Of a DNA stretch of 64,000 bases, positions 1 to 64,000 are shown one piece after another. This DNA is from Rhizobium sp. NFR03 (GTDB lineage: Bacteria; Pseudomonadota; Alphaproteobacteria; Rhizobiales; Rhizobiaceae). The position numbers were made by a program, and so were the translations under genes. A model generated the notes under the pieces. It was not told the origin of the DNA and did no database searches. It saw nothing but the letters and a program-made list of their open reading frames with translations. Where the stretch lies: NCBI RefSeq assembly GCF_900111275.1, contig NZ_FOGR01000001.1, forward strand, positions 620,001 through 684,000, in the 5' to 3' direction. The number at the start of each line of letters is the position of its first letter. Position 1 is the stretch's first letter.

Positions 1-333
1 GCCGTGCAGCGGTCGATCAAGACCTACGGCGACGCCGCCGTCGTCTCAGCATGCCGGACCCTAGTTGCAGCATGGCCGAAGGACACCGGCGCCCTCCACG
101 CCATCATGATCCAAGCGCTGGCCCGGCTGTATCGCAACAACCGCCAACACATCGACGAAGCACGAATGACCGCAAAACTGATGGGAAAGGATCGCAAGAT
201 CCTAACGGGCGACGCCGAAACCCTGCGCAGTATCGGCGGGGGTGACGCCACCGCCAGCGTCGCGAAGGTCCTCGTCGAAATCTACAACAAGAGCCTTCAG
301 CAAGGACAGATCCAGATCGGAGCAAACCGATGA
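1..333 (+). CDS. Element protein, probably 5'-truncated by the window edge
   Basis: The frame is open to the first base, so the GTG at 4 may be internal and the gene may start outside the window. The visible 109-110 residues are helical and soluble, with no signal peptide or membrane segment. A stretch reading MGKDRKILTGDAETLR followed by a Gly-rich turn reminds me of the C-terminal part of ParB-like or DUF6551-type proteins of alphaproteobacterial prophages, but the nuclease core would lie upstream and cannot be checked. Its stop overlaps the next start by 4 bases (ATGA), so it belongs to the cargo operon that runs to the integrase. Confidence 0.6.
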   Translation, partial: AVQRSIKTYGDAAVVSACRTLVAAWPKDTGALHAIMIQALARLYRNNRQHIDEARMTAKLMGKDRKILTGDAETLRSIGGGDATASVAKVLVEIYNKSLQQGQIQIGANR

Positions 334-1079
334 CCCCCCATAAAGGTCAGCAACCAAACCGGATTGAAGAAGCGGCCCGCACGATCTTTGACCTGTTGCC
401 GCACAACGGCGCAATGGGCAGCGCACGGCCTGCCTGGGATGAACCAGCGGCCGCCCCGCAGCGTGACGAGGCGCTGCGCTACGCTCACGCCGCCGCACCA
501 TTCTTGTCGCCCACCCCATCACCCCAGGCAGATGTGGAGGCGCAGGTTCTTAACCTGCTGCTCGACCATCACTATCACGGGCACTTTCTGCCTGAAGGTC
601 GATATCGCATCGCCACTCCCAATGCGGCCGACCAACCCCCATCGACCCAGAACAATGTGAAGCCGCTCGCCTGGGCGACTGTGCCGAAAACGGAAGGCGG
701 ATGGCGTTTCGTGACGGACATCGAGGCGCAGGCGGATACGTGGCGGGCTGACGGGCATACCATCGTTCCGCTCGTTGAAGCCCCGCCACCCCAGGTCAGA
801 AAGCTAGGCCACACGGCGGCGGACCTAGTTGCCAAGATCGCGCAAGTCTCTAACGCAGTCGGCTTCCAAGCGGGCGAACCGGCGATGGAGATGGCTGGCC
901 TGATCGTCTCCATCCTTGCCGCCAACCCCGAGCACATCGAGCGCTTCATGACCGAAGGCTCGGAGCTTTTCTTGGACTGCACCTTCAACCACGAAAACGG
1001 ATCGCTGACCTATCGGGCCATGAACGGGTCGATCCTGTCGCCGTCCGTCCTTCGCGAGAAGAAAGGGCAGCAGCAATGA
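330..1079 (+). CDS. Hypothetical protein of the integrated element
   Basis: 249 residues; not recognised. It starts with ATG overlapping the previous stop and ends overlapping the next start, so translation is likely coupled. The middle is Pro/Ala-rich and low in complexity. Around residue 150 is the motif VEAPPPQ, which recurs in the next protein and is encoded by the same 17-base string. The C-terminal half is more regular and ends in a Lys/Gln-rich tail. No membrane segment, signal peptide or catalytic motif is evident. The coupled position before a 3'-5' exonuclease and an integrase suggests a phage or ICE early-region protein; function unknown. Confidence 0.65.
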   Translation: MTPHKGQQPNRIEEAARTIFDLLPHNGAMGSARPAWDEPAAAPQRDEALRYAHAAAPFLSPTPSPQADVEAQVLNLLLDHHYHGHFLPEGRYRIATPNAADQPPSTQNNVKPLAWATVPKTEGGWRFVTDIEAQADTWRADGHTIVPLVEAPPPQVRKLGHTAADLVAKIAQVSNAVGFQAGEPAMEMAGLIVSILAANPEHIERFMTEGSELFLDCTFNHENGSLTYRAMNGSILSPSVLREKKGQQQ

Positions 1080-1879
1080 CCGCTACCCGAGATCGACTTA
1101 TCGGAAACCTCCTTGATCGTTGGGAGATGACACCCAACGACCTGAAGCAGGAAATGCGGGAGCATAGTTGCGGCAAGCAACTGGACGAGCTTTTGAGCCA
1201 TGTCGAAGCCCCGCCACCCCAACCGAATGTGGTGCCGATCGAACTCGACGGCGTTTCGAGGGCACTGGAAAACGGCGACGGCGTCTGGCGGTCATGCAGC
1301 GGTTGCCATGAACTTGACGAGGGCGTTGCAACCGGATCTTACAGCGATCTGATGAGGTGCCACCTTGGCATAGGCTGCAGCGAATGCGGCGGCATCGGTG
1401 CGATTTGGGATACGACCGATTACGCGGAGATGGGCGAATATATTGCGCTCACCTATCCAGACGCACCCCAACCGACAAAACCGATCGGCTATATCCCAAG
1501 CGCCTTCATTAAGCATCTGCGCGACGGAGTGCAGGGCAAAATCTTTATCTACACCGAGCCGCAGCCTTTGACGGTTGCACTGTACGTAGACCCGCCGCGC
1601 GAGCGCAATGTGCGGCAGCTGGATTGGTCCAACTTCGCTGGGCCGAAACGGAATGCCGAGTGGAAGCCGGACGATCAGGACCTGATCTACACGGCCATCA
1701 ACTTCCGAGACGATGAATGGGGCGATGCGGACGAAGACGCAGGTCAACAGATCGTCGAGCGCTTGCTTCAGGCGTGGCAGGAAGCGGAGATGGCGGCGGC
1801 CCACTATGCCCACCATCGGCGTGAGCTGCTCGATGCTGTCCAGCCCGCGACCCAAACGGAACAGCAGGAGACGCTTTGA
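1076..1879 (+). CDS. Hypothetical protein with a Cys-rich, zinc-ribbon-like segment
   Basis: 267 residues; not recognised as a whole. Around residues 73-102 there are paired cysteines (CSGC, then CHLGIGCSEC), spaced like a zinc ribbon, though I cannot show metal binding. The N-terminal part carries VEAPPPQ, shared with the preceding protein, as if both use one linker. The C-terminal third is acidic and predicted helical. It begins inside the preceding stop (ATGA) and its TGA overlaps the next ATG (TGATG), so it is part of the same coupled cluster. Lar-like restriction-alleviation proteins have comparable Cys clusters, but the similarity is too weak to assign. Confidence 0.65.
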   Translation: MTATRDRLIGNLLDRWEMTPNDLKQEMREHSCGKQLDELLSHVEAPPPQPNVVPIELDGVSRALENGDGVWRSCSGCHELDEGVATGSYSDLMRCHLGIGCSECGGIGAIWDTTDYAEMGEYIALTYPDAPQPTKPIGYIPSAFIKHLRDGVQGKIFIYTEPQPLTVALYVDPPRERNVRQLDWSNFAGPKRNAEWKPDDQDLIYTAINFRDDEWGDADEDAGQQIVERLLQAWQEAEMAAAHYAHHRRELLDAVQPATQTEQQETL

Positions 1880-2547
1880 TGCGCGATCTTATGATTGACA
1901 TCGAGACGCTGGGCAGCCGCCCCGGAAGCGTCATTTTGAGCATTGGCGCAGTCACGTTTGACGCCGAGACCGGCCAGTTGGGCGACGAGTTCTATTCGGC
2001 AATTGATCCTGAAACCGCAGTCTCAATCGGGCTGACCACTGACGTCGCAACGATGATGTGGTGGATGAAGCAATCGGAAGACGCGCGCCGTGCGGCCTTC
2101 TGCGGCGAGCGCCATTTGGCGCCGGTCCTGATTGAGTTCGCGGAATTTGTCCGAAGTGCAGACGCCAGTCGAGTATGGGCCAAACCCCCATCCTTCGATC
2201 TCGTGCTGCTCGAAGCAGCCTTCAGGGCGTGCATCCTTCCCGTGCCATGGCATTTTCGGACGCACCGCGACTGCCGGACGATCTTTGATTTGACCAACAC
2301 AAAGCAACCCGACGTCGGCACAGCGCACAACGCGCTTGATGACGCGAAGGGCCAGGCGCTAGGCGTCATCGCCGCCTATTCGACGCTCGGCGGCAACCTG
2401 CCGCCCCAGGAACAACCGAACGATGGAACGCGGCGAACCTTCGTGATCCCGGACGGCCAATATGCCGTACTCGATGAAGACGGCCGAGCGACGGGAGAGG
2501 TGCGCCCTTTGCCAACGCCCCAGGAGCCATCGGGCGGTGCGACATGA
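1879..2547 (+). CDS. DEDDh-type 3'-5' exonuclease (RNase T / DnaQ fold)
   Basis: 222 residues. The ExoI motif MIDIETLG supplies D7 and E9, D107 lies in the SFDLVLLEA stretch (ExoII), and HNALDD supplies H150 and D155 (ExoIII). This is the full DEDDh set for a two-metal exonuclease acting on DNA or RNA from the 3' end. The length and layout resemble small phage exonucleases annotated as exodeoxyribonuclease VIII-like or Rv2179c-like. ATG 1879 was preferred over the in-frame TTG at 1876 because it overlaps the previous stop in the usual TGATG form. A role in element recombination or RNA turnover is inferred from its place in the cargo operon. Confidence 0.85.
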   Translation: MRDLMIDIETLGSRPGSVILSIGAVTFDAETGQLGDEFYSAIDPETAVSIGLTTDVATMMWWMKQSEDARRAAFCGERHLAPVLIEFAEFVRSADASRVWAKPPSFDLVLLEAAFRACILPVPWHFRTHRDCRTIFDLTNTKQPDVGTAHNALDDAKGQALGVIAAYSTLGGNLPPQEQPNDGTRRTFVIPDGQYAVLDEDGRATGEVRPLPTPQEPSGGAT

Positions 2548-2711
2548 CCGCCCGCGCAATCATCACCGAGAGCGAGTTGCGCCGCATGGCGAGGGTCGTC
2601 AAGAGTGAAGGCGTCCGAGTTGGCACAGAGATCGATGGCAGGGTGTACTGGGTTGCGCCGGAGCACTCCAAGCCCGCCGCAGTTGACGAACAGGAGGAGA
2701 TCAGGCTTTGA
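2544..2711 (+). CDS. 55-residue protein immediately upstream of the integrase (possible Xis/accessory factor)
   Basis: A short ORF of 55 codons. Its ATG overlaps the exonuclease stop (ATGA) and its TGA lies 8 bases before the integrase ATG. The protein starts MTARAIITESELRRMARVVK, then GVRVGTEIDGRVYWVAP, which suggests a helix followed by a beta hairpin. From memory, small proteins of the pattern ITxADLxRAxKxAKExG...I.PDG.I.I.P often precede tyrosine integrases in alphaproteobacterial elements. That makes a recombination-directionality or integrase-linked role plausible, but unproven. Coupling on both sides and a coding-like sequence support it being a real gene. Confidence 0.7.
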   Translation: MTARAIITESELRRMARVVKSEGVRVGTEIDGRVYWVAPEHSKPAAVDEQEEIRL

Positions 2712-2719
2712 ATGATCTC

Positions 2720-3832
2720 ATGCCTCGAAAACTCCCGCTCTACGTCTGCAAGCAAAAAGACCGCAACGGCGCATGGGTCTATTATTTCCGAATAGGGAAA
2801 GGCTCGCGTACCCGGCTGCCCGATCCAAACAACGCCAGATTTCGAGCGGCCTACCAGGCGGCTTTGGCTGGCACGGACATCGAAATCAGAGATCGAGATG
2901 CGCCGAACACCATCGCGTGGTTGATCGCCCGCTATATGGAAAGTGCAGAATGGGCAGGGCTTCAGCCAGCGACCCGGAAGCAGCGAAGCAATATCTTCTT
3001 CCACGTCAAAGAGAAATCCGACGGTCGCGGCGGCAAGATCGGCATGAAGTCATATTCTCTCATCACAGAGAAGGCCGTCCGTGCCGGCATGGAAGATCGA
3101 GGCAAGACGCCGGCCGCCGCGAACAACTATCTAAAATCCATGTCCGCACTTTGCAAATGGGCCGTCAAGAACGGGCACATGAAGAGCAACCCGGCAGAGG
3201 GCGCCGACCGCTACAAGCTTAAAGGCGACGGCTTCCCTGCATGGGAGATCGAGGACGTTCGCGCCTTCTGTATCAAGTGGCCGATCGGCACGAAGCAGAG
3301 GCTTGCGATGGAACTCGCGATGCACACTGGCTTGAGACGATCTGACCTTGTCCGGATTGGACGGCAACATCTCCGAGGCAGCGCACTGTCGATAACGACA
3401 GCCAAGACGTCAGCTCGAATCACTGTCGAGCTGCCGCAACGGGTGATCGACATCATCGCGGCCACGCAAACCGGCGATCTGCACTTCCTGGTCACGGACT
3501 ACGGTAAGCCGTTCTCTGTTCCGGGTTTTGGGAACTGGTTTGGCGAAGCCTCCAGAAAAGCAGGACTAGAAAAAAACACCCACGGCCTTCGAAAACTGGC
3601 GGCGACCATGGCCGCGAATGGCGGTGCGACAGCGCACGAACTGATGAGCCAATTCGGCTGGTCGAATTCGAAGCAGGCGGAGATCTATACCAAGAAGGCC
3701 GATCGAGCACGGCTCGGGGTCAAGGCTTCCCGCATCGTCAGCGAACAGTTAGAGAACGAGCTTGCCCCTCACAGTGAAACTTGCGAGGGGAAAATTCCAA
3801 ATAGCGTAACGAATTCAAGCACTAAGAATTGA
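2720..3832 (+). CDS. int: Tyrosine recombinase / phage-type integrase
   Basis: 370 residues from ATG 2720; a TTG at 2708 would add four residues. The C-terminal catalytic domain shows R206 in TGLRRSD, a candidate K229 in TAKT, H288 and R291 in HGLRK, W314 at the second-histidine position, and the nucleophile Y323 in EIYTK. This set is typical of integrases that insert elements into tRNA genes. Residues 60-160 match the SAM-like core-binding domain. The stop codon lies 2 bases from the tRNA-Ile2 3' end, so the integrase sits at the junction and probably recombines within that tRNA. Confidence 0.95.
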   Translation: MPRKLPLYVCKQKDRNGAWVYYFRIGKGSRTRLPDPNNARFRAAYQAALAGTDIEIRDRDAPNTIAWLIARYMESAEWAGLQPATRKQRSNIFFHVKEKSDGRGGKIGMKSYSLITEKAVRAGMEDRGKTPAAANNYLKSMSALCKWAVKNGHMKSNPAEGADRYKLKGDGFPAWEIEDVRAFCIKWPIGTKQRLAMELAMHTGLRRSDLVRIGRQHLRGSALSITTAKTSARITVELPQRVIDIIAATQTGDLHFLVTDYGKPFSVPGFGNWFGEASRKAGLEKNTHGLRKLAATMAANGGATAHELMSQFGWSNSKQAEIYTKKADRARLGVKASRIVSEQLENELAPHSETCEGKIPNSVTNSSTKN

Positions 3833-3834
3833 GG

Positions 3835-3880
3835 TGGTAGGCCCGGAGGGACTCGAACCCCCAACCAAGCGGTTATGAGC
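3835..3880. other. Probable integration site (att) in the tRNA 3' half
   Basis: The integrase gene ends 2 bases from the tRNA 3' terminus, the usual geometry when an element inserts into the 3' half of a tRNA gene and restores it. The crossover identity segment should lie here. The second copy was not found in this window and is expected outside it, to the left. The exact crossover cannot be fixed from one end. Confidence 0.5.
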
Positions 3881-3910
3881 CGCCGGCTCTAACCATTGAG
3901 CTACAGGCCC
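3835..3910 (-). tRNA. tRNA-Ile2 (anticodon CAU, lysidine type)
   Basis: Read on the minus strand, the sequence folds as a 76-base tRNA with encoded CCA (plus TGG at 3835-3837). It has a D arm with TAGCTCA, anticodon loop CTCATAA (anticodon at 3875-3877), variable loop and T loop TTCGAGT. The acceptor stem has a G1-U72 wobble. CAU could mean Met, but the loop context and the GCTTGGT stretch after the anticodon stem match tRNA-Ile2, whose C34 is converted to lysidine by TilS to read AUA. It is intact and presumably functional beside the element. Confidence 0.9.
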
Positions 3911-4063
3911 TGACGGCGGTGCCGTTTGTGGAGGTCAATGGTGGCCTCCGCGAGATGGCTTTAGCGGAATTTCGGGATTGTCACAAGACACCGCCGTATT
4001 CCCTTCACATTCGGTCCGCAACAAGGTTGCAGGGACGAAATAGATGAAGAGAAAGAACCCGAT

Positions 4064-4822
4064 ATGATGTCAACGCTCCGCCCGCGCCCTGCCCTTCCGG
4101 CTGGTTTCGCACCCGTGCTCGCACTTGTCGTGGCGGCCACGGCGGCCCTGCCCGCTTTCGCCCAGACACCACCGCCACCGCATCGTGAAGCGGTGATCGA
4201 GGTCAATGGCGAAGGGCGTGCGGCCGTAGCGCCGGATATGGCGATCCTCTCCTTCAGCGTGGTGACGGATGGCAAGACGGCGCGGGAAGCGTTGGACGGC
4301 AATTCGAAAGCCATGACAGATGTACTGGGTGCCCTGCGCACAGGCGGGATCGCCGACCGGGATCTCCAGACCTCCGGCTTCGCGGTCAATCCGCAATACC
4401 GTTATCCCGAAAACAACAATGGCAGCGAGCCCCCGACCCTTATCGGCTATCAGGTCGCCAATACCCTGACGGTACGCCTGCGCGAGATTGCAAAGCTGGG
4501 CGCGATCATCGATCAGGCCGTCACTCTCGGCGTCAATCAGGGTGGCAGCATTCAGTTTACGAACGACAAGCCTGAAGCTACCCTGAGCGAAGCCCGTAAG
4601 GCAGCCGTCGCCGATGCGGTCACCAAGGCACGAACGCTTGCCGAAGCCGCAGGCGTAAAGCTTGGACGGGTCATCGAAATCAACGAGAATGCCGGTCGCC
4701 CCGAACCTATGCCCATGGCCCGCGCCATGGCAAAAGACATGGCCGAAGTGTCCGTTCCTATCGCAAATGGCGAAAACAGCTACAACGTCACGGTGAACGT
4801 GACCTTCGCAATCGATCCCTGA
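4064..4822 (+). CDS. SIMPL-domain (DUF541) periplasmic protein
   Basis: 252 residues, starting at the first of two adjacent ATGs. The first 35 or so residues form a signal peptide: basic start, hydrophobic core, then ALPAFAQ. The remainder matches the SIMPL/DUF541 pattern of periplasmic proteins such as E. coli YggE: an opening IEVNGEGRAAVAPDMA strand, a central TLTVRLREIAKLGAIIDQAV segment, and a closing strand pair. Family members are linked to oxidative-stress tolerance, but their chemistry is not established. The gene is alone on this strand and ends before a bidirectional terminator. Confidence 0.85.
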   Translation: MMSTLRPRPALPAGFAPVLALVVAATAALPAFAQTPPPPHREAVIEVNGEGRAAVAPDMAILSFSVVTDGKTAREALDGNSKAMTDVLGALRTGGIADRDLQTSGFAVNPQYRYPENNNGSEPPTLIGYQVANTLTVRLREIAKLGAIIDQAVTLGVNQGGSIQFTNDKPEATLSEARKAAVADAVTKARTLAEAAGVKLGRVIEINENAGRPEPMPMARAMAKDMAEVSVPIANGENSYNVTVNVTFAIDP

Positions 4823-4958
4823 GGATATCTGGAGCGACGGGCTCATTGCAGCTCGTCGCTCTACCTTGGTGGACGCAGTTTCCGTCCCTTCTGCCGGCAT
4901 CGCTCGCTCGGAGCAGCCGACGCTGGCCGCGCTGTTTTGGACTTCATACAATGACAGG

Positions 4959-4998
4959 AAAAGCCTGCCTGCTCCGTTCGAAGCAGACAGGCTTTTTT
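4959..4998. terminator. Bidirectional rho-independent terminator
   Basis: An inverted repeat (AAAAGCCTGCCTGCT against AGCAGACAGGCTTTT, one mismatch) is followed by T6 on the plus strand and flanked by A4 on the other side. It lies between two convergent genes and could end both. Confidence 0.8.
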
Positions 4999-5027
4999 GT
5001 CACGCGGCCACGAGAATTTCTGTGCGA

Positions 5028-5402
5028 TTACCGGCCCAAAGCAGGGCATCCCCGCACATTTGCGAAGGTCACTGTACGGAAGCCGCCGCGGAAACGACCC
5101 TCGACGACAACCCGGCGCGGGGTAACATCGACGACGCGGGCGCGGCGCAGGCCGTAGGCGCTGGCCTTGTCCGCAGCAAGCCACGGTGCACAACGACCGC
5201 GGCGGTCACGACCCCAGTCCCGGCGATCGCGATCGTGGCGGTTTCGCGACCAGTCACGCTCGTCGCGATACTGAACATCGACAACGGAGCCGGAGTGAAG
5301 GCCGAGACGGATCTGGTCGGCGAAAGCGGTGCCGGCAAAGGCAGAAAGGCCGGACACGCCGATCAGCGCGGCAACGGCAAGTCGGGTGATCATGGTTTTC
5401 AT
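5028..5402 (-). CDS. Small secreted basic protein
   Basis: 124 residues. The first 28 make a clear signal peptide (MKTMITRLAVAALIGVSG...AFADQ). The mature part is very rich in Arg and Asp (repeated RD/DR pairs around residues 46-68), followed by a beta-rich C-terminal half with RVVDVTPRRVVVEGR. Short exported proteins of this type are common in Rhizobiaceae and generally unnamed. A GAGGA ribosome-binding site sits 7 bases before the ATG. It converges with the SIMPL gene at the shared terminator. Periplasmic location is inferred; function unknown. Confidence 0.75.
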   Translation of the reverse strand: MKTMITRLAVAALIGVSGLSAFAGTAFADQIRLGLHSGSVVDVQYRDERDWSRNRHDRDRRDWGRDRRGRCAPWLAADKASAYGLRRARVVDVTPRRVVVEGRFRGGFRTVTFANVRGCPALGR

Positions 5403-5689
5403 GGAGCGTTCCTCGATCTTCTGGAGCGAACTCGCGTTTCCGCGAGGCGTTCATCTGTTGCTCGCCATCATCAGGCGAAGGATTCCTTTTTAGCGCGGGG
5501 AAGCTGAATGTAGGTAAAATCGCACATTCAGGAACCGTTCATGTTGAAAAGGCACCGGCCTACGTCTCCCGGTAGCGCAGGCTCCCGGGAATACGTCATA
5601 CAGGAGCGCGTCGTGGTTTCTCCACAGCGACATGCAGAGGAGCAAGGACCAGACGTGTCTTCAGCGAGGTTGAGAGATCACAAGGGGCT

Positions 5690-6094
5690 CTACCGCAGCA
5701 GCTGCTGCTCGAAGATGCGGATGTTGCGGTAGTGCGTGAGGCGCGTCACGCTCGGTCCGTCGAACTCGAAGACGAAGACGCTCGGGATCGAGTAGGATTG
5801 GCCTGTCGCAGCCGGAAATCCCGCCATGCTTTCGCGGTAGTGTCCCCGCGCCGTGACATCCACTGCGACGCGCTGGCCGAGTTGGTCGCGCATCGGCACC
5901 ATATCGACGAATTCCTCGTCGAAATGCCGGAAATAACTCATGATCGCGAGACGTAGCGGATGCGAGCCGATGGCACGTTGCCCGGTCAGGGTATCGAGCG
6001 CCGCATCCTCGTCCAGAAACCCCGCGATCGTCTCGAAGTCCCGATGGTTCAGAGCCTCCATGAAGCGCTGGGCAATCGTCTGCACGTCCGTCAT
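5690..6094 (-). CDS. NTF2-like / SnoaL-fold protein
   Basis: 134 residues. The pattern is that of a SnoaL/NTF2-like small alpha+beta barrel: an N-terminal helix pair (AQRFMEALNHRDFETIAGFLDEDA), then strands with VAVDVTARGHY and a closing VFVFEFDGPSVTRLTHYRNI. Members bind small hydrophobic ligands or act as isomerases, so no specific reaction can be given. ATG 6094 was preferred to GTG 6097 because of the GGGAGGAG ribosome-binding site. It lies about 105 bases downstream of yjbQ on the same strand and may share its transcript. Confidence 0.75.
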   Translation of the reverse strand: MTDVQTIAQRFMEALNHRDFETIAGFLDEDAALDTLTGQRAIGSHPLRLAIMSYFRHFDEEFVDMVPMRDQLGQRVAVDVTARGHYRESMAGFPAATGQSYSIPSVFVFEFDGPSVTRLTHYRNIRIFEQQLLR

Positions 6095-6199
6095 CACTCC
6101 TCCCTCTTCGTCGGCTTACAGCGCTGTGAAAGCAAACACTCCTCGGAAACAATGATACGAGAACGGCCGATGTCAAGCGCTGGAATGACGCACCGAATT

Positions 6200-6622
6200 C
6201 TATCGTCCGAGATGAAGCACGATCTCTCGCCGATGCGGACGCTGACGATGTTCGAAGAGATACAGGCCCTGCCACGTGCCAAGCACCAGGCGTCCCGCCG
6301 AGACGGGAATACCGATCGATACGGCGGTCAGCGCCGCCTTGATGTGCGCCGGCATATCGTCCGGGCCCTCGTCGGTGTGAACGACCCACCGCATGGACGG
6401 ATCATCGGACGGGGGAACGAGACGCGAGAAGAACATGTCGAGATCCCGTCGCACGTCCGGATCCGCATTTTCCTGAATGAGCAGCGAGCATGAGGTGTGC
6501 CGGACGAACACTGTTGCAAGGCCTTCCTCGACCTCTGACTGTCGTACAAAAGCCTGCACCTCGCCGGTGAACTCATAGAGCCCGGCGCCGCGGGTCGAGA
6601 CGATGAGTGTGGTCTGTGGCAT
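6200..6622 (-). CDS. yjbQ: YjbQ family protein (UPF0047)
   Basis: 140 residues, matching the usual family length of about 138. Visible family signatures are FVRHTSCSLLIQENADPDV near residues 35-55, then HTDEGPDDMPAHIKAAL and GTWQGLYLFEHR near the C-terminus, containing the conserved His and Glu residues of the active-site cleft. The family has been annotated as secondary thiamine-phosphate synthase from complementation work, but its physiological role is unclear. The start at MPQTTL is supported by a GGGAGA ribosome-binding site; upstream ATGs lack one. Confidence 0.85.
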   Translation of the reverse strand: MPQTTLIVSTRGAGLYEFTGEVQAFVRQSEVEEGLATVFVRHTSCSLLIQENADPDVRRDLDMFFSRLVPPSDDPSMRWVVHTDEGPDDMPAHIKAALTAVSIGIPVSAGRLVLGTWQGLYLFEHRQRPHRREIVLHLGR

Positions 6623-6663
6623 GACATCTCCCGGTCGTTCCATCATCTGCGCGAGCACGCACT

Positions 6664-7017
6664 CTACACGTGAACAAGCGTATTGAACCCACCATAGATC
6701 ATTCTCTGCCCGTCAAAGGGCATGGCGCCGGGGTCGATCTTCAGTCGAGGGTCCGCCATGACCTTGGGCACGATCATATCCCGGTCTGCCTTGGAGGCGT
6801 AGACGATCCAGGCGAAGATGACGACCTCGTCCGCGGCGGCCTGCACGGCCCGGGGAAACGAGGTTACCTTACCATAGGGAAGATCGTCACCCACGCATTC
6901 CACGTAATCGAGTGCCCCGTGCGCCTTCCATATCGCGCCGGCCGTTCGAGCCAAGTCAGCATAGGCATCGAGCCGATCCCGGCGCACGGCCACGATGAAA
7001 CCGTCGACATATGTCAT
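6664..7017 (-). CDS. DUF1428 family protein
   Basis: 117 residues, starting MTYVDGFIVAVRRDRLDAY after a GGAGGA ribosome-binding site; the ORF extends upstream but that part lacks family character. The pattern YVDGFI...YRxxA..A...W.E.GAL.Y.EC.GDD and the closing DPGAMPFDGQRMIYGGFNTLV are typical of DUF1428 (YbaA-like) proteins, a dimeric alpha-beta barrel fold of unknown activity. It lies 41 bases upstream of yjbQ and may be co-transcribed with it. Confidence 0.85.
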   Translation of the reverse strand: MTYVDGFIVAVRRDRLDAYADLARTAGAIWKAHGALDYVECVGDDLPYGKVTSFPRAVQAAADEVVIFAWIVYASKADRDMIVPKVMADPRLKIDPGAMPFDGQRMIYGGFNTLVHV

Positions 7018-7105
7018 TCGTCCTCCTTCCACGCACGACACCGTTCGTGATGGCTGGGGAAGCCGAAGGTTGGCGAGATGTTCCGAAGGGGTTTCGAGTT
7101 TTCGG

Positions 7106-8392
7106 TCAATCCACAACGAGACCGCGTGCTACCCAGGCGCTGCGTGGAATGGTTTCGCCAAGCGCAAAGCGAAATGCGGTAACGGCGTCGAACGCGGTGT
7201 TCACGGTACAATCGAACGTCATCTCACGCCACACCCCGCGAGAGCGGACAGCACCGCCGCGGGCGCTGAGATGCTGCGCCGTAATCGATCCGCCGTTCTT
7301 CCCGAAACTCTGCACGAGATCCGGTGTGAACGCTGCGCTGGCGCGTCGCGCCTGCTCGGCGGCCTCGATGCTGCACATCTGCACGATACGCTTCTCTGGA
7401 GGCAGCTTGCCCAATGCGCCGCGCACGCGTGGATCCGACAGGATATTCTTGGAGTAGAGCGTCTTCGCCGGCTTTGGTGCCGGAGACGGTGTCGGCTTTG
7501 CCTGCGGCACGACCGGGGTGGCGGGAACAAATGCCGCCTGCTCGGCCGGCGTCATCGGCGTGTCGCTGTCGCTTTCGGGCGATGAAGCGGCTGGTGCCGC
7601 CTCCGCAGCTTCACTGTCCGGCTTTGCGGGAGGCGCGACAGGTGGAGGCGGAAGCGCCTTCTCTGTCGCAGGCGCCTCGGGAGCGGGCTCAGCTGTTGCC
7701 TGGGGAAAGGACACCTCCTCACCGGATGGCGTCTTGCCGGCAAGAATCTGCGGCACTGCCGGAGAGGCCCCTGTCGACTTCGGCTGAAGTGCGGGGGTTG
7801 AGGTTGGCGAAGCAGCCTCCTCCGGCGCCTGTTCGGCAACCGGCGCTGCAGTTGTCGTCGAGGCAGCCGTACCCTGTTTCTGCCCGGCATCGGGAAGCTT
7901 TGAAGGCGCCTCCGCAGCCGGGTCGCGTGGCGGTGCCTCGTCTTCGTCGGCCATGCCATTTGGTGCCGGCATATCCAGAGGGTCCGGTGGCGCATCCGGC
8001 TCCTCTGCCGCAGACGCCTCGAAGGGTTGCGATGCGGCGGCAGATGGCGTTGGCTCGGCCGGAGCCGATTTTGCGCCGGGCGGTGGCGAAGCTGCGGACT
8101 GTTCCGGCCTGGCTTTCCCAGGCGGTGCGCGATCTACCTTTTCCGAGGCAGCCTCCTCTTTCTCCGGCTCGGGCGCTGGCTTCGGTGCCTCTATAGCTTT
8201 CTCCGGCACCTCAGGTTCGGGCACGATCTCGACGGTCACACTCGGCTCGACGGGCGCCTCTGCCGTTCTCCGGGGAAGTTCCAGGAAAAACGGCGCAACG
8301 ACAACCGCGTGGAGAACCAGCGAGGCGATGACTGCCCAGAGAGGTCTGTCGTACCGATGGTGAGAAGAATCTGATGTCACAGGGAGGGACAT
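7106..8392 (-). CDS. TonB-like anchored protein with C-terminal DUF930 domain
   Basis: 428 residues from ATG 8392; a GTG at 8416 would add eight. There is a short cytoplasmic start, one membrane segment (about 18-38), then a long Pro/Ala/Glu-rich region (about 40-310) like the periplasm-spanning linker of TonB. The folded end (about 312-428) contains SDPRVRGALGKLP, MCSIEAAEQ and FDCTVNTAFDAVTAFRFALGE, which I recognise as the DUF930 domain of rhizobial proteins. The layout suggests a domain held across the periplasm from the inner membrane. The function of DUF930 is not known, and there is no TonB C-terminal motif. Confidence 0.8.
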   Translation of the reverse strand: MSLPVTSDSSHHRYDRPLWAVIASLVLHAVVVAPFFLELPRRTAEAPVEPSVTVEIVPEPEVPEKAIEAPKPAPEPEKEEAASEKVDRAPPGKARPEQSAASPPPGAKSAPAEPTPSAAASQPFEASAAEEPDAPPDPLDMPAPNGMADEDEAPPRDPAAEAPSKLPDAGQKQGTAASTTTAAPVAEQAPEEAASPTSTPALQPKSTGASPAVPQILAGKTPSGEEVSFPQATAEPAPEAPATEKALPPPPVAPPAKPDSEAAEAAPAASSPESDSDTPMTPAEQAAFVPATPVVPQAKPTPSPAPKPAKTLYSKNILSDPRVRGALGKLPPEKRIVQMCSIEAAEQARRASAAFTPDLVQSFGKNGGSITAQHLSARGGAVRSRGVWREMTFDCTVNTAFDAVTAFRFALGETIPRSAWVARGLVVD

Positions 8393-8459
8393 AGGCACTT
8401 TCAGCCGTAACACCAAGCGAGGGGACGTCTGCTGGCTGTCTTCTCACCGATGATGACGA

Positions 8460-9035
8460 TCAGGTCTCCGTCTGTGCAGCTTTGCATCCGAGTTGCGGCG
8501 ACATCAGCGCCATGGCGATAACATCGGCGTAAGCACCATTGCGGAACGCATAGGCCCGCAATACACCCTCGCGTCGAAAGCCTGCCCGTTCATAGAGCGC
8601 GATCGCGCCTGCATTATCGGAAAACACCGTTAGTTCCACGCGTAGGATCTGCAGCCAGTTGAAGGCCGCATCCAGCAGCGCCTCGAGCAGAACGACGCCG
8701 ATGCCCTGTCGTTGAAAATCATCATGAATGCCAAGGCCGAGGATGGCGACGTGCTGACGTCGCCCGGACTGGCAGTGCAATCCACCCAATCCCACGATCC
8801 GCCGGTCGAGTTCCGCAACCACCTTCGTCGAGGCCGCCTCGCCGCCGGCGCCGAGCCACCTTGCCGTTGCCTCTTCGCTCTGAAACGGCAACCTCTGCGT
8901 ACCCGCACGATAAAGCGGAAGATTGGAAAGTTCTGTGATGCCGGCGACATCGCGGTGCTCGGCCGCTCGAAGTCTCAAGCCTTCCGGAACAGGACGCCCG
9001 GCATGAGCACGGATAGGAAATGACGGATCAGGCAT
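8460..9035 (-). CDS. GNAT family N-acetyltransferase
   Basis: 191 residues. The acetyl-CoA binding signature is visible as LGLGIHDDFQRQGIGVVLL at about residues 98-116 (R/Q-x-x-G-x-G/A type), followed by LRVELTVFSDNAGAIALYERAGF, the classic motif B region. It most resembles the PhnO/SpeG-like group that acetylates small amines or protein N-termini; the substrate cannot be inferred. It is a single gene, separated from the DUF930 gene by a short gap and transcribed the same way. Confidence 0.9.
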   Translation of the reverse strand: MPDPSFPIRAHAGRPVPEGLRLRAAEHRDVAGITELSNLPLYRAGTQRLPFQSEEATARWLGAGGEAASTKVVAELDRRIVGLGGLHCQSGRRQHVAILGLGIHDDFQRQGIGVVLLEALLDAAFNWLQILRVELTVFSDNAGAIALYERAGFRREGVLRAYAFRNGAYADVIAMALMSPQLGCKAAQTET

Positions 9036-9388
9036 AGGTCGCTCCTTGGAGGGTCAAGGGCGAACCGATACCGGCCACCCTTCGGAGAGGGAGGCACGGA
9101 CGTTGGAACAGACAATCAGTCCCGACAACGCTCCGCACATCCCGAGAGGGATGTCATGATGCAGGTCGTCATGGGGCAAATCAGTTTCATGAGGCAAAGC
9201 TTATGCGGCGTCTCGCCTGCGGTCAAGAAGACCGTGCATGCGACAACGGACGCGGGGTCCCTCCTCCTCTCGCACCGACTGTATACAGGCTCGGACCGAG
9301 GTCGCTTTATGGAGGCAAAGATCGCGGCGGATCAACGTCAGAGAGCGTGATACGCGTCATACGGCGCAAGTCCACCAAAGATAAACGA
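9036..9388. other. Intergenic region without a supported gene
   Basis: 353 bases between the GNAT gene and the rpoD terminator. Short ORFs on both strands lack ribosome-binding sites and family character. It should hold the GNAT promoter; I see no repeat or RNA structure. Confidence 0.5.
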
Positions 9389-9419
9389 AAACGGCGCCCG
9401 CTTGTCGCGGGCGCCGTTT
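9389..9419 (-). terminator. rpoD terminator
   Basis: A GC-rich perfect inverted repeat with 13-base arms (AAACGGCGCCCGC) and a 5-base loop lies 25 bases after the rpoD stop. On the minus strand it is followed by a T-rich tract. Confidence 0.85.
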
Positions 9420-9444
9420 GCATATCATCGCCAGAACGCTCGGA

Positions 9445-11499
9445 TCAGCTGTCGAGGAACGACCGCAGCTTGCGCGACCGGCTCGGATGCTTGAGCTTGC
9501 GGAGCGCCTTCGCCTCGATCTGGCGAATACGCTCGCGTGTGACCGAGAACTGCTGGCCGACTTCCTCCAGCGTATGGTCCGTGTTCATGCCGATGCCGAA
9601 GCGCATGCGCAGAACACGTTCCTCACGCGGCGTCAGAGAAGCCAGCACGCGTGTCGTCGTTTCCCGCAGGTTCGCCTGAATGGCGGCGTCGATCGGCAGC
9701 AACGCGTTCTTGTCCTCGATGAAGTCACCGAGATGGCTGTCTTCCTCGTCACCGACAGGGGTTTCGAGCGAAATCGGCTCCTTGGCGATCTTCAGAACCT
9801 TGCGGACCTTCTCCAGCGGCATGGCCAGCTTCTCTGCCAGCTCTTCCGGAGTCGGTTCGCGGCCGATCTCGTGCAGCATCTGGCGCGATGTACGAACGAT
9901 CTTGTTGATCGTCTCGATCATGTGCACCGGAATACGGATCGTACGCGCCTGATCGGCAATCGAACGGGTGATCGCCTGCCGGATCCACCACGTCGCGTAG
10001 GTCGAGAACTTGTAGCCACGACGATACTCGAACTTGTCGACCGCCTTCATCAGGCCGATATTGCCCTCCTGGATAAGGTCCAGAAACTGAAGGCCGCGGT
10101 TCGTATACTTCTTGGCAATGGAGATCACGAGGCGAAGATTGGCTTCCACCATTTCCTTCTTCGCGATCCGGGCTTCGCGCTCGCCCTTCTGCACCATGTG
10201 AACGATCCGGCGGAATTCGGAAATCGAGATGCCGGTTTCCGTCGCCAGATTGTGGATCTCGCCACGGATCGCGCTGATCATGCGCTCTTCGTTCTTCACG
10301 AAAGGAGCCCAGCCACGCCCGGTCAGGTTGCTGACCGTTTCCATCCAGTTGGTCACGAGTTCGCTGCCGGAATACTGTTCCAGGAACGAGTCGCGCTTCA
10401 CACCGTAGCTTTCGGCGAGACGAAGCAGCTTGCCTTCGTTCTGAACCAGCCGCTTGTTGATGTCGTAAAGCTGCTCGACCAGATTATCGACGCGATTCTG
10501 GTTGAGAGACAGCGACTTCACAGCCGTGATGAGCTCGTCCTTGAGCTCCTTGTACTTTTTCTCCTGCGCGGATGTGAGCGATCCCGTCGCAGCATTCATC
10601 CGCAACTCGACCTGCTGATCCTGCAGCTTGCGCAGCTTCTTGTAGGTCTCGGCAATGATGTCGAGCGTTTCCATGACCTGCGGGCGCAGTTCCGCTTCCA
10701 TCGCGGCAAGAGAAAGGTTCGACTCGTCGTCGTCCTCTTCCTCTTCCTCCGGAGGCAGGCCCTCGCCGCCGACATTGGTGATGTCGTCTTCGCTGCTGCG
10801 CGAACGGCGGGTCTTTTCCTTCTCTTCGGCGGCCTTGCGGTCCGCCTCGATCTTTTCGGGCGACTGGAACTGCGGCGCAGCCTTGGCTTCCGGACCGGAA
10901 TAGGTCGTTTCGAGATCGATGATCTCGCGCAGGAGGGTCTGGCCCTCGTTCAGTTCGTCACGCCAGATGATGATGGCCTGGAACGTCAGCGGGCTCTCGC
11001 AGAGACCCGCGATCATCGTTTCGCGGCCAGCCTCGATACGCTTGGCGATCGCGATTTCGCCCTCGCGCGACAGAAGCTCGACCGAGCCCATCTCGCGCAG
11101 ATACATCCGCACCGGATCATCCGTCCGGTCCGTCGGTTCTTTCTTCTTGGCGGTTGCGAGCGCGGTGCCGCTGGAGGTCGCGATTTCGCCGCCCTCGCTA
11201 TCGGGCTCGTCGTCGCTTGCCTCTTCCTCGCCGCCGGACGCGTTCTCGTCGACCTCTTCATCCTCGACGACGTTGATACCCATGTCGGACAACATGGCCA
11301 TCGTGTCTTCGATCTGCTCGGAGGTCACCTCTTCGGACGGAAGCACGGAGTTCAGCTCGTCCATCGTGACGTAGCCGCGCTTCTTGGCGGCCTTGATCAT
11401 CTTCTTGACCGCGTCGTCCGAGAGATCGAGAAGCGGGCCGTCCGTTGCGCCGTCGCGTTCAGATTCGGCTTCTTCGTTCTCTTTGACTTTGGTTGCCAT
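9445..11499 (-). CDS. rpoD: RNA polymerase primary sigma factor RpoD (sigma-70)
   Basis: 684 residues, the usual rhizobial length, starting [12 protein letters not shown]. Region 1.1 is followed by region 1.2 ([23 protein letters not shown]), an acidic non-conserved insert with Glu/Asp runs, region 2 with the -10 recognition helix ([20 protein letters not shown]), region 3, and region 4.2 ([22 protein letters not shown]) for -35 recognition. It directs housekeeping transcription. In many rhizobia rpoD follows dnaG closely; here a GNAT gene and recQ lie between them. The upstream 420-base gap leaves room for its own promoter. Confidence 0.98.
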
Positions 11500-11921
11500 T
11501 CTTCGTCGCTTTCTTTGGACCAGCATTCCACGTTGGAGCGGTGACGAGCCGTGTGGCCCGGGCGCCTACCGGCGCAACACCGCGAACATTATCCCTGACC
11601 TAACGGGCTGATATTAATTCCCGATTAACCACGGCATCTGCCGCGATAATCCCGGTCGGCTGCGACAGCAGCACGCTCCAAACACCACTTGCATGATGAT
11701 CGTTTCCGCCGTATCCAATAAACCTTCCAAGCCAAAGATGGTTGATTCCCAGATTCTTCGGCTACGTCAAGCTCTTCCGGCAGAAAACAGCGCAATTAGG
11801 CGAAAAACGCCGGAATTAAGGCTCGACAGTCCTGCTGTTTCTATCTGCTAGGCAGATGTAGGGTTTTTCACCCGCAAGACAAGACCATCGCCCATAAGAG
11901 CTTGCACCGTATGGATCGAGA
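11500..11921. other. Intergenic region upstream of rpoD
   Basis: 422 bases between the start of rpoD and the end of the GNAT gene. It contains AT-richer stretches, for example around 11600-11640, and should hold the rpoD promoter, but I cannot place a convincing -35/-10 pair. No gene is supported. Confidence 0.5.
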
Positions 11922-12554
11922 TCAGAAATCTGTTGCATCGGGAGGGACGATGAGGGGAATTTGCGGCGCAGCCGTGCGAGGCAGAACACCAGTCACACGC
12001 GGGTCTTCGATCACCTCAACCAGATACGCATAGGGGCGAAAACCTGCCCGCTGATAAAATGCCATCGCCTTGGGATGATCGAAGTTGCAGGTGTGCAACC
12101 AAACCCTTTCGACGGGATCACGCCACGCGCGCAGCAGCGCGTTGAACATGAGATACCAGCCCACACCCCTGCCGATGACGTCGGCCACCACGCCAAAAAA
12201 GACGATCTCGCATTCGCCTTTAACGGAAAAATCCAGCTCCAGAAGCCCCGCTGGCCCGGCAGTGCCTTGCAGAACATAGATCTCGACCTGCGGATCCGAG
12301 AGAACAGCGCCAAGAGCCTCGTCCGAGAGTTCCAGCCGCGACGTCCAGAGAAGGTCCTCGCCCACGCGCCGATAAAGTGCTCGATAACCATCGAGATCGT
12401 CAACGGGCCATCTCAGAAGAGAAAACTCGCTACTCTCGGGCGTCGCTCCCAGAACAGGTGGTGTTCGCATCTCAAGGCACGTGACTGCGTTGACCAGCGC
12501 GCCTGGAGGGATTGCGGAATAACCGAGCGGCAGGACGGGATTGGATGTTTTCAT
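11922..12554 (-). CDS. GNAT family N-acetyltransferase
   Basis: 210 residues. The C-terminal half carries the GNAT core: EIVFFGVVADVIGRGVGWYLMFNALLRAW for acetyl-CoA binding, then VWLHTCNFDHPKAMAFYQRAGFRPYAYL. The N-terminal part (to about residue 50) is less conserved, and the true start could be the internal MRTPP. Proteins of this layout are common in alphaproteobacteria, usually with unknown acceptor. It stands alone between recQ and rpoD on the same strand. Confidence 0.85.
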   Translation of the reverse strand: MKTSNPVLPLGYSAIPPGALVNAVTCLEMRTPPVLGATPESSEFSLLRWPVDDLDGYRALYRRVGEDLLWTSRLELSDEALGAVLSDPQVEIYVLQGTAGPAGLLELDFSVKGECEIVFFGVVADVIGRGVGWYLMFNALLRAWRDPVERVWLHTCNFDHPKAMAFYQRAGFRPYAYLVEVIEDPRVTGVLPRTAAPQIPLIVPPDATDF

Positions 12555-12588
12555 GAGATCAGGCCGCCTCTAGCTGTCGATAGCATTG

Positions 12589-12683
12589 CCAGCCGAAGCG
12601 GGGTCGCTTTGGCGTCGGACAATGCGGTTAAAACAAGGATTTAGGACAATTCCTTTAAACCCGTGTTCATCAGAATCGTCCTA
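12589..12683 (+). repeat. Palindromic intergenic repeat, copy A
   Basis: About 95 bases closely matching the reverse complement of 22197-22290. The first 45 bases (from CCAGCCGAAGCGG to GGACAATGC) differ at only a few positions; the second half is an imperfect hairpin with TAGGAC arms around a central CCCGTGTT. The arrangement resembles RIME/REP-like elements of Rhizobiaceae. It ends inside the recQ stop codon. Confidence 0.8.
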
Positions 12684-14627
12684 GTCCGCCATGGAGATAA
12701 CGTTGAGAAACGCCATACCGAACCGCTCGCGCTTGGACTGGCCGATACCGGGGATAGCAAGAAGTCCTTCCGAGGTCGACGGTCGCTCGCGGGCAAGCGC
12801 GATCAACGTGGTGTCTGGAAAGATGACATAAGGCGGGACGTTCATATCTTTGGCCAACGACGCGCGAAGTGCCCGCAGGGCCTGAAAGAGGTCGAGATCG
12901 CGCGCTGAGAGATCGACCTGCGCGGGTGAACCGCCTTTGACGTGCCGCGAGGCCTTGGCAGATGTCGGGCGATCCTTGCGAAACCGCACCTCCGTTTCCT
13001 TCTTGAAGACAGCACGCGCCGCCGGCTCCAGCTTCAGGGCTCCGAACGCGGCGTGATCCACGCTGAGGAAGCCTGCGGCCAGCAACTGCCGCAGGATCGA
13101 CTGCCAGGTCTTCGCCGCAATCTCCTTGCCGGCCCCGAATACCGGCATATCAGCATGCCCAAACCGGGTCGTCTTCTCGTTGACCGTGCCGGTCAGCACA
13201 TCGATCACGTGCCCCGCGCCGAAACGTTCACCCGTTCGATAGACGGCGGCCAGCGCCTTGATCGCCGCCTCGGTCCCGTCCCATGTCTCGACCGGGTTGA
13301 GGCAGGTATCGCAGTTGCCGCAACCGCCGGGGTGCCGTTCACCGAAATGCGCCAGGATAGCCTGTCGCCGGCAAGAGGCCGTCTCGCAGATGCCGAGGAG
13401 CGATCCGAGCTTGCCACGCTCGATGCGCTTGATGTCGTCAGCCGCCCCCCCTTCATCGATCATCTTGCGCCGCTGGATGACGTCGGCCATGCCATAGGCC
13501 ATCCAGGCCTGCGACGGCATACCGTCACGCCCTGCGCGCCCCGTCTCCTGGTAGTAGGCCTCGACGGAACCTGGCAGGTCGAGATGCGCCACATAGCGCA
13601 CATCCGGCTTGTCGATTCCCATGCCAAAGGCGACCGTCGCGACGAGGCAGAGGTTCTCTTCCTTCAAGAACGCATCCTGATTGGCATCGCGCACCGCACG
13701 GTCCATTCCGGCGTGGTAGGCGAGCGCCCTGATGCCCTGCCCGTTCAGCCATTCCGCCGTATCTTCGACCTTCGCACGCGACAGGCAATAGACGATGCCG
13801 CTCGCGCCCTTGTGTCGAGAGAGAAAGCGCAGCAATTGCTGGCGCGGCTGATCTCGCTCCACGATCTCGTAAGCGATATTCGGGCGGTCGAAACTCGTGC
13901 TGAAAACACGCGCATCGGAGAGCGCAAGACGCTCGATAATATCGCCGCGCGTCTGCGGATCGGCCGTCGCTGTCAGCGCCATGCGCGGCACCCCGGGATA
14001 GAGCGTCGCCAGCTGACCGAGCGTGCGATATTCCGGCCGGAAGTCGTGACCCCACTGCGAAACGCAATGCGCTTCGTCGATCGCAAACAGAGCGATCTCC
14101 ACCCCCGCCACCATCTCGCGGAAACCGTCTGTCACGATCCGCTCCGGTGTGACGTAGAGAAGATCGAGCGTCCCGTCGCGCACCGATCGCCGCACGTCAA
14201 GGAAGTCTTCGCGCGACAGCGACGAATTCAAAGCCGCCGCCCGAACGCCAAGCGCCTTCAACGCCTCCACCTGATCTCGCATCAGCGCGATCAAGGGGGA
14301 CACGACGATCCCCAGACCCGAACGGCAGAGCGCCGGAACCTGGAAACAGAGCGATTTGCCGGCTCCCGTTGGAAACAGCACCACCGCATCCCCGCCCGAA
14401 ACCACATGCTCGACCACCTCGCCCTGCTGTCCCCGAAAAACGGAGTAGCCGTAAACGGATTTCAAAACATCCAGCGGCGGCTTGCCGGTTGTCCGGACTG
14501 CCTCCGACGCGAAATCCCGCGCGTTTCCGGCCGAGGGATCGCCAGATCGGGGATCGCCGGGGGGATCGAAAAGCGGGTCGTTGCGATTGGAAAAAGAAGG
14601 CACTGGAGAAGATGTCATGAAAGCCAT
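12681..14627 (-). CDS. recQ: ATP-dependent DNA helicase RecQ
   Basis: 648 residues from ATG 14627 (14618 is an alternative). Walker A is FPTGAGKS at 85-92, followed by the DEAH box in [19 protein letters not shown]. Helicase motif VI lies in [13 protein letters not shown], a zinc-binding RQC segment with the four cysteines CETASC...CGNCDTC follows, then a winged-helix region and a C-terminal HRDC domain. It unwinds DNA 3' to 5' and works in RecF-pathway repair. The roughly 50 residues before the helicase core are an extension relative to E. coli RecQ. The stop codon coincides with the end of repeat copy A. Confidence 0.97.
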
Positions 14628-14855
14628 TCTGCACGATTCCACCAGCCGGCGCGAGGGCGCTGGCTGCCGAACGCCATGAAGATCACAGCGGAGTGGACCC
14701 ACATGCCCCTCTGGCGTGAGTGAAAGAATACAGAAAGAGCGACGAAAGAGAAGCGTTTTGTTCTTGCTTTGTTCAAAATATCAATTAGGGTTTTCTCATG
14801 AACCGAAGCAGGGCGAGGACAGGGAGGCGCGGGAATGACCTCTACAATTCACCCG

Positions 14856-16907
14856 TCATTTCGCGCCCGGTCCTTTGACCCGACCGGAGAGCACGCCGAA
14901 CCCCTCGATGATCGCCTCCTGATTCTCCAGGCGCTCCACTTCATGCTGCACCTCTTCCAGATTGCGCAGGACAAGACTTGCCAGTTCGTCGTCGCCGTCT
15001 TCCGTCGCCCTTGCAAGATCGCGCTCCAGCTCGCGACGCTGCCAGAGAAGCGCCTTCGTCCGTTTGTGCAGCGCCAGAGCCTGCCGATAGCCTTCCAGCG
15101 CATCGGCGGGATCGGCCGCCTGCGTCGCGATCCAGAGCCGGGCGAAGCGAACCTGCTGATCGAGCATCGCAAGAAGCCCGGCAAAACCGGCAGCCTCGAG
15201 ATTCTCCACCAGCATCTCGCGCGTCAGCCGTGGCCCCTTGGCGGCAGCCGCATTCAGGACCTGGGACCAGAGGCGCTGAAGCTCCTTGCTCTCGTAGTCG
15301 ATAACGGAGATCTCGTCATACTCGGCAAACAACACGTCGGGATGATTGACGATCGTCAGGGCCAGCACGCTTTCCTTCAGCGGCGGCAGAGACTGCACGC
15401 CGGACACGATCGAGGATCGCGCCAGCCGTTCGGAAACGCCAGCGAGACTGCGCATCGGCGCGGTGTCCTTGCCGAACCCGCCGCGTCCGCCGGATCTGCC
15501 ACCACCCTGCCCGCCACTCCTTTGGCCACCTCCGGACTGAAATCCGCCTGCACCCCCGCCGCGCGAATAGTTTCCGCCCTGAAAGCCGCCACCTTGGAAG
15601 CCCGAACGCTGCGGCCCGCGCAGATAGGTGTTCAGCCGGTCGCGCATGGCCTGCCCGTAGTGCCGCCGAACGCTTTCATCGGCAATCACGCCGACGACCT
15701 GCTTGAGTTTCGCCTCCAGTTCCGCCCGCTTTTCCGGCGTGTCAAAGCTTCCGGCCTGAACCTCCCGGGTCCAAACCATTTCGGACAGGGACCGTGCGGC
15801 CGCCAGCACCCGGTCGAACGGCGCTCGTCCCTCTTCACGCACGAGATCGTCGGGATCCTTGCCGTCCGGCAGCAGCGCGAACCGCACGGATCGACCGGGC
15901 TTGAGGTGCGGCAGCGCTACATCGACGGCCCGATTGGCAGCCCGGATTCCGGCGCCGTCCCCATCGAAGCAGAGGATCGGCTCCTGCGTCAGCTTCCAGA
16001 GAAGTTCCAGCTGGTTCTCGGTCAGCGCCGTACCAAGTGGCGCCACCGCATTCTCGATTCCCGCCTGGTGGAGAGCGATGACGTCCATATAGCCTTCGAC
16101 GGCGATGATCGTGTCGTTGCCATCGGCGCCCCCGAGCGTCCGGCGGGCGCGAGCAAAATTATAGAGCACGTTCCCTTTGTGAAAGAGCTCGGTCTCATTG
16201 GAGTTCAGGTACTTCGCAGGCGCATCCGGCGACATGGCGCGCCCGCCGAACGCGATCACCTTCTCGCGCGACGAGAGGATCGGAAACATGATCCGGTCGC
16301 GAAATCGGTCATAGGATACGGCAATATCAGGACCATGCACCACGAGGCCGCAGGCCTCGATCTGCTCGCGCGGGATGCCTTTGTTGGCAAGGTGCTCCTT
16401 CAGGGCGTTACGGCTTTCCGGCGCGTAGCCGAGCCGAAACGTTTCGATCGTCCGCCCCGTCAGTCCCCGGTCGCGTAGATAGGCGCGAGCACGCGCGCCG
16501 TTCGCGGTCTGCAACTGATCCTGAAAGAAGTGCGTCGCCATCTCCATGACGTCCTGCAGCGTCGAACGCTGCTTGTCCCGCTTCTCCGCTTCCACATCCG
16601 GCTGCGGCATGGCGACACCGGCGAGATCGGCGATCTGCTGAACGGCCTCGGGAAAGCTCATCCCGTCGAGTTCATTCAGAAAACGGAAATGATCCCCCGA
16701 AACACCGCAACCGAAGCAGTGATAACGACCCTTCCGGTCTTCGCAGTGGAAGCTCGGCGACTTCTCTCCGTGAAAGGGGCAGCAGGCCCAATAATCACCC
16801 TTGGACGCGTTGGTCTTCTTCCGATCCCAGGTCACGCGCTTGCCGATCACGTCCGAAATGGGGACGCGATCCTTGATCTCTTCGAGAAAGGTCGGGGAAA
16901 AACGCAT
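14856..16907 (-). CDS. dnaG: DNA primase DnaG
   Basis: 683 residues from MRFSPTFLEEI; a GTG at 16928 would add seven. The CHC2 zinc finger uses C43, H46, C64 and C67 (CPFH...CFGC). The catalytic core has the RFRDRIMFPI motif, and the TOPRIM domain shows VEGYMDVI and the acidic CFDGDGAG. A Gly/Arg-rich linker (about residues 430-500) separates the core from the C-terminal helicase-interaction domain. The enzyme makes RNA primers at the replication fork with DnaB. The Gly-rich linker is longer than in E. coli but usual for rhizobia. Confidence 0.98.
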   Translation of the reverse strand: MRFSPTFLEEIKDRVPISDVIGKRVTWDRKKTNASKGDYWACCPFHGEKSPSFHCEDRKGRYHCFGCGVSGDHFRFLNELDGMSFPEAVQQIADLAGVAMPQPDVEAEKRDKQRSTLQDVMEMATHFFQDQLQTANGARARAYLRDRGLTGRTIETFRLGYAPESRNALKEHLANKGIPREQIEACGLVVHGPDIAVSYDRFRDRIMFPILSSREKVIAFGGRAMSPDAPAKYLNSNETELFHKGNVLYNFARARRTLGGADGNDTIIAVEGYMDVIALHQAGIENAVAPLGTALTENQLELLWKLTQEPILCFDGDGAGIRAANRAVDVALPHLKPGRSVRFALLPDGKDPDDLVREEGRAPFDRVLAAARSLSEMVWTREVQAGSFDTPEKRAELEAKLKQVVGVIADESVRRHYGQAMRDRLNTYLRGPQRSGFQGGGFQGGNYSRGGGAGGFQSGGGQRSGGQGGGRSGGRGGFGKDTAPMRSLAGVSERLARSSIVSGVQSLPPLKESVLALTIVNHPDVLFAEYDEISVIDYESKELQRLWSQVLNAAAAKGPRLTREMLVENLEAAGFAGLLAMLDQQVRFARLWIATQAADPADALEGYRQALALHKRTKALLWQRRELERDLARATEDGDDELASLVLRNLEEVQHEVERLENQEAIIEGFGVLSGRVKGPGAK

Positions 16908-17051
16908 GAACTCGATATAGTCGCTCACGCGCCGTATCGCTACAGCGCGCGACGTCCCTTACCGCTATCCACAGGCACGGCAAGATCAAATGGTTGTCGC
17001 GAGCCCCGCAATCGTGACATCGACTGCGGGACATCGTGTCAGCAGATAGTG

Positions 17052-17510
17052 TCAGGCGCCGGACAGAAGGTTCTTCAGAACGGCGGATGCCTTGGCGAAA
17101 TCCATCTGGCCCGCGTGCCGCTCCTTCAGGATCGCCATCACTTTCCCCATATCCTTGGGTCCCGCCGCCTGCGCATCGGCAATCGCGGCCGCAACGACGT
17201 CCTTCACCCGCGCTTCGGAGAATTGCTCCGGCTGGAAATCGGCGATGATGGCGATTTCCTCCCGCTCATGGGTCGCCAGCTCCGGCCGGCCGGCATCCTC
17301 GTAGACCTTTGCCGATTCTTCACGCTGCTTGACCATCTTCGCAAGGATCTGCAGCAACTCGTCATCGGTCGTTTCCGGCTTGCCTACGCCACGATTGGCG
17401 ATATCGCGGTCCTTGAGCGCCGCCTGCACCAGCCGCAACGTGGAAACGCGGCGAGCGTCCTTGGCCTTCATCGCCGTCTTCAGGGCATCGTTGATCGTGT
17501 CACGCAGCAT
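17052..17510 (-). CDS. yqeY: GatB/YqeY domain protein
   Basis: 152 residues beginning MLRDTINDALKTAMKAKD after a GGGAGA ribosome-binding site; upstream in-frame codons lack family character. It consists of the YqeY helical domain, with RVSTLRLVQAALKDRDI, YEDAGRPELATHEREEIAII, and PKDMGKVMAILKERHAGQMDFAKAS near the end. The domain resembles the tRNA-binding tail of GatB amidotransferase, but free-standing YqeY has no firmly established role. It lies about 140 bases upstream of dnaG on the same strand, a frequent neighbour of dnaG in this group. Confidence 0.9.
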   Translation of the reverse strand: MLRDTINDALKTAMKAKDARRVSTLRLVQAALKDRDIANRGVGKPETTDDELLQILAKMVKQREESAKVYEDAGRPELATHEREEIAIIADFQPEQFSEARVKDVVAAAIADAQAAGPKDMGKVMAILKERHAGQMDFAKASAVLKNLLSGA

Positions 17511-17846
17511 GGATATCTCCCTTGTCTCTTGTGGGTCTGTCGTCCTGGCGGCCCTCATAGACCATTGCCTCGGCGGCAACAAACGTGTTCGTCATCAGAT
17601 AGGGTGCCCAAAGGAGGAGGTCAGCCGATCTCTTGCGGGCAGCCTCGGACGTGGCCCGCATTATTCGGCGGATTTCCATCTGCGACGGTTGACCCCGCGC
17701 GACCGCGCGCTTATGTCGAGGACCTGCACCAAGAGAGACCCGAATTGCGACCCGCGCCCGCATGCGCCGGGCGGCACCGGGTGCTGAGAAGCTTGGCGAC
17801 CCGGTGGCCCGATTTTCCGCCGCCTCGCCGCAACGGGATGATGCCG
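17511..17846. other. Divergent promoter region of yqeY and carA
   Basis: 336 bases between the divergent starts. ORFs crossing it are extensions of flanking frames. I see no clear attenuator or PyrR-type leader before carA. Confidence 0.5.
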
Positions 17847-19049
17847 ATGACCGCTCCATGGACCACCAAAACCGCAACCGCCATGCTCGTCCTGGCGGAC
17901 GGCACCGTGATCGAAGGCAAGGGCATCGGAGCGACAGGCGCGGTTCCGGCCGAAGTCTGCTTCAACACTGCCCTCACCGGCTACCAGGAAATCCTGACCG
18001 ACCCATCCTATCTCGGCCAGATCGTCACGTTCACCTTCCCCCACATCGGTAATGTCGGCGCAAATGACGAAGACATCGAGGATCTCACGCCTGCGGCCCG
18101 GCACGGCGCAGTCGGCGTCATCTTCAAGGCCGATATCACCGATCCGTCCAGCTATCGCGCCGTGCGCCATCTCGATGCATGGCTCAAGGCCCGCGGGATC
18201 ATCGGCATGTGCGGCATCGACACGCGGGCCCTGACAGCCTGGATCCGTGAAAACGGCGCCCCGAATGCCGTTATCGCCCACGATGCGAACGGACAATTCG
18301 ACATCGACGCGCTGAAGGCGATGGCGAAGGACTGGAGCGGCCTTGAAGGCCTCGATCTCGCCAAGGTCGCGACATCGGGTCAGTCGTCCACCTGGAGCGA
18401 AAAGCCCTGGGTCTGGAACGAAGGCACTGCCGAACTGGATGCGGACGCTGCAAAGTACCATGTCGTCTGCATCGACTATGGCGTAAAGCGCAACATTCTG
18501 CGCCTCTTCACCGGGCTCGACTGCAAGGTCACCGTGGTGCCGGCGACGGCGAGCAAGGACGATGTGCTTGCGCTGAACCCGGATGGCGTCTTCCTTTCGA
18601 ACGGCCCGGGAGACCCGGCGGCAACGGGTGAATATGCGGTCCCGGTCATCCGGGAATTGATCGAGACAGACATCCCGGTCTTCGGCATCTGCCTTGGCCA
18701 CCAGATGCTAGGCCTGGCGCTTGGCGGCAAGACCGAGAAGATGCATCAAGGGCATCACGGCGCCAACCACCCTGTGAAGGACCACACGACCGGCAAGGTC
18801 GAAATCGTCTCGATGAACCATGGCTTTGCCGTCGATTCCGCCTCTCTTCCGGCAGGCGTCGAGGAGACTCACGTATCCTTGTTCGACGGCACCAATTGCG
18901 GCCTTCGCCTCTCCGGCAAGCCCGTTTTCTCCGTCCAGCACCATCCGGAAGCCTCTCCCGGTCCGCAGGACAGCCACTACCTCTTCCGCCGCTTCGTCAA
19001 TCTGCTGCGCGAGAAGAAGGGCGAGGACGCTCTGGCGGAGCGTGCCTGA
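17847..19049 (+). CDS. carA: Carbamoyl-phosphate synthase small subunit
   Basis: 400 residues. The N-terminal CPSase domain (MLVLADGTVIEGKGIGATG onward) is followed by a class I glutamine amidotransferase with nucleophile C282 in FGICLGHQ and catalytic H366 and E368 in VQHHPEAS. It hydrolyses glutamine and passes ammonia to CarB for arginine and pyrimidine synthesis. ATG 17847 was preferred over 17838 and 17841 because GGGAT lies at a suitable distance. The frame is open far upstream, but that is an antisense shadow of dnaG and yqeY. carB is separate, about 8 kb downstream, as in other rhizobia. Confidence 0.97.
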   Translation: MTAPWTTKTATAMLVLADGTVIEGKGIGATGAVPAEVCFNTALTGYQEILTDPSYLGQIVTFTFPHIGNVGANDEDIEDLTPAARHGAVGVIFKADITDPSSYRAVRHLDAWLKARGIIGMCGIDTRALTAWIRENGAPNAVIAHDANGQFDIDALKAMAKDWSGLEGLDLAKVATSGQSSTWSEKPWVWNEGTAELDADAAKYHVVCIDYGVKRNILRLFTGLDCKVTVVPATASKDDVLALNPDGVFLSNGPGDPAATGEYAVPVIRELIETDIPVFGICLGHQMLGLALGGKTEKMHQGHHGANHPVKDHTTGKVEIVSMNHGFAVDSASLPAGVEETHVSLFDGTNCGLRLSGKPVFSVQHHPEASPGPQDSHYLFRRFVNLLREKKGEDALAERA

Positions 19050-19229
19050 CGATCTGAAGCATCTTGAACGGCAGGATGAGCTTCGCTCGGCTTGCCGCCA
19101 GCTCCGACGTGAGCGCATGCGCCGAGCCCTGCATTGCCTCCGCAAGCGATGGCTTGGTCGTCGCGAAGAAGATACATCGCCGCCTGCCCGCAAGCTGGAA
19201 ACGGCCGACGGATCTCTTTCCTTAAAATG

Positions 19230-20618
19230 TCAGCTGATCTTGCGAACGATACGGAAGAACCGGGCGTTCAGCAGCACGGCTGCGGCGAGCAGGCCGAGGG
19301 AAAAGCCGTACCAGACACCTTGACCGCCAAAGCCAAACGGGAACGCGAAGAGCCAGGCGGAGAAGAAGCCGATCGGCCAGTAGGAGATCAGCGCCAGCAC
19401 CATCGGCACCGTCGTGTCTTTCAGCCCGCGCAGCATGCCGGCCGCGATAGCCTGGAGGCCATCGACGAGCTGAAAGGCGCCGGCGATGACGATCAGGGGA
19501 CCGGCATAGGCCAGCACGAGGGCTGCATCCGTCCGGGTCGTGTCGAGATAGAGCGCTGCAAGGGCATAGGGAATGACGGCAAACAACGTCGAACCAAGGG
19601 CGGCGCAGATCATGCCAAGTGCCAGCGCCGAGATGCCCGCACGCCGCACGCCCTCCATGTCGCCACGGCCATAGGCAAGGCCAACACGCACAGTGGCCGC
19701 CTGCGCGAGACCGAGCGGGATCATGAACGCGATGGAGGCAAATTGCAGGGCGATACCGTGAGCTGCGAGCTCCACCGTGCCGATCGTGCCCATGAGCAGC
19801 GATGCGACGGTGAAGAGGCTGACTTCGGCAAGAATCGTCAAGGCGATCGGCAGTCCGAGCAGCACGACTTCCTTCAGCGCATGCCAGTCCGGGTTCCAGA
19901 ACCGCACGAAGAGCTCGAAGCCGCGCAGTTCCTCATGCCGCTGGATGTAGACGATGGCGAGCACGAGACCGAGGATGGCGACCGCAAGTGCCGCCCAGGC
20001 CGCGCCAACCATGCCAAGCGCCGGAAAGCCGAAATGACCGTAGATCAAAAGGTAGCAGAGGCCGGCGTTGAGAACGAGCGTGATCAGGGTAATGTAGAGA
20101 ATGATCCCTGCCCGCTCCAGACCGCTGAGGAAGGCGCGCAACACCATGAAGACAAGGCTCGGAAACACCGCCCACTGCGCGACATGCAGATAGCCTGCGG
20201 CCTTCGCCGCCACCTCCGGCTGCTGGCCGGCAAAGAGCAGGATCGGTTCGGCTGCCCAAAGGACAGGCGCGGTGAGGACACCGTAGATCAGCACCGCCCA
20301 CATGCCCATGCGCACGGAACGCCGCGTCGACACGACATCGCCGCGTCCGACGGCCTGCGCCACCATCGGTACGACGGCGTTTGAAAAACCGGATCCGAAC
20401 ACGAAAACGGTGAAAAACATCTGCGTCGCGAGAATGATGGAGGCAAGTTCCGTCGCGCCCAGCTTGCCCACCATCACGACGTCGGTGGTGTTGATGGCGA
20501 GCTGTGCGATCTGCGCGGCAACGAAGGGCACGCCGAGAATGACGCTTCCGCGGAAGTGCGCAGCCCAGGAATTGTCCCCACGGATGTCCCCCGCAGCGGG
20601 GTGCGTTGACGTCAGCAT
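19230..20618 (-). CDS. MATE family efflux transporter (NorM type)
   Basis: 462 residues with about twelve hydrophobic segments in two six-helix halves. The N-terminal half has FRGSVILGVPFVAAQIAQLAINTTDVVMVGKLG, the usual MATE opening, and the second half repeats it (EVVLLGLPIALTILAEVSLFTVASLLMG). NorM-type members export cationic drugs and toxic organics in exchange for Na+ or H+. The start is MLTSTHP, after which family similarity begins. It is convergent with carA and lies downstream of a Tet-like exporter on the same strand; the substrate is unknown. Confidence 0.93.
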   Translation of the reverse strand: MLTSTHPAAGDIRGDNSWAAHFRGSVILGVPFVAAQIAQLAINTTDVVMVGKLGATELASIILATQMFFTVFVFGSGFSNAVVPMVAQAVGRGDVVSTRRSVRMGMWAVLIYGVLTAPVLWAAEPILLFAGQQPEVAAKAAGYLHVAQWAVFPSLVFMVLRAFLSGLERAGIILYITLITLVLNAGLCYLLIYGHFGFPALGMVGAAWAALAVAILGLVLAIVYIQRHEELRGFELFVRFWNPDWHALKEVVLLGLPIALTILAEVSLFTVASLLMGTIGTVELAAHGIALQFASIAFMIPLGLAQAATVRVGLAYGRGDMEGVRRAGISALALGMICAALGSTLFAVIPYALAALYLDTTRTDAALVLAYAGPLIVIAGAFQLVDGLQAIAAGMLRGLKDTTVPMVLALISYWPIGFFSAWLFAFPFGFGGQGVWYGFSLGLLAAAVLLNARFFRIVRKIS

Positions 20619-20771
20619 GATCGAGAAGCCTCTGGTCCGTCGCGGCCGGAATGGGCTCACGCGACGTGTCGCTCATAGCGCGAATGGCTGCAGACCTCCA
20701 GCAAAAGGCAGACTATGCGCGTAATTTCATCGAAACATCACACAGATTGATCGTTTTCGAGGCGGTTCCCG

Positions 20772-22013
20772 TCAGATCTTCGGAAACCCGCCGGATGCGC
20801 CATTCGGTTTCAGCCGGGTGACGTAGAGGAAGACGGCAGCGGCGATGAGCACGGCGGAAAGGATGTAGGGCGCTCCGGCAAAGCTCAACCGCGCATCCGG
20901 CGCGGTAAACTGGCTGAAGATATGCGCAAAGACCAGCGGACCGAGAATCGTCGTGAAGGAGGAAATGCTCGAGAGCGCTCCTTGCAGTTCGCCCTGCGCC
21001 GAGGGCGGCACTTTCGCTGCGGCGATGGAGCGCAGCGGCGGGTCGGCGAGCGCCTCGAGGCAGGTTGCTGCGATCACGGCGTAGACCATCCAGCCCTGGA
21101 AAGCGAAGGCATAACCGAAAAGCCCGATGCAGCAGAAGACGAGGCCGACGGCCCCGGCGCGCCATTCGCCGAGCAAGGGGATGACGCGTGGCAGGATGAA
21201 CGCCATCACAATCGCGCTGCAAATGCCGAAGACGCCGAGCGATAGGCCGATCTGCCCCTCGCTCCATCCATAGCGATAGGTGGCAACGAAGGACCAGACC
21301 GCGGGATAGACCGCATGGGCCTGCCAGTAGAGGAAGAACACCAGCAGGACCCAGCCGATGCCGGGATAGCTGCGCATCTGGCGAAGCGCGCCGAGCGGAT
21401 TGGCTCGGCGCCACTCGAAACGCCGGCGATTCTTGCGCTCCAGCGTCTCGGGCAGCAGGAAGAAGGCGACAACGAAGTTGACGAAGGAGAGCAGCGCCGC
21501 GCCGTAGAACGGCACGCGCGGGCCAAACTCTCCGAGGGCGCCACCGATGACCGGACCCAGCGCAAAGCCTGTACCGAAGGCGATGCCGATCAGGCCGAAA
21601 TTCTTGGCGCGATTGCTGTCGTCGGAAACGTCGGCGATAAACGCGGACGCGGTGGAAAAGCTGGCACCGGAGATGCCGGCGAGGATGCGGCCGACAAACA
21701 GCATGCCGAAGCTTGTGGCGAGCGCGCAGATCAGGTTGTCGATGGCAAATGTCAGCACCGAGGCGAGAAGCACGGGGCGGCGCCCGAACCTGTCGGAGAG
21801 ATTGCCGATCAGCGGGGCAAACAGAAACTGCATGCCGGAATAGACGAGCAAAAGCCATCCGCCGTCGATGGCCGTGTCGCTGACCGTATCTCCCGTCAGT
21901 TCCGCAAGGAAGGCCGGCAACACCGGCATGATGATCGCGATGCCGATGATATCGAGGAAGAGAATCATGAAGACGAGGAAAAGCCCCCGCCTCGCAGCAG
22001 CCGGATCGATCAT
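20772..22013 (-). CDS. MFS exporter, TCR/Tet family
   Basis: 413 residues and twelve predicted membrane helices. Motif A between helices 2 and 3 reads GNLSDRFGRRPVLL, and helix 5 carries the antiporter motif C (GTGFALGPVIGGALG). Helix 1 (FLVFMILFLDIIGIAIIMPVLP) looks like TetA-type drug:H+ antiporters. ATG 22013 follows a GGGAGG ribosome-binding site. Similar chromosomal genes in rhizobia are labelled tetracycline-resistance-like but need not confer resistance. The upstream gap holds repeat copy B. Confidence 0.92.
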   Translation of the reverse strand: MIDPAAARRGLFLVFMILFLDIIGIAIIMPVLPAFLAELTGDTVSDTAIDGGWLLLVYSGMQFLFAPLIGNLSDRFGRRPVLLASVLTFAIDNLICALATSFGMLFVGRILAGISGASFSTASAFIADVSDDSNRAKNFGLIGIAFGTGFALGPVIGGALGEFGPRVPFYGAALLSFVNFVVAFFLLPETLERKNRRRFEWRRANPLGALRQMRSYPGIGWVLLVFFLYWQAHAVYPAVWSFVATYRYGWSEGQIGLSLGVFGICSAIVMAFILPRVIPLLGEWRAGAVGLVFCCIGLFGYAFAFQGWMVYAVIAATCLEALADPPLRSIAAAKVPPSAQGELQGALSSISSFTTILGPLVFAHIFSQFTAPDARLSFAGAPYILSAVLIAAAVFLYVTRLKPNGASGGFPKI

Positions 22014-22196
22014 GCCAAACCTCCCCACTCCCGCACCGCGCGTCTGAAGACGCGAGGCCCTGCTGCAAACCGTCCGACTCCGACAGGCGCGGTCCGCTTC
22101 GTGCTGCTGTAGAGGCAAGCGTGAGGCGAGGCAACGACCATTGTCGACGTGATCCTCACCTCTCGTGTCGTCAGGAAAAATGGAAGCGACCCGGCG

Positions 22197-22290
22197 CTAG
22201 AGTATTCCGGTGAACACGGGTTCACCGGAATACTCTAGCCTCTTGTTTTATCAGCATTGTCCGACGCCGAAGCGATCCCGCTTCGGCTGG
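22197..22290 (-). repeat. Palindromic intergenic repeat, copy B
   Basis: The left part is a perfect hairpin with 18-base arms (CTAGAGTATTCCGGTGAA, 22197-22214, and its complement 22221-22238) and a 6-base loop. The right part (to 22290) holds the conserved GAAGCGATCCCGCTTCGG palindrome. The whole is the inverse of copy A at 12589-12683. It fills most of the 321-base gap between the Tet-like exporter and phoX; a further fragment AATACTCTAGA follows at about 22291-22302. Confidence 0.85.
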
Positions 22291-22334
22291 AAATACTCTA
22301 GAGAAGACCGGGTCACCCCGCGATGATACGCGTC

Positions 22335-24248
22335 TCAGGCGCCGACGGCGCCGTCCTCGATCTTGCGGATCGCGACCACGGACGGCCGCGGCAGAGTGCC
22401 CTTGAAGTCAGGCCAGAGGGTTTCCGCCTTGTCCAGTGTCTCTGCATCCTCGGCCGGATGTTGGACGGAGACAAAGAGGGTTTTGCCATCCGGCGTGAAG
22501 CATGGCCCGGTCGCCTCGGCACCGGCCGGGCAGGTGAAGAGCAGCTTCGGCAGGCCGCGGGCCGGGCCTTCGGTGTCGATACCGTAGATCCCGTCCGGCA
22601 ATCCGAAATCGTTCGCGCCATCGGTTGCGACCCACAGCCGTCCGGCCGGATCGAAGGTGATGTTATCGGGACAGACGAACCAGCCGTTTTCGGAGGTTTC
22701 CGGGTGGAAGCTCGCTTTCGTCGCCGCATCGGCGGGATTGCCGGCGAGAACGAACAGGTCCCATTCATAGATGTCGGCCGCATGGTCGGCGTCTTTACCG
22801 CGCCCGCCTGGCGGGATCAGCTCGACGATATGACCCCACAGGTTTTCCGGTCGGGTATTGGCAGGGTTTAGCTTGTCCTGCTCGCGCTTCTTGTTCTTGG
22901 TCATGACGGCGTAGACACGACCCGTAACCGGGTTGGTCTCCATATCTTCCGGCCGGTCCATCGGCGTCGCCCCGACCGCGTCTGCGGCGAGCCGCGTCTT
23001 GAGCAGCACCTCCGCCTGGGACGCAAAGCCGTTCTCGGCCGTCAGAGGCCCCTGCCCATGCACCAGCGGCAGCCAGTGCAGCGTACCATCGGCATCGAAA
23101 CGCGCCACGGACAAGATCCCTTCGTCGAGAATGTCCTTGGACGTTTCCGGTTTCGCCGGATCGAAAGCCGCCTTGGTGACGAAACGATAGGTGTATTCGA
23201 AGTAATCGTCGTCACCCATGTAGACGACGATCCGGCCATCCTTGTTGTGAACGACGGTGGAAGCCTCATGGCTCATGCGGCCGAGCGCCGTGCGCTTGAT
23301 CGGCGTGGAGGACGGATCGTAAGGGTCGATCTCGACCACCCAGTCGAAACGGTTGGGCTCGTTGGGCTCCCGCGTCATATCGAAGCGATCGTGAAAGCGA
23401 GCACGGCCGTAGACATCCGAACCGTCGAAGCCGTAACGCTCCAGTACCGGCGCGATCGCCGAACCATCTGGCTTGCCGCCGAACGTGTCGGAGGCGCCCT
23501 CCTCGCAGGTCAGCACCGTGCCCCAGGGGGTAACGCCGCCGCCGCAATTATAGTTGGTGCCACGCGCAAGGCGGCCCTCCGGGTCGTCCCTGGTCTTGAC
23601 GAGATCGTGTCCCGCGACAGGGCCGGACAGCGCCATCGGCGTCTCAACCGTCAGGCGGCGATTGTACGTGCTGTCCTGGACCATGGCCCAGGCACCGTTC
23701 TCCATCTTCACCTCGACGATGGAGTGGCCCATCGCGGCCATGCCGAAATCGACCTGCTCCCGCGTCATTTTCGCACCGGCATCGTCTTCGGTCATGCCGG
23801 GAAAGATCACGTTCGGCGAGATGTATTCGTTGTTGACGCAGAGCAGGCCGTGATCGGCGCTGGCGGAGCCCTTCGGCAGCGGCATGAAGGCGATGTAGTC
23901 GCAATTATAGCCGAAGCGAACCTGTTGCTCGACGGCGGACGGAACGGTTCCGTCGAAAGCGGCGGTGGAACCGGTCATCGGGTCGCCCCAGCGCGCGACC
24001 ACTTCGGCCTTGTAGCCGGGGGCGACCGCCATGTCCTTGTCGTAGACACGCTTCAATTCGGTGAACTGCAACGTCGACGCGGACGAAGCCGCGAAGCTCT
24101 CCTCGGCGAACAGCGATCCGACAAAGCCTGAACCCGTGGCCGCAATGGTCCCCACGGCCGTGAAGCCCTTGAGGAAGCTGCGGCGCGAAGCCCGTGCCGC
24201 GATGACGTCGCGGATGGCGGGCGATGATGTGCTGGGACAGTCTGCCAT
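22335..24248 (-). CDS. phoX: PhoX family phosphatase (DUF839), Tat-exported
   Basis: 637 residues from MADCPSTSS after an AGGAG ribosome-binding site. A twin-arginine signal, SRRSFLKGF, lies at 21-29, followed by a hydrophobic stretch to about residue 55, so it is exported folded. The body matches PhoX/DUF839 beta-propeller proteins: GYKAEVVARWGDP, LLCVNNEYI, YNCGGGVTPWGTVLTCEEG, and the C-terminal ITFDPAGRLWVATDGAND. PhoX enzymes hydrolyse phosphomonoesters using Ca and Fe, and are often Pho-regulated. I did not find a convincing Pho box. DUF839 includes members of unproven activity. Confidence 0.88.
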   Translation of the reverse strand: MADCPSTSSPAIRDVIAARASRRSFLKGFTAVGTIAATGSGFVGSLFAEESFAASSASTLQFTELKRVYDKDMAVAPGYKAEVVARWGDPMTGSTAAFDGTVPSAVEQQVRFGYNCDYIAFMPLPKGSASADHGLLCVNNEYISPNVIFPGMTEDDAGAKMTREQVDFGMAAMGHSIVEVKMENGAWAMVQDSTYNRRLTVETPMALSGPVAGHDLVKTRDDPEGRLARGTNYNCGGGVTPWGTVLTCEEGASDTFGGKPDGSAIAPVLERYGFDGSDVYGRARFHDRFDMTREPNEPNRFDWVVEIDPYDPSSTPIKRTALGRMSHEASTVVHNKDGRIVVYMGDDDYFEYTYRFVTKAAFDPAKPETSKDILDEGILSVARFDADGTLHWLPLVHGQGPLTAENGFASQAEVLLKTRLAADAVGATPMDRPEDMETNPVTGRVYAVMTKNKKREQDKLNPANTRPENLWGHIVELIPPGGRGKDADHAADIYEWDLFVLAGNPADAATKASFHPETSENGWFVCPDNITFDPAGRLWVATDGANDFGLPDGIYGIDTEGPARGLPKLLFTCPAGAEATGPCFTPDGKTLFVSVQHPAEDAETLDKAETLWPDFKGTLPRPSVVAIRKIEDGAVGA

Positions 24249-24356
24249 GAGAGGCGCTCCTGGTGCGTTGGAATGCACTTGGATTAGCGACCGCGCATGA
24301 CATGGAAGAGACAGACGGCACGCGAACGGATGAAACCGCCCGCGTGCCGCCTCGGA

Positions 24357-25268
24357 TCAGACAGGATTGTTGAACGTGTCGCAGGCCTGAAGCTGTCCGC
24401 TGTCAAAGCCGCGCTTGAACCACGTTGCGCGCTGCTGAGAGGTGCCGTGGTTGAAGCTCTCGGGCACGACGTAACCCTGCGTCCGCTTCTGTAACGTATC
24501 GTCGCCGATCTGGGTTGCAGCGTTGAGCGCTTCCTCGAGGTCGCCCTGCTCCAGCAGACCCTTTTGCTGCGTATACTTGCCCCAGATGCCGGCGTAGCAG
24601 TCGGCCTGAAGCTCGGTCCGCACGGAAAGCTCGTTGGACGAAGCCTCGTCCATTCCCTGGCGCTGCTCGTTGACCCGCGGCAGTGTGCCGAGCAGGTTCT
24701 GCACGTGATGCCCCACCTCATGCGCAACGACATAGGCCTGCGCGAAATCGCCGGACGCCTCGAAACGCTGCGAAAGCTCATCGAAGAAGGAGGTATCGAG
24801 ATAGACCTTCTGATCGCCCGGGCAGTAGAACGGCCCCGAGGCGGACGAGGCCTGACCGCAGGCCGACTGAACGCCGCCTGTAAAGAACACCAGCGTCGGC
24901 TCGCGATAGGTCTGGCCGTTCGACTGGAAGATGCCGTTCCACGTATCTTCCGTCTCGGCAAGAACCGTGCGGATGAAGGCCTTGGTTTCCTCCTGCTCGG
25001 CCGTGCCCTGCGTGCTGCCCTGGCTCTGCTCGTAGCCGGATTGCCCCGTCTGGCCCCCATCGAGAACCTGCAGCAGGTCTATGCCCATCGCCTTGAAGAT
25101 GAAGTAGATCACCACGAGAAAGATGATGGTTCCGATGCTCAAGCCGCCCCCGCGACCGCCGCCCATGGGAATGCGGATCGGCCCACCTCGGCCGAAACCG
25201 CCCCGTACAGGCCCGGAACCGCTTTGATCCTCGACATTGCTCGACTGGCGACGGCCCTTCCATTCCAT
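24357..25268 (-). CDS. ypfJ: Neutral zinc metallopeptidase, YpfJ-like
   Basis: 303 residues. An N-terminal Gly/Arg-rich segment precedes one membrane helix (about 44-63). The Zn_peptidase domain contains HEVGHH at 183-188, a metzincin/gluzincin-like zinc motif, preceded by FFTGGVQSACGQASSASGPFYCPGD and followed by RTELQADCYAGIWG, typical of the YpfJ family. It is probably anchored in the inner membrane with the peptidase domain in the periplasm; substrates are unknown. It is a single gene downstream of no obvious partner. Confidence 0.92.
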   Translation of the reverse strand: MEWKGRRQSSNVEDQSGSGPVRGGFGRGGPIRIPMGGGRGGGLSIGTIIFLVVIYFIFKAMGIDLLQVLDGGQTGQSGYEQSQGSTQGTAEQEETKAFIRTVLAETEDTWNGIFQSNGQTYREPTLVFFTGGVQSACGQASSASGPFYCPGDQKVYLDTSFFDELSQRFEASGDFAQAYVVAHEVGHHVQNLLGTLPRVNEQRQGMDEASSNELSVRTELQADCYAGIWGKYTQQKGLLEQGDLEEALNAATQIGDDTLQKRTQGYVVPESFNHGTSQQRATWFKRGFDSGQLQACDTFNNPV

Positions 25269-25456
25269 GGCGGTTCACTCCCTTGGTTCGGCATCACGGA
25301 TGGAACCGATATAGAGCGCTCTGCCGGAAAACCTACATCATTCTCCTGGAATTGGCCGTACCGGTTTTTTTCGCATGTCTCACCAAAACGGGGGGTGCAC
25401 GTTGAATAGAAGAGGCCTCTCATCGATCTGGTTGTGAAGGCCGCCAACGATCCAAA

Positions 25457-25470
25457 AGAGAGAGAGAGAG
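25457..25470 (+). repeat. AG dinucleotide tract forming the ribosome-binding region
   Basis: Seven AG units end 2 bases before the ATG of the small lipoprotein gene and supply its only Shine-Dalgarno-like sequence. Confidence 0.85.
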
Positions 25471-25472
25471 TT

Positions 25473-25685
25473 ATGAGAAGATATTGTGTTGCCATTTTGG
25501 CTGGTCTGTTGCTAGCCAGCTGCCAGACCGTGCTGAAAACAGAACCGCGCTCAGGCACATTGCAAACAGGACAGAAGGTTCTGGTCGATGATGGTAGCTG
25601 CCCGAAAGGTCAACTCAAACAGGTGACCGGTAGCACCAAGGGCGTTCCACGTCATAAGGAATGCATCCCCGCTCCGAAATCCTGA
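25473..25685 (+). CDS. Small lipoprotein
   Basis: 70 residues. The signal peptide MRRYCVAILAGLLLASC ends in a lipobox with acceptor Cys17. The mature part is about 53 residues with a segment GTLQTGQKVLVDDGSCPKGQLKQVTGS, resembling small DUF6719-type lipoproteins of rhizobia. Two cysteines outside the lipobox could form a disulphide. Lipid modification by Lgt (encoded at 55178) is expected. The start is ATG 25473; ORF codons before it lack signal-peptide character. Function unknown. Confidence 0.75.
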   Translation: MRRYCVAILAGLLLASCQTVLKTEPRSGTLQTGQKVLVDDGSCPKGQLKQVTGSTKGVPRHKECIPAPKS

Positions 25686-25779
25686 CAGTTCAGGTCGGAA
25701 CCTTCGTCCGCCAGCCGAAGCGAAGCAGGATTAGAACGACGGCGTTGAGACTCTTCCGCAAAACGCATCGGGCGATCGC

Positions 25780-26862
25780 TTAGAGCGCCCGAAAGCCGGA
25801 CACTATCGCCAGAAAGTCCGCCTGCCGACTGGTTCCGGATTTCAATAAGAGCGATTTGACGTGGGAGCGCACCGTCTCCACGCTGAGTCTGTGCTGGGCG
25901 GCAATGGCCTGCACCGTCAAGCCACAGACAAGACAGGCGGCGATCCGTGCTTCGGCGGGCGTAAGATCGAATAGACCTTTAAGAAGCATCTCGGACGGAC
26001 CGCCTCTCTGGCGTAGCGGCGTTACGATCATGATGTAAGCGGCTTCCAGAAAGATGTCGCGGCCGGATCCGACGACCGGTACAAGATGAACGATCGCCGG
26101 CGGCCTTTCTCCGTCAGACGGGATCGGAAAGGAGTGACTGGTGACGTCAGCCGTCCGTCTTCCACTGTCGTGCCGGGTCATGACACCATCGAAGAAGGCC
26201 GCGGCTTTGCGGTTCAGAAACCGGATACGATCACGGCTCCCGATGCTGATCTGTTGAGAAAAAGTCTCGAATAGAGTATTGCAGGCAAGCGTGCTGCTAT
26301 CCTCGCCAATGACGGCCGCTGGCAAATCGATCATCTGGAGAGCGTGCAAGGCGGCCTCGATCTTCGAGAAGGCGAAGCGGCTGGCCAGAAGTGTTGCCCG
26401 CGCAAGATGCGGCCGAAACGTATCGAGAAGATCGAGCTCGGCGCGATCGACAGGACCGAGCCCCTTCTTTTTCTCGATCGAGATCGCGATCGCATCGCCG
26501 TTCGGTGCTTCGATCAGCGTTGCAGCGGCATAGCCAAAACCACGTTTCCAGTAGAAGTCCCGGTAGATCGGTTGCTCCCCCATTATCTTCTCGGCGACAT
26601 GGTCGGCATCGCTGATGAAGCCACGATGAGGCGTACCGATCAATGTTCTCGTCTTCACATTGTCGTAAGCCCAACCTTCATCGAAGAAATCCTTGTAGAG
26701 GCTCCACACACCGTCGCTTGCGATCCACGGCTTTTGCGCGCTGCTAACATTCGCGAGAATCGCGCCTTCCGCCCCCACAAGGACGGACAGTTCGTGCAGC
26801 ACGTCCTTCCAGAGATCCGGCGAGAAGGCAGCCTCGTAGATCTTGTCGTGAAGAAGCGTCAT
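25780..26862 (-). CDS. LuxR-type HTH transcriptional regulator
   Basis: 360 residues. The last 60 or so form a LuxR/FixJ-like helix-turn-helix (LTPAEARIAACLVCGLTVQAIAAQHRLSVETVRSHVKSLLLKSG). The N-terminal 280 residues are of the kind found in uncharacterised rhizobial regulators, possibly PAS/GAF-like, with no acyl-homoserine-lactone pocket signature and no receiver aspartate. It probably senses a small molecule or works constitutively; target genes are unknown. It is an isolated gene, transcribed away from carB. Confidence 0.85.
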   Translation of the reverse strand: MTLLHDKIYEAAFSPDLWKDVLHELSVLVGAEGAILANVSSAQKPWIASDGVWSLYKDFFDEGWAYDNVKTRTLIGTPHRGFISDADHVAEKIMGEQPIYRDFYWKRGFGYAAATLIEAPNGDAIAISIEKKKGLGPVDRAELDLLDTFRPHLARATLLASRFAFSKIEAALHALQMIDLPAAVIGEDSSTLACNTLFETFSQQISIGSRDRIRFLNRKAAAFFDGVMTRHDSGRRTADVTSHSFPIPSDGERPPAIVHLVPVVGSGRDIFLEAAYIMIVTPLRQRGGPSEMLLKGLFDLTPAEARIAACLVCGLTVQAIAAQHRLSVETVRSHVKSLLLKSGTSRQADFLAIVSGFRAL

Positions 26863-27155
26863 TTACCTAGGCCCGTAGTGATGAGTGATATCAATACATC
26901 ACGAATATTATATACTCAATTGTGCCGGTGGCGGACCCGTCGTGACCCTTCAATCGACTGCGACCTTTAGGACGACGTCTGATGGCGCTATGCCGTAGAT
27001 TTTCATGTTATCTTTGGAAATTCGGGGTTTCGCTCCGGTCGCCGTTTCCCTATAAGCCCCTTCTAGCCTTAAAGACGTGAGACTGCACGACCGGTCGATG
27101 GACACCCGCCATCGGAGCCGGTTTTTCGCGCAGCCTGAAAAGCGGAACCGAGACC

Positions 27156-30641
<3,486 letters not shown>

Positions 30642-30643
30642 CA

Positions 30644-30901
30644 ATGGAAAAGCCGGTCCGCTACACGATGCATGCGGAAACGGTTATCCTGCAGCGAGAG
30701 TCGTCCAAAGGCTGGATTGAAGAAACGATGCGGACGCCGGAATGGACGGAACCGGATCCCCGCGATCCGGCCGTCCGACGGTGTTTTCGAGCGATCCCCA
30801 TGCGAGACGGGCGGATTCTCCGCGTCGCATGCGTTGAAGACGACGTTGAATGTCGTGTAGTGTCTGCGTTCCTCGATCGCGATGCAAGGAAACCGGCATG
30901 A
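30644..30901 (+). CDS. DUF4258 protein (putative toxin-like partner)
   Basis: 85 residues, starting 2 bases after the carB stop and overlapping the next gene by 4 bases (ATGA). The pattern YTMHAETVILQRESSKGWIEETMRTPEW followed by strands with PMRDGRILRVACVEDDVECRVVSAFLDR fits DUF4258. From memory, this domain has been grouped with the barnase/RelE-like (BECR) fold and is often encoded beside DUF2283. That suggests a toxin-antitoxin-like pair, but toxicity is not shown and the catalytic residues are not fixed. Confidence 0.8.
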   Translation: MEKPVRYTMHAETVILQRESSKGWIEETMRTPEWTEPDPRDPAVRRCFRAIPMRDGRILRVACVEDDVECRVVSAFLDRDARKPA

Positions 30902-31089
30902 AGCCCATCGTTGAATATGACAGGTTGTCCGACGCGGCCTACATCCGGCTTTCAAGCGAAACCGTCACGGAAAGTGCAGAGGTCTCTGAGGGAATCGTTC
31001 TCGACTACGACGACCAAGGCCACATCGTCGGGATGGAAGTTCTCAACGCGCGGTCGCATCTCTCCTCGTCGCTTCTCGATGTTGCCTGA
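30898..31089 (+). CDS. DUF2283 protein (putative antitoxin-like partner)
   Basis: 63 residues. It starts with ATG inside the DUF4258 stop. The DUF2283 pattern is clear: VEYDRLSDAAYIRLS, then VSEGIVLDYDDQGHIVGMEVLNA, a compact all-beta protein. It has no DNA-binding motif, so if it is an antitoxin it would act by binding its partner. Coupled translation with the upstream gene supports a complex. Location directly behind carB means it may be transcribed from the carB promoter. Confidence 0.85.
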   Translation: MKPIVEYDRLSDAAYIRLSSETVTESAEVSEGIVLDYDDQGHIVGMEVLNARSHLSSSLLDVA

Positions 31090-31145
31090 CGACGCGGCTC
31101 AATGCGCGAAACCGAATGCGCCGCACGTCGCGGATAGAAATCGGC

Positions 31146-31490
31146 TCAAACCTGCGTCGGCCGGATCGTGCCGACCGAAACCGTCCCCTGCACCACCCCG
31201 CGCTCACCTTCGTTTCTCAAGGCGGGACTGATGGGCTCCTCGATGACCGTATAGAGCTTCTCGTTGCGGAAGACGCTCGCCATCCGCGTATCCGTGCCTT
31301 CGGCCGGCTTGGCGTCGATCTCGGTGAAGTCGAGTTCGGCCTCGGCGGCGACAATGCGAGCGTCGGCCGGCGACTCCGCCCGCACGACGATCTCCCCTTG
31401 GCTCGGTGCATTGCTCCAGCCCGGGTCGCCGGGTTGTGCCGAGGGAACCAGCCGGTAGAGCCGGAGCTGCCGAATATCGTTCTGGGTCAT
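31146..31490 (-). CDS. Conserved hypothetical protein
   Basis: 114 residues starting MTQNDIRQLRLYRLVP after a GGAGACC ribosome-binding site. It has an alpha/beta pattern with WSNAPSQGEIVVRAESPADARIVAAEAELDF and a C-terminal strand ending in a stop 57 bases from the convergent DUF2283 gene. The composition is soluble and acidic. I do not recognise the family, although similar short proteins are frequent in rhizobia. It lies 31 bases downstream of the next small gene and probably forms an operon with it. Confidence 0.7.
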   Translation of the reverse strand: MTQNDIRQLRLYRLVPSAQPGDPGWSNAPSQGEIVVRAESPADARIVAAEAELDFTEIDAKPAEGTDTRMASVFRNEKLYTVIEEPISPALRNEGERGVVQGTVSVGTIRPTQV

Positions 31491-31521
31491 GATGGTCTCC
31501 TTTTTCAGTTCTGGATGCAGC

Positions 31522-31806
31522 TCAGCGAGCGGCAGCAAGGGCCTCCGCCCGTGTCAAAGCCGTCATGATGATGGAGCGGATCTCTTCGTCGGCGAGGCGT
31601 TGGCCCGCAAAGCCCTCGTCGGGCAGCACGCCCGGATCCTCCTCGTGGTCCGCGACGATCTCGGTATCGCGTGCCATCGTTTCGAGCAGTTCACGTCCGT
31701 CGGCATCGCGGGCGACATGCGTCATGAGGCCGATCAGGAGGCGCCTGTAGGCGTTCAGGCGTCCATCGATCTGATCACTGGATTGCTGCGGGAATTCCGG
31801 GTTCAT
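31522..31806 (-). CDS. Conserved hypothetical protein
   Basis: 94 residues, mainly helical and acidic (QSSDQIDGRLNAYRRLLIGLMTHVARDADGRELLETMARDTEI). ATG 31806 is preferred over ATG 31812 because GGAGC lies 6 bases before it. No signal peptide, membrane segment or known domain is visible. It is followed on the same strand by the 114-residue hypothetical gene and lies divergent to greA, so its promoter region abuts the greA promoter. Confidence 0.65.
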   Translation of the reverse strand: MNPEFPQQSSDQIDGRLNAYRRLLIGLMTHVARDADGRELLETMARDTEIVADHEEDPGVLPDEGFAGQRLADEEIRSIIMTALTRAEALAAAR

Positions 31807-31953
31807 CGACATGCTCCATGTTGTCGGTCGGAACTGTCTCGTGCCCAGCTTGGTTCCTGTGAACGCCGGACAAGCCCATCCCCATCGACATTCTTCGAAA
31901 CATCTGGCTTCCCACCGGGCGTTTCTGCTATAGTTATTGCCTTGATGTTTTGA

Positions 31954-31992
31954 ACGGTTCCGGAGTTGACGCTCCGGATGCCGTTTTATTTT
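31954..31992 (+). promoter_or_regulatory. Terminator-like hairpin in the greA leader (possible attenuator)
   Basis: Inverted repeat CCGGAGttgacGCTCCGG extended by ACGG/CCGT, followed by TTTTATTTT, looks like a rho-independent terminator but lies upstream of greA. A possible -10 (TATAGT, about 31930) precedes it, and a second hairpin (CCTGCCTGCGCAGG region, about 32000-32020) follows before the start codon. By analogy with the E. coli greA leader RNA GraL, it may release a short RNA and attenuate greA. This function is inference. Confidence 0.6.
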
Positions 31993-32042
31993 GCTTCGGG
32001 CCTGCCTGCGCAGGCCCGGGGCGCACCATGAAGGACGTTGAA

Positions 32043-32519
32043 ATGGTCGAAAAAGTACCGATGACGCAGAGCGGTTTTACCAAGCTGCAGGAAGAGCTGC
32101 GCTGGCGCCAGCAGGAAGAGCGGCCGCGGATCATCGAGGCGATTGCCGAAGCGCGCGCCCATGGCGACCTTTCGGAAAATGCCGAATATCACGCCGCGAA
32201 GGAAGCCCAGAGCCATAACGAAGGCCGCATCGGCGAGCTGGAGGACTTCACAGCACGCGCCGAAGTGATCGACCTTTCGAAAATGTCCGGCTCAAAGATC
32301 AAGTTCGGCGCCACCGTCAAGCTGATCGACGAAGACACCGAAGAGAACAAGACCTACCAGATCGTTGGCGATCAGGAAGCCGACGTGAAGCAGGGCCGTA
32401 TCTCGATTTCCTCGCCCATCGCCCGCGCGCTGATCGGCAAGGAAGTTGGCGATTCGATCGAGGTCGTCGCCCCGGGCGGCTCTAAGGCTTACGAGATCCT
32501 TGCGATCAACTGGGGCTGA
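32043..32519 (+). CDS. greA: Transcription elongation factor GreA
   Basis: 158 residues, the canonical length, starting [19 protein letters not shown] after an AAGGA ribosome-binding site. The N-terminal coiled coil bears the [15 protein letters not shown] tip with the acidic residues that stimulate RNA cleavage. The C-terminal FKBP-like domain ends YEILAINWG. It rescues backtracked RNA polymerase. A leader hairpin precedes it and a strong terminator follows, so it is probably a single-gene transcript. Its neighbour lpsB repeats the greA-lpsB order known from Sinorhizobium. Confidence 0.97.
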
Positions 32520-32535
32520 TCCTCAGCGAATGCTG

Positions 32536-32568
32536 GAACAGCTCCCGACCCCGCGTCGGGAGCTGTTC
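32536..32568 (+). terminator. greA terminator
   Basis: A perfect 14-base-arm inverted repeat (GAACAGCTCCCGAC and its complement around a CCCGC loop) starts 16 bases after the greA stop. The following tract is only moderately T-rich. Confidence 0.75.
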
Positions 32569-32716
32569 TGATTCTACTCGTCGCAAATTGTCTCTAGCGA
32601 TCCGCCCATGCTTAGAAATATGTACTGCGTGCAATCATAACCGGCATGAATGCGTGGTGGATGACGTGCGCCTGCGGGTGACGGACCGCTTCACTTCCTT
32701 TATCCTCAAACCTATC

Positions 32717-33790
32717 ATGAGCAGGCACCTGGACATCCGCAACGTCGATATCATCGCTCCGAATTTCAAGAAGCGACTATCCGGCGTCACCTCGACCATC
32801 GTGCAGCTCGTGCCGGTGCAGACCCGTATGGGTGAGCGCATCGCAACGCTGGGTCCCGGCCTGCCGGCAGACCTGCCCGCCATCCGCTTTCGTGATCTCC
32901 TGCATCTGCGCCGTCCGCCGGAAGATCGCACAGCCCGCATCTGGCACGCCCGCCGAAACCTCGAAATGCTTCCGGGGATTCTTCTGCGCGACGTGCTGCG
33001 CATGCCGCTGAAATTGCTGTTCACATCCGCAGCCCAACGCAGGCATTCAGGGTGGACCAAGGGGCTGATCCGTCGCATGGATGCCGTGGTGGCCACATCG
33101 GCGCGCTCCGGGAGCTTTCTTGAGGTTCCCCACACCGTCATCCGCCATGGCGTCGATCTCGAGCGCTTTCATCCGCCGGCCACTGGTGGCCGCGAACCCG
33201 CTCCCGACGATCTCGCCGGGCGCAGGCTTGTTGGCTGCTTCGGGCGTGTGCGACCACAGAAGGGTACAGATCTCTTCATCGAGGCGATGATTGCCCTTTT
33301 ACCGCATCATCCCGAATGGACAGCCGTCATCTGCGGGCGCGTCACACCGGAGCACGAGGCCTTCGCCGCCAGCCTGAAAACGTCTATTGCTGACGCGGGG
33401 CTGTCGGACCGGATCCGGTTTCTAGGAGAAGTGGATGACATCAAACCGTGGTACCGCCGCGTCTCGCTGCTGGTCGCCCCCTCCCGCAACGAGGGCTTTG
33501 GCCTGACGCCGCTCGAAGCCATGGCCTCGGGCGCCGCTGTCGTCGCGTCGGACGCCGGCGCCTATGCCGAGATGATTCGTCCCGGCGAAACGGGTGCGGT
33601 CGTGCCGGCAGGCGATGGCGAAGCTCTCACCACGGCGCTTCGCCTCTACCTCCAGGCCCCTGCCCGCGCCACCGCCCACGGACAGGCCGGCCTCGCCCAT
33701 GTCCGCGCCGAGTTCGGCATCGAACGGGAGGCGGAAGCGCTGTCCCGGGTCTATGATGGATTGCTGGGCCGAAACACGCCGTCGGCTTGA
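32717..33790 (+). CDS. lpsB: LPS core glycosyltransferase, GT4 (LpsB/LpcC-like mannosyltransferase)
   Basis: 357 residues from MSRHLDIRNVDIIAPNFKKRLSGVTS; an upstream TTG at 32588 would add 43 residues without family character. It has a GT-B fold. The donor-binding half carries GRVRPQKGTDLFIEAM and the EX7E motif in PSRNEGFGLTPLEAMASG. The N-terminal IAPNFKRRLSGVTS pattern is what I recall for rhizobial LpsB/LpcC, which add mannose to the LPS core Kdo. Its place after greA matches Sinorhizobium meliloti. It acts at the cytoplasmic face of the inner membrane. Confidence 0.88.
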   Translation: MSRHLDIRNVDIIAPNFKKRLSGVTSTIVQLVPVQTRMGERIATLGPGLPADLPAIRFRDLLHLRRPPEDRTARIWHARRNLEMLPGILLRDVLRMPLKLLFTSAAQRRHSGWTKGLIRRMDAVVATSARSGSFLEVPHTVIRHGVDLERFHPPATGGREPAPDDLAGRRLVGCFGRVRPQKGTDLFIEAMIALLPHHPEWTAVICGRVTPEHEAFAASLKTSIADAGLSDRIRFLGEVDDIKPWYRRVSLLVAPSRNEGFGLTPLEAMASGAAVVASDAGAYAEMIRPGETGAVVPAGDGEALTTALRLYLQAPARATAHGQAGLAHVRAEFGIEREAEALSRVYDGLLGRNTPSA

Positions 33791-33799
33791 AGACGTGCC

Positions 33800-34711
33800 T
33801 CAGTGCGAAACGGAAAGCCTGTTGCTGTAGGGAATGCCGATTTTCTGCAACGCTGATGATGGCGCGTAATTGACGAAGGCTGATCCTCGCGCCTCACCGA
33901 CCGTCTTTGCCAGTTTGATATGACCGAGGATCCGCCCTTCGGCTTCCGATACGCCGGAAAAGACCCGTTCACCGGGCTTCTCATAGAAGCGCGGCAGAGC
34001 TGCGTTGGAGATGTCGATGCCAATGAAGCCGACGATTCGAGGCCGGCAGAACAGCGCGAACTGGAGCGCCGATACGGCGACGCTGCCGCCCTGAAAAACA
34101 CCGAGTGACGGGTCGAGCGACACGCCGGAGCGGCTGGGCGCATCCACCGTGACCGCCGGCATACGCGACACCGCGGCAAGATCGCGCCGGTTTTCACCAT
34201 AGGGCTTCAGCAGGTTGTCGATCAGGATGACAGGCCTCTCGGCCAGCCACTCCGGGTCCTGCTCCAGAACAGCGCGAATGACCGCAACGGAAAACAGACA
34301 GAGAATGCTCCGGTCGAGACCCGCCATGAATGTCTGGAAATGGCGATAGACGAAGCGCTCGTCCTCGACGACGAAGCCAAGCGGCCGGGCGATCCGCTCA
34401 GGAACGAGAGCGATAGCCCCGTTGAGGAGAAGCGTGCTGCGTGTGGCAAGTGCGCCGAGATCGGAGTCGCGAACGGAAGGCCCGGAGCCGACGATGGTGA
34501 TATCGCTACCTGCAAGGTCCGACAGCGCAGAGGGCGGCAACAGCGTTCCGGCCACGCGATTTCGAAAAACAATTGTTCTTTCCGGACCATAAGCTGCGGG
34601 CACTATGCGAAGCGACGGCGCCCAGTCATAGGCGTGGGCGCGACGACGGCCGTAGGCGAGTGTGGCGGCCAGTTTCCAGATCCTGCGGCTAAGCGGTCGA
34701 TCGGACGCCAT
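33800..34711 (-). CDS. LPS-locus protein with a nucleotide-sugar/DUF115-like domain
   Basis: 303 residues starting directly after the lrp stop on the same strand. The segment DITIVGSGPSVRDSDLGALA followed by LLLNGAIAL recalls the GSGPS loop of MptE-like (DUF115) and GT42-type sialyltransferase-like folds. No signal peptide or membrane segment is present. In the middle of the LPS-core cluster it probably modifies or transfers a core sugar, but donor and acceptor cannot be named. It converges with lpsB at a gap of only 9 bases. Confidence 0.6.
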   Translation of the reverse strand: MASDRPLSRRIWKLAATLAYGRRRAHAYDWAPSLRIVPAAYGPERTIVFRNRVAGTLLPPSALSDLAGSDITIVGSGPSVRDSDLGALATRSTLLLNGAIALVPERIARPLGFVVEDERFVYRHFQTFMAGLDRSILCLFSVAVIRAVLEQDPEWLAERPVILIDNLLKPYGENRRDLAAVSRMPAVTVDAPSRSGVSLDPSLGVFQGGSVAVSALQFALFCRPRIVGFIGIDISNAALPRFYEKPGERVFSGVSEAEGRILGHIKLAKTVGEARGSAFVNYAPSSALQKIGIPYSNRLSVSH

Positions 34712-35179
34712 TCAGATATCCACCAGCCCGACCTTCTTCACCTGGCGGATCGTCAGCATGGTCCGAACCGTGTCCACCTGCTCGTTCGCTGTGAGGTCCT
34801 CGATGACGAAGTTCTGGAATGTCGTGAGATTTTCCGCGACGCAGTGAAGAAGGAAGTCGCTGTCTCCATTGACGAGCCATGCCTGTCGTACGAGCGGCCA
34901 GGCCGTCGTCGCAGCCGAAAAGGCCTTCAGATTGGCATCCGATTGATGCTTCAGACCGACCATGCAGAAGGCCACGAGATCGAGACCGAGCATCGGCCCG
35001 TTCAGCACCGTGCGATAGCCCTCGATGATCCCCGTTTCCTCCAGCCGCCGGACACGGCGCAGACAGGGCGGTGCGGAGATGCCGACCCGGGCGGCAAGCT
35101 CCACATTCGTCATCCGTCCATCGGCCTGAAGTTCGCGGAGGATTCTAATGTCGATCTGATCGAGATCGGCGCGCAGCAC
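34712..35179 (-). CDS. lrp: Lrp/AsnC family transcriptional regulator
   Basis: 155 residues from GTG 35179, chosen for the upstream GAGGTGG; ATG 35221 is an alternative. The N-terminal helix-turn-helix (DQIDIRILRELQADGRMTNVELAARVGISAPPCLRRVRRLEETG) is followed by the RAM ligand-binding domain (LVAFCMVGLKHQSD...VNGDSDFLLHCVAENLTTFQNFV). It should bind an amino acid and act as an octameric or tetrameric regulator. An lrp gene beside the lps genes is known in Sinorhizobium, and it abuts the downstream LPS-locus gene. Confidence 0.93.
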   Translation of the reverse strand: MLRADLDQIDIRILRELQADGRMTNVELAARVGISAPPCLRRVRRLEETGIIEGYRTVLNGPMLGLDLVAFCMVGLKHQSDANLKAFSAATTAWPLVRQAWLVNGDSDFLLHCVAENLTTFQNFVIEDLTANEQVDTVRTMLTIRQVKKVGLVDI

Positions 35180-35422
35180 GGAAGTGACCACCTCTTCTTC
35201 GCCTCGACAGCGCGACGCCATGTCTGGCGCGCTTGGAACGCTGCAGGGATACGGACCTGTCGGGCGCGACACACGATGGCCTGTTCGGCCCGGGCATCGA
35301 CGCACGGCAGAGCCTTCGGGTTCTGCATCATCGTTCTGCCGGGGGCAAGAAGATTTATGAGCCGCATACGTGGCGTCGCGCCGCTGCGTTCGACAGGGCG
35401 AGGGCATGCAGTCCGTCTCGCG

Positions 35423-36445
35423 TCACTTGCGACGGCTGAACAAATCGATGTAGGCCGCCGCCGTTGCCTCTTCCGAGAACTGCTGCATCAAAGTCGCAAA
35501 GCCGCCTTCGCCGAGATCTCGGGCGAGGACTGGATCGGCGAGGATCCGCGCGATCGCACCGGCAAACTGATCCACATTGTCGATATCGGCAAACAACCCG
35601 TTCTCGCCGTCCCGCATGAACCAGGACGGACCTTCGGAGCGGGAGGACACCACAGGCCGCTTCTGCGCCCAGGCTTCAAGGATGACATTGCCCAAGGGCT
35701 CGTGAGACGACGGCATCACGAAGACGTCGGCTGCGGCAACATAAGCACGCGTGTCCTTCTGCCAGCCGAGAAAGCGGGTACGCCCTTGCATGCCGCGCTC
35801 GAGAGCCAGCGCCTCCAGCGCGGAACGCTCCTCGCCGTCGCCCGCAATCCACAGGAAGACGTCGCGAAGTTTCGCGACCGCATCGATCAGGGTGTGGAAA
35901 CCCTTTCGCTTGACGAAACGCCCCATCGTCATCACCACGGGAACGCCCTCCGGCGTATCGGCCGCGCTGCGCAGAGCGGGCTGGACCGGCTCGGTTCTGG
36001 TGAAGTTCGAAATCACCTCGACGCCGCGCGTCCAGCCGATCCGGCGGACGTGGTCGGCGATCCCCGGCGTGTTGCAGACGAGCACGTCCGTATTTTTGAA
36101 ATAGCCGAGATGTGTCGGATAATCGCCGAGCCGGGACAGGGTCAGGCCATGCCGGTAGGGCGGCATCAACCGGCTGCCCCGCGTTGCCCACGACATGATC
36201 GCATCCGGCCGTTCCCGTTCGGCCAAGCTTCGAACCCGCAGGGGTAGCGTCAGCCTGTCGATCGTCATATTGCGGAAATTGCTTTCGATGATCCGGGCAT
36301 AAGGCGCTATGTCCGCGCGCCATTTACGATCCCGCCGAATGACCGCTGTCTGCTCGACGCCGCGACGTCCAAGAGCACCGACGAGATGCACGAAAAACAT
36401 CTCGGCTCCACCATCTTTTCCGAAGTGGAAGTGGAAAACTTTCAT
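35423..36445 (-). CDS. lpsE: LPS core glycosyltransferase, GT4 (LpsE-like)
   Basis: 340 residues, near the length I recall for LpsE of S. meliloti. It opens MKVFHFHFGKDGGAEMFFVHL, and the middle carries MTMGRFVKRKGFHTLIDAV and the donor site MPSSHEPLGNVILEAWAQKRPVV, the GT4 EX7E motif. It transfers a sugar to the growing LPS core at the inner membrane; the exact residue is not deducible. It follows the GT2 gene by 10 bases, so they are one operon. No lpsD-like gene is present between them. Confidence 0.85.
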   Translation of the reverse strand: MKVFHFHFGKDGGAEMFFVHLVGALGRRGVEQTAVIRRDRKWRADIAPYARIIESNFRNMTIDRLTLPLRVRSLAERERPDAIMSWATRGSRLMPPYRHGLTLSRLGDYPTHLGYFKNTDVLVCNTPGIADHVRRIGWTRGVEVISNFTRTEPVQPALRSAADTPEGVPVVMTMGRFVKRKGFHTLIDAVAKLRDVFLWIAGDGEERSALEALALERGMQGRTRFLGWQKDTRAYVAAADVFVMPSSHEPLGNVILEAWAQKRPVVSSRSEGPSWFMRDGENGLFADIDNVDQFAGAIARILADPVLARDLGEGGFATLMQQFSEEATAAAYIDLFSRRK

Positions 36446-36455
36446 GATGCTGGGA

Positions 36456-37298
36456 TTACCTTTTCTGCGAGTCGTCGAGATTCGCGCGGTAGCGAAGAGC
36501 GTGCCGCTGGTGGAGCTTTGCCTGTGTCAGGAAGGAGTAGACGGCCCCGGTCATGGCCTCGATGAAGCCGGACGTGCCGCAGCGCCACAGGCCGCTCTTC
36601 AGGTAAAGCCGGAGAAAATAGATCGACGGCGAGAAAACCAGACTAAGCGCCCTCGGGCGTCGTCCGGTGTTGTAGGCCTGGTCGGCCTTCAGCGTGGAGT
36701 AGTGATTTTCCTTGAGAATTTGCTCGTCCATGATCAGCGGCCGGTAGTGCAGCAGGCTGCCGGTCGGAGCATTGCGCACGGTGCCATCCGCCGAAATCCC
36801 CTCATGCACAGCCTGACTGAGGTCGTATGCGCCCCTGCCGCGCCGCACGAGCCGCAGGTTCTTGCGCTCGCGCACATGCGGCGGCGTAAAACCAAAGCCG
36901 ATGAGGTACGGTCGCCGCGCGACCCTCCAGGCGACCACGTCGGCCTCCGCATTCAGAAGCCTTGGCAGAGCTTTGCGGAGCGGCCCATCCAGCCGCTCGT
37001 CGGAATCCACGTTCAGGCACCAGGGCTGCGTGCACTGGTCGAGCGCGAACTGCTTCTGCCCGGCATAGCCACGCCATGCCTCCTCGAACAGGCGGATCGG
37101 CCAGCCCTCGGCGATGTAACGGTGAATAAGCGGCAAGGTGCCATCGGTCGAACCGGAATCGACGATGACGATCTCGGCGCATCCGGCAAGGCTCCGGATG
37201 CAGTTCTCGAGATAGGCCTCTTCGTTCTTGCAGATGATGAACACGGAAAGTGCGAGAGGCGTAGTTTTTTGCGTACGTTCTATTCTGCTGTGCATCAT
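36456..37298 (-). CDS. GT2 family glycosyltransferase (LpsC/KdtX-like)
   Basis: 280 residues. It has a GT-A fold with LSVFIICKNEEAYLENCIRSLAG and DXD-like NVDSDERL, the arrangement of the KdtX/WaaE family that glucosylates LPS core heptose or Kdo. The C-terminal half has one amphipathic or membrane-associated helix region (FSPSIYFLRLYLKSGLWRCG). It is the first gene of the minus-strand LPS operon. By position it may correspond to S. meliloti lpsC, but I give no symbol because that is uncertain. The preferred start is the first of two adjacent ATGs. Confidence 0.8.
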   Translation of the reverse strand: MMHSRIERTQKTTPLALSVFIICKNEEAYLENCIRSLAGCAEIVIVDSGSTDGTLPLIHRYIAEGWPIRLFEEAWRGYAGQKQFALDQCTQPWCLNVDSDERLDGPLRKALPRLLNAEADVVAWRVARRPYLIGFGFTPPHVRERKNLRLVRRGRGAYDLSQAVHEGISADGTVRNAPTGSLLHYRPLIMDEQILKENHYSTLKADQAYNTGRRPRALSLVFSPSIYFLRLYLKSGLWRCGTSGFIEAMTGAVYSFLTQAKLHQRHALRYRANLDDSQKR

Positions 37299-37664
37299 GT
37301 CTCGACCATTGACGGCGTGCAGCACGGGGACCGGAACGCAGGATCGACAACCCCGGCCGATGCCGCACGCTAAAAGAAAATGATCTAAATTACTAATGTT
37401 TAATTATCTAGCGGAGATCGACTGTATATCGGATGCCTCCGTCCTCTCGGCATCCACGCGTGGCCCGCCGTGCGAGGGTGCCGGATCCGGGGCAGAGGAT
37501 CGAAAAGCCGGTATCGTTGACAATCAGATGTGATAATCCTGTGCCGCGCACTTGAAAACGCTTGACCCTCATCCCTACACTGAGCACTTCTGCCGTTATC
37601 AAAATCGCCCGTTTCATGCGCATGCTCCGCAAACCGGGCTTGAGACCGCGCCCAAGGATACGCC
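37299..37664. other. Divergent promoter region of the LPS operon and trxB
   Basis: 366 bases with an AT-rich core at about 37370-37415, unlike the flanks. Both divergent promoters should lie here. A TTGACC at 37562 could be a -35, but I see no matching -10. A minus-strand ORF of 74 codons has no convincing support. Confidence 0.5.
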
Positions 37665-38639
37665 ATGACGTCCCGCCACACCAAGCTTCTCATCATCGGC
37701 TCCGGCCCGGCCGGCTACACCGCCGCCATCTATGCCGCGCGCGCCATGCTGAACCCCGTTCTCATCGCAGGCATGGACCAGGGCGGTCAGTTGATGATCA
37801 CCACGGATGTGGAAAACTATCCGGGCTTCGGCGATCCGATCCAGGGCCCGTGGTTGATGGAGCAGATGCTGAAGCAGGCGGTGCATGTCGGTACCGAGAT
37901 CGTCAACGATCTTGTGACGTCGGTCGATGTGTCCGTACGCCCGTTCCGCCTGACCACCGATAGCGGAACCGCCTGGACGGCCGATACGATCGTCATCGCC
38001 ACAGGCGCCAAGGCCAAGTGGCTCGGGATCGAGACGGAAGAGACGTTCAAGGGCTTCGGCGTATCCGCCTGCGCGACCTGCGATGGGTTCTTCTACCGCA
38101 ACAAGGACGTCATCGTCGTCGGCGGCGGCAACTCCGCCGTCGAGGAAGCGCTGTACCTGTCGAACCTCGCAAAGACCGTGACCGTCGTGCACCGTCGCGA
38201 CCATTTCCGGGCGGAACGCATCCTGCAGGAGCGTCTTTTCGCCAAGCCGAACGTGAAGATCGTCTGGGATCACGAGATCGCCGCCTATACCGGCACACCC
38301 CCGAAGCCGCCCATGCCGGCCTCGGTGACCGGGGTTACATTGCGCAACACGCGCACGGGCGAGATATCGGACATGCCCATCGACGGCGTCTTCGTCGCCA
38401 TCGGCCACGCGCCGGCGACCGAACTTTTCAAGGGGAAGCTGCGTCTGAAGCCGAACGGCTACCTCTGGACGGCACCCGATTCGACGGCAACCGATGTCGA
38501 GGGCGTGTATGCCGCCGGCGATGTGACCGACGATGTGTACCGGCAGGCGATCACGGCAGCAGGAATGGGCTGCATGGCCGCGCTGGAAGCCGAGAAATTT
38601 CTGGCGGGTCATATGCCCGTCGCAATTGCAGCCGAGTAG
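37665..38639 (+). CDS. trxB: Thioredoxin-disulfide reductase
   Basis: 324 residues. FAD-binding GSGPAG lies at 12-17, the redox-active CATC (C136, C139) follows in SACATCDGFF, the NADPH-binding GGGNSAVEEALYL comes next, and the C-terminal FAD-binding YAAGDVTDDVYRQAITAAGMG closes it. It reduces thioredoxin with NADPH, supporting ribonucleotide reductase and peroxidases. The trxB-lsrB order is conserved in Rhizobiaceae, where LsrB controls oxidative-stress and envelope genes. The ribosome-binding site is AAGGA. Confidence 0.97.
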   Translation: MTSRHTKLLIIGSGPAGYTAAIYAARAMLNPVLIAGMDQGGQLMITTDVENYPGFGDPIQGPWLMEQMLKQAVHVGTEIVNDLVTSVDVSVRPFRLTTDSGTAWTADTIVIATGAKAKWLGIETEETFKGFGVSACATCDGFFYRNKDVIVVGGGNSAVEEALYLSNLAKTVTVVHRRDHFRAERILQERLFAKPNVKIVWDHEIAAYTGTPPKPPMPASVTGVTLRNTRTGEISDMPIDGVFVAIGHAPATELFKGKLRLKPNGYLWTAPDSTATDVEGVYAAGDVTDDVYRQAITAAGMGCMAALEAEKFLAGHMPVAIAAE

Positions 38640-38750
38640 ACGCTGCGAGAGAACGAGGCATCACGGATGGTGCCATGTGGGAACGAAAGAAGCGCCGGAT
38701 GAGGGGAAGCAGCACTGCTTTCCCTTGCAGGCGTTGAGTGGGGGGACGGA

Positions 38751-39647
38751 ATGCCGCTTGACTGGGATAAACTGCGCATTTTCCATGCGGCGGCGGAAGC
38801 AGGTTCCTTTACCCATGCCGCCGACAAGCTGCATTTGTCCCAGTCAGCCATCAGCCGTCAGGTCTCCTCGTTGGAGCAGGATGTCGGCATAAAACTTTTC
38901 CATCGCCACGCCCGCGGACTGATCCTTACCGAGCAGGGCGAGATCCTGTATCGCACGGCGCATGAAGTGCTGATGAAACTGGAGAGCGTGAAGGTTCTCC
39001 TGACGGAAACGACCGACAAGCCCTCCGGCAAGCTGCGCATCACCACCACCGTCGGACTCGGCCAGGGCTGGCTGACAGACAAGGTGCAGGAGTTTCTGGC
39101 GCTTTACCCGGATATGTCCGTCCAGCTCATCCTCGACAACGAGGAGCTCGACGTGAACATGCGCCATGCCGACTGCGCCATCCGCCTTCGCCAGCCGCAG
39201 CAGTCGGACCTGATCCAGCGCAAGCTGTTCACGGTGCACATGCATCTGTACGCCGCGCCGTCCTACATCAACAAGCATGGCGAGCCGCAGTCGATCGAGG
39301 ACCTCGATAACCACCGCATCATCACCTTCGGCGAACCGGCACCGAATTACCTTCTCGACGTGAACTGGCTGGCGATCGCCGGTCGCGATGGTGACAATCC
39401 GCGCAATTCGCACCTGCAGATCAACAGCCAGACGTCCATCAAGCGCGCCTGCCTTCTCGGCATCGGTATCGCCATGATGCCGGATTACATCGTTGGGCGC
39501 GATCCTGGCCTTATTCAGCTGCCCATCGGCGCCGATATTCCCTCGTTCGACACCTATTTCTGCTATCCCGACGAGCTGAAAAATGCGGCAAAGCTGAAGG
39601 TCTTCCGGGACTTCATCGTCTCCAAGGCGCGAAACTGGAATTTCTAG
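38751..39647 (+). CDS. lsrB: LysR-type regulator LsrB/VtlR
   Basis: 298 residues. The N-terminal LysR helix-turn-helix (KLRIFHAAAEAGSFTHAADKLHLSQSAISRQVSSLEQDVG) is followed by a periplasmic-binding-like effector domain. Cysteines at 142, 234 and 271 match, with an offset of four, the redox cysteines I recall for Sinorhizobium LsrB. The position between trxB and the AbcR pair is the known synteny of LsrB (VtlR in Brucella and Agrobacterium), which activates abcR2 and other small transcripts. Its direct control of the nearby sRNA is a reasonable inference. Confidence 0.92.
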   Translation: MPLDWDKLRIFHAAAEAGSFTHAADKLHLSQSAISRQVSSLEQDVGIKLFHRHARGLILTEQGEILYRTAHEVLMKLESVKVLLTETTDKPSGKLRITTTVGLGQGWLTDKVQEFLALYPDMSVQLILDNEELDVNMRHADCAIRLRQPQQSDLIQRKLFTVHMHLYAAPSYINKHGEPQSIEDLDNHRIITFGEPAPNYLLDVNWLAIAGRDGDNPRNSHLQINSQTSIKRACLLGIGIAMMPDYIVGRDPGLIQLPIGADIPSFDTYFCYPDELKNAAKLKVFRDFIVSKARNWNF

Positions 39648-39820
39648 CATCGCGCTTTAGCAGTGCCGAAATTTCAGTCATCGGAAATCCCATTCTCAAC
39701 ATCCTGTTAATGCTATGCTTCCTTGGTGGCGCCACGCTGCCGGAATGAGCTATGCGTTTACTTTGCCCGAAACTTGAGCAGAGGTGCATTTTCTGCATGG
39801 CTGATGTGCGCATAAAATGA

Positions 39821-39849
39821 TTGCTACCCGCCTAAGAAACGATCATACC
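39821..39849 (+). promoter_or_regulatory. AbcR1 promoter
   Basis: TTGCTA (39821-39826), 17 bases, CATACC (39844-39849). The same hexamer spacing occurs before AbcR2. Transcription is predicted to begin near 39855. Confidence 0.7.
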
Positions 39850-39854
39850 GATCA

Positions 39855-39977
39855 CAGCTGATGCATCTTTGGTGGCGATTTTCCTCCCAGTGCCACCGCA
39901 GCAGCTGTTCCCCTCTGGAGGTTGAATAACCTTCATAATTTAAAAGGGCCCAAGTTTACTTGCGGCCCTCTTTTTTT
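39855..39977 (+). ncRNA. abcR1: AbcR-type trans-acting small RNA, first copy
   Basis: About 123 bases. Conserved blocks shared with the second copy are CAGCTGATGCA at the start, CCTCCCAGT (39883-39891) and GTTCCCCTCTGGAGGTT (39907-39923), followed by a GGGCC stem terminator with T7. AbcR (ar15) RNAs are Hfq-dependent repressors that pair with translation-initiation regions of ABC-transporter and other mRNAs through the CU-rich loops. Location after lsrB and in tandem matches Sinorhizobium, Agrobacterium and Brucella. The 5' end is placed from the promoter; which copy corresponds to AbcR1 in other species is by order only. Confidence 0.9.
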
Positions 39978-40086
39978 GTCCGGATTTTGCGTCCCAGATT
40001 TCGCATCGATGCCATGCTGCGCCCTGATCGTTGGCGAGCGCTACCGTACGCTGGGCAAATTCTCACCGAAATCACGTTGCGGGATG

Positions 40087-40115
40087 TTGAATTCGCTGCC
40101 AGCGCTTCCCATATC
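40087..40115 (+). promoter_or_regulatory. AbcR2 promoter
   Basis: TTGAAT (40087-40092), 17 bases, CATATC (40110-40115). LsrB/VtlR is reported to activate abcR2 in related bacteria, so its binding site may lie just upstream. Confidence 0.7.
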
Positions 40116-40120
40116 AAGAT

Positions 40121-40239
40121 CAGCTGATGCACTTGGTGATCTATTCCCTCCCAGTATCACCGCACCAGCTGTTCCCCTCTGGAGGTTTTATGACCTTCAC
40201 ATCTCAAGGACCTCGGTATGACCGCAGGTCCTTTTTTTT
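40121..40239 (+). ncRNA. abcR2: AbcR-type trans-acting small RNA, second copy
   Basis: About 119 bases with the same order of blocks as the first copy: CAGCTGATGCA, CCTCCCAGT (40147-40155), GTTCCCCTCTGGAGGTT (40171-40187), then a stem AAGGACCT/AGGTCCTT and T8. Differences are concentrated in the terminator stem and loops, which suggests duplication with selection on the target-pairing regions. The pair is expected to repress overlapping but not identical mRNA sets. Hfq dependence and targets are known for the family, not shown here. Confidence 0.9.
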
Positions 40240-40343
40240 GCCCGCCTTCCAGATCCACGCGGTCAGGCCTTGTAAATCGTATTTTGACGATCCATATATC
40301 GGAAGAAGACAATTTAGAAATCGCCATCGTGCTATGGGCTGAT

Positions 40344-40637
40344 ATGGACCTGAACGAAATCCTCAAGGCGCTGGCGCATCCCAAGCGGGTCGAAATTCTG
40401 ACCAAGCTGAAGGACCCTCACGCGCATTTTTCGTCCCAGGCGCATCCCGTCGAGATGGGCGTTTGCGCCAGCCAGTTCGAGACGGTCGGCCTCTCGCAGT
40501 CCACCGTATCGGCGCATCTCGCCATCCTTCAGCGCGCAGACCTGGTAACGACGCGGCGTGTCGGCCAGTGGATCTTCTACAAACGCAACGAGGACACCAT
40601 TCAGGCGTTCCTTGCCGAAATCGGCACAACCCTCTGA
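40344..40637 (+). CDS. ArsR/MarR-like winged-helix regulator
   Basis: 97 residues from ATG 40344; the longer ORF begins inside the AbcR2 terminator and is not credible upstream. The ArsR-type fold is visible in LNEILKALAHPKRVEILTKL, then VGLSQSTVSAHLAILQRADLVTTRRVGQWIFYKRNEDTI. A single cysteine (GVCASQ) lies before the recognition helix, so metal sensing by a classic CXC site is unlikely; redox or electrophile sensing is possible. It lies 36 bases before the Old Yellow Enzyme gene and probably regulates it, as NemR does nemA in E. coli. Confidence 0.85.
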   Translation: MDLNEILKALAHPKRVEILTKLKDPHAHFSSQAHPVEMGVCASQFETVGLSQSTVSAHLAILQRADLVTTRRVGQWIFYKRNEDTIQAFLAEIGTTL

Positions 40638-40673
40638 AGCCTCCCTCCCCGACCCGACTGGAAAGGACATTCC

Positions 40674-41801
40674 ATGACGTCTCTCTTCGAACCCACGACC
40701 GCCGGCGACATCACGCTTGCCAACCGCATCGTCATGGCGCCGCTGACGCGCAATCGCTCGCCGGGCGCCGTGCCGAACTCGCTGAACGTAACCTATTACG
40801 AACAGCGCGCCACGGCAGGCCTCATCATCACCGAAGCCACGGCCATCACCCACCAGGGACAGGGCTATGCCGACGTTCCCGGCCTCTACACGCCGGAAGC
40901 AGTGGAAGGCTGGAAGAAGGTCACGAGCGCCGTTCACGCAGCCGGCGGCAAGATCGTCGTCCAGTTGTGGCATGTCGGCCGTATCTCGCACACGTCGCTG
41001 CAGCCGGGCGAAGGTCAACCGGTCTCCGCTTCCGCGATCACTGCCAAGGCCAAGACCTATATCCGTCATGCCGATGGTACCGGTGAATTCGTGGAGACGT
41101 CCGAGCCTCGCGCGCTTGAAACCTCCGAACTTCCGGGCATCGTCGAGGACTACCGCAAGGCCGCACGCGCAGCGATCGATGCGGGCTTCGACGGCGTCGA
41201 GATCCACGCGGCCAACGGCTACCTGATCGACCAGTTTCTGCGCTCCGGTACAAACGCGCGAACGGACGCCTTTGGCGGCTCCATCGAAAACCGCGCGCGC
41301 TTCCTGTTCGACGTCACCGATGCCATCGTTGCAGAGATCGGCGCCGGCCGCACCGGCATTCGTCTGTCTCCGGTCACGCCGGCCAACGACGCGTTCGATC
41401 CCGCACCGCAGCAGCTGTTCGACCACGTCGTCAAGGGTCTCGCCAAGCACGATCTGGCTTTCATCCACGTCATCGAAGGGGCGACCGGTGGCGATCGCGA
41501 CTTCAGCCAAGGCGATACGGCCTTCGACTTCGCTGATCTCCGTGCAAGCTATCAAGCAGCCGGCGGCAAAGCCGCTTGGATGGCGAACAATGGCTACGAC
41601 CGCAAGCTGGCGATTGAATCGGTCGAAAGCGGTCGCGTCGATCTCGTCGCCTTCGGTAAGCCGTTCATCTCCAACCCGGACCTCGTCGAACGCCTGAAGC
41701 AGGATGCCCCGCTGAACGCCCTCGACCCGGACACCCTGTATGGCGGCGGCGCCAAAGGCTACACCGACTATCCGGCACTCACGCAGCAGGCCGCCGAGTA
41801 G
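40674..41801 (+). CDS. nemA: Old Yellow Enzyme-type alkene reductase (NemA-like)
   Basis: 375 residues forming an FMN-binding TIM barrel. Visible OYE motifs are NRIVMAPLTRNRS near the start, QLWHVGRISH, and the substrate-anchoring HAANGYLIDQFLRSGTN with RTDAFGGSIENRARF, typical of the NemA/PETN-reductase subgroup. It reduces activated alkenes, nitro-esters and quinone-like compounds with NAD(P)H. The short ArsR-family gene immediately upstream suggests induction by electrophiles. A T-rich terminator follows. Confidence 0.95.
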   Translation: MTSLFEPTTAGDITLANRIVMAPLTRNRSPGAVPNSLNVTYYEQRATAGLIITEATAITHQGQGYADVPGLYTPEAVEGWKKVTSAVHAAGGKIVVQLWHVGRISHTSLQPGEGQPVSASAITAKAKTYIRHADGTGEFVETSEPRALETSELPGIVEDYRKAARAAIDAGFDGVEIHAANGYLIDQFLRSGTNARTDAFGGSIENRARFLFDVTDAIVAEIGAGRTGIRLSPVTPANDAFDPAPQQLFDHVVKGLAKHDLAFIHVIEGATGGDRDFSQGDTAFDFADLRASYQAAGGKAAWMANNGYDRKLAIESVESGRVDLVAFGKPFISNPDLVERLKQDAPLNALDPDTLYGGGAKGYTDYPALTQQAAE

Positions 41802-41825
41802 TCTTTGTGCCTCCGACGGATAGGG

Positions 41826-41853
41826 AAAGGCCCGCAGCGATGCGGGCCTTTTT
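41826..41853 (+). terminator. nemA terminator
   Basis: Perfect 11-base arms (AAAGGCCCGCA and its complement) with a GCGA loop and a T5 tail, 25 bases after the nemA stop. It lies between convergent genes and may act on both. Confidence 0.85.
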
Positions 41854-41883
41854 CATGCCGTCCGTCAGGATACGCGCAAACAT

Positions 41884-43038
41884 TCAGGCGGCGCGAGCGG
41901 CAGCGCTCTTCAGCGCCGGCACGCAGAACAGAGCTGCGACAACCAGCGGCAGGCAGATGAAGTAAGACGCCCGGATGCCCGCATGCTCTGCGACGAAACC
42001 GAGCAGAGGCGGCGCGAAGAAGAAGATGATGAACGTCACCTGCCCGAGCGAGGCGACATTGACGTGCGGCGCGCGGTCGCGGCGCTGGGCGGCGGCGGAA
42101 ACCGCCAGTGGGTAGATAGCGCTGCAGCCGGCTCCCATGAGCGCAAAGCCGAAGAGGGCAACGGCGGGATGCGGAGAGAGCCCCACGGCGGCAATGCCGA
42201 TGGCCGACAGGACCAGCAGTGAGGCAGCAACCGCCCGGCTGCCGAAGCGCTCCACGATGGGGTCGGCGACCATGCGGACCAGCGCCATGAAGAAGGTGAA
42301 AAGCGTCAACCCGAGCCCACCGACGAAGGGTTCCGACCGGAACACGTCGCGCATATAGATGGCCGACCAGTCGATACCGGCCCCCTCCACCAGAAACGCG
42401 GCGATACCGATCAGGCAGAGCGGCAGAAGACCGACGGTCGGAAAGGCGAAGGTGGGCGCCTTCTCCTCCGGCAGATGCGTCGCATCCACCGGTGCGGCCT
42501 CAAGCCCCCGGATCGCCAGCCAGCCCAAGACGATCACCGCAAGCAGAGTTAGACCAAGATGGACCTGCATGGACACGCCGGACTGGCGGATGAATGAGGC
42601 GGCCAGCGCCGTCACGAAGAAGCCAAGGCTCCAGCAGCCATGCGCGCGGTTCATGACGCTTCGACCTGTCGCCGCCTCGATGCGTCCGAGTTCGACGTTG
42701 AGATTGATTTCGAGAGCTCCGGCCAGCATGCCCGCCGCGAGCAGCACGGCAAACACACCGACGGGACCGGGCATCCACGGCACCAGGGCATAGCAGGCCG
42801 CCGTACCGATCACGGTGATATAAGCGGTGATCTTCGGGCCAAGCCGCTCGATCAGCGGCGAGGACACGGTCAGGGAAATCAGCGCGCCGATTGCCATTCC
42901 GATCAGGGTCAGGCCGAGTTCCGACTTGTCGACCTGCAGGGCAACCTGCAGGTCGGGCATCCGCGCAAGCAACGCCCCCAGCGCCACGGCAAACAGGAAG
43001 AAGCAGATGTAGATCCTGTGATGCCCGGCAATGGTCAA
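41884..43038 (-). CDS. MFS transporter, YbjJ-like
   Basis: 384 residues with about twelve membrane helices. It starts with TTG 21 bases after the aatA stop. The opening FFLFAVALGALLARMPDLQ and the ELGRIEAATGRSVMNRAHGCWSLGFF segment fit the YbjJ-like branch of the major facilitator superfamily, which is poorly characterised and may export sugars or small metabolites. The tight spacing suggests co-transcription with aatA, yet no functional link between them is evident. Confidence 0.88.
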   Translation of the reverse strand: MTIAGHHRIYICFFLFAVALGALLARMPDLQVALQVDKSELGLTLIGMAIGALISLTVSSPLIERLGPKITAYITVIGTAACYALVPWMPGPVGVFAVLLAAGMLAGALEINLNVELGRIEAATGRSVMNRAHGCWSLGFFVTALAASFIRQSGVSMQVHLGLTLLAVIVLGWLAIRGLEAAPVDATHLPEEKAPTFAFPTVGLLPLCLIGIAAFLVEGAGIDWSAIYMRDVFRSEPFVGGLGLTLFTFFMALVRMVADPIVERFGSRAVAASLLVLSAIGIAAVGLSPHPAVALFGFALMGAGCSAIYPLAVSAAAQRRDRAPHVNVASLGQVTFIIFFFAPPLLGFVAEHAGIRASYFICLPLVVAALFCVPALKSAAARAA

Positions 43039-43059
43039 AAGGCGCGCCTGATCCGTTGT

Positions 43060-44355
<1,296 letters not shown>

Positions 44356-44666
44356 GCAGAAAGGCCGCGCGACCCCGTGACATGACAAGGTTTGATGGGT
44401 CGCATCATCAGCATGGATGCATGCAATGCCACTCGCGAATCAGGCAACACAGCCTTCAATTCCGGCTTGCGGGAGCTTGCGCGAACCCTGCCTGAGTGGT
44501 TTATTTTTCCTTAATAAAAACAGTTATTTCCGCCCTATACACCCGCCTTATTTTTGCCACGATATTTGCCGGAGCATGCCGCAATTCGGTCGATATGAAG
44601 CCGATTTCGGAGCGCCTTTTACATCATATCCGCCAAACCCCCTGCCGCCTGCTATCGAGGTCCGTC

Positions 44667-45122
44667 ATGTCCGTTTCCGCACCGCCTGCCCTATCGCCGC
44701 CCACACGCCGCGCGGTTTTTGGCTTTGCGACCGCGGCGACGCTTGCCTTTGCGGGCGGAGCGGTTGCCGGAGAGAGTGGCGAGATGCAGTGGCGATCGGA
44801 AATGGCGATCGAGCAGGCGGATGACGCCCTGTTTCCTCTTGGCAAACCACCGGCGCTGATCGAGGCAACGGGCTCGGCGGTGAGCAGCCCGATGCTTTGG
44901 CTGGATGGTGCGACGTTGACGGAGCCGGATCGCATGTCGACGGGCGCCATCCTCTCGGCCCGCCAGCTTGCCAGCATCAGCGCCTTCTCCCTCCCCGGCC
45001 GCATCATGCCGGCCGAACGCCATATCGCCATCGGCCTGATGCTGCTTGCCGGCGCTGCGATGGCTGCGGTCAGCTTCGGTCTCTGGCGCTGGCAGGTCCG
45101 CGGCCTGTCGTGGGAAGCGTGA
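44667..45122 (+). CDS. Unrecognised exported or membrane protein
   Basis: 151 residues from ATG 44667, preceded by GAGG; the ORF upstream of this lacks protein-like character. The N-terminal hydrophobic stretch (about 13-35, ending AGGAVAGES) could be a signal peptide or anchor, and a second membrane helix is at about 121-140 (AIGLMLLAGAAMAAVSFGLW). The region between is acidic and Pro/Thr-rich. It overlaps or abuts a second short membrane gene at its 3' end. Not recognised; the pair looks like a membrane-associated complex of unknown function. Confidence 0.65.
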   Translation: MSVSAPPALSPPTRRAVFGFATAATLAFAGGAVAGESGEMQWRSEMAIEQADDALFPLGKPPALIEATGSAVSSPMLWLDGATLTEPDRMSTGAILSARQLASISAFSLPGRIMPAERHIAIGLMLLAGAAMAAVSFGLWRWQVRGLSWEA

Positions 45123-45127
45123 AAGAC

Positions 45128-45316
45128 ATGGCCTCCGAACCCGATCATAAACAGCCTCGCCTCGGCCTCCTCTCCGGCCTGAACGCGCTGGAGACCATTG
45201 TTGTCGCCGCAATCGTCATCGTCGCACTCGCCGGCATGATGCTCGTTGGAAAGGGCCTCTTCCTGCAGAGCCGCATCGTTGCCGGCCCGGGGGCGATCTT
45301 TGTCGCCGCACTTTAG
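45128..45316 (+). CDS. Short single-span membrane protein
   Basis: 62 residues from ATG 45128; a GTG at 45119 overlapping the previous stop would give 65. The composition is a soluble start (MASEPDHKQPRLGLLSGL) followed by one hydrophobic segment (about 24-44) and a short end (GPGAIFVAAL). Being directly downstream of the 151-residue protein, it is probably translated with it. No known family is apparent. The coding potential is plausible but rests on the tight arrangement and hydrophobicity. Confidence 0.6.
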   Translation: MASEPDHKQPRLGLLSGLNALETIVVAAIVIVALAGMMLVGKGLFLQSRIVAGPGAIFVAAL

Positions 45317-45386
45317 CGCGAGCTTATACCACGATACGCCCTGCCTGTTAGCCGAACGGTCAGGAAAGCGTTCAGAGGAGCAGGTC

Positions 45387-46295
45387 GTGACGCGCATTCA
45401 GGCCAATCTCGTCCTTCTTCTTGCCGGAGCGATATGGGGCGCGGGTTTCGTCGCGCAATCCACGGCTATGGAAACCATCGGCCCGATCTGGTTCACGAGC
45501 CTGCGCTTCGTCATCGCCCTGATCGTCCTCGCGCCGTTTGCGCTCCGCGAAAGCCGTCGGGCGGCGCTGCCGCTCGGCCGTCGAGACATGCGCGGCTTCG
45601 TCGCCATCGGCGGCGCTGTCTTCCTTGCCGCCATCGCCCAGCAGGTCGGCATCATGACGACCACGGTCGCAAATTCCGGCTTCCTCACCGGACTGTACGT
45701 GGTGCTCGTCCCCATCCTCACGGTTCTCTTCCTGCGCCGCCGTCCCCACTGGGTTATCTGGCCGGCTGCCGGATTGGCGTTCCTGGGCATTTTCCTTCTG
45801 TCGGGTGGCGCTCTGTCGGCGCTGACGGGTGGGGATCTCCTGACCATTCTCGCCGCTCTCTTCTGCGCCGTGCAGGTCATCCTCATCGCGGTCTTCGCGC
45901 ATTCCAGCGGGCGCCCTTTTACGCTTTCCCTCGTTCAGTTTGCGACCTGCGCGGTCCTCGCAGGGGTCGTCGCGCTGTTTCTTGAACCCATATCGCTCGA
46001 CGCGATCAGGGCGACGGCGACGGAATTGATATACTCCGGCATCTTCGCCAGCGCCGTTGCCTTCACGCTGCAAGTTGTCGGCCAGCGCTACACCACGGCT
46101 CCGCAAGCGGCGATCTTCCTGTCGAGCGAAGCATTGTTTGCAGCATTGTTCGGCGTGTTGCTTCTGGGTGAAACCATCTCCCCCATCGGTTACCTTGGCG
46201 GCATTATCATCTTTGCAGCCATGCTGATGGTGGAGATCGTCCCCGAACTCGGGCGCCGCAAAACGAGCGAGACTCCTGTTTCATCAGTGGGTTAG
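45387..46295 (+). CDS. DMT-superfamily transporter, EamA family
   Basis: 302 residues from GTG 45387, preceded by GAGGAG. It has two EamA repeats with about ten helices: ANLVLLLAGAIWGAGFVAQSTAMETIGPIWFTSLRF opens the first, and the second begins near residue 150 and closes with IFLSSEALFAALFGVLLLGETISPIGYLGGIIIFAAML, a hallmark of EamA. Members export amino acids or metabolites; the substrate is not inferable. It lies 70 bases after the short membrane gene and may be a separate unit. Confidence 0.92.
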   Translation: MTRIQANLVLLLAGAIWGAGFVAQSTAMETIGPIWFTSLRFVIALIVLAPFALRESRRAALPLGRRDMRGFVAIGGAVFLAAIAQQVGIMTTTVANSGFLTGLYVVLVPILTVLFLRRRPHWVIWPAAGLAFLGIFLLSGGALSALTGGDLLTILAALFCAVQVILIAVFAHSSGRPFTLSLVQFATCAVLAGVVALFLEPISLDAIRATATELIYSGIFASAVAFTLQVVGQRYTTAPQAAIFLSSEALFAALFGVLLLGETISPIGYLGGIIIFAAMLMVEIVPELGRRKTSETPVSSVG

Positions 46296-46771
46296 CACGA
46301 TCTTACGTCCACCTGCCGGTTCGTAGCGCCATACCGAACCTGGAGTGCGCGCGTACGAAAGCGACATCCTCCATCTCGTTTCGCACCTTTTTTAACCAGC
46401 CTTCACGCAAACGAAAATCTTTTCAATAGCTTGCAATACAGCGGGTAAAAGCGTGGTTTATCGGCAGCTGCGCCGAATTTAGACAAACGCAACCGGCTGA
46501 CTTGTTTCAATAAACTTTCGCTTGCCAATTGAAAATAAACCCAGCAAGTTTACTGCGTTCGGGCAATCTGCGAACACGGGAAGACCTTAAGAATAAATGC
46601 GCACCGGGGACGCAAAAATTCTCCGGGTGGCCCGTGTCGGAGCGGTAGATCCGATACGGGACATGAATGACGGGACCTTTCCTCACAGTCGAGACATGCC
46701 TGCCACTCGCCCAATGGGCACATTCGCAATACTGCCCGCCGCACCCGGGCAGGGGAAAAAGGACCTGACGT
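46296..46771. other. Long leader/intergenic region upstream of the cold-shock gene
   Basis: 476 bases with AT-rich stretches at 46390-46550, atypical of the neighbourhood. It likely holds the csp promoter and a long 5' UTR, as is usual for cold-shock genes, but I could not assign a -10/-35 pair or a defined fold. ORFs here on the minus strand are antisense to csp. Confidence 0.5.
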
Positions 46772-46987
46772 ATGGCCGAAACTGGCATCGTAAAATTCTT
46801 CAATACCGACAAGGGCTTTGGCTTCATCAAGCCTGACAATGGCGGCGCGGACATTTTCGTCCATATTTCCGCCGTACAGGCGTCGGGCCTCAATGGCCTG
46901 AACGAGAACCAGAAGGTGAGCTACGACACCGAGCCGGACCGCCGTGGCAAGGGACCGAAGGCGGTCAACCTGAACGTCTCCGACTGA
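46772..46987 (+). CDS. cspA: Cold-shock protein (CSD)
   Basis: 71 residues. RNP1 KGFGFIKP and RNP2 IFVHISA nucleic-acid-binding motifs of the cold-shock domain are present, with a short Lys/Asn-rich tail and no extension. Such proteins bind single-stranded RNA and DNA and act as RNA chaperones. An AAAGGAC ribosome-binding site precedes the ATG, and a hairpin terminator follows 27 bases after the stop. Several csp paralogues are usual in rhizobia; which one this is cannot be told. Confidence 0.95.
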   Translation: MAETGIVKFFNTDKGFGFIKPDNGGADIFVHISAVQASGLNGLNENQKVSYDTEPDRRGKGPKAVNLNVSD

Positions 46988-47013
46988 GACGTCAGCCCTT
47001 GGCCCCAAGATGG

Positions 47014-47038
47014 AACCCGGCTCTCATGCCGGGTTTTT
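47014..47038 (+). terminator. csp terminator
   Basis: AACCCGG / CCGGGTT stem with an 8-base loop and T5, downstream of the cold-shock gene. Confidence 0.85.
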
Positions 47039-47257
47039 ACCAGAGGTAGATCGTCCGATCTCACGCGCAACAAAGGTTTGCCTTTATCCATTCATGGTTG
47101 AGGTGCGCGGAATTCGGGCATTCTCGCCGTGGAACGTACGAGCTTCTGGCCGTCTGCCATGAAAACGAACCGTTCACCCTGCATTCAGTTTGGCTCACCT
47201 AATGTGAGGTCATCGTAAGGGGCGAGCCGTTTCGTCCCGTGAGACAGGATCAACGCT

Positions 47258-47680
47258 ATGAGAACCTTGGTCAAAGCTGCCGTTCTTACCATCGCCTCGC
47301 TCTCCGCAGTGCTGCCGAGCATGACGCCCGCGCATGCGGACGACTGGCGGTATCGTCGCCATCATCATCGCGGCAATGACGGCCTGGCGCTCGGCGCCGT
47401 CGGCCTTGCCACCGGCCTGATCGTCGGCGGCGCTATTGCGAGCGCGCCGCGCTATCGCAACGAGGAGCGCGTCTATATCGACCCCCCAGCTGACGACTAT
47501 TACGAACCGGCACCGGTCTATCGCCGCCCTCGCCCCGTGGTCGTGAATAATTACGGCTCGCTGGAGCCCTGGTCTCCGTCCTGGTACCGCTACTGCTCGA
47601 ACCGCTACCGCTCGTTCGACTCCCGTACGGGCACCTTCGTCGGTTATGACGGTCGCTCCTACTTCTGCAACGCAGGCTGA
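47258..47680 (+). CDS. BA14K family exported protein
   Basis: 140 residues. A signal peptide (MRTLVKAAVLTIASLSAVLP...AHA, about 28 residues) is followed by an His/Arg-rich stretch, a hydrophobic turn, and the BA14K C-terminal motif WYRYCSNRYRSFDSRTGTF followed by GYDGRSYFC. BA14K is an immunoreactive Brucella protein with a lectin-like role reported, and its family is largely restricted to Hyphomicrobiales. The protein is probably periplasmic or envelope-associated. A strong bidirectional terminator follows. Confidence 0.9.
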   Translation: MRTLVKAAVLTIASLSAVLPSMTPAHADDWRYRRHHHRGNDGLALGAVGLATGLIVGGAIASAPRYRNEERVYIDPPADDYYEPAPVYRRPRPVVVNNYGSLEPWSPSWYRYCSNRYRSFDSRTGTFVGYDGRSYFCNAG

Positions 47681-47699
47681 TCAGCCAGCGTATCGTCCT

Positions 47700-47740
47700 A
47701 CAAAGAAGGCCACGCTTCCGGGAAGCGTGGCCTTCTTTGT
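47700..47740. terminator. Bidirectional terminator between BA14K and the metallo-hydrolase
   Basis: A 20-base perfect inverted repeat (arms ACAAAGAAGGCCACGCTTCC) with almost no loop ends in TTCTTTGT on the plus strand and in the mirror on the other. The stem is unusually long. Confidence 0.85.
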
Positions 47741-47762
47741 ATGGAAAATCTGAGATGCGTTG

Positions 47763-48404
47763 TCAGATGCCGCGTAGATAAGGATTCGTGCGACGTTCCT
47801 CGCCGATTTGCCCGCCGGGGCCATGGCCGCAGATGAAACCGAAATCATCGCCAAGTGGCAGGATCTTGGTGCGGATCGAGTCGAGCAATTGCTGGTGATT
47901 GCCACCCGGTAGATCCGTCCGACCAATGGACCCGTGGAACAACACATCGCCAACATGGGCGAAACGCTGAAGCTGATTGACATAGACGACATGGCCCGGC
48001 GCGTGGCCAGGGCAGTGCAAGACGTCGAAGACATGGGTTCCGAAGGAAACAGTATCCCCGTCGGACAGCCACCGGTCCGGCAAGACATTCTCGACCTTCA
48101 TCGTCAGGCCGAAGCGTTCTGCCTGTGCTTCCAGTTTCTCCAGAAGGGGCTTGTCGTCCTCATGTGGTCCGATGATCTCGAGACCCGTGGCCTCTTTCAA
48201 TTCTTTGGCGCCGCCAGCATGGTCGATATGACCGTGCGTCAGCCATATGGCCTTCAGATCGATACCATTCTCCCGCACCGTCTGCAGGATGACATCCACA
48301 TCCCCACCGGGATCGACGACGACACCTTCCTTCGTTTCGCTATCGAAGAGGATTGTGCAGTTCTGCTGGAAATGCGTAACCGGAATAATGCCTGCCTGAA
48401 GCAT
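47763..48404 (-). CDS. Metallo-beta-lactamase fold hydrolase (glyoxalase II-like)
   Basis: 213 residues from MLQAGIIPVT. The metal-binding motif THGHIDH at 56-62 has His57, His59, Asp61 and His62; a further metal ligand His appears in DVLHCPGHAPGHVVY, an Asp in AHVGDVLF, and a His in GHGPGG near the end, completing the binuclear site. Similar proteins of this length (YcbL type) act on S-lactoylglutathione or related thioesters, but the exact substrate is uncertain. It is a single gene. Confidence 0.92.
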   Translation of the reverse strand: MLQAGIIPVTHFQQNCTILFDSETKEGVVVDPGGDVDVILQTVRENGIDLKAIWLTHGHIDHAGGAKELKEATGLEIIGPHEDDKPLLEKLEAQAERFGLTMKVENVLPDRWLSDGDTVSFGTHVFDVLHCPGHAPGHVVYVNQLQRFAHVGDVLFHGSIGRTDLPGGNHQQLLDSIRTKILPLGDDFGFICGHGPGGQIGEERRTNPYLRGI

Positions 48405-48572
48405 AAGAACCCTCGCCTGTGGCAGGCCCAGATCTTGGGGTGCCAATCCGACCAAACGACGCTTGCCTTGCCGGCAAGATTGCGACGTTCAGCCGATATA
48501 AGGGTAACGCTGCGGCGTGGAAACAGGCAATCGCTCTGATGAGACCGTCTAACGGGTCATCGCGCGAGCGTT

Positions 48573-48749
48573 CTAGCGTATCGCTGCAATTTCCAGGGTG
48601 TCGCCTGTGCTCAGGGTTGGCAGGACCGGGTAGTTGATCGTCGTCATCAGCAAGGCGAAGACGGCGATCTTGGCGAGGACGACGGTGATCACGACCGGGC
48701 GAAGTTGTTCGGCGGTCGAGGAGGCAGGTGAGGTTGCTTCGATCTGCAT
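48573..48749 (-). CDS. 58-residue membrane protein
   Basis: 58 codons from ATG 48749, preceded by AAGGA at 8 bases, ending in TAG. It has a polar N-terminus (MQIEATSPASSTAEQLRP), one clear membrane helix (VVITVVLAKIAVFALLMTT) and a short periplasmic or cytoplasmic tail. I do not recognise it. Rhizobial genomes hold many unnamed single-helix proteins of this kind. The gap around it is otherwise empty, which supports this as the transcribed feature. Confidence 0.6.
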   Translation of the reverse strand: MQIEATSPASSTAEQLRPVVITVVLAKIAVFALLMTTINYPVLPTLSTGDTLEIAAIR

Positions 48750-48989
48750 GGCACGGGTCCTTGTATTTGACGCCGAAATGCAGTTCCCGTCACAAAAGTT
48801 CCGACCGACCGTCCTGGAAAGCAGCTATTTCGAGCGAGCCGGAACACGCTGTTGCAAAGCGGCAACAAACACGCTTTCCTGCTGGCAGAGCGCCGGAGCA
48901 AACGGTAGAAAGAGCAGAACGTATCATATGAGCTTACAGGAGCGCGGCGATACCGCGCCCTCGTATCAGACCACATATCCGCAGGATTC

Positions 48990-49496
48990 ATGCATTTGGC
49001 AGAACAGACACCTTTGGCTGAACACGTTCCTTCCGCGGAGAAGACGCGCCCTGCCGAGCAGCCCTCTGCGGAGCGTAATGGTCTTGATTACGAACTGATC
49101 GAGCTCTTCTTCTTTGCCTATCGCGACTTCACGTCCGATCCCGATGTCATTCTGGAAAAACGCGGCTTCGGCCGTGCACATCACCGCGTGCTGCATTTTG
49201 TCGATCGTGAGCCCGGCATGACGGTGGCCGACCTCCTGGAAACACTCAAGATCACCAAGCAGAGCCTCGCACGCGTGCTGAAGCAGTTGATCGACGGCGG
49301 CTACATCCATCAGGTCGCGGGGCCGGAAGACCGGCGTCAGCGCATGCTCTACACGACGCGCGAGGGCAAGGCATTGGCCAAGGCCTTGGCGGAGCCACAG
49401 TCGAAACGCATAGCCGATGCTTTGACAAAGGTCGGGCCCGGCGGCCGCGATGTCATTCGCCGCTTTCTCGCCAGCATGAGAACAGGTCCGGTCTAA
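48990..49496 (+). CDS. petP: MarR family transcriptional regulator (PetP-like)
   Basis: 168 residues. The polar N-terminal tail (about 30 residues) precedes a winged helix: GRAHHRVLHFVDREPGMTVADLLETLKITKQSLARVLKQLIDGGYI and the wing VAGPEDRRQRMLYTT. It stands just upstream of an OmpR-type response regulator; in Rhodobacter capsulatus the PetP/PetR pair has the same composition, hence the name. Its role here, perhaps control of electron-transport or envelope genes, is inferred from synteny only. AGGA precedes the ATG. Confidence 0.85.
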   Translation: MHLAEQTPLAEHVPSAEKTRPAEQPSAERNGLDYELIELFFFAYRDFTSDPDVILEKRGFGRAHHRVLHFVDREPGMTVADLLETLKITKQSLARVLKQLIDGGYIHQVAGPEDRRQRMLYTTREGKALAKALAEPQSKRIADALTKVGPGGRDVIRRFLASMRTGPV

Positions 49497-49610
49497 AGCC
49501 CATGCGGGCAAGCCTGACGGCTCCGCTATCAGGCCCCGCGTTGAACACAAGGAGCTGGAGCCGCTCCGATGAGCCGGAATTGTCCGGAGAGGGTCCAGAG
49601 AGCGACGACG

Positions 49611-50312
49611 ATGACAAAACCATTCTCCCTCCCCGACGACGCGCCACATCTTCTGATCGTCGATGACGACCGCCGCATTCGCGATCTGCTCAACCGCTAT
49701 CTGGTCGAGCAGGGTTTTCGTATTTCCACCGCAGCCGATGCCGACGAAGCCCGCCGCCGCCTTTCCGGTATCGACTTCGACCTTCTGATCATCGATGTCA
49801 TGATGCCGGGCGAGACAGGAATTTCGCTCACGCAGAGCCTGCGCCGTCTGAAGACCGTGCCGATCATCATGCTGACGGCCCTCGCCGAGACCAATGCGCG
49901 GGTGGAGGGGCTGGAAGCCGGCGCCGACGACTATCTGCCGAAGCCATTCGACCCGCGTGAACTCGTCCTGCGCATCAACAACATCCTGCGCCGCAACACG
50001 CCGGTCCAGCCGCCAAAGGTGGAGCAGGTGATTTTCGGGCCCTTCACCTTCTCCGTCGTCCGGCGCGAGTTGCGCCGCGGCGCGGACCATATCCGCCTCA
50101 CAGACCGCGAGCAGGAGATCATGATGCTCTTCTCCCAGCGTGCGGGCGAGACGATCCCCCGGCACGAACTCGTCAGCGACGACACGGAAGTCGGCGAGCG
50201 CACCATCGACGTCCAGATCAACCGCTTACGCCGCAAGATCGAGGACGACCCGTCCAACCCCGTCTGGCTGCAGACTGTGCGCGGCATCGGCTACAAGCTG
50301 GCTGTCAACTGA
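49611..50312 (+). CDS. petR: OmpR/PhoB-type response regulator (PetR-like)
   Basis: 233 residues from ATG 49611; ATG 49569 is a possible longer start. The receiver domain has acidic D18-D20, phosphoacceptor D62 in IIDVMMPGETG, and K111 in LPKPF. The C-terminal winged helix (RLTDREQEIMMLFSQRAGETIPRHELV...RTIDVQINRLRRKIEDDP) is typical of PhoB/OmpR. The histidine kinase follows 76 bases downstream, so the three genes from petP onward form a regulatory unit. Confidence 0.93.
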   Translation: MTKPFSLPDDAPHLLIVDDDRRIRDLLNRYLVEQGFRISTAADADEARRRLSGIDFDLLIIDVMMPGETGISLTQSLRRLKTVPIIMLTALAETNARVEGLEAGADDYLPKPFDPRELVLRINNILRRNTPVQPPKVEQVIFGPFTFSVVRRELRRGADHIRLTDREQEIMMLFSQRAGETIPRHELVSDDTEVGERTIDVQINRLRRKIEDDPSNPVWLQTVRGIGYKLAVN

Positions 50313-50388
50313 ACCATGCTGTCCCGCCGAGCAGCGCCATCACGCGTTTGAACAGACACCACCATCCCGGGCAGACCGGAGGACGACA

Positions 50389-51762
50389 ATGATCGAGGCC
50401 GTTCGCCAGACGAAGACAGAACGCGGAGAAAAGCCACGCAGCCCGCTCGCCCGCTGGCTCCGCCGGCACTTGCCGATGGGGCTCTACGCCCGCTCGCTGC
50501 TGATCGTCATCATACCGATGGTGCTCCTCCAGTCCATCGTCGCTTTCGTCTTCATGGAGCGGCACTGGCAACTGGTCACCCAGCGGCTTTCGGCGGCCGT
50601 GACCTCCGATATCGCTGCGGTCATCGACCTGATCAACACCATGCCGTCCACCTCCTATCCGGATATCGAGTCGATCGCCCGAAGACAGCTGGGGCTCGTC
50701 ATCTCGCTTGAAAACGGCGGAGAACTACCGATGCCGGTTCGGCAGCCGTATTTCGACATCCTCAACCGCATTCTCTCCGACGAAATCCGGCAGGAGACGC
50801 AGCTTCCGTTCTGGCTGGATACGTCCTCCAGCGAAGACAACGTCTATGTCCGCATCAAGCTCGATGGCGCCCGCATCCTGCGCGTCACCGTTCGCCGTAA
50901 TGCCGCCTACGCCTCCAACACACATATCTTCATCGTCTGGATGGTCGGCGCGTCGCTGGTGCTTCTGCTCATCGCCATCCTGTTCCTGCGCGGCCAGATC
51001 CGGCCGATCCTGCATCTGGCCCGCGCCGCCGAAAGCTTCGGCAAGGGGCAGAAGATCGATGATTTCTCGCCGCGTGGCGCGGAGGAGGTTCGCCGGGCAG
51101 GCCTGGCCTTCATTCAGATGCGCGAGCGGATCGAACGGCAGATAGAACAACGCACCACGATGCTATCAGGCGTTAGCCACGACCTACGCACCATCCTCAC
51201 CCGCTTCAAGCTGCAACTCGCCATTGCCGGCGATCACCCCGATCTGCAACCGCTGAACCAGGATGTCGATGACATGCAGAGCATGCTCGAAGGCTATCTG
51301 GCCTTCGTGCGTGGCGAGGCGGAGGAAGATGTCGGAACGCTGAAGCTGACGGATGTCATGACCCGCCTCTCGGCCGAAGCCGAGCTGCACGGCAAGACAC
51401 TGACCACCGTGATCGAAGGCGACGACGAGGTACAGGTGCGGCCCAACGCCTTCACGCGTCTCATCCTCAATCTCGCATCCAATGCCTACCGCTATGCCGA
51501 TACGATCCATATCGAAGCGCGGCACGGGCAGCGCTGGCTGTCCGTTACCATTGACGACAATGGCCCGGGCATTCCCGAGCGTGCCCGTGAAGACGTGTTC
51601 AAGCCCTTCTTCCGTCTGGACGAGGCCCGCAATCTCGATAGCACCGGCACCGGCCTCGGCCTGTCCATCGCCCGCGATATCGCCAGAAGCCATGGCGGCA
51701 ACGTCATACTGTCGGACAGTCCCCTTGGCGGATTGAGAGCTGTCGCGCGAATCCCCGCGTGA
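50389..51762 (+). CDS. Sensor histidine kinase (EnvZ-like)
   Basis: 457 residues from ATG 50389 with GGAGG before it. TM1 lies at about 33-56, then a periplasmic domain of about 120 residues without a recognised sensor fold, TM2 at about 179-200, HAMP, and the kinase core with phospho-His264 in GVSHDLRTILTRFKLQL, N-box NLASNAYRYA, and G boxes DNGPGIP and GTGLGLSIARDI. It should phosphorylate the response regulator encoded just upstream. Layout and length are close to EnvZ, but the signal is unknown. Confidence 0.93.
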   Translation: MIEAVRQTKTERGEKPRSPLARWLRRHLPMGLYARSLLIVIIPMVLLQSIVAFVFMERHWQLVTQRLSAAVTSDIAAVIDLINTMPSTSYPDIESIARRQLGLVISLENGGELPMPVRQPYFDILNRILSDEIRQETQLPFWLDTSSSEDNVYVRIKLDGARILRVTVRRNAAYASNTHIFIVWMVGASLVLLLIAILFLRGQIRPILHLARAAESFGKGQKIDDFSPRGAEEVRRAGLAFIQMRERIERQIEQRTTMLSGVSHDLRTILTRFKLQLAIAGDHPDLQPLNQDVDDMQSMLEGYLAFVRGEAEEDVGTLKLTDVMTRLSAEAELHGKTLTTVIEGDDEVQVRPNAFTRLILNLASNAYRYADTIHIEARHGQRWLSVTIDDNGPGIPERAREDVFKPFFRLDEARNLDSTGTGLGLSIARDIARSHGGNVILSDSPLGGLRAVARIPA

Positions 51763-51859
51763 GGCAGATCTCTACCGAGTGTCCGAATCGCACGGCATAG
51801 CGCAAAGACCATCACACGGGATCGACAAGTCCAAGCCAAGCGGCCGCTGGATGAGATAT

Positions 51860-52147
51860 TCATAAGCCTTCGGCCGAAGGCGACGTCGCAGGTGCATCCT
51901 CCGGCTCATCAAACGACACGCCGACATCCAGAGACTTTCGCCACACGATCCGGCATGTCTTCTTCGCACCGTCTGACAGCGAGATATGAAAGACATTCGG
52001 AATGTCCGCAACTTGATTGAAAGAAAGCTTGGCCCCGCCTTCCGAGATATTACGAACGACGCAATCGAGTGTTGATCGTCCCTCATTGAAGACGAGAAGT
52101 CCCGATTTGAACGTTCTCATACGGGGTTTACGTCGATTCTCTTCCAT
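51860..52147 (-). CDS. PilZ domain protein
   Basis: 95 residues. A c-di-GMP-binding PilZ signature is recognisable: RRKPR at the start (the RxxxR switch), then VVRNISEGGAKLSF (D/NxSxxG). The protein is short and essentially only the PilZ domain, as in stand-alone adaptors. It would bind cyclic di-GMP and act on a partner protein. AGGAG precedes the ATG. It lies opposite the histidine kinase and is not part of that operon. Confidence 0.88.
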   Translation of the reverse strand: MEENRRKPRMRTFKSGLLVFNEGRSTLDCVVRNISEGGAKLSFNQVADIPNVFHISLSDGAKKTCRIVWRKSLDVGVSFDEPEDAPATSPSAEGL

Positions 52148-52211
52148 TTAGCTCTCCTGTAGCAACGAGGAGCAAACAAAAGCGCGTCCTTCATCCAGAC
52201 TGAACCGACTT

Positions 52212-52265
52212 ATACCAAGTGTCGATGATAGGAACCTATAGGTTTCTATCATCGACACTTGGTAT
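52212..52265. repeat. Long near-perfect palindrome in the PilZ-csaA intergenic region
   Basis: Two 25-base arms (52212-52236 and 52241-52265) around TATA match at 24 positions; the one mismatch would be a G-U pair in RNA. It contains ATACCAAGTGTCGATGATAG and its complement. The surrounding 356-base gap (52148-52503) otherwise holds no gene. The sequence differs from the CCGGTGAA family of copies A and B. Confidence 0.85.
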
Positions 52266-52503
52266 TACGTCTCGTCCGCACGACATGCGCCTTCAATGGT
52301 TGCGCTAAAAACGCTACCGCCGTTAAATTAATGTTTTTCTAAAGAGGCAATAGTAAAATTAGCGGTATCTAAGGTTAACGAGTCCTTCCGTCGAAATCGG
52401 ACATAACGCTGCTTTGCGTCCCGAAAGATTCGATCAGGACACAGAGCGCCGCTCCCCGAAACGGAGAATTCGCTTCTGCCAACGGCAGGAAATGTCATCG
52501 AGA

Positions 52504-52845
52504 CTAGAGAAGCTTTCGACCGTTCGGAACCGGCTTCTCGGACGTGGCGAGAACGATGGCGCCGGCCTCGTCCTCGAACCCGAGCGTTAGAACTTCGGAC
52601 TGAAATGGTCCGATCTGCCGGGGCGGAAAGTTGACGACACCGAGGACCTGTCGTCCAACCAGTGTCTGGAGATCGTAATGGACCGTGATCTGCGCGGAAG
52701 ATTTCTTCAGGCCGATGTCCGGACCGAAATCGATGACCAGCTTGATGGCGGGCTTGCGCGCTTCCGGAAAGGCAGATGCCTCGACGATCGTACCGGTGCG
52801 AATGTCGACCCGCTCGAAATCACCATAGCTAATCGTGTCGCTCAT
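52504..52845 (-). CDS. csaA: tRNA-binding domain protein CsaA
   Basis: 113 residues from MSDTISYGDFERVD. An OB-fold tRNA-binding domain (DIRTGTIVEASAFPEARKPAIKLVIDFG, then AQITVHYDLQTLVGRQVLGVVNFPPRQIGPF) closes with VLATSEKPVPNGRKLL, typical of CsaA, a dimeric chaperone-like protein linked to secretion and related to the C-terminal domain of methionyl-tRNA synthetase. Its start is 23 bases after the proC stop, so it is the last gene of a YbjN-proC-csaA operon. Confidence 0.93.
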   Translation of the reverse strand: MSDTISYGDFERVDIRTGTIVEASAFPEARKPAIKLVIDFGPDIGLKKSSAQITVHYDLQTLVGRQVLGVVNFPPRQIGPFQSEVLTLGFEDEAGAIVLATSEKPVPNGRKLL

Positions 52846-52868
52846 CGGGTCCGTCCTCACCGCAAATT

Positions 52869-53687
52869 CTAGTTGGCCAGTTCTTCCGCCCGCTGCCGCG
52901 CGGCGGCAATGGCAGATGTGAACAGCGGCTGCATGCCGTCCTCGGCCATCAGAACGGCAAGAGCTGCGGCCGTGGTGCCGCCGGGAGATGTAACGTTCTG
53001 GCGTAATTTCGAGGCGTCATCGGGGGACTGGTGAAGCAGTTCGCCAGCCCCCGCGACGGTTTCCCGTGCGAGACGCATGGCGAGGTCCGCCCGAAGCCCG
53101 GCCTTGCGACCGGCTTCCGCCATGCATTCGACGAGATAGAAAACATAAGCCGGCCCGCTGCCCGAGAGCGCGGTCACCGCATCGATATCCGCCTCGCTAT
53201 CGACCCATTCGACCGGACCGGACACCTTCAGGAGGTCGTTGACGCGGACACGCTGATCTTCCCCGACTTTTGCATTGGCAAAGGCGCCGGTAATGCCACG
53301 GCCGATCATCGCCGGCGTATTCGGCATGGCGCGCACCATGGCGACGTCGCCGAGATGAGACTGGAGGAAACCGAGCGTCTTGCCGGCAGCGACCGACACC
53401 ACGACGGTCTGCGGCCCGACAAGAGCGGAAAGACCGGGCAGCACGGCGTCCATGACCTGCGGCTTGACCGCGAGGAACAGCACGGATGCCGTCACGCCAT
53501 CCGGCGCCGATGTTACGTGACGCGCACCGTGTTCTGCGATCAGCGTGGCCATTGCCGGTGCCGGACCGGGATCGAGCACCAGCACATCCGCTCCGGAGAT
53601 GCCGCTTTTCAGCCAGCCGGCGAGCATGGCGCCGCCCATATTGCCGGCGCCCACGAGGACGATCGGGCCCATACCGCTCGCCGCCAC
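52869..53687 (-). CDS. proC: Pyrroline-5-carboxylate reductase
   Basis: 272 residues from GTG 53687, directly after the YbjN stop. N-terminal Rossmann fold with VGAGNMGGAML for NADPH, then AVKPQVMDAVLPGL, and the dimerisation domain with the ProC signature ALSGSGPAYVFYLVECMAEAGRKAGL. It catalyses the last step of proline synthesis, reduction of 1-pyrroline-5-carboxylate. Length is standard. It sits in the middle of the three-gene operon. Confidence 0.96.
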   Translation of the reverse strand: MAASGMGPIVLVGAGNMGGAMLAGWLKSGISGADVLVLDPGPAPAMATLIAEHGARHVTSAPDGVTASVLFLAVKPQVMDAVLPGLSALVGPQTVVVSVAAGKTLGFLQSHLGDVAMVRAMPNTPAMIGRGITGAFANAKVGEDQRVRVNDLLKVSGPVEWVDSEADIDAVTALSGSGPAYVFYLVECMAEAGRKAGLRADLAMRLARETVAGAGELLHQSPDDASKLRQNVTSPGGTTAAALAVLMAEDGMQPLFTSAIAAARQRAEELAN

Positions 53688-53689
53688 GC

Positions 53690-54190
53690 TCAGGCTTCTC
53701 CAACCGTTTCGAACATCACGGCCTCGACCGCGCGCTCGGCATCGACGCCGGACCAGACCACGAACTGAAATGCCTGAAAATAGCTTTCGCAGGCGTCGAG
53801 CGCACTCGACAACAGAACCTCGACCTGACGGTTCGTCGGTTCCGCGCCGCCAGACAGCAACAGCGACTGGCGGAAGATGACGACGTCTTCCTGACGCCAG
53901 AGATCGAAATGGCCCATCAGCACCTGGCCGTTAATATGGGACAAAAGCCGGATGACCTCGTTGACGCGACTTTCGGGAACCTTGATGTCGAAGGCGCAGG
54001 CAAGATGCAGCGCTTCGAATTCCTCCATCCACGAGAAGGAGACGTGGTAATCGGACCACTTGCCCTCCACCGTCATCGCGATCTCGTCTTCACCGGAACG
54101 CTCGAAGGTCCAGTCGTTGTTGGCCGCGACGAACTCGATCATATCGACCGGATTGGATTGACGCTGCAGTTCCAGTTCTACGAGGCTCAT
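53690..54190 (-). CDS. YbjN domain protein
   Basis: 166 residues. The YbjN pattern is apparent: VDMIEFVAANNDWTFERSGEDEIAM, then LHLACAFDIKVPESRVNEVIRLLSHINGQVLMGHFDLW, a type III secretion chaperone-like fold. YbjN affects motility and stress responses in E. coli; its biochemical role is unsettled. It is the first gene of the operon with proC and csaA, separated from proC by only 2 bases. GAAGGTGAAGC precedes the ATG. Confidence 0.9.
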   Translation of the reverse strand: MSLVELELQRQSNPVDMIEFVAANNDWTFERSGEDEIAMTVEGKWSDYHVSFSWMEEFEALHLACAFDIKVPESRVNEVIRLLSHINGQVLMGHFDLWRQEDVVIFRQSLLLSGGAEPTNRQVEVLLSSALDACESYFQAFQFVVWSGVDAERAVEAVMFETVGEA

Positions 54191-54646
54191 GCTTCACCTT
54201 CAAAGTTCCAGCGTGGCATGCGCCATCGCGTTCTCACGCGAAGCCCCACAAGCCCGACGACACCGGAAACAACATGGAATGATCGACGAACGCACGACGA
54301 GGTCGAACCGATGACTCTGCCCGTATCTCGTGTGACCCGTTTCGAATCATCTTGTAAAATCAGTGTATAACGCCGGAGTCTGCACGCCAGCCCCGACAGT
54401 CCGAAAAAGGCGTCGCAGCTGTGGATAGAGCTTTGGAAACTGATTCAGCCTGAGTCAGTAAAGGATTCAGCGGATTGCGTTTTTTAGGGATGTCCACAGG
54501 GTCGAATTTTTTCGCGATTTCGACCGCACGAAGCCTGCCATGAGGCAGTGGAGCCGCCCGTAACGGCGACGCAAGTGTCGCCAGCAGGCAAGGAAGCGGA
54601 GAAACACCCTCCCCGCTTCTCGGAATAAAGCCATCGAAAAGGTCGA
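54191..54646. other. Intergenic region between ybjN and ubiK
   Basis: 456 bases. It includes AT-rich 54340-54370 and two DnaA-box-like words (TGTGGATAG near 54420 and TGTCCACAG near 54491), but no cluster of boxes and no nearby replication gene. No supported gene; it should hold the ybjN promoter. Confidence 0.5.
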
Positions 54647-54907
54647 TCAGCCCTTTTCGGCGAGACGTGCTTCCAGAAGAGCGACGCGCGCCAGAAGGGC
54701 GTCGTTTTCCTCGCGGGCCCGCAGCGCCATCTCGCGCACAACCTCGAATTCCTCACGCTTGACCACATCCATCGTGTTGAGGATGCGCTCGCCCTGCGTC
54801 CGGAACATCGTCTCCGCCTCGCGCCGCACGCCTTGCGCCGCGCCGGCCGCGTCCGTCATCAGCTTGGCAAGATCGTCGAGAATGCGGTTTGCGCCTGTCG
54901 TCGTCAT
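54647..54907 (-). CDS. ubiK: Ubiquinone biosynthesis accessory factor UbiK
   Basis: 86 residues from MTTTGANRILDDLAKLMTDAAG after GGAGG; the long ORF upstream runs antisense to lgt. It is a helical pair ending in a coiled coil (VVREMALRAREENDALLARVALLEARLAEKG), the pattern of the UbiK/YqiC family. UbiK helps the UbiJ-based complex carry ubiquinone intermediates. It is divergent from lgt. The identification is good; partner genes are not in this window. Confidence 0.9.
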   Translation of the reverse strand: MTTTGANRILDDLAKLMTDAAGAAQGVRREAETMFRTQGERILNTMDVVKREEFEVVREMALRAREENDALLARVALLEARLAEKG

Positions 54908-55177
54908 GATGTCCCTCCGGGATCGCGGTTGGAGCGCCGCATGGCGCCTGTGATATGGAGGTAGGAGAGGCAGGGCCGGCTTGCAAGGAAAAACCAGTGA
55001 ATCATGGGGCTTGCAACCCTCGCTTCGCTTGACCCCATGCATGCCGCCCGCCATGGTCCCGAGCAGGCGGGCGTGGCGAAAGACCGGTCCGCAAAGAAAC
55101 CACCCGTCGCAGGTCCTGATCCGTTGCCGGGTCTGCCAAAGGATCGGCCGGGTGAAACCGAGGCTGAAGCACGTCCT

Positions 55178-56029
55178 TTGGAACCCATCGCAAGCCTTCT
55201 TTCGATCCTGCCCTTCCCGGAGATCGATCCCGTCCTGATCGCTATCGGCCCGCTGCAGATCCACTGGTACGGTCTTGCCTACGTCGCGGGCATCCTGCTC
55301 GGCTGGTTCTACGCCCGCCGTATCGTGCGCAACGAGACGCTGTGGGGCGGCAAGGCACCGATCACCGAGGTCGATCTCGACGACTTCCTCCTCTGGGTGG
55401 CCGTCGGCATCGTCGGCGGTGGGCGCATAGGCTACATCCTGTTCTACGACCTGCCCTCCGTTATCGCCAATCCCCTGCGGGCTTTCGAGATCTGGAACGG
55501 TGGCATGTCTTTCCATGGCGGCCTCATCGGCACGATCCTCGCCATGCTGATCTTCGCTCGCAAGCGGTCCATTCCGATCTGGAGCCTGTTCGACGTCGTG
55601 GCCGCCGTGGTGCCGATCGGTCTGCTCTTCGGCCGCCTCGCCAACTTCATCAATGGCGAGCTATGGGGTCGCCTCTCCTCCATGCCCTGGGCCATCGTGT
55701 TCCCGACCGGCGGGCCGTTCGCGCGCCATCCGAGCCAGATCTACGAGGCAGGCCTTGAGGGCATTCTCCTGCTCCTCGTGCTAGCGTTCCTCATCTACAA
55801 GCGCCACGCCCTGCGTAAACCCGGGCTTGTCGCCGGCGTCTTCATCACCGGCTATGGCCTTGCCCGCATCTTCGTCGAGTTCTTCCGCGAGCCGGACGTG
55901 CAGATCGGCTATCTCGCAGGGGGCTGGCTGACGATGGGCATGCTGCTGTCGCTACCGATGGTCGGGCTTGGTGTCTGGGCGATTCTGCGCGCCCGCCGGG
56001 CCGCAACCCTTTCGAGGACGCGCCTGTGA
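55178..56029 (+). CDS. lgt: Prolipoprotein diacylglyceryl transferase
   Basis: 283 residues from TTG 55178; an upstream ATG at 55004 would add 58 residues of no family character. The Lgt signature [14 protein letters not shown] is visible, with seven membrane helices; [14 protein letters not shown] holds the catalytic histidine. It transfers diacylglycerol from phosphatidylglycerol to the lipobox Cys of prelipoproteins, of which this window has at least two. It starts a co-directional run lgt-methyltransferase-pgeF-M24. The weak start remains open. Confidence 0.94.
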
Positions 56030-57117
56030 CCACGCCGCTTGCAGAGAAGATCAAGGCGATCATCCTGGCATCGGGACCGATCAGCGTCACCGACTACTTC
56101 GCGCTTTGCCTTGCCGATCCCGAACACGGTTACTACCGGACGCGCGAACCTTTCGGGCAAAGCGGCGACTTCATCACGGCGCCCGAGATCAGCCAGCTGT
56201 TCGGCGAGCTCATCGGCATGTTCCTGTTCGAGGCCTGGCGCCGTCACGGCCAGCCGGAAACGGTTGCCATTGCCGAGATCGGCCCGGGCCGCGGCACCAT
56301 GATGGCGGATATCCTGCGTGTTCTTTCCCGCCTGTCACCGGAGCTCTATGAGAAGGCCAGCGTGCATCTGGTCGAGACAAGCGAGCGCCTGCAGAAGGTC
56401 CAGAGCCAGACGCTCGTCGCCCACAAGTTCAAGATCGCGTGGCACGAGAGCTTCGAGGAGATCCCGGACGGCTTCATGCTGCTGGTTGCCAACGAACTTT
56501 TCGACGCCATCCCCATCCGCCAGTTCGTAAAGACCGAGCAGGGCTTTCGCGAGCGCATGGTGGGCCTGGATGCCGACGACAATCTCTGCTTCACGGCAGG
56601 CGTCGCGACCATCGACCCTGACCTTTTGCCGCCAGGAGACAACCTGCCCCTCGGCACCATCTTCGAGGTCGCCCCGGCCCGTGACGCGGTCATGGCCGCC
56701 ATTTCCGCACGGCTGAAGCGCACCGACGGCTCTGCCCTCATCATCGACTATGGCCATATGGCGACGAATTACGGCGATACGCTGCAAGCGGTTCGCGCCC
56801 ATCAGTTCGACCCGCCGCTTGCCCACCCCGGCGAAGCTGACATCACGAGCCATGTGGACTTCGAACAGCTCGCCCGCCGCGCCGTCGCAGAGGGACTGCG
56901 GATCAACGGCCTGACCTATCAGGGCGATTTCCTGCTTGCCCTCGGCATCCGCGAACGTGCCGAAGCGCTTGCGCGCGGCAAGGACATCATCGTGCAGGAA
57001 GGCGTACGACAGGATGCCGAGCGTCTTTCCGGCTCGGGCGAAGGCAAGATGGGCGAACTGTTCAAAGTCCTCGCCGTCAGCCACCCCGCCGTGGCCCTCG
57101 TGCCGTTTCAGGCCTGA
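56026..57117 (+). CDS. MidA/NDUFAF7-like SAM-dependent methyltransferase
   Basis: 363 residues from GTG overlapping the lgt stop by 4 bases. The SAM motif is [16 protein letters not shown] at about 83-98, preceded by the family signature [22 protein letters not shown], and the C-terminal half contains LIIDYGHM. This is the family of mitochondrial NDUFAF7, which methylates an arginine of complex I subunit NDUFS2. In alphaproteobacteria a similar role toward NuoD is plausible but not shown. Confidence 0.9.
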
Positions 57118-57268
57118 GCGGATCGCACCGCTGAAGATGCCGTCTTCGGCCTGCGCGATTGACACGGCAGGCGGCAAAAGGTCAACATCCCGCGCAAATC
57201 AGAGGCGAGCCATGCTTGGCATCGCTCGTTCCCGTGAAAACGCTGACATCAAAAAGGGCGAAAGACCA

Positions 57269-58060
57269 ATGCAGGACGACGCCTTTCCCTCCCCCCTTCA
57301 GAGCGCGCTGCTCACCTCCGCATCGCCTTCCATCGCCCATGGCTTCTTCACCCGAGAGGGCGGCGTCTCGGAGGGAGTTTACGAGGGGCTGAACGTTGGC
57401 CTCGGCTCGAAGGACGACCGTGCCCATGTCGAGGAAAACCGCAGCCGCATTGCCGCATGGTTCGGCCAGCCTGTCGCAAAGCTCGCGACCGTCCATCAGA
57501 TCCATTCGCCCGATGTCGTCACCGTCGGCCACGATTACGACGGCACGCGGTCGGAAGCCGATGCGCTGGTCACGATGGCACCCGGCATCGTGCTCGGCGT
57601 CCTCTCGGCCGATTGCGGCCCGATCCTTTTCGCCGACCCGCAGGCCCGTGTCGTCGGTGCCGCACATGCCGGCTGGAAGGGTGCGCTGACCGGCGTCCTC
57701 GAAAACACGATCTCCGCCATGATAAAGCTCGGCGCGACTCGCGGAAACATCGTCGCCTGCCTCGGCCCTTCCATCGGCCCCGGCAATTACGAGGTGGGGC
57801 CGGAATTCGTCGAGCGGTTCCTTGCTCACGACTCGACCTATACCAGCTTCTTCACCCCGTCCGAGCGCTCCGGTCACGCGATGTTCGACCTCCCCGGCCT
57901 GACCGTCGCGCGCCTTGTGGCGGCCGGCGTCAAGGCCGAAAAACTCGGCCTCTGCACCTATGAGGACGAGGCTCGTTTCTTTTCGTACCGCCGGACAACC
58001 CATCGCGGCGAGCCGGATTACGGTCGGCAGATTTCCGCCATCAGCATCAGGGAGGCATGA
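57269..58060 (+). CDS. pgeF: Peptidoglycan editing factor PgeF (YfiH/DUF152)
   Basis: 263 residues. The family pattern appears as HGFFTREGGVSEGVYEGLNVG, then VHQIHSPDVV, ADCGPILFADPQARVVGAAHAGWKG, and the C-terminal CTYEDEARFFSYRRTTHRGEPDYGRQIS. Metal ligands are the His of the VHQIHS segment, the Cys of ADCGP and the His of AHAGW. PgeF removes L-Ser-containing muropeptide intermediates in E. coli; the fold was earlier called polyphenol oxidase (laccase). It lies about 150 bases after the methyltransferase and 1 base before the M24 gene. Confidence 0.93.
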   Translation: MQDDAFPSPLQSALLTSASPSIAHGFFTREGGVSEGVYEGLNVGLGSKDDRAHVEENRSRIAAWFGQPVAKLATVHQIHSPDVVTVGHDYDGTRSEADALVTMAPGIVLGVLSADCGPILFADPQARVVGAAHAGWKGALTGVLENTISAMIKLGATRGNIVACLGPSIGPGNYEVGPEFVERFLAHDSTYTSFFTPSERSGHAMFDLPGLTVARLVAAGVKAEKLGLCTYEDEARFFSYRRTTHRGEPDYGRQISAISIREA

Positions 58061-58061
58061 C

Positions 58062-59213
58062 ATGGCCCTTCACTTCACCCAGGACGAGTACGCCGCGCGC
58101 CTTGCCAGCCTCACGGCGAAGATGCGCGAGGACAAGCTCGACGCGCTGCTGCTTTTCGCGCAGGAGAGCATGTACTGGCTGACCGGCTACGACACCTTCG
58201 GCTACTGCTTCTTCCAGACGCTGGTGGTAAAATCCGATGGCTCCATGGTCCTGCTGACGCGGTCGGCCGATCTGCGTCAGGCGCGCCACACCTCCAATAT
58301 CGAGCGCATCCAGGTCTGGGTCGACAGGGTCAATGCCGACCCGACGATGGACCTCAAGAACCTGCTGAGCGAACTCGACCTCCTCGGCGCGCGTATCGGG
58401 ATCGAATACGACACGCACGGTATGACCGGCCGTATCGCCCGGCTGCTCGATCACCAGATGGCAAGCTTCGGACAGATCATCGACGCATCCATGCTGGTCG
58501 GACGGCTGCGGCTCATCAAGAGCCCCGCCGAAATCGCCCATGTCGAAAAGGCCGCAAGCCTGGCCGACGACGCGCTGGATGCAGCCCTGCCGCTGATCGG
58601 CCCCGGCGGCGACGAAGCGGCCATCCTCGCCGCCATGCAGGGCGCGGTTTTTGCAGGCGGCGGCGACTATCCCGCCAACGAGTTCATCATCGGGTCGGGC
58701 GCGGACGCCCTTCTCTGCCGCTACAAGGCCGGCCGCCGCAAGCTCGATGCGCAGGACCAGCTCACGCTTGAATGGGCCGGCGTCAGCGCCCACTACCACG
58801 CGGCCATGATGCGCACGATCGTCGTCGGCGAGGTGACCAACCGTCATCGCGAGCTTTACAGCGCCTGCCGCGAAACCATTCAGGCGATCGAGATGGTCCT
58901 TCGGCCGGGCAACACTTTCGGCACCGTTTTCGATGTCCATGCGAAGATCATGGACGAACGCGGCTTGGCCAAGCACCGGCTGAACGCCTGCGGCTACTCG
59001 CTCGGCGCCCGTTTCTCGCCCTCGTGGATGGAACAGCAGATGTTCCACGCAGGCAATCCGCAGGAGATCCTGCCCAATATGTCGCTTTTCGTGCACATGA
59101 TCATCATGGACAGCGACAGCGGTACGGCCATGACGCTCGGGCAGACCTACCTGACGACCGACGGTGCGCCACGGGCTCTGTCGCGCTACGGCCTCGATGT
59201 CATCGACCTGTGA
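58062..59213 (+). CDS. M24 family (Xaa-Pro aminopeptidase-like) protein
   Basis: 383 residues from ATG 58062, preceded by GGGAGG. The N-terminal creatinase-like domain is followed by the pita-bread fold. Of the usual five metal ligands (D, D, H, E, E), several are not in their canonical context: the segment LDAQDQLTLEWAGVSAHYHAAMMRTIVVG has E and H but no clear DxxG. It may therefore be a hydrolase acting on non-standard substrates or an inactive homologue. It follows pgeF by 1 base and so is co-translated. Confidence 0.88.
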   Translation: MALHFTQDEYAARLASLTAKMREDKLDALLLFAQESMYWLTGYDTFGYCFFQTLVVKSDGSMVLLTRSADLRQARHTSNIERIQVWVDRVNADPTMDLKNLLSELDLLGARIGIEYDTHGMTGRIARLLDHQMASFGQIIDASMLVGRLRLIKSPAEIAHVEKAASLADDALDAALPLIGPGGDEAAILAAMQGAVFAGGGDYPANEFIIGSGADALLCRYKAGRRKLDAQDQLTLEWAGVSAHYHAAMMRTIVVGEVTNRHRELYSACRETIQAIEMVLRPGNTFGTVFDVHAKIMDERGLAKHRLNACGYSLGARFSPSWMEQQMFHAGNPQEILPNMSLFVHMIIMDSDSGTAMTLGQTYLTTDGAPRALSRYGLDVIDL

Positions 59214-59472
59214 CGGGCGCCCGGCGATAGAGCGGGGACAGGCGCTCGCCAGCCCCAAAAAGGATAAGCCCGATCAAAACGGGTTCTTAGGATTATCGCG
59301 ATAGACTGGCCGCCTCGACGCTCAGCACCGAAGGGATAGGCCCTTCGGATGGCGTCACAGTGTGCCAGCGTATCGGCGTATATACTGCAGCTATCCTGAC
59401 GTTCGCCATGAGGCGTACCGGGTGCTGGAGACGGGCGACGTGCGCTGCATCTGTCCAGGACGGAGGTCGACC

Positions 59473-60459
59473 GTGCGCACCCTCTTCGCAACGACGACGA
59501 ACATCGCGCGCAGCCGCGCCGCAGCAACGCTCTTGGCCCTCCCTTTCCTTTTCGCGCTGTCGTCCTGCAACAGCATCGACGCGCTGACCCCGCCGGAGAA
59601 TGTCGGCGACGGCAGCTATCAGTCCTCGCCGGTCAATCAGGCCGACCTCGACACCATGTCGTCGCAGCAGCCGGTGGTGAACAGCGCGCCCGCCGGTGCG
59701 GTCGCCGTCCATGAAATGCGGGTCCAACGGTCGGCAAGCCTGTCCGATCCGAACTATACCGATCAGGCCGCACCGCGGGCGGACCAGCCCGACATCACCG
59801 GCACCGCCTATGCACGTGGCGACGAGAGCTACCGCAATCCTGCGGGCTCCTTCGAGGCGCAGGCTCAAGCGCTCTCCAGCAATCCGCCCCCGCAGGTCTC
59901 AGCGTCCGAAAGCGCGGTCGGCTTTCCTGCAAACGGCAACCAGGTCAGCGAGACCGAGGCCGCCGCACGCACGCGGAGCGCCGAGGCGCCGCGATCCGAG
60001 CCGGCAGAAACAGCGCAGAACGATGTACCCGCCGAAGCCGGCAGCGCACCGGAAGAGCAAGCCGCCATCGCCCCGGCCGCCAAGGCAGGCCCTGCCGGCA
60101 GCATCCGCTTTCTCCCCATCATGGGCGCTCCCGTCGAGGCTATCCGCCCCCTCTCCGAGCAACTGGGCTCCGAAGCCCGCTCGCATGGTCTCACCATCAA
60201 GACGGCGGCCGAACCCGGGAGCCAGCATATCCTCAAGGGCTATTTCTCGGCCTTCAAGGATGGTCGCAAGACCACGATCGTCTACGTCTGGGACGTGCTC
60301 GATCAGGCCGGCAACCGCCTGCACCGCATCCAGGGGCAGGACAGCGTCGAGACCAAGGGCGCCGATCTCTGGTCGGGCGTCCCCCCGCAGACGATGCGCG
60401 ACATAGCCACAAAGAGCGTCGGGCAGTACGTGACCTGGCGGGATGCCACGGCAGGTTGA
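59473..60459 (+). CDS. Exported lipoprotein of unknown function
   Basis: 328 residues from GTG 59473, preceded by GGAGG at 7 bases; the ORF upstream is not protein-like. A signal peptide ends in LFALSSC with lipidation at Cys32. Residues 33-220 are polar and low in complexity (Ala/Pro/Ser/Gln), like a flexible spacer. The C-terminal 110 residues are folded (RFLPIMGAPVEAIRPLSEQLGSEA, ILKGYFSAFKDGRKTTIVYVWDVLDQAGNRLHRIQGQD). I recall proteins of this kind in rhizobia without assigned function. Confidence 0.8.
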   Translation: MRTLFATTTNIARSRAAATLLALPFLFALSSCNSIDALTPPENVGDGSYQSSPVNQADLDTMSSQQPVVNSAPAGAVAVHEMRVQRSASLSDPNYTDQAAPRADQPDITGTAYARGDESYRNPAGSFEAQAQALSSNPPPQVSASESAVGFPANGNQVSETEAAARTRSAEAPRSEPAETAQNDVPAEAGSAPEEQAAIAPAAKAGPAGSIRFLPIMGAPVEAIRPLSEQLGSEARSHGLTIKTAAEPGSQHILKGYFSAFKDGRKTTIVYVWDVLDQAGNRLHRIQGQDSVETKGADLWSGVPPQTMRDIATKSVGQYVTWRDATAG

Positions 60460-60738
60460 GAATGGCCGATTGAGAATGAGCGCGCCCGTCTTTTCGAAGC
60501 CTCTAAAACGCCTTTTCCGGCACCGCCTTCGAAATCTTTTTCGGATAAACCCTCTCCATACCGGCGTTCCTCTTGCATTCGAGGATAAGGCCGCTATGAA
60601 GCGCCCATCGGCATCGACAGGGGCACGCTCCTTGAGACCGACGCGCATTGGGATGCGGGTTTACGGAATCTTGCGGATTACGGCAAACGGACCGTCCGGT
60701 TCGGGCCTATCCCGGACAGCACGACAGGCGGACCATCG

Positions 60739-61671
60739 ATGAAGGTTTTCGCGGGCAATTCGAACCGGCTCCTCGCCGAAGCGATCTGCAACTATCTCAA
60801 TCTTCCGCTCGGGCGGGCAACGGTCCGGCGTTTCGCCGATCAGGAAATCTTTGTCGAGATTCAGGAGAACGTGCGCGGCGAGGATGTCTTCCTCGTCCAG
60901 TCCACGTCCTTCCCGACGAACGATCATCTGATGGAACTGCTGATCATGATCGACGCCATGCGCCGCTCGTCGGCACGGCGCATCACGGCCGTCATCCCCT
61001 ATTTCGGCTATGCCCGTCAGGACCGCAAACCCGGCCCGCGCACACCGATCTCCGCAAAGCTCGTAGCGAACCTCATCACCGAAGCCGGTGCCGACCGCGT
61101 GCTGACGCTCGACCTGCATGCCGGCCAGATCCAGGGCTTTTTCGACATCCCCACGGATAATCTCTACTCCGTGCCGATCCTGACGCGCGACGTGAAAGAG
61201 CATTACGAGCTTAGCAACGTCATGGTCGTTTCGCCCGACGTCGGCGGCGTGGTGCGCGCCCGCGCGCTCGCCAAGCGCCTGGACTGTCAGCTCGCCATCG
61301 TCGACAAGCGCCGTGAACGCGCAGGTGAATCCGAAGTCATGAACGTCATCGGCGACGTCACCGGCAAGGATTGCCTGCTGATCGACGACATCGTCGATAG
61401 CGGCGGCACGCTCTGCAACGCGGCGGAAGCCCTGCTCAAGAACGGCGCAACCAGCGTCACGGCCTACATCACGCATGGCGTGCTCTCAGGCGGCGCCGTC
61501 GCGCGCGTCACCTCGTCCAAGCTGAAGGAGCTCGTCATCACCGACAGCATCCAGCCAACGACGGCCGTGCAGTCCGCGCACAATATTCGCGTGATTTCGA
61601 CCGCAAACCTGATCGGCGAGGCCATCAACCGCACCAGCCAGGAAGAATCCGTATCCAGCCTGTTCGACTGA
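60739..61671 (+). CDS. prs: Ribose-phosphate pyrophosphokinase
   Basis: 310 residues. Class I PRPP synthetase: [25 protein letters not shown] near the start, ATP/ribose-5-phosphate loops [12 protein letters not shown] and [19 protein letters not shown], and the PRPP-binding loop [20 protein letters not shown]. It makes PRPP for nucleotide, histidine, tryptophan and NAD synthesis. The leader of about 280 bases after the lipoprotein gene has no obvious structure. It converges with the small transporter gene at a gap of 27 bases, with a short GC-rich hairpin between them. Confidence 0.97.
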
Positions 61672-61698
61672 CATCGCGCCCGGCTGCGGGCGTGTGCC

Positions 61699-62064
61699 TC
61701 AGCTGTTGATGACGATCATCCCGCCGATCAAGAGCACTGCGCCGATGGCGGTGCGCAAGGTCAGCGCTTCCCCAAGGAACACGCTGGCGAGCAGCGGCAC
61801 GAAGCAGAACGTCAGCGCCATGAACGAATAGGCGATCGTCAGCGGCACGCTCTTCAGCACGAAGATCCAGACCAGTGTTCCCACGCCATAGACCGCAAGC
61901 GCCGCGATCATCAGCGGATTGAGCAGAAGCGCAACGATGCCGGCCACGCCGAAGTCGCCCGTGGTGCGGCTCGACAGCTTGAACAATACCTGCCCCATTG
62001 CGATCATCAGTGGCGTTCCGATCAGGCCCAACCAGAGAGCCGGGTTGTCGTTTCCCCCGATCAT
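61699..62064 (-). CDS. Four-helix EamA/ArnE-like small transporter
   Basis: 121 residues with four membrane helices and the conserved end GEALTLRTAIGAVLLIGGMIVI of the EamA/SMR superfamily. The size fits ArnE/ArnF-type flippase subunits and small multidrug-resistance proteins. Its ATG overlaps the methyltransferase stop (ATGA), and a glycosyltransferase is first in the operon. That makes flipping of a lipid-linked sugar more likely than drug export. It usually would need a partner or a homodimer. Confidence 0.8.
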   Translation of the reverse strand: MIGGNDNPALWLGLIGTPLMIAMGQVLFKLSSRTTGDFGVAGIVALLLNPLMIAALAVYGVGTLVWIFVLKSVPLTIAYSFMALTFCFVPLLASVFLGEALTLRTAIGAVLLIGGMIVINS

Positions 62065-62798
62065 GCCGCAGCCGTCTCGTTGCGGCCAGCGACGTTCCCT
62101 GCCCTCTCGACCGTCTCGCAATAGAAGATGTCGCGGCCGATATCCTCGCAGACATGGATCGCGGGAACCGGGTGGAGGGCGCGCAGGAAGGAGTGCGTAT
62201 AGGGAAAGAAGTTGAAGTGCGGATTGAAGCTGTAGCGATACTCCCGCTCGCGCGGTACGACGATGATTAACCGGCGGCGCGCGATCCGGCGCAACTCGGA
62301 GATAGCCTTCCGATAGTCGAGCACATGCTCGATGACATGCGTGCAAATGACCGTATCGAATTCGCCATCCGCAAAAGGCAGATCCTCGATACGAGCAGCA
62401 ACATATTCGACACCCGGAAGACTTGCGGCATCGTCGACCACGAAATCGACGCCAGTCACGCGACTGAGGGCCGGCTGTGCTGCCTGAACATGTTTCAGGA
62501 GCGCGCCGGTCCCGCAGCCGACATCGCAGACGCTTTCACCTTCGATCGCGCCGGCGATACGACGGATGCAGGCGACCGAGTTATCGGTCCCCTCATGCAC
62601 GCGCGGGTGCTTGCGGTAGAGGTCCTCATATTCCGCTTCCGTCAAAAATGGCGCGCGGGCGCGAAAGCTGGCGAGATGGACGATGTGCTCGCCCCAGACC
62701 AGCTTGGCGGCCGCACGGAACAGACGAGAATCCCGCACCACCGGCGGCAGCAGGTCTTCCAGCACGAAGCGGATACGGTTGGTGGTCTCGCGGTTCAT
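62061..62798 (-). CDS. SAM-dependent methyltransferase, class I
   Basis: 245 residues. The SAM-binding GxGxG motif is CDVGCGTGALLKHV at 91-104, then VTGVDFVVDDAASLPGVEYV, IEDLPFADGEFDTVICTHVIEHVLDY, the usual UbiE/Methyltransf_11 pattern. Residues 195-230 include a Phe/Tyr/His-rich segment (FNPHFNFFPYTHSFLRALHP) that may bind a lipid or the acceptor sugar. GGAGG lies before the ATG, 17 bases after the glycosyltransferase stop, and the 3' end overlaps the small transporter. Methylation of a lipid-linked glycan is inferred from the neighbours. Confidence 0.88.
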   Translation of the reverse strand: MNRETTNRIRFVLEDLLPPVVRDSRLFRAAAKLVWGEHIVHLASFRARAPFLTEAEYEDLYRKHPRVHEGTDNSVACIRRIAGAIEGESVCDVGCGTGALLKHVQAAQPALSRVTGVDFVVDDAASLPGVEYVAARIEDLPFADGEFDTVICTHVIEHVLDYRKAISELRRIARRRLIIVVPREREYRYSFNPHFNFFPYTHSFLRALHPVPAIHVCEDIGRDIFYCETVERAGNVAGRNETAAA

Positions 62799-62814
62799 CG
62801 CCCGGCCTCCGGCA

Positions 62815-63834
62815 TCACGCAGCCGCACTCCGCGCATCGCCCGTTTCCTGCGGCATCGGCTTGGCCGAGACAGACATGCTTTCGGACAGGAAAGGGCTCG
62901 ACGGCAGGGCCATGTAGTGCAGCCGCAGCTGCTCTGCGCGAGCACGGGCAAGAGAGTCTAGGATCAGACCGGCGGTAAACATCATGAACGAAATCATCAT
63001 CAAGGCAACCGACAGTACCCAGGTCGGCATGCGCCGAACGAGACCTGTCTCGAAATATTCGACCAGGACAGGCGCCATGAAGACGAGGCTCGAAGCCATG
63101 AAGGCGGCGCTGATGGTGCCGAAGAAGGTGAAGGGCCGCGTCTCCTTCATCAGCATCGCAAACATCCAGAGGATCCGCCCGCCGTCCCGGAATGTGGAGA
63201 GCTTGGAATGCGATCCTTCCGGCCTCCGGCCGTAATCGAGCGGCATCTCGCAAACCGGGAGCTTCAGCCTCGAAGCATGCACGGACATCTCGGTCTCGAT
63301 TTCAAACCCGCCGGAAATGGCCGGAAAGCTCTTGGCAAAGCGCCGCGAGAACACACGGTATCCCGAAAAAATGTCGGTAAAATCATTGCCGAACAAAGTC
63401 CGGTAAAGCCGATTGAACAGCCGGTTGCCGAAGGCGTGCCCCTGCCGGCCCGCATCCGCCTTAACGCCCCTTCGCGTGCCCACCACCATGTCCGCGCGCT
63501 CGGAGATCATTGTGGCGATCAACGCCGGCGCGTCCGCCGCCGCGTAGGTGCCGTCGCCATCCGCCATCACGTAGACATCGGCATCGACGTCGGAGAACAT
63601 GCGGCGCACGACATGGCCCTTGCCCTGCCGCGTCTCCCGCGTGACGTGGGCACCCGCGAGCGCTGCGCGCAACGCCGTCTCATCGGTCGAATTGTTGTCG
63701 TAAACATGGATGCGCGCAAGGGGCAATGCCGTGCGGAACGCATGAACGACCGACACGATCGTCGCCGCTTCATTATAGCATGGAAGGAGTACGGCGATCC
63801 TGAGATCTGTCGGAAGCGTCTGCATCGATGTCAT
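62815..63834 (-). CDS. GT2 polyprenyl-phosphate glycosyltransferase
   Basis: 339 residues from ATG 63834; ATG 63825 and GTG 63849 are alternatives. The GT-A domain has AVLLPCYNEAATIVSVVHAF, DGDGTY at 92-97 (DXD-type motif) and QGKGHVVRRMF. Two C-terminal membrane helices (about 240-262 and 276-300) anchor it, as in DPM1/GtrB-type enzymes that load a sugar on a polyprenyl phosphate. It is the first gene of a three-gene operon with the methyltransferase and a flippase-like protein. The sugar and the final glycan are unknown. Confidence 0.9.
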   Translation of the reverse strand: MTSMQTLPTDLRIAVLLPCYNEAATIVSVVHAFRTALPLARIHVYDNNSTDETALRAALAGAHVTRETRQGKGHVVRRMFSDVDADVYVMADGDGTYAAADAPALIATMISERADMVVGTRRGVKADAGRQGHAFGNRLFNRLYRTLFGNDFTDIFSGYRVFSRRFAKSFPAISGGFEIETEMSVHASRLKLPVCEMPLDYGRRPEGSHSKLSTFRDGGRILWMFAMLMKETRPFTFFGTISAAFMASSLVFMAPVLVEYFETGLVRRMPTWVLSVALMMISFMMFTAGLILDSLARARAEQLRLHYMALPSSPFLSESMSVSAKPMPQETGDARSAAA

Positions 63835-63849
63835 CCGTGGCGATCGCAC

Positions 63850-64000
63850 GACAATGACCGGGAAATCTTAAGGTCTCGTTGAAGACGATACCCGGTCAAT
63901 GGTCGATGATCGAGCGCTCCGGTTACCCTTGTTCGACAAAGGTTTTTTCACCTTCGCCTTCTATGGTTCCTGCCAGCCGGACACCCCGGATGACGATTGC
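63850..64000. other. Window end, intergenic
   Basis: 151 bases upstream of the glycosyltransferase operon, expected to include its promoter. Nothing further can be assigned before the edge. Confidence 0.4.

Follow-up and report, generated by a model that had tools for sequence, protein, structure and literature searches.

What kind of element ends at the tRNA gene near the start of the 64,000-nucleotide stretch of Rhizobium sp. NFR03 DNA analysed here (the window), and how does its integrase recognize the DNA at which it recombines? The initial annotation had read positions 1–3910 as one boundary of an integrated element, be it a prophage, an ICE or a genomic island, with its other end outside the window. 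Our explanation, to which we give a probability of about 0.86 as a whole, is that a temperate phage entered by core recombination at the tRNA 3′ end, that its integrase also uses putative arm-type sites of which one base would be read by integrase residue 16, and that the site probably had an earlier, related occupant. Positions below are those of the window (Table 1), except that those prefixed C15 are contig coordinates.

Table 1. Features at the right end of the element and at its distant left end
Feature	Position	Strand	Basis or remark
Prophage ORF, 3′ end (272 aa, starts at C15:619515)	1..333	+	ORF call
Prophage ORF	330..1079	+	No Pfam or PHROGs family match better than E 0.36
Prophage ORF	1076..1879	+	No family match in Pfam or PHROGs
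Rv2179c-like 3′-5′ exonuclease	1879..2547	+	PF16473 (7.8e-49), PHROG 255
55-aa gene, candidate excisionase (RDF)	2544..2711	+	Same place before int in relatives
Tyrosine integrase (int)	2708..3832	+	PF00589, PHROG 1, alignment, model and lambda integrase match
Integrase codon 16, CAA for Gln (codon 12 when counted from ATG 2720)	2753..2755	+	Goes with the T:A arm version
Putative arm-site pair in the last integrase codons, CCCCTCAC-N10-GCGAGGGG, one mismatch	3765..3790	.	Sequence
attR core, exact copy of attL	3835..3849	.	Sequence repeat
tRNA(CAT), integration target	3835..3910	-	ARAGORN
Host SIMPL (DUF541) gene, right flank	4064..4822	+	PF04402 (4.9e-58)
attL, 15 bp	G000:C15:566616-566630 (window -53384 to -53370)		Exact match to 3835-3849

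Ends and gene content of the element

The boundary and its unseen partner are both borne out by a distant repeat and by empty sites in relatives. An exact 15-bp copy of the tRNA 3′ end lies outside the window, 57,219 bp to the left. The initial annotation had suggested searching leftward for a repeat of the tRNA 3′ half (3835–3880), and took the lack of a direct repeat within about 200 kb, with the same cargo at this tRNA in all relatives, as what would speak against it; a direct repeat is indeed present 57.2 kb away, but it comprises 15 bp only and not the 3′ half. Nor does the same cargo accompany this tRNA in all relatives, since the site is empty in 4/6 same-genus genomes, where the tRNA lies 199–211 bp from the flavin reductase gene of the left flank and the element is absent. 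In G003 the flavin reductase match is on a different contig, and in G006 a different integrase occupies the tRNA. The DNA past the tRNA is host, as had been supposed: across the 61 genomes searched, a match to the SIMPL gene is found near the tRNA not just within the genus but in many genera besides. The integrase gene ends 2 bp short of the tRNA 3′ end, and the cargo ORFs ahead of it are coupled toward the tRNA with overlaps of a few bases, both as first described. ARAGORN labels the tRNA as Met; its earlier name, 'Ile2', would be plausible from its sequence features.

Two other left-hand arrangements were considered and rejected. A 13-bp copy of the core at C15:518070 shares only that stretch with the site and falls at the 3′ terminus of an ORF, presumably that of a protein resembling a TonB-dependent receptor; we attribute it to chance. 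A tandem second prophage left of attL would have to be accommodated where there is only ~100 bp of int tail, with the flavin reductase ORF before it.

The choice that had been left between prophage, ICE and genomic island is decided in favour of a prophage by the structural genes. The element encodes TerL, a portal protein (TIGR01537), an HK97 capsid protein (TIGR01554), an S49 protease, a tape measure protein, a tail fibre and an endolysin, together with a replication initiator, Cro/CI-like and CII-like regulators and the integrase. Judged from its sequence, the window opens in the right-hand end region of a temperate prophage of 57.2 kb, inserted at the tRNA(CAT) 3′ end. The tail genes (a TMP_2 match; phrog_1302, 290, 2048 and 5616) suggest a siphovirus-like phage, and no sheath family was found among the element proteins scanned, which represent part of its ORFs. 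Of 71 element ORFs called, 43 had their proteins run against one library or more, and no relaxase or mating-pair genes turned up among these. A satellite or a cargo-only genomic island was rejected given the element's own head and tail genes. We make no claim of a small terminase, as the ORF before TerL matches only a PHROG of unknown function, and defence genes in the cargo were likewise rejected, PADLOC returning for 10 proteins only methyltransferase matches in a ParB-like fusion and two weak exonuclease matches. The excisionase role of the 55-aa gene is a guess because a model built from 11 members has a mean pLDDT of 68 and the family shows no PHROG match under E 0.07 (six members scanned). 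The prophage itself is ordinary.

The proposed mechanism begins with the phage tyrosine integrase, which would insert the phage at the tRNA(CAT) 3′ end. Strand exchange between the core of the phage and the last 15 bp of the tRNA would keep the tRNA gene intact on the right and place a duplicate of those 15 bp on the left, which is the arrangement seen in the sequence. The enzyme would bind the core itself and, by its N-terminal domain, arm-type sites to either side of it: on the integrase side an inverted pair in the last int codons, 46 bp from the tRNA end, and on the other side copies in the leftmost few hundred bases of the phage.

The catalytic residues R210, K233, H292, R295, W318 and Y327 are invariant among nine aligned integrases and also among 29, and lambda integrase has the same catalytic set. 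Residues 5–342 of the predicted model align with full-length lambda integrase (1z1b_A) with Z 18.8 and an rmsd of 18.2 over 311 residues of the whole chain, and therefore the domains are set differently in the two. Unlike in lambda, the putative arm pair of the prophage is inverted, lies within the int coding end and has a different sequence. The TTG start at 2708 may be four codons early because relatives conserve the ATG at 2720.

Putative arm-type sites and the residue that would read them

The inverted repeat has the subfamily form CCC[T/G]CAC–N–GTG[A/C]GGG and lies in the last int codons. After removal of near-identical tails (fewer than 8 differences in 120), which preceded the repeat, beyond-core, residue and T-run counts alike, the repeat was found in 54/79 nonredundant integrases, while 25 had no repeat in the form sought. 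It lies wholly inside int in 51 cases, and these use all three reading frames (30, 12 and 9). In our prophage, the 22-bp motif at 3767–3788 stands 46 bp from the tRNA end. This same spacing is kept in 20/22 loci, whatever the tRNA, the reading frame or the position of the stop codon: in all 14 attR loci, our own included, in three more, and then in three of four. The exceptions are spacings of 45 in G002 and 36 in L241; a locus with another motif, L100, has 47. In four viral attP contigs, a TGGT core is likewise found at 46. Since the distance between arm pair and core is fixed whichever frame the pair is read in, selection probably holds a DNA arm site rather than a protein tail.

Copies of the arm also occur on the other side of the core. 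Among repeat-bearing viral loci without a tRNA, 8/15 carry exact copies beyond the core, 14 copies in all against 0.84 expected, and none of these is of the other base version; the remaining seven have no exact copy there, and none was found in the six repeat-bearing loci with a tRNA. Loci with fewer than 250 bases past the stop codon were omitted from this test, and both counts omit repeat-less loci. The left end of our own prophage has one exact and two near copies, placed like those of L106, and the alignment between these two left ends scores 62 against a shuffle maximum of 53. Together these observations point to putative arm-type sites flanking the core left and right.

The variable base of the arm, T:A or G:C, tracks one residue of the integrase. 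In the discovery set, Gln16 goes with T:A in 20/20 cases and Glu16 with G:C in 30/30 (50/50 in total), and in the new set, 33/33 single-version pairs obey the same rule. The discovery count comprises 53 integrases (20 T, 30 G and 3 mixed), with repeat-less integrases left out and loci L120, L121, L123, L124, L125 and L127 omitted from the list. For the new set, 133 parsed entries gave 72 new rows, of which 19 have single-version repeats, 4 mixed repeats, 14 multiple copies, 8 a single copy and 27 none. Twelve of these 27 end at the stop codon with no sequence beyond, and G002 is counted among the 27 through a mis-set ORF end; its actual repeat is of the G version and its residue is Glu. This set is partly non-blind, the tails of several genome loci having been seen earlier. 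Among 374 columns, residue 16 is the only perfect one, and it sits within the first strand (residues 13–17) of the predicted N-terminal domain, which has further strands at 23–27 and 35–37, a helix at 45–54 and pLDDT values of 74–86 over these blocks.

Some cases depart from the rule. Seven arm pairs are mixed, three in the discovery set (with Glu, Glu and Asp) and four in the new set (all with Glu), and the lone single-site exception is L254, where one T motif accompanies Glu. Residue 16 is Phe, His, Tyr, Thr or Gly in 11/72 new integrases, none of which has the T/G motif and some of which have other repeats.

Related sequences share both residue 16 and the arm version, so the two could be linked by descent only, with another residue doing the reading. 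We consider this unlikely. On the best tree, built without the N-terminus and the tail, the residue and the arm version each change 11 times, at least nine joint switches are forced by supported branches, and 9/9 independent pairs on supported branches agree (p 0.0039). Furthermore, the next best column, at 0.88, is located in the protein tail for which the arm sequence codes. We infer instead that residue 16 reads one arm base directly, Gln with T:A and Glu with G:C; the correlation is what the sequences show. By this mechanism, in which Gln would read the A and Glu the C of the respective pair, one substitution would be enough to flip arm specificity, with integrase and att site switching together repeatedly. 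The full reading, of a large integrase subfamily in which residue 16 reads one arm base, single changes flip it and the DNA site is under selection, seems to us probable.

A partial precedent exists in the Cluster K1 mycobacteriophages (PMC3203893). In that report, putative arm-type sites are paired on both sides of the core, arm position 7 is T in CrimD and G in Anaya, and N-terminal residues 17 and 19 of the integrase are named as candidate readers of that position. The paired putative sites flanking the core and the T/G variable base are therefore shared with our subfamily. In contrast, the K1 case concerns a few closely related phages with attP 5′ of int and leaves the residue unsettled, whereas here 83 integrases (discovery plus new) point to one column with repeated switches. 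A search confined to open-access literature found neither a Gln/Glu arm code nor int-end arm sites described for this subfamily.

A probable earlier occupant, the left segment and the RNA-hairpin alternative

Decayed copies of the arm repeat are found in the four same-genus empty sites, where the tRNA flank also resembles the int tail, if weakly in G004 (26 against a shuffle maximum of 23). We infer that these are footprints of an earlier related integrase, so that the phage would have inserted beside the remnant of an older int gene. The likeness might instead have arisen through capture of the host tRNA 3′ flank by the phage, with no integrase remnant in the host. Among the flanks tested, it is indeed limited to the host genus: all four empty sites score 26–64 (shuffle maxima 23–28), none of the 20 flanks from other genera exceeds 18, and the occupied or rearranged same-genus sites of G003 and G006 score 15 and 17. 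However, integrases that have other tRNA targets and come from other hosts, among them that of a cyanobacterial phage, carry this repeat with an identical spacing, and the int-tail copy left of attL extends into the KASRVVS codons of int, which leaves capture with little probability next to an earlier occupant.

The initial annotation had expected novelty in the unseen cargo. A ~10-kb low-GC segment with glycosyltransferase-like genes does lie there (566.9–577 kb; GC 0.47–0.56), but the most interesting part is the junction of integrase and tRNA inside the window. With its low GC, its glycosyltransferase-like genes and a mere 331 bp in its place in the sister prophage of G002, this segment could be a separate older island, with the phage proper starting near 577 kb. 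That arrangement is quite improbable: a second att copy near 577 kb was not found, the only candidate being a 3-mismatch site at 11704 of L014, and arm-like phage motifs directly follow attL, to the left of the segment, which therefore lies inside the element that would excise. The segment may be a later insert into the prophage.

That the int-end repeat acts as an RNA hairpin, whether a transcription terminator or an mRNA stabilizer, and binds no integrase is highly improbable: it is GC-rich, near a gene end and in L079 followed by a T-run, but T-runs flank only 1/54 repeats on the plus strand and 5/54 on the minus strand, the spacing is fixed to the tRNA core and not to the stop codon, copies beyond the core occur in both orientations, direct repeats in some relatives form no hairpin, and the base version tracks an integrase residue.

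Relatives and uses of the arm rule

The closest catalogued relative, IMG/VR UViG 2599185156_000001 (53,091 bp), has an integrase and TerL 100% identical to ours and is the same prophage or that of a sister strain. Its record begins at C15:570742 and ends with the stop codon of int, so it lacks attL, the left arm region and the initial 4.1 kb. In this subfamily, the arm rule makes the exact att core predictable with nothing more than the int gene, at ~46 bp beyond the repeat, which is of use in locating prophage ends that have been truncated in catalogues, as in this case. The Gln/Glu rule suggests one-residue, one-base recognition of the arm, and natural pairs of close integrases make both the choice of arm site and its evolution without loss of recombination testable. 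The mixed pairs, in which the residue is Glu or Asp, give a hint of how such a switch proceeds.

Agrobacterium phage Rivra and Sinorhizobium phage phi2LM21 share with our prophage Rhizobiaceae hosts and annotated tyrosine integrases, but these belong to a different integrase lineage. In Rivra, the core TGGTGGGCCCGGAGG of this tRNA is present past the end of int, with repeats (GGCTAACC) unlike ours, and phi2LM21 is annotated at tRNA-Phe(GAA). By protein, Bradyrhizobium phages ppBeUSDA76-1 and ppBdUSDA122-1 give the first TerL matches in the phage collection (49%), the latter also the first capsid match (32%). At the DNA level, C15:600001-620000 (20 kb) matches only two records, neither of them these phages. 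The named members of the integrase subfamily include some from Rhizobiales and one from a cyanophage.

Prophage ends, empty sites and cargo

The window covers G000:C15:620001-684000 in a genome of 5.4 Mb and 34 contigs. Its first 3.9 kb are organised as the initial annotation described them, with a chain of overlapping plus-strand ORFs leading into a tyrosine integrase gene (int), a tRNA(CAT) gene on the opposite strand and then host DNA. Between the int stop codon and the 3′ end of the tRNA gene are 2 bp, and the aligned integrase carries the invariant catalytic set. The element's other end, predicted to lie outside the window, was located by searching the genome itself: a 15-bp exact copy of the tRNA end sits 57,219 bp leftward, and to the left of this attL copy are ~100 bp resembling the 3′ end of int. 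The annotation had also proposed looking for an empty site in relatives, and four of six same-genus genomes (G001, G002, G004 and G005) were found without the element, the tRNA and the flavin reductase gene of the left flank adjoining at a distance of 199-211 bp. Since a different integrase occupies the tRNA in G006 and the two site flanks sit on separate contigs in G003, the element is not at this site in any of the six. The prophage is already in IMG/VR, in shortened form.

Nine 20-kb stretches were taken for ORF calling, giving 71 ORFs in the element, of which 43 had their proteins scanned in at least one library. Between the att copies lie genes for a large terminase, HK97 portal and capsid, S49 head protease, tail proteins, tape measure, fibre, endolysin and a replication initiator, together with Cro/CI-like and CII-like regulators. 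The 55-aa gene directly before int, which matched no family, holds the same position in relatives (33 tblastn rows, some being one contig twice) and is an excisionase candidate. The left 10 kb of the element have a GC content of 0.47-0.56 versus ~0.60-0.62 in the remainder and carry glycosyltransferase-like genes; the corresponding stretch measures 331 bp in a sister prophage in G002 and ~10.2 kb here. This segment appears to have been inserted into the left end of the phage and may hold surface-altering cargo. The sister, a mosaic of 25.3 kb, occupies tRNA-Leu(CAA). Its arms are of the G version, its integrase has Glu16, and close to its left end is an apparent second recombinase gene.

Coordinates of features of the prophage and its sister
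Feature	Window or locus	Contig	Strand
attL copy		C15:566616-566630	
SRAP (SOS response associated peptidase) gene, near phage left end	L014:18222-18947	C15:578222-578947	
ParB-like domain fused to MT-A70/type II methyltransferase, in prophage	L016:12900-15509	C15:612900-615509	minus
55-aa gene	window 2544-2711		
int	window 2708-3832		plus
attR core	window 3835-3849		
tRNA(CAT)	window 3835-3910		minus
G002 sister prophage	L217, L218	G002:C1:3484514-3509801 (attL 3484514, attR 3509801)	

A repeat in the end of int at a near-constant distance from the core

Arm-binding domains of integrases are well known, as are their arm sites. In the present int, the final codons contain CCCCTCAC-N10-GCGAGGGG, and a like repeat occurs at the same place in three viral contigs with no tRNA after int (L106, L108 and L109), which we take to carry attP itself. 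All three have extra copies beyond the core at near-equal positions, and each of the four L109 copies reads CCCGCAC instead of CCCTCAC. The repeat is present in 54 of 79 nonredundant integrases, wholly inside int in 51 and in all three frames, its variable base pair being T..A in 21, G..C in 30 and mixed in 3.

In the 79-integrase set, the 3′ end of the repeat is exactly 46 bp from the tRNA in all 14 attR loci, our own included. The same distance holds in L105, L117 and L123 (the last with a variant arm) and in three of four additional new loci, for a total of 20/22; the exceptions are G002 (45) and L241 (36, or 10 bp less, near one helical turn). Among the loci at 46 bp, the tRNA is specific for Met/Ile2, Thr, Tyr, Asn, Leu, Arg or Cys by its anticodon, and the stop codon lies 2 to 58 bp from it. 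The core also lies at 46 in four attP contigs, including the complete cyanophage Pam5. Beyond the core, 8 of the 15 repeat-bearing loci without a tRNA have 14 exact copies (0.84 expected from shuffles) and none of the other version, and the six repeat-bearing loci with a tRNA there have no exact copies. T-runs adjoin only 1/54 repeats on the plus strand and 5/54 on the minus strand. The 46-bp spacing across tRNAs, frames and stops, the copies beyond the core and the few T-runs together argue, at the level of sequence, that the position of the repeat follows that of the core instead of the frame or the stop codon, as expected of a putative arm-type site.

The prophage's own left end has one exact and two near arm copies placed as in L106, and its alignment to L106 scores 62 against a maximum of 53 in 200 shuffles, which supports position 566616 as the left end. 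A locus with a different motif, L100, has a spacing of 47. In four loci the arm pair consists of direct repeats, with ends 73/51 (L081, L085), 72/51 (L291) and 53/31 bp (L121) from the tRNA, the odd one being shifted by 20 bp, about two helical turns.

Integrase residue 16 and the variable arm base

When 50 integrases were sorted by arm version, column 16 was Gln in 20/20 with T:A and Glu in 30/30 with G:C, the only perfect column of 374. A further set comprised 72 integrases with <90% identity to the 50 and to each other. Single-version repeats in this set paired Glu with G:C in 16/16 and Gln with T:A in 3/3, and multi-copy sites paired Glu with G in 6/6 and Gln with T in 8/8. At single sites G occurred with Glu in 5/5, and T with two Gln and one Glu; the four mixed repeats all had Glu. 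No T/G motif was seen in 27/72, 12 of which end without sequence past the stop.

A quick maximum-likelihood tree was built from 90 catalytic parts. On it, arm version and residue 16 change 11 times each, at least nine by supported branches; taken as independent pairs on supported branches, 9 of 9 are in agreement (p 0.0039). The predicted structure gives the N-terminal domain three strands, with residue 16 in the first; compared as a whole chain, the model lines up with full-length lambda integrase. Contacts of Gln with adenine and of Glu with cytosine belong to established side-chain chemistry. We infer that residue 16 directly contacts the variable arm base. Seven loci (L074, L119, L242, L248, L257, L262 and L198) have one T:A and one G:C arm with Glu or Asp at the residue; such mixed-arm integrases are possible states between two specificities. 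The open-access papers searched yielded no report of the 46-bp arm rule or the Gln/Glu code. In Cluster K1 mycobacteriophages, position 7 of the arm varies between T and G, and integrase residues 17 and 19 are named as candidates for reading it (PMC3203893).

Other occupants of the tRNA site and a probable earlier one

Beyond the tRNA, the empty-site flanks resemble the int tail, with scores of 64 (G002), 56 (G005), 50 (G001) and 26 (G004) against shuffle maxima of 25, 28, 25 and 23, and the score of the attL flank is 100. Scores are lower for G003 (15), G006 (17) and 20 flanks from other genera (at most 18). The old repeat in G002 is 74 bp from the anchor, equal to the spacing of the attL copy, and the distance is shorter in G001, G004 and G005. 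Most simply, these likenesses would mean that deletion removed an older related prophage before these species parted, with its int tail left behind, and that the insertion of the present phage took place next to this remnant.

Hot spots at tRNAs are described for Sinorhizobium meliloti (PMC11476347). A second integrase lineage, with TGGCTAACC repeats and members in G006 (L026) and Agrobacterium phage Rivra (L130), makes use of this tRNA(CAT) end. Since Rivra carries the core TGGTGGGCCCGGAGG, tRNA(CAT) is a common site for two integrase lineages. In two genomes of other genera, G017 (L029) and G009 (L030), the tRNA flanks are alike and contain the pieces GTCCCAC and GGTGAG, which may be footprints left by a different kind of integrase.
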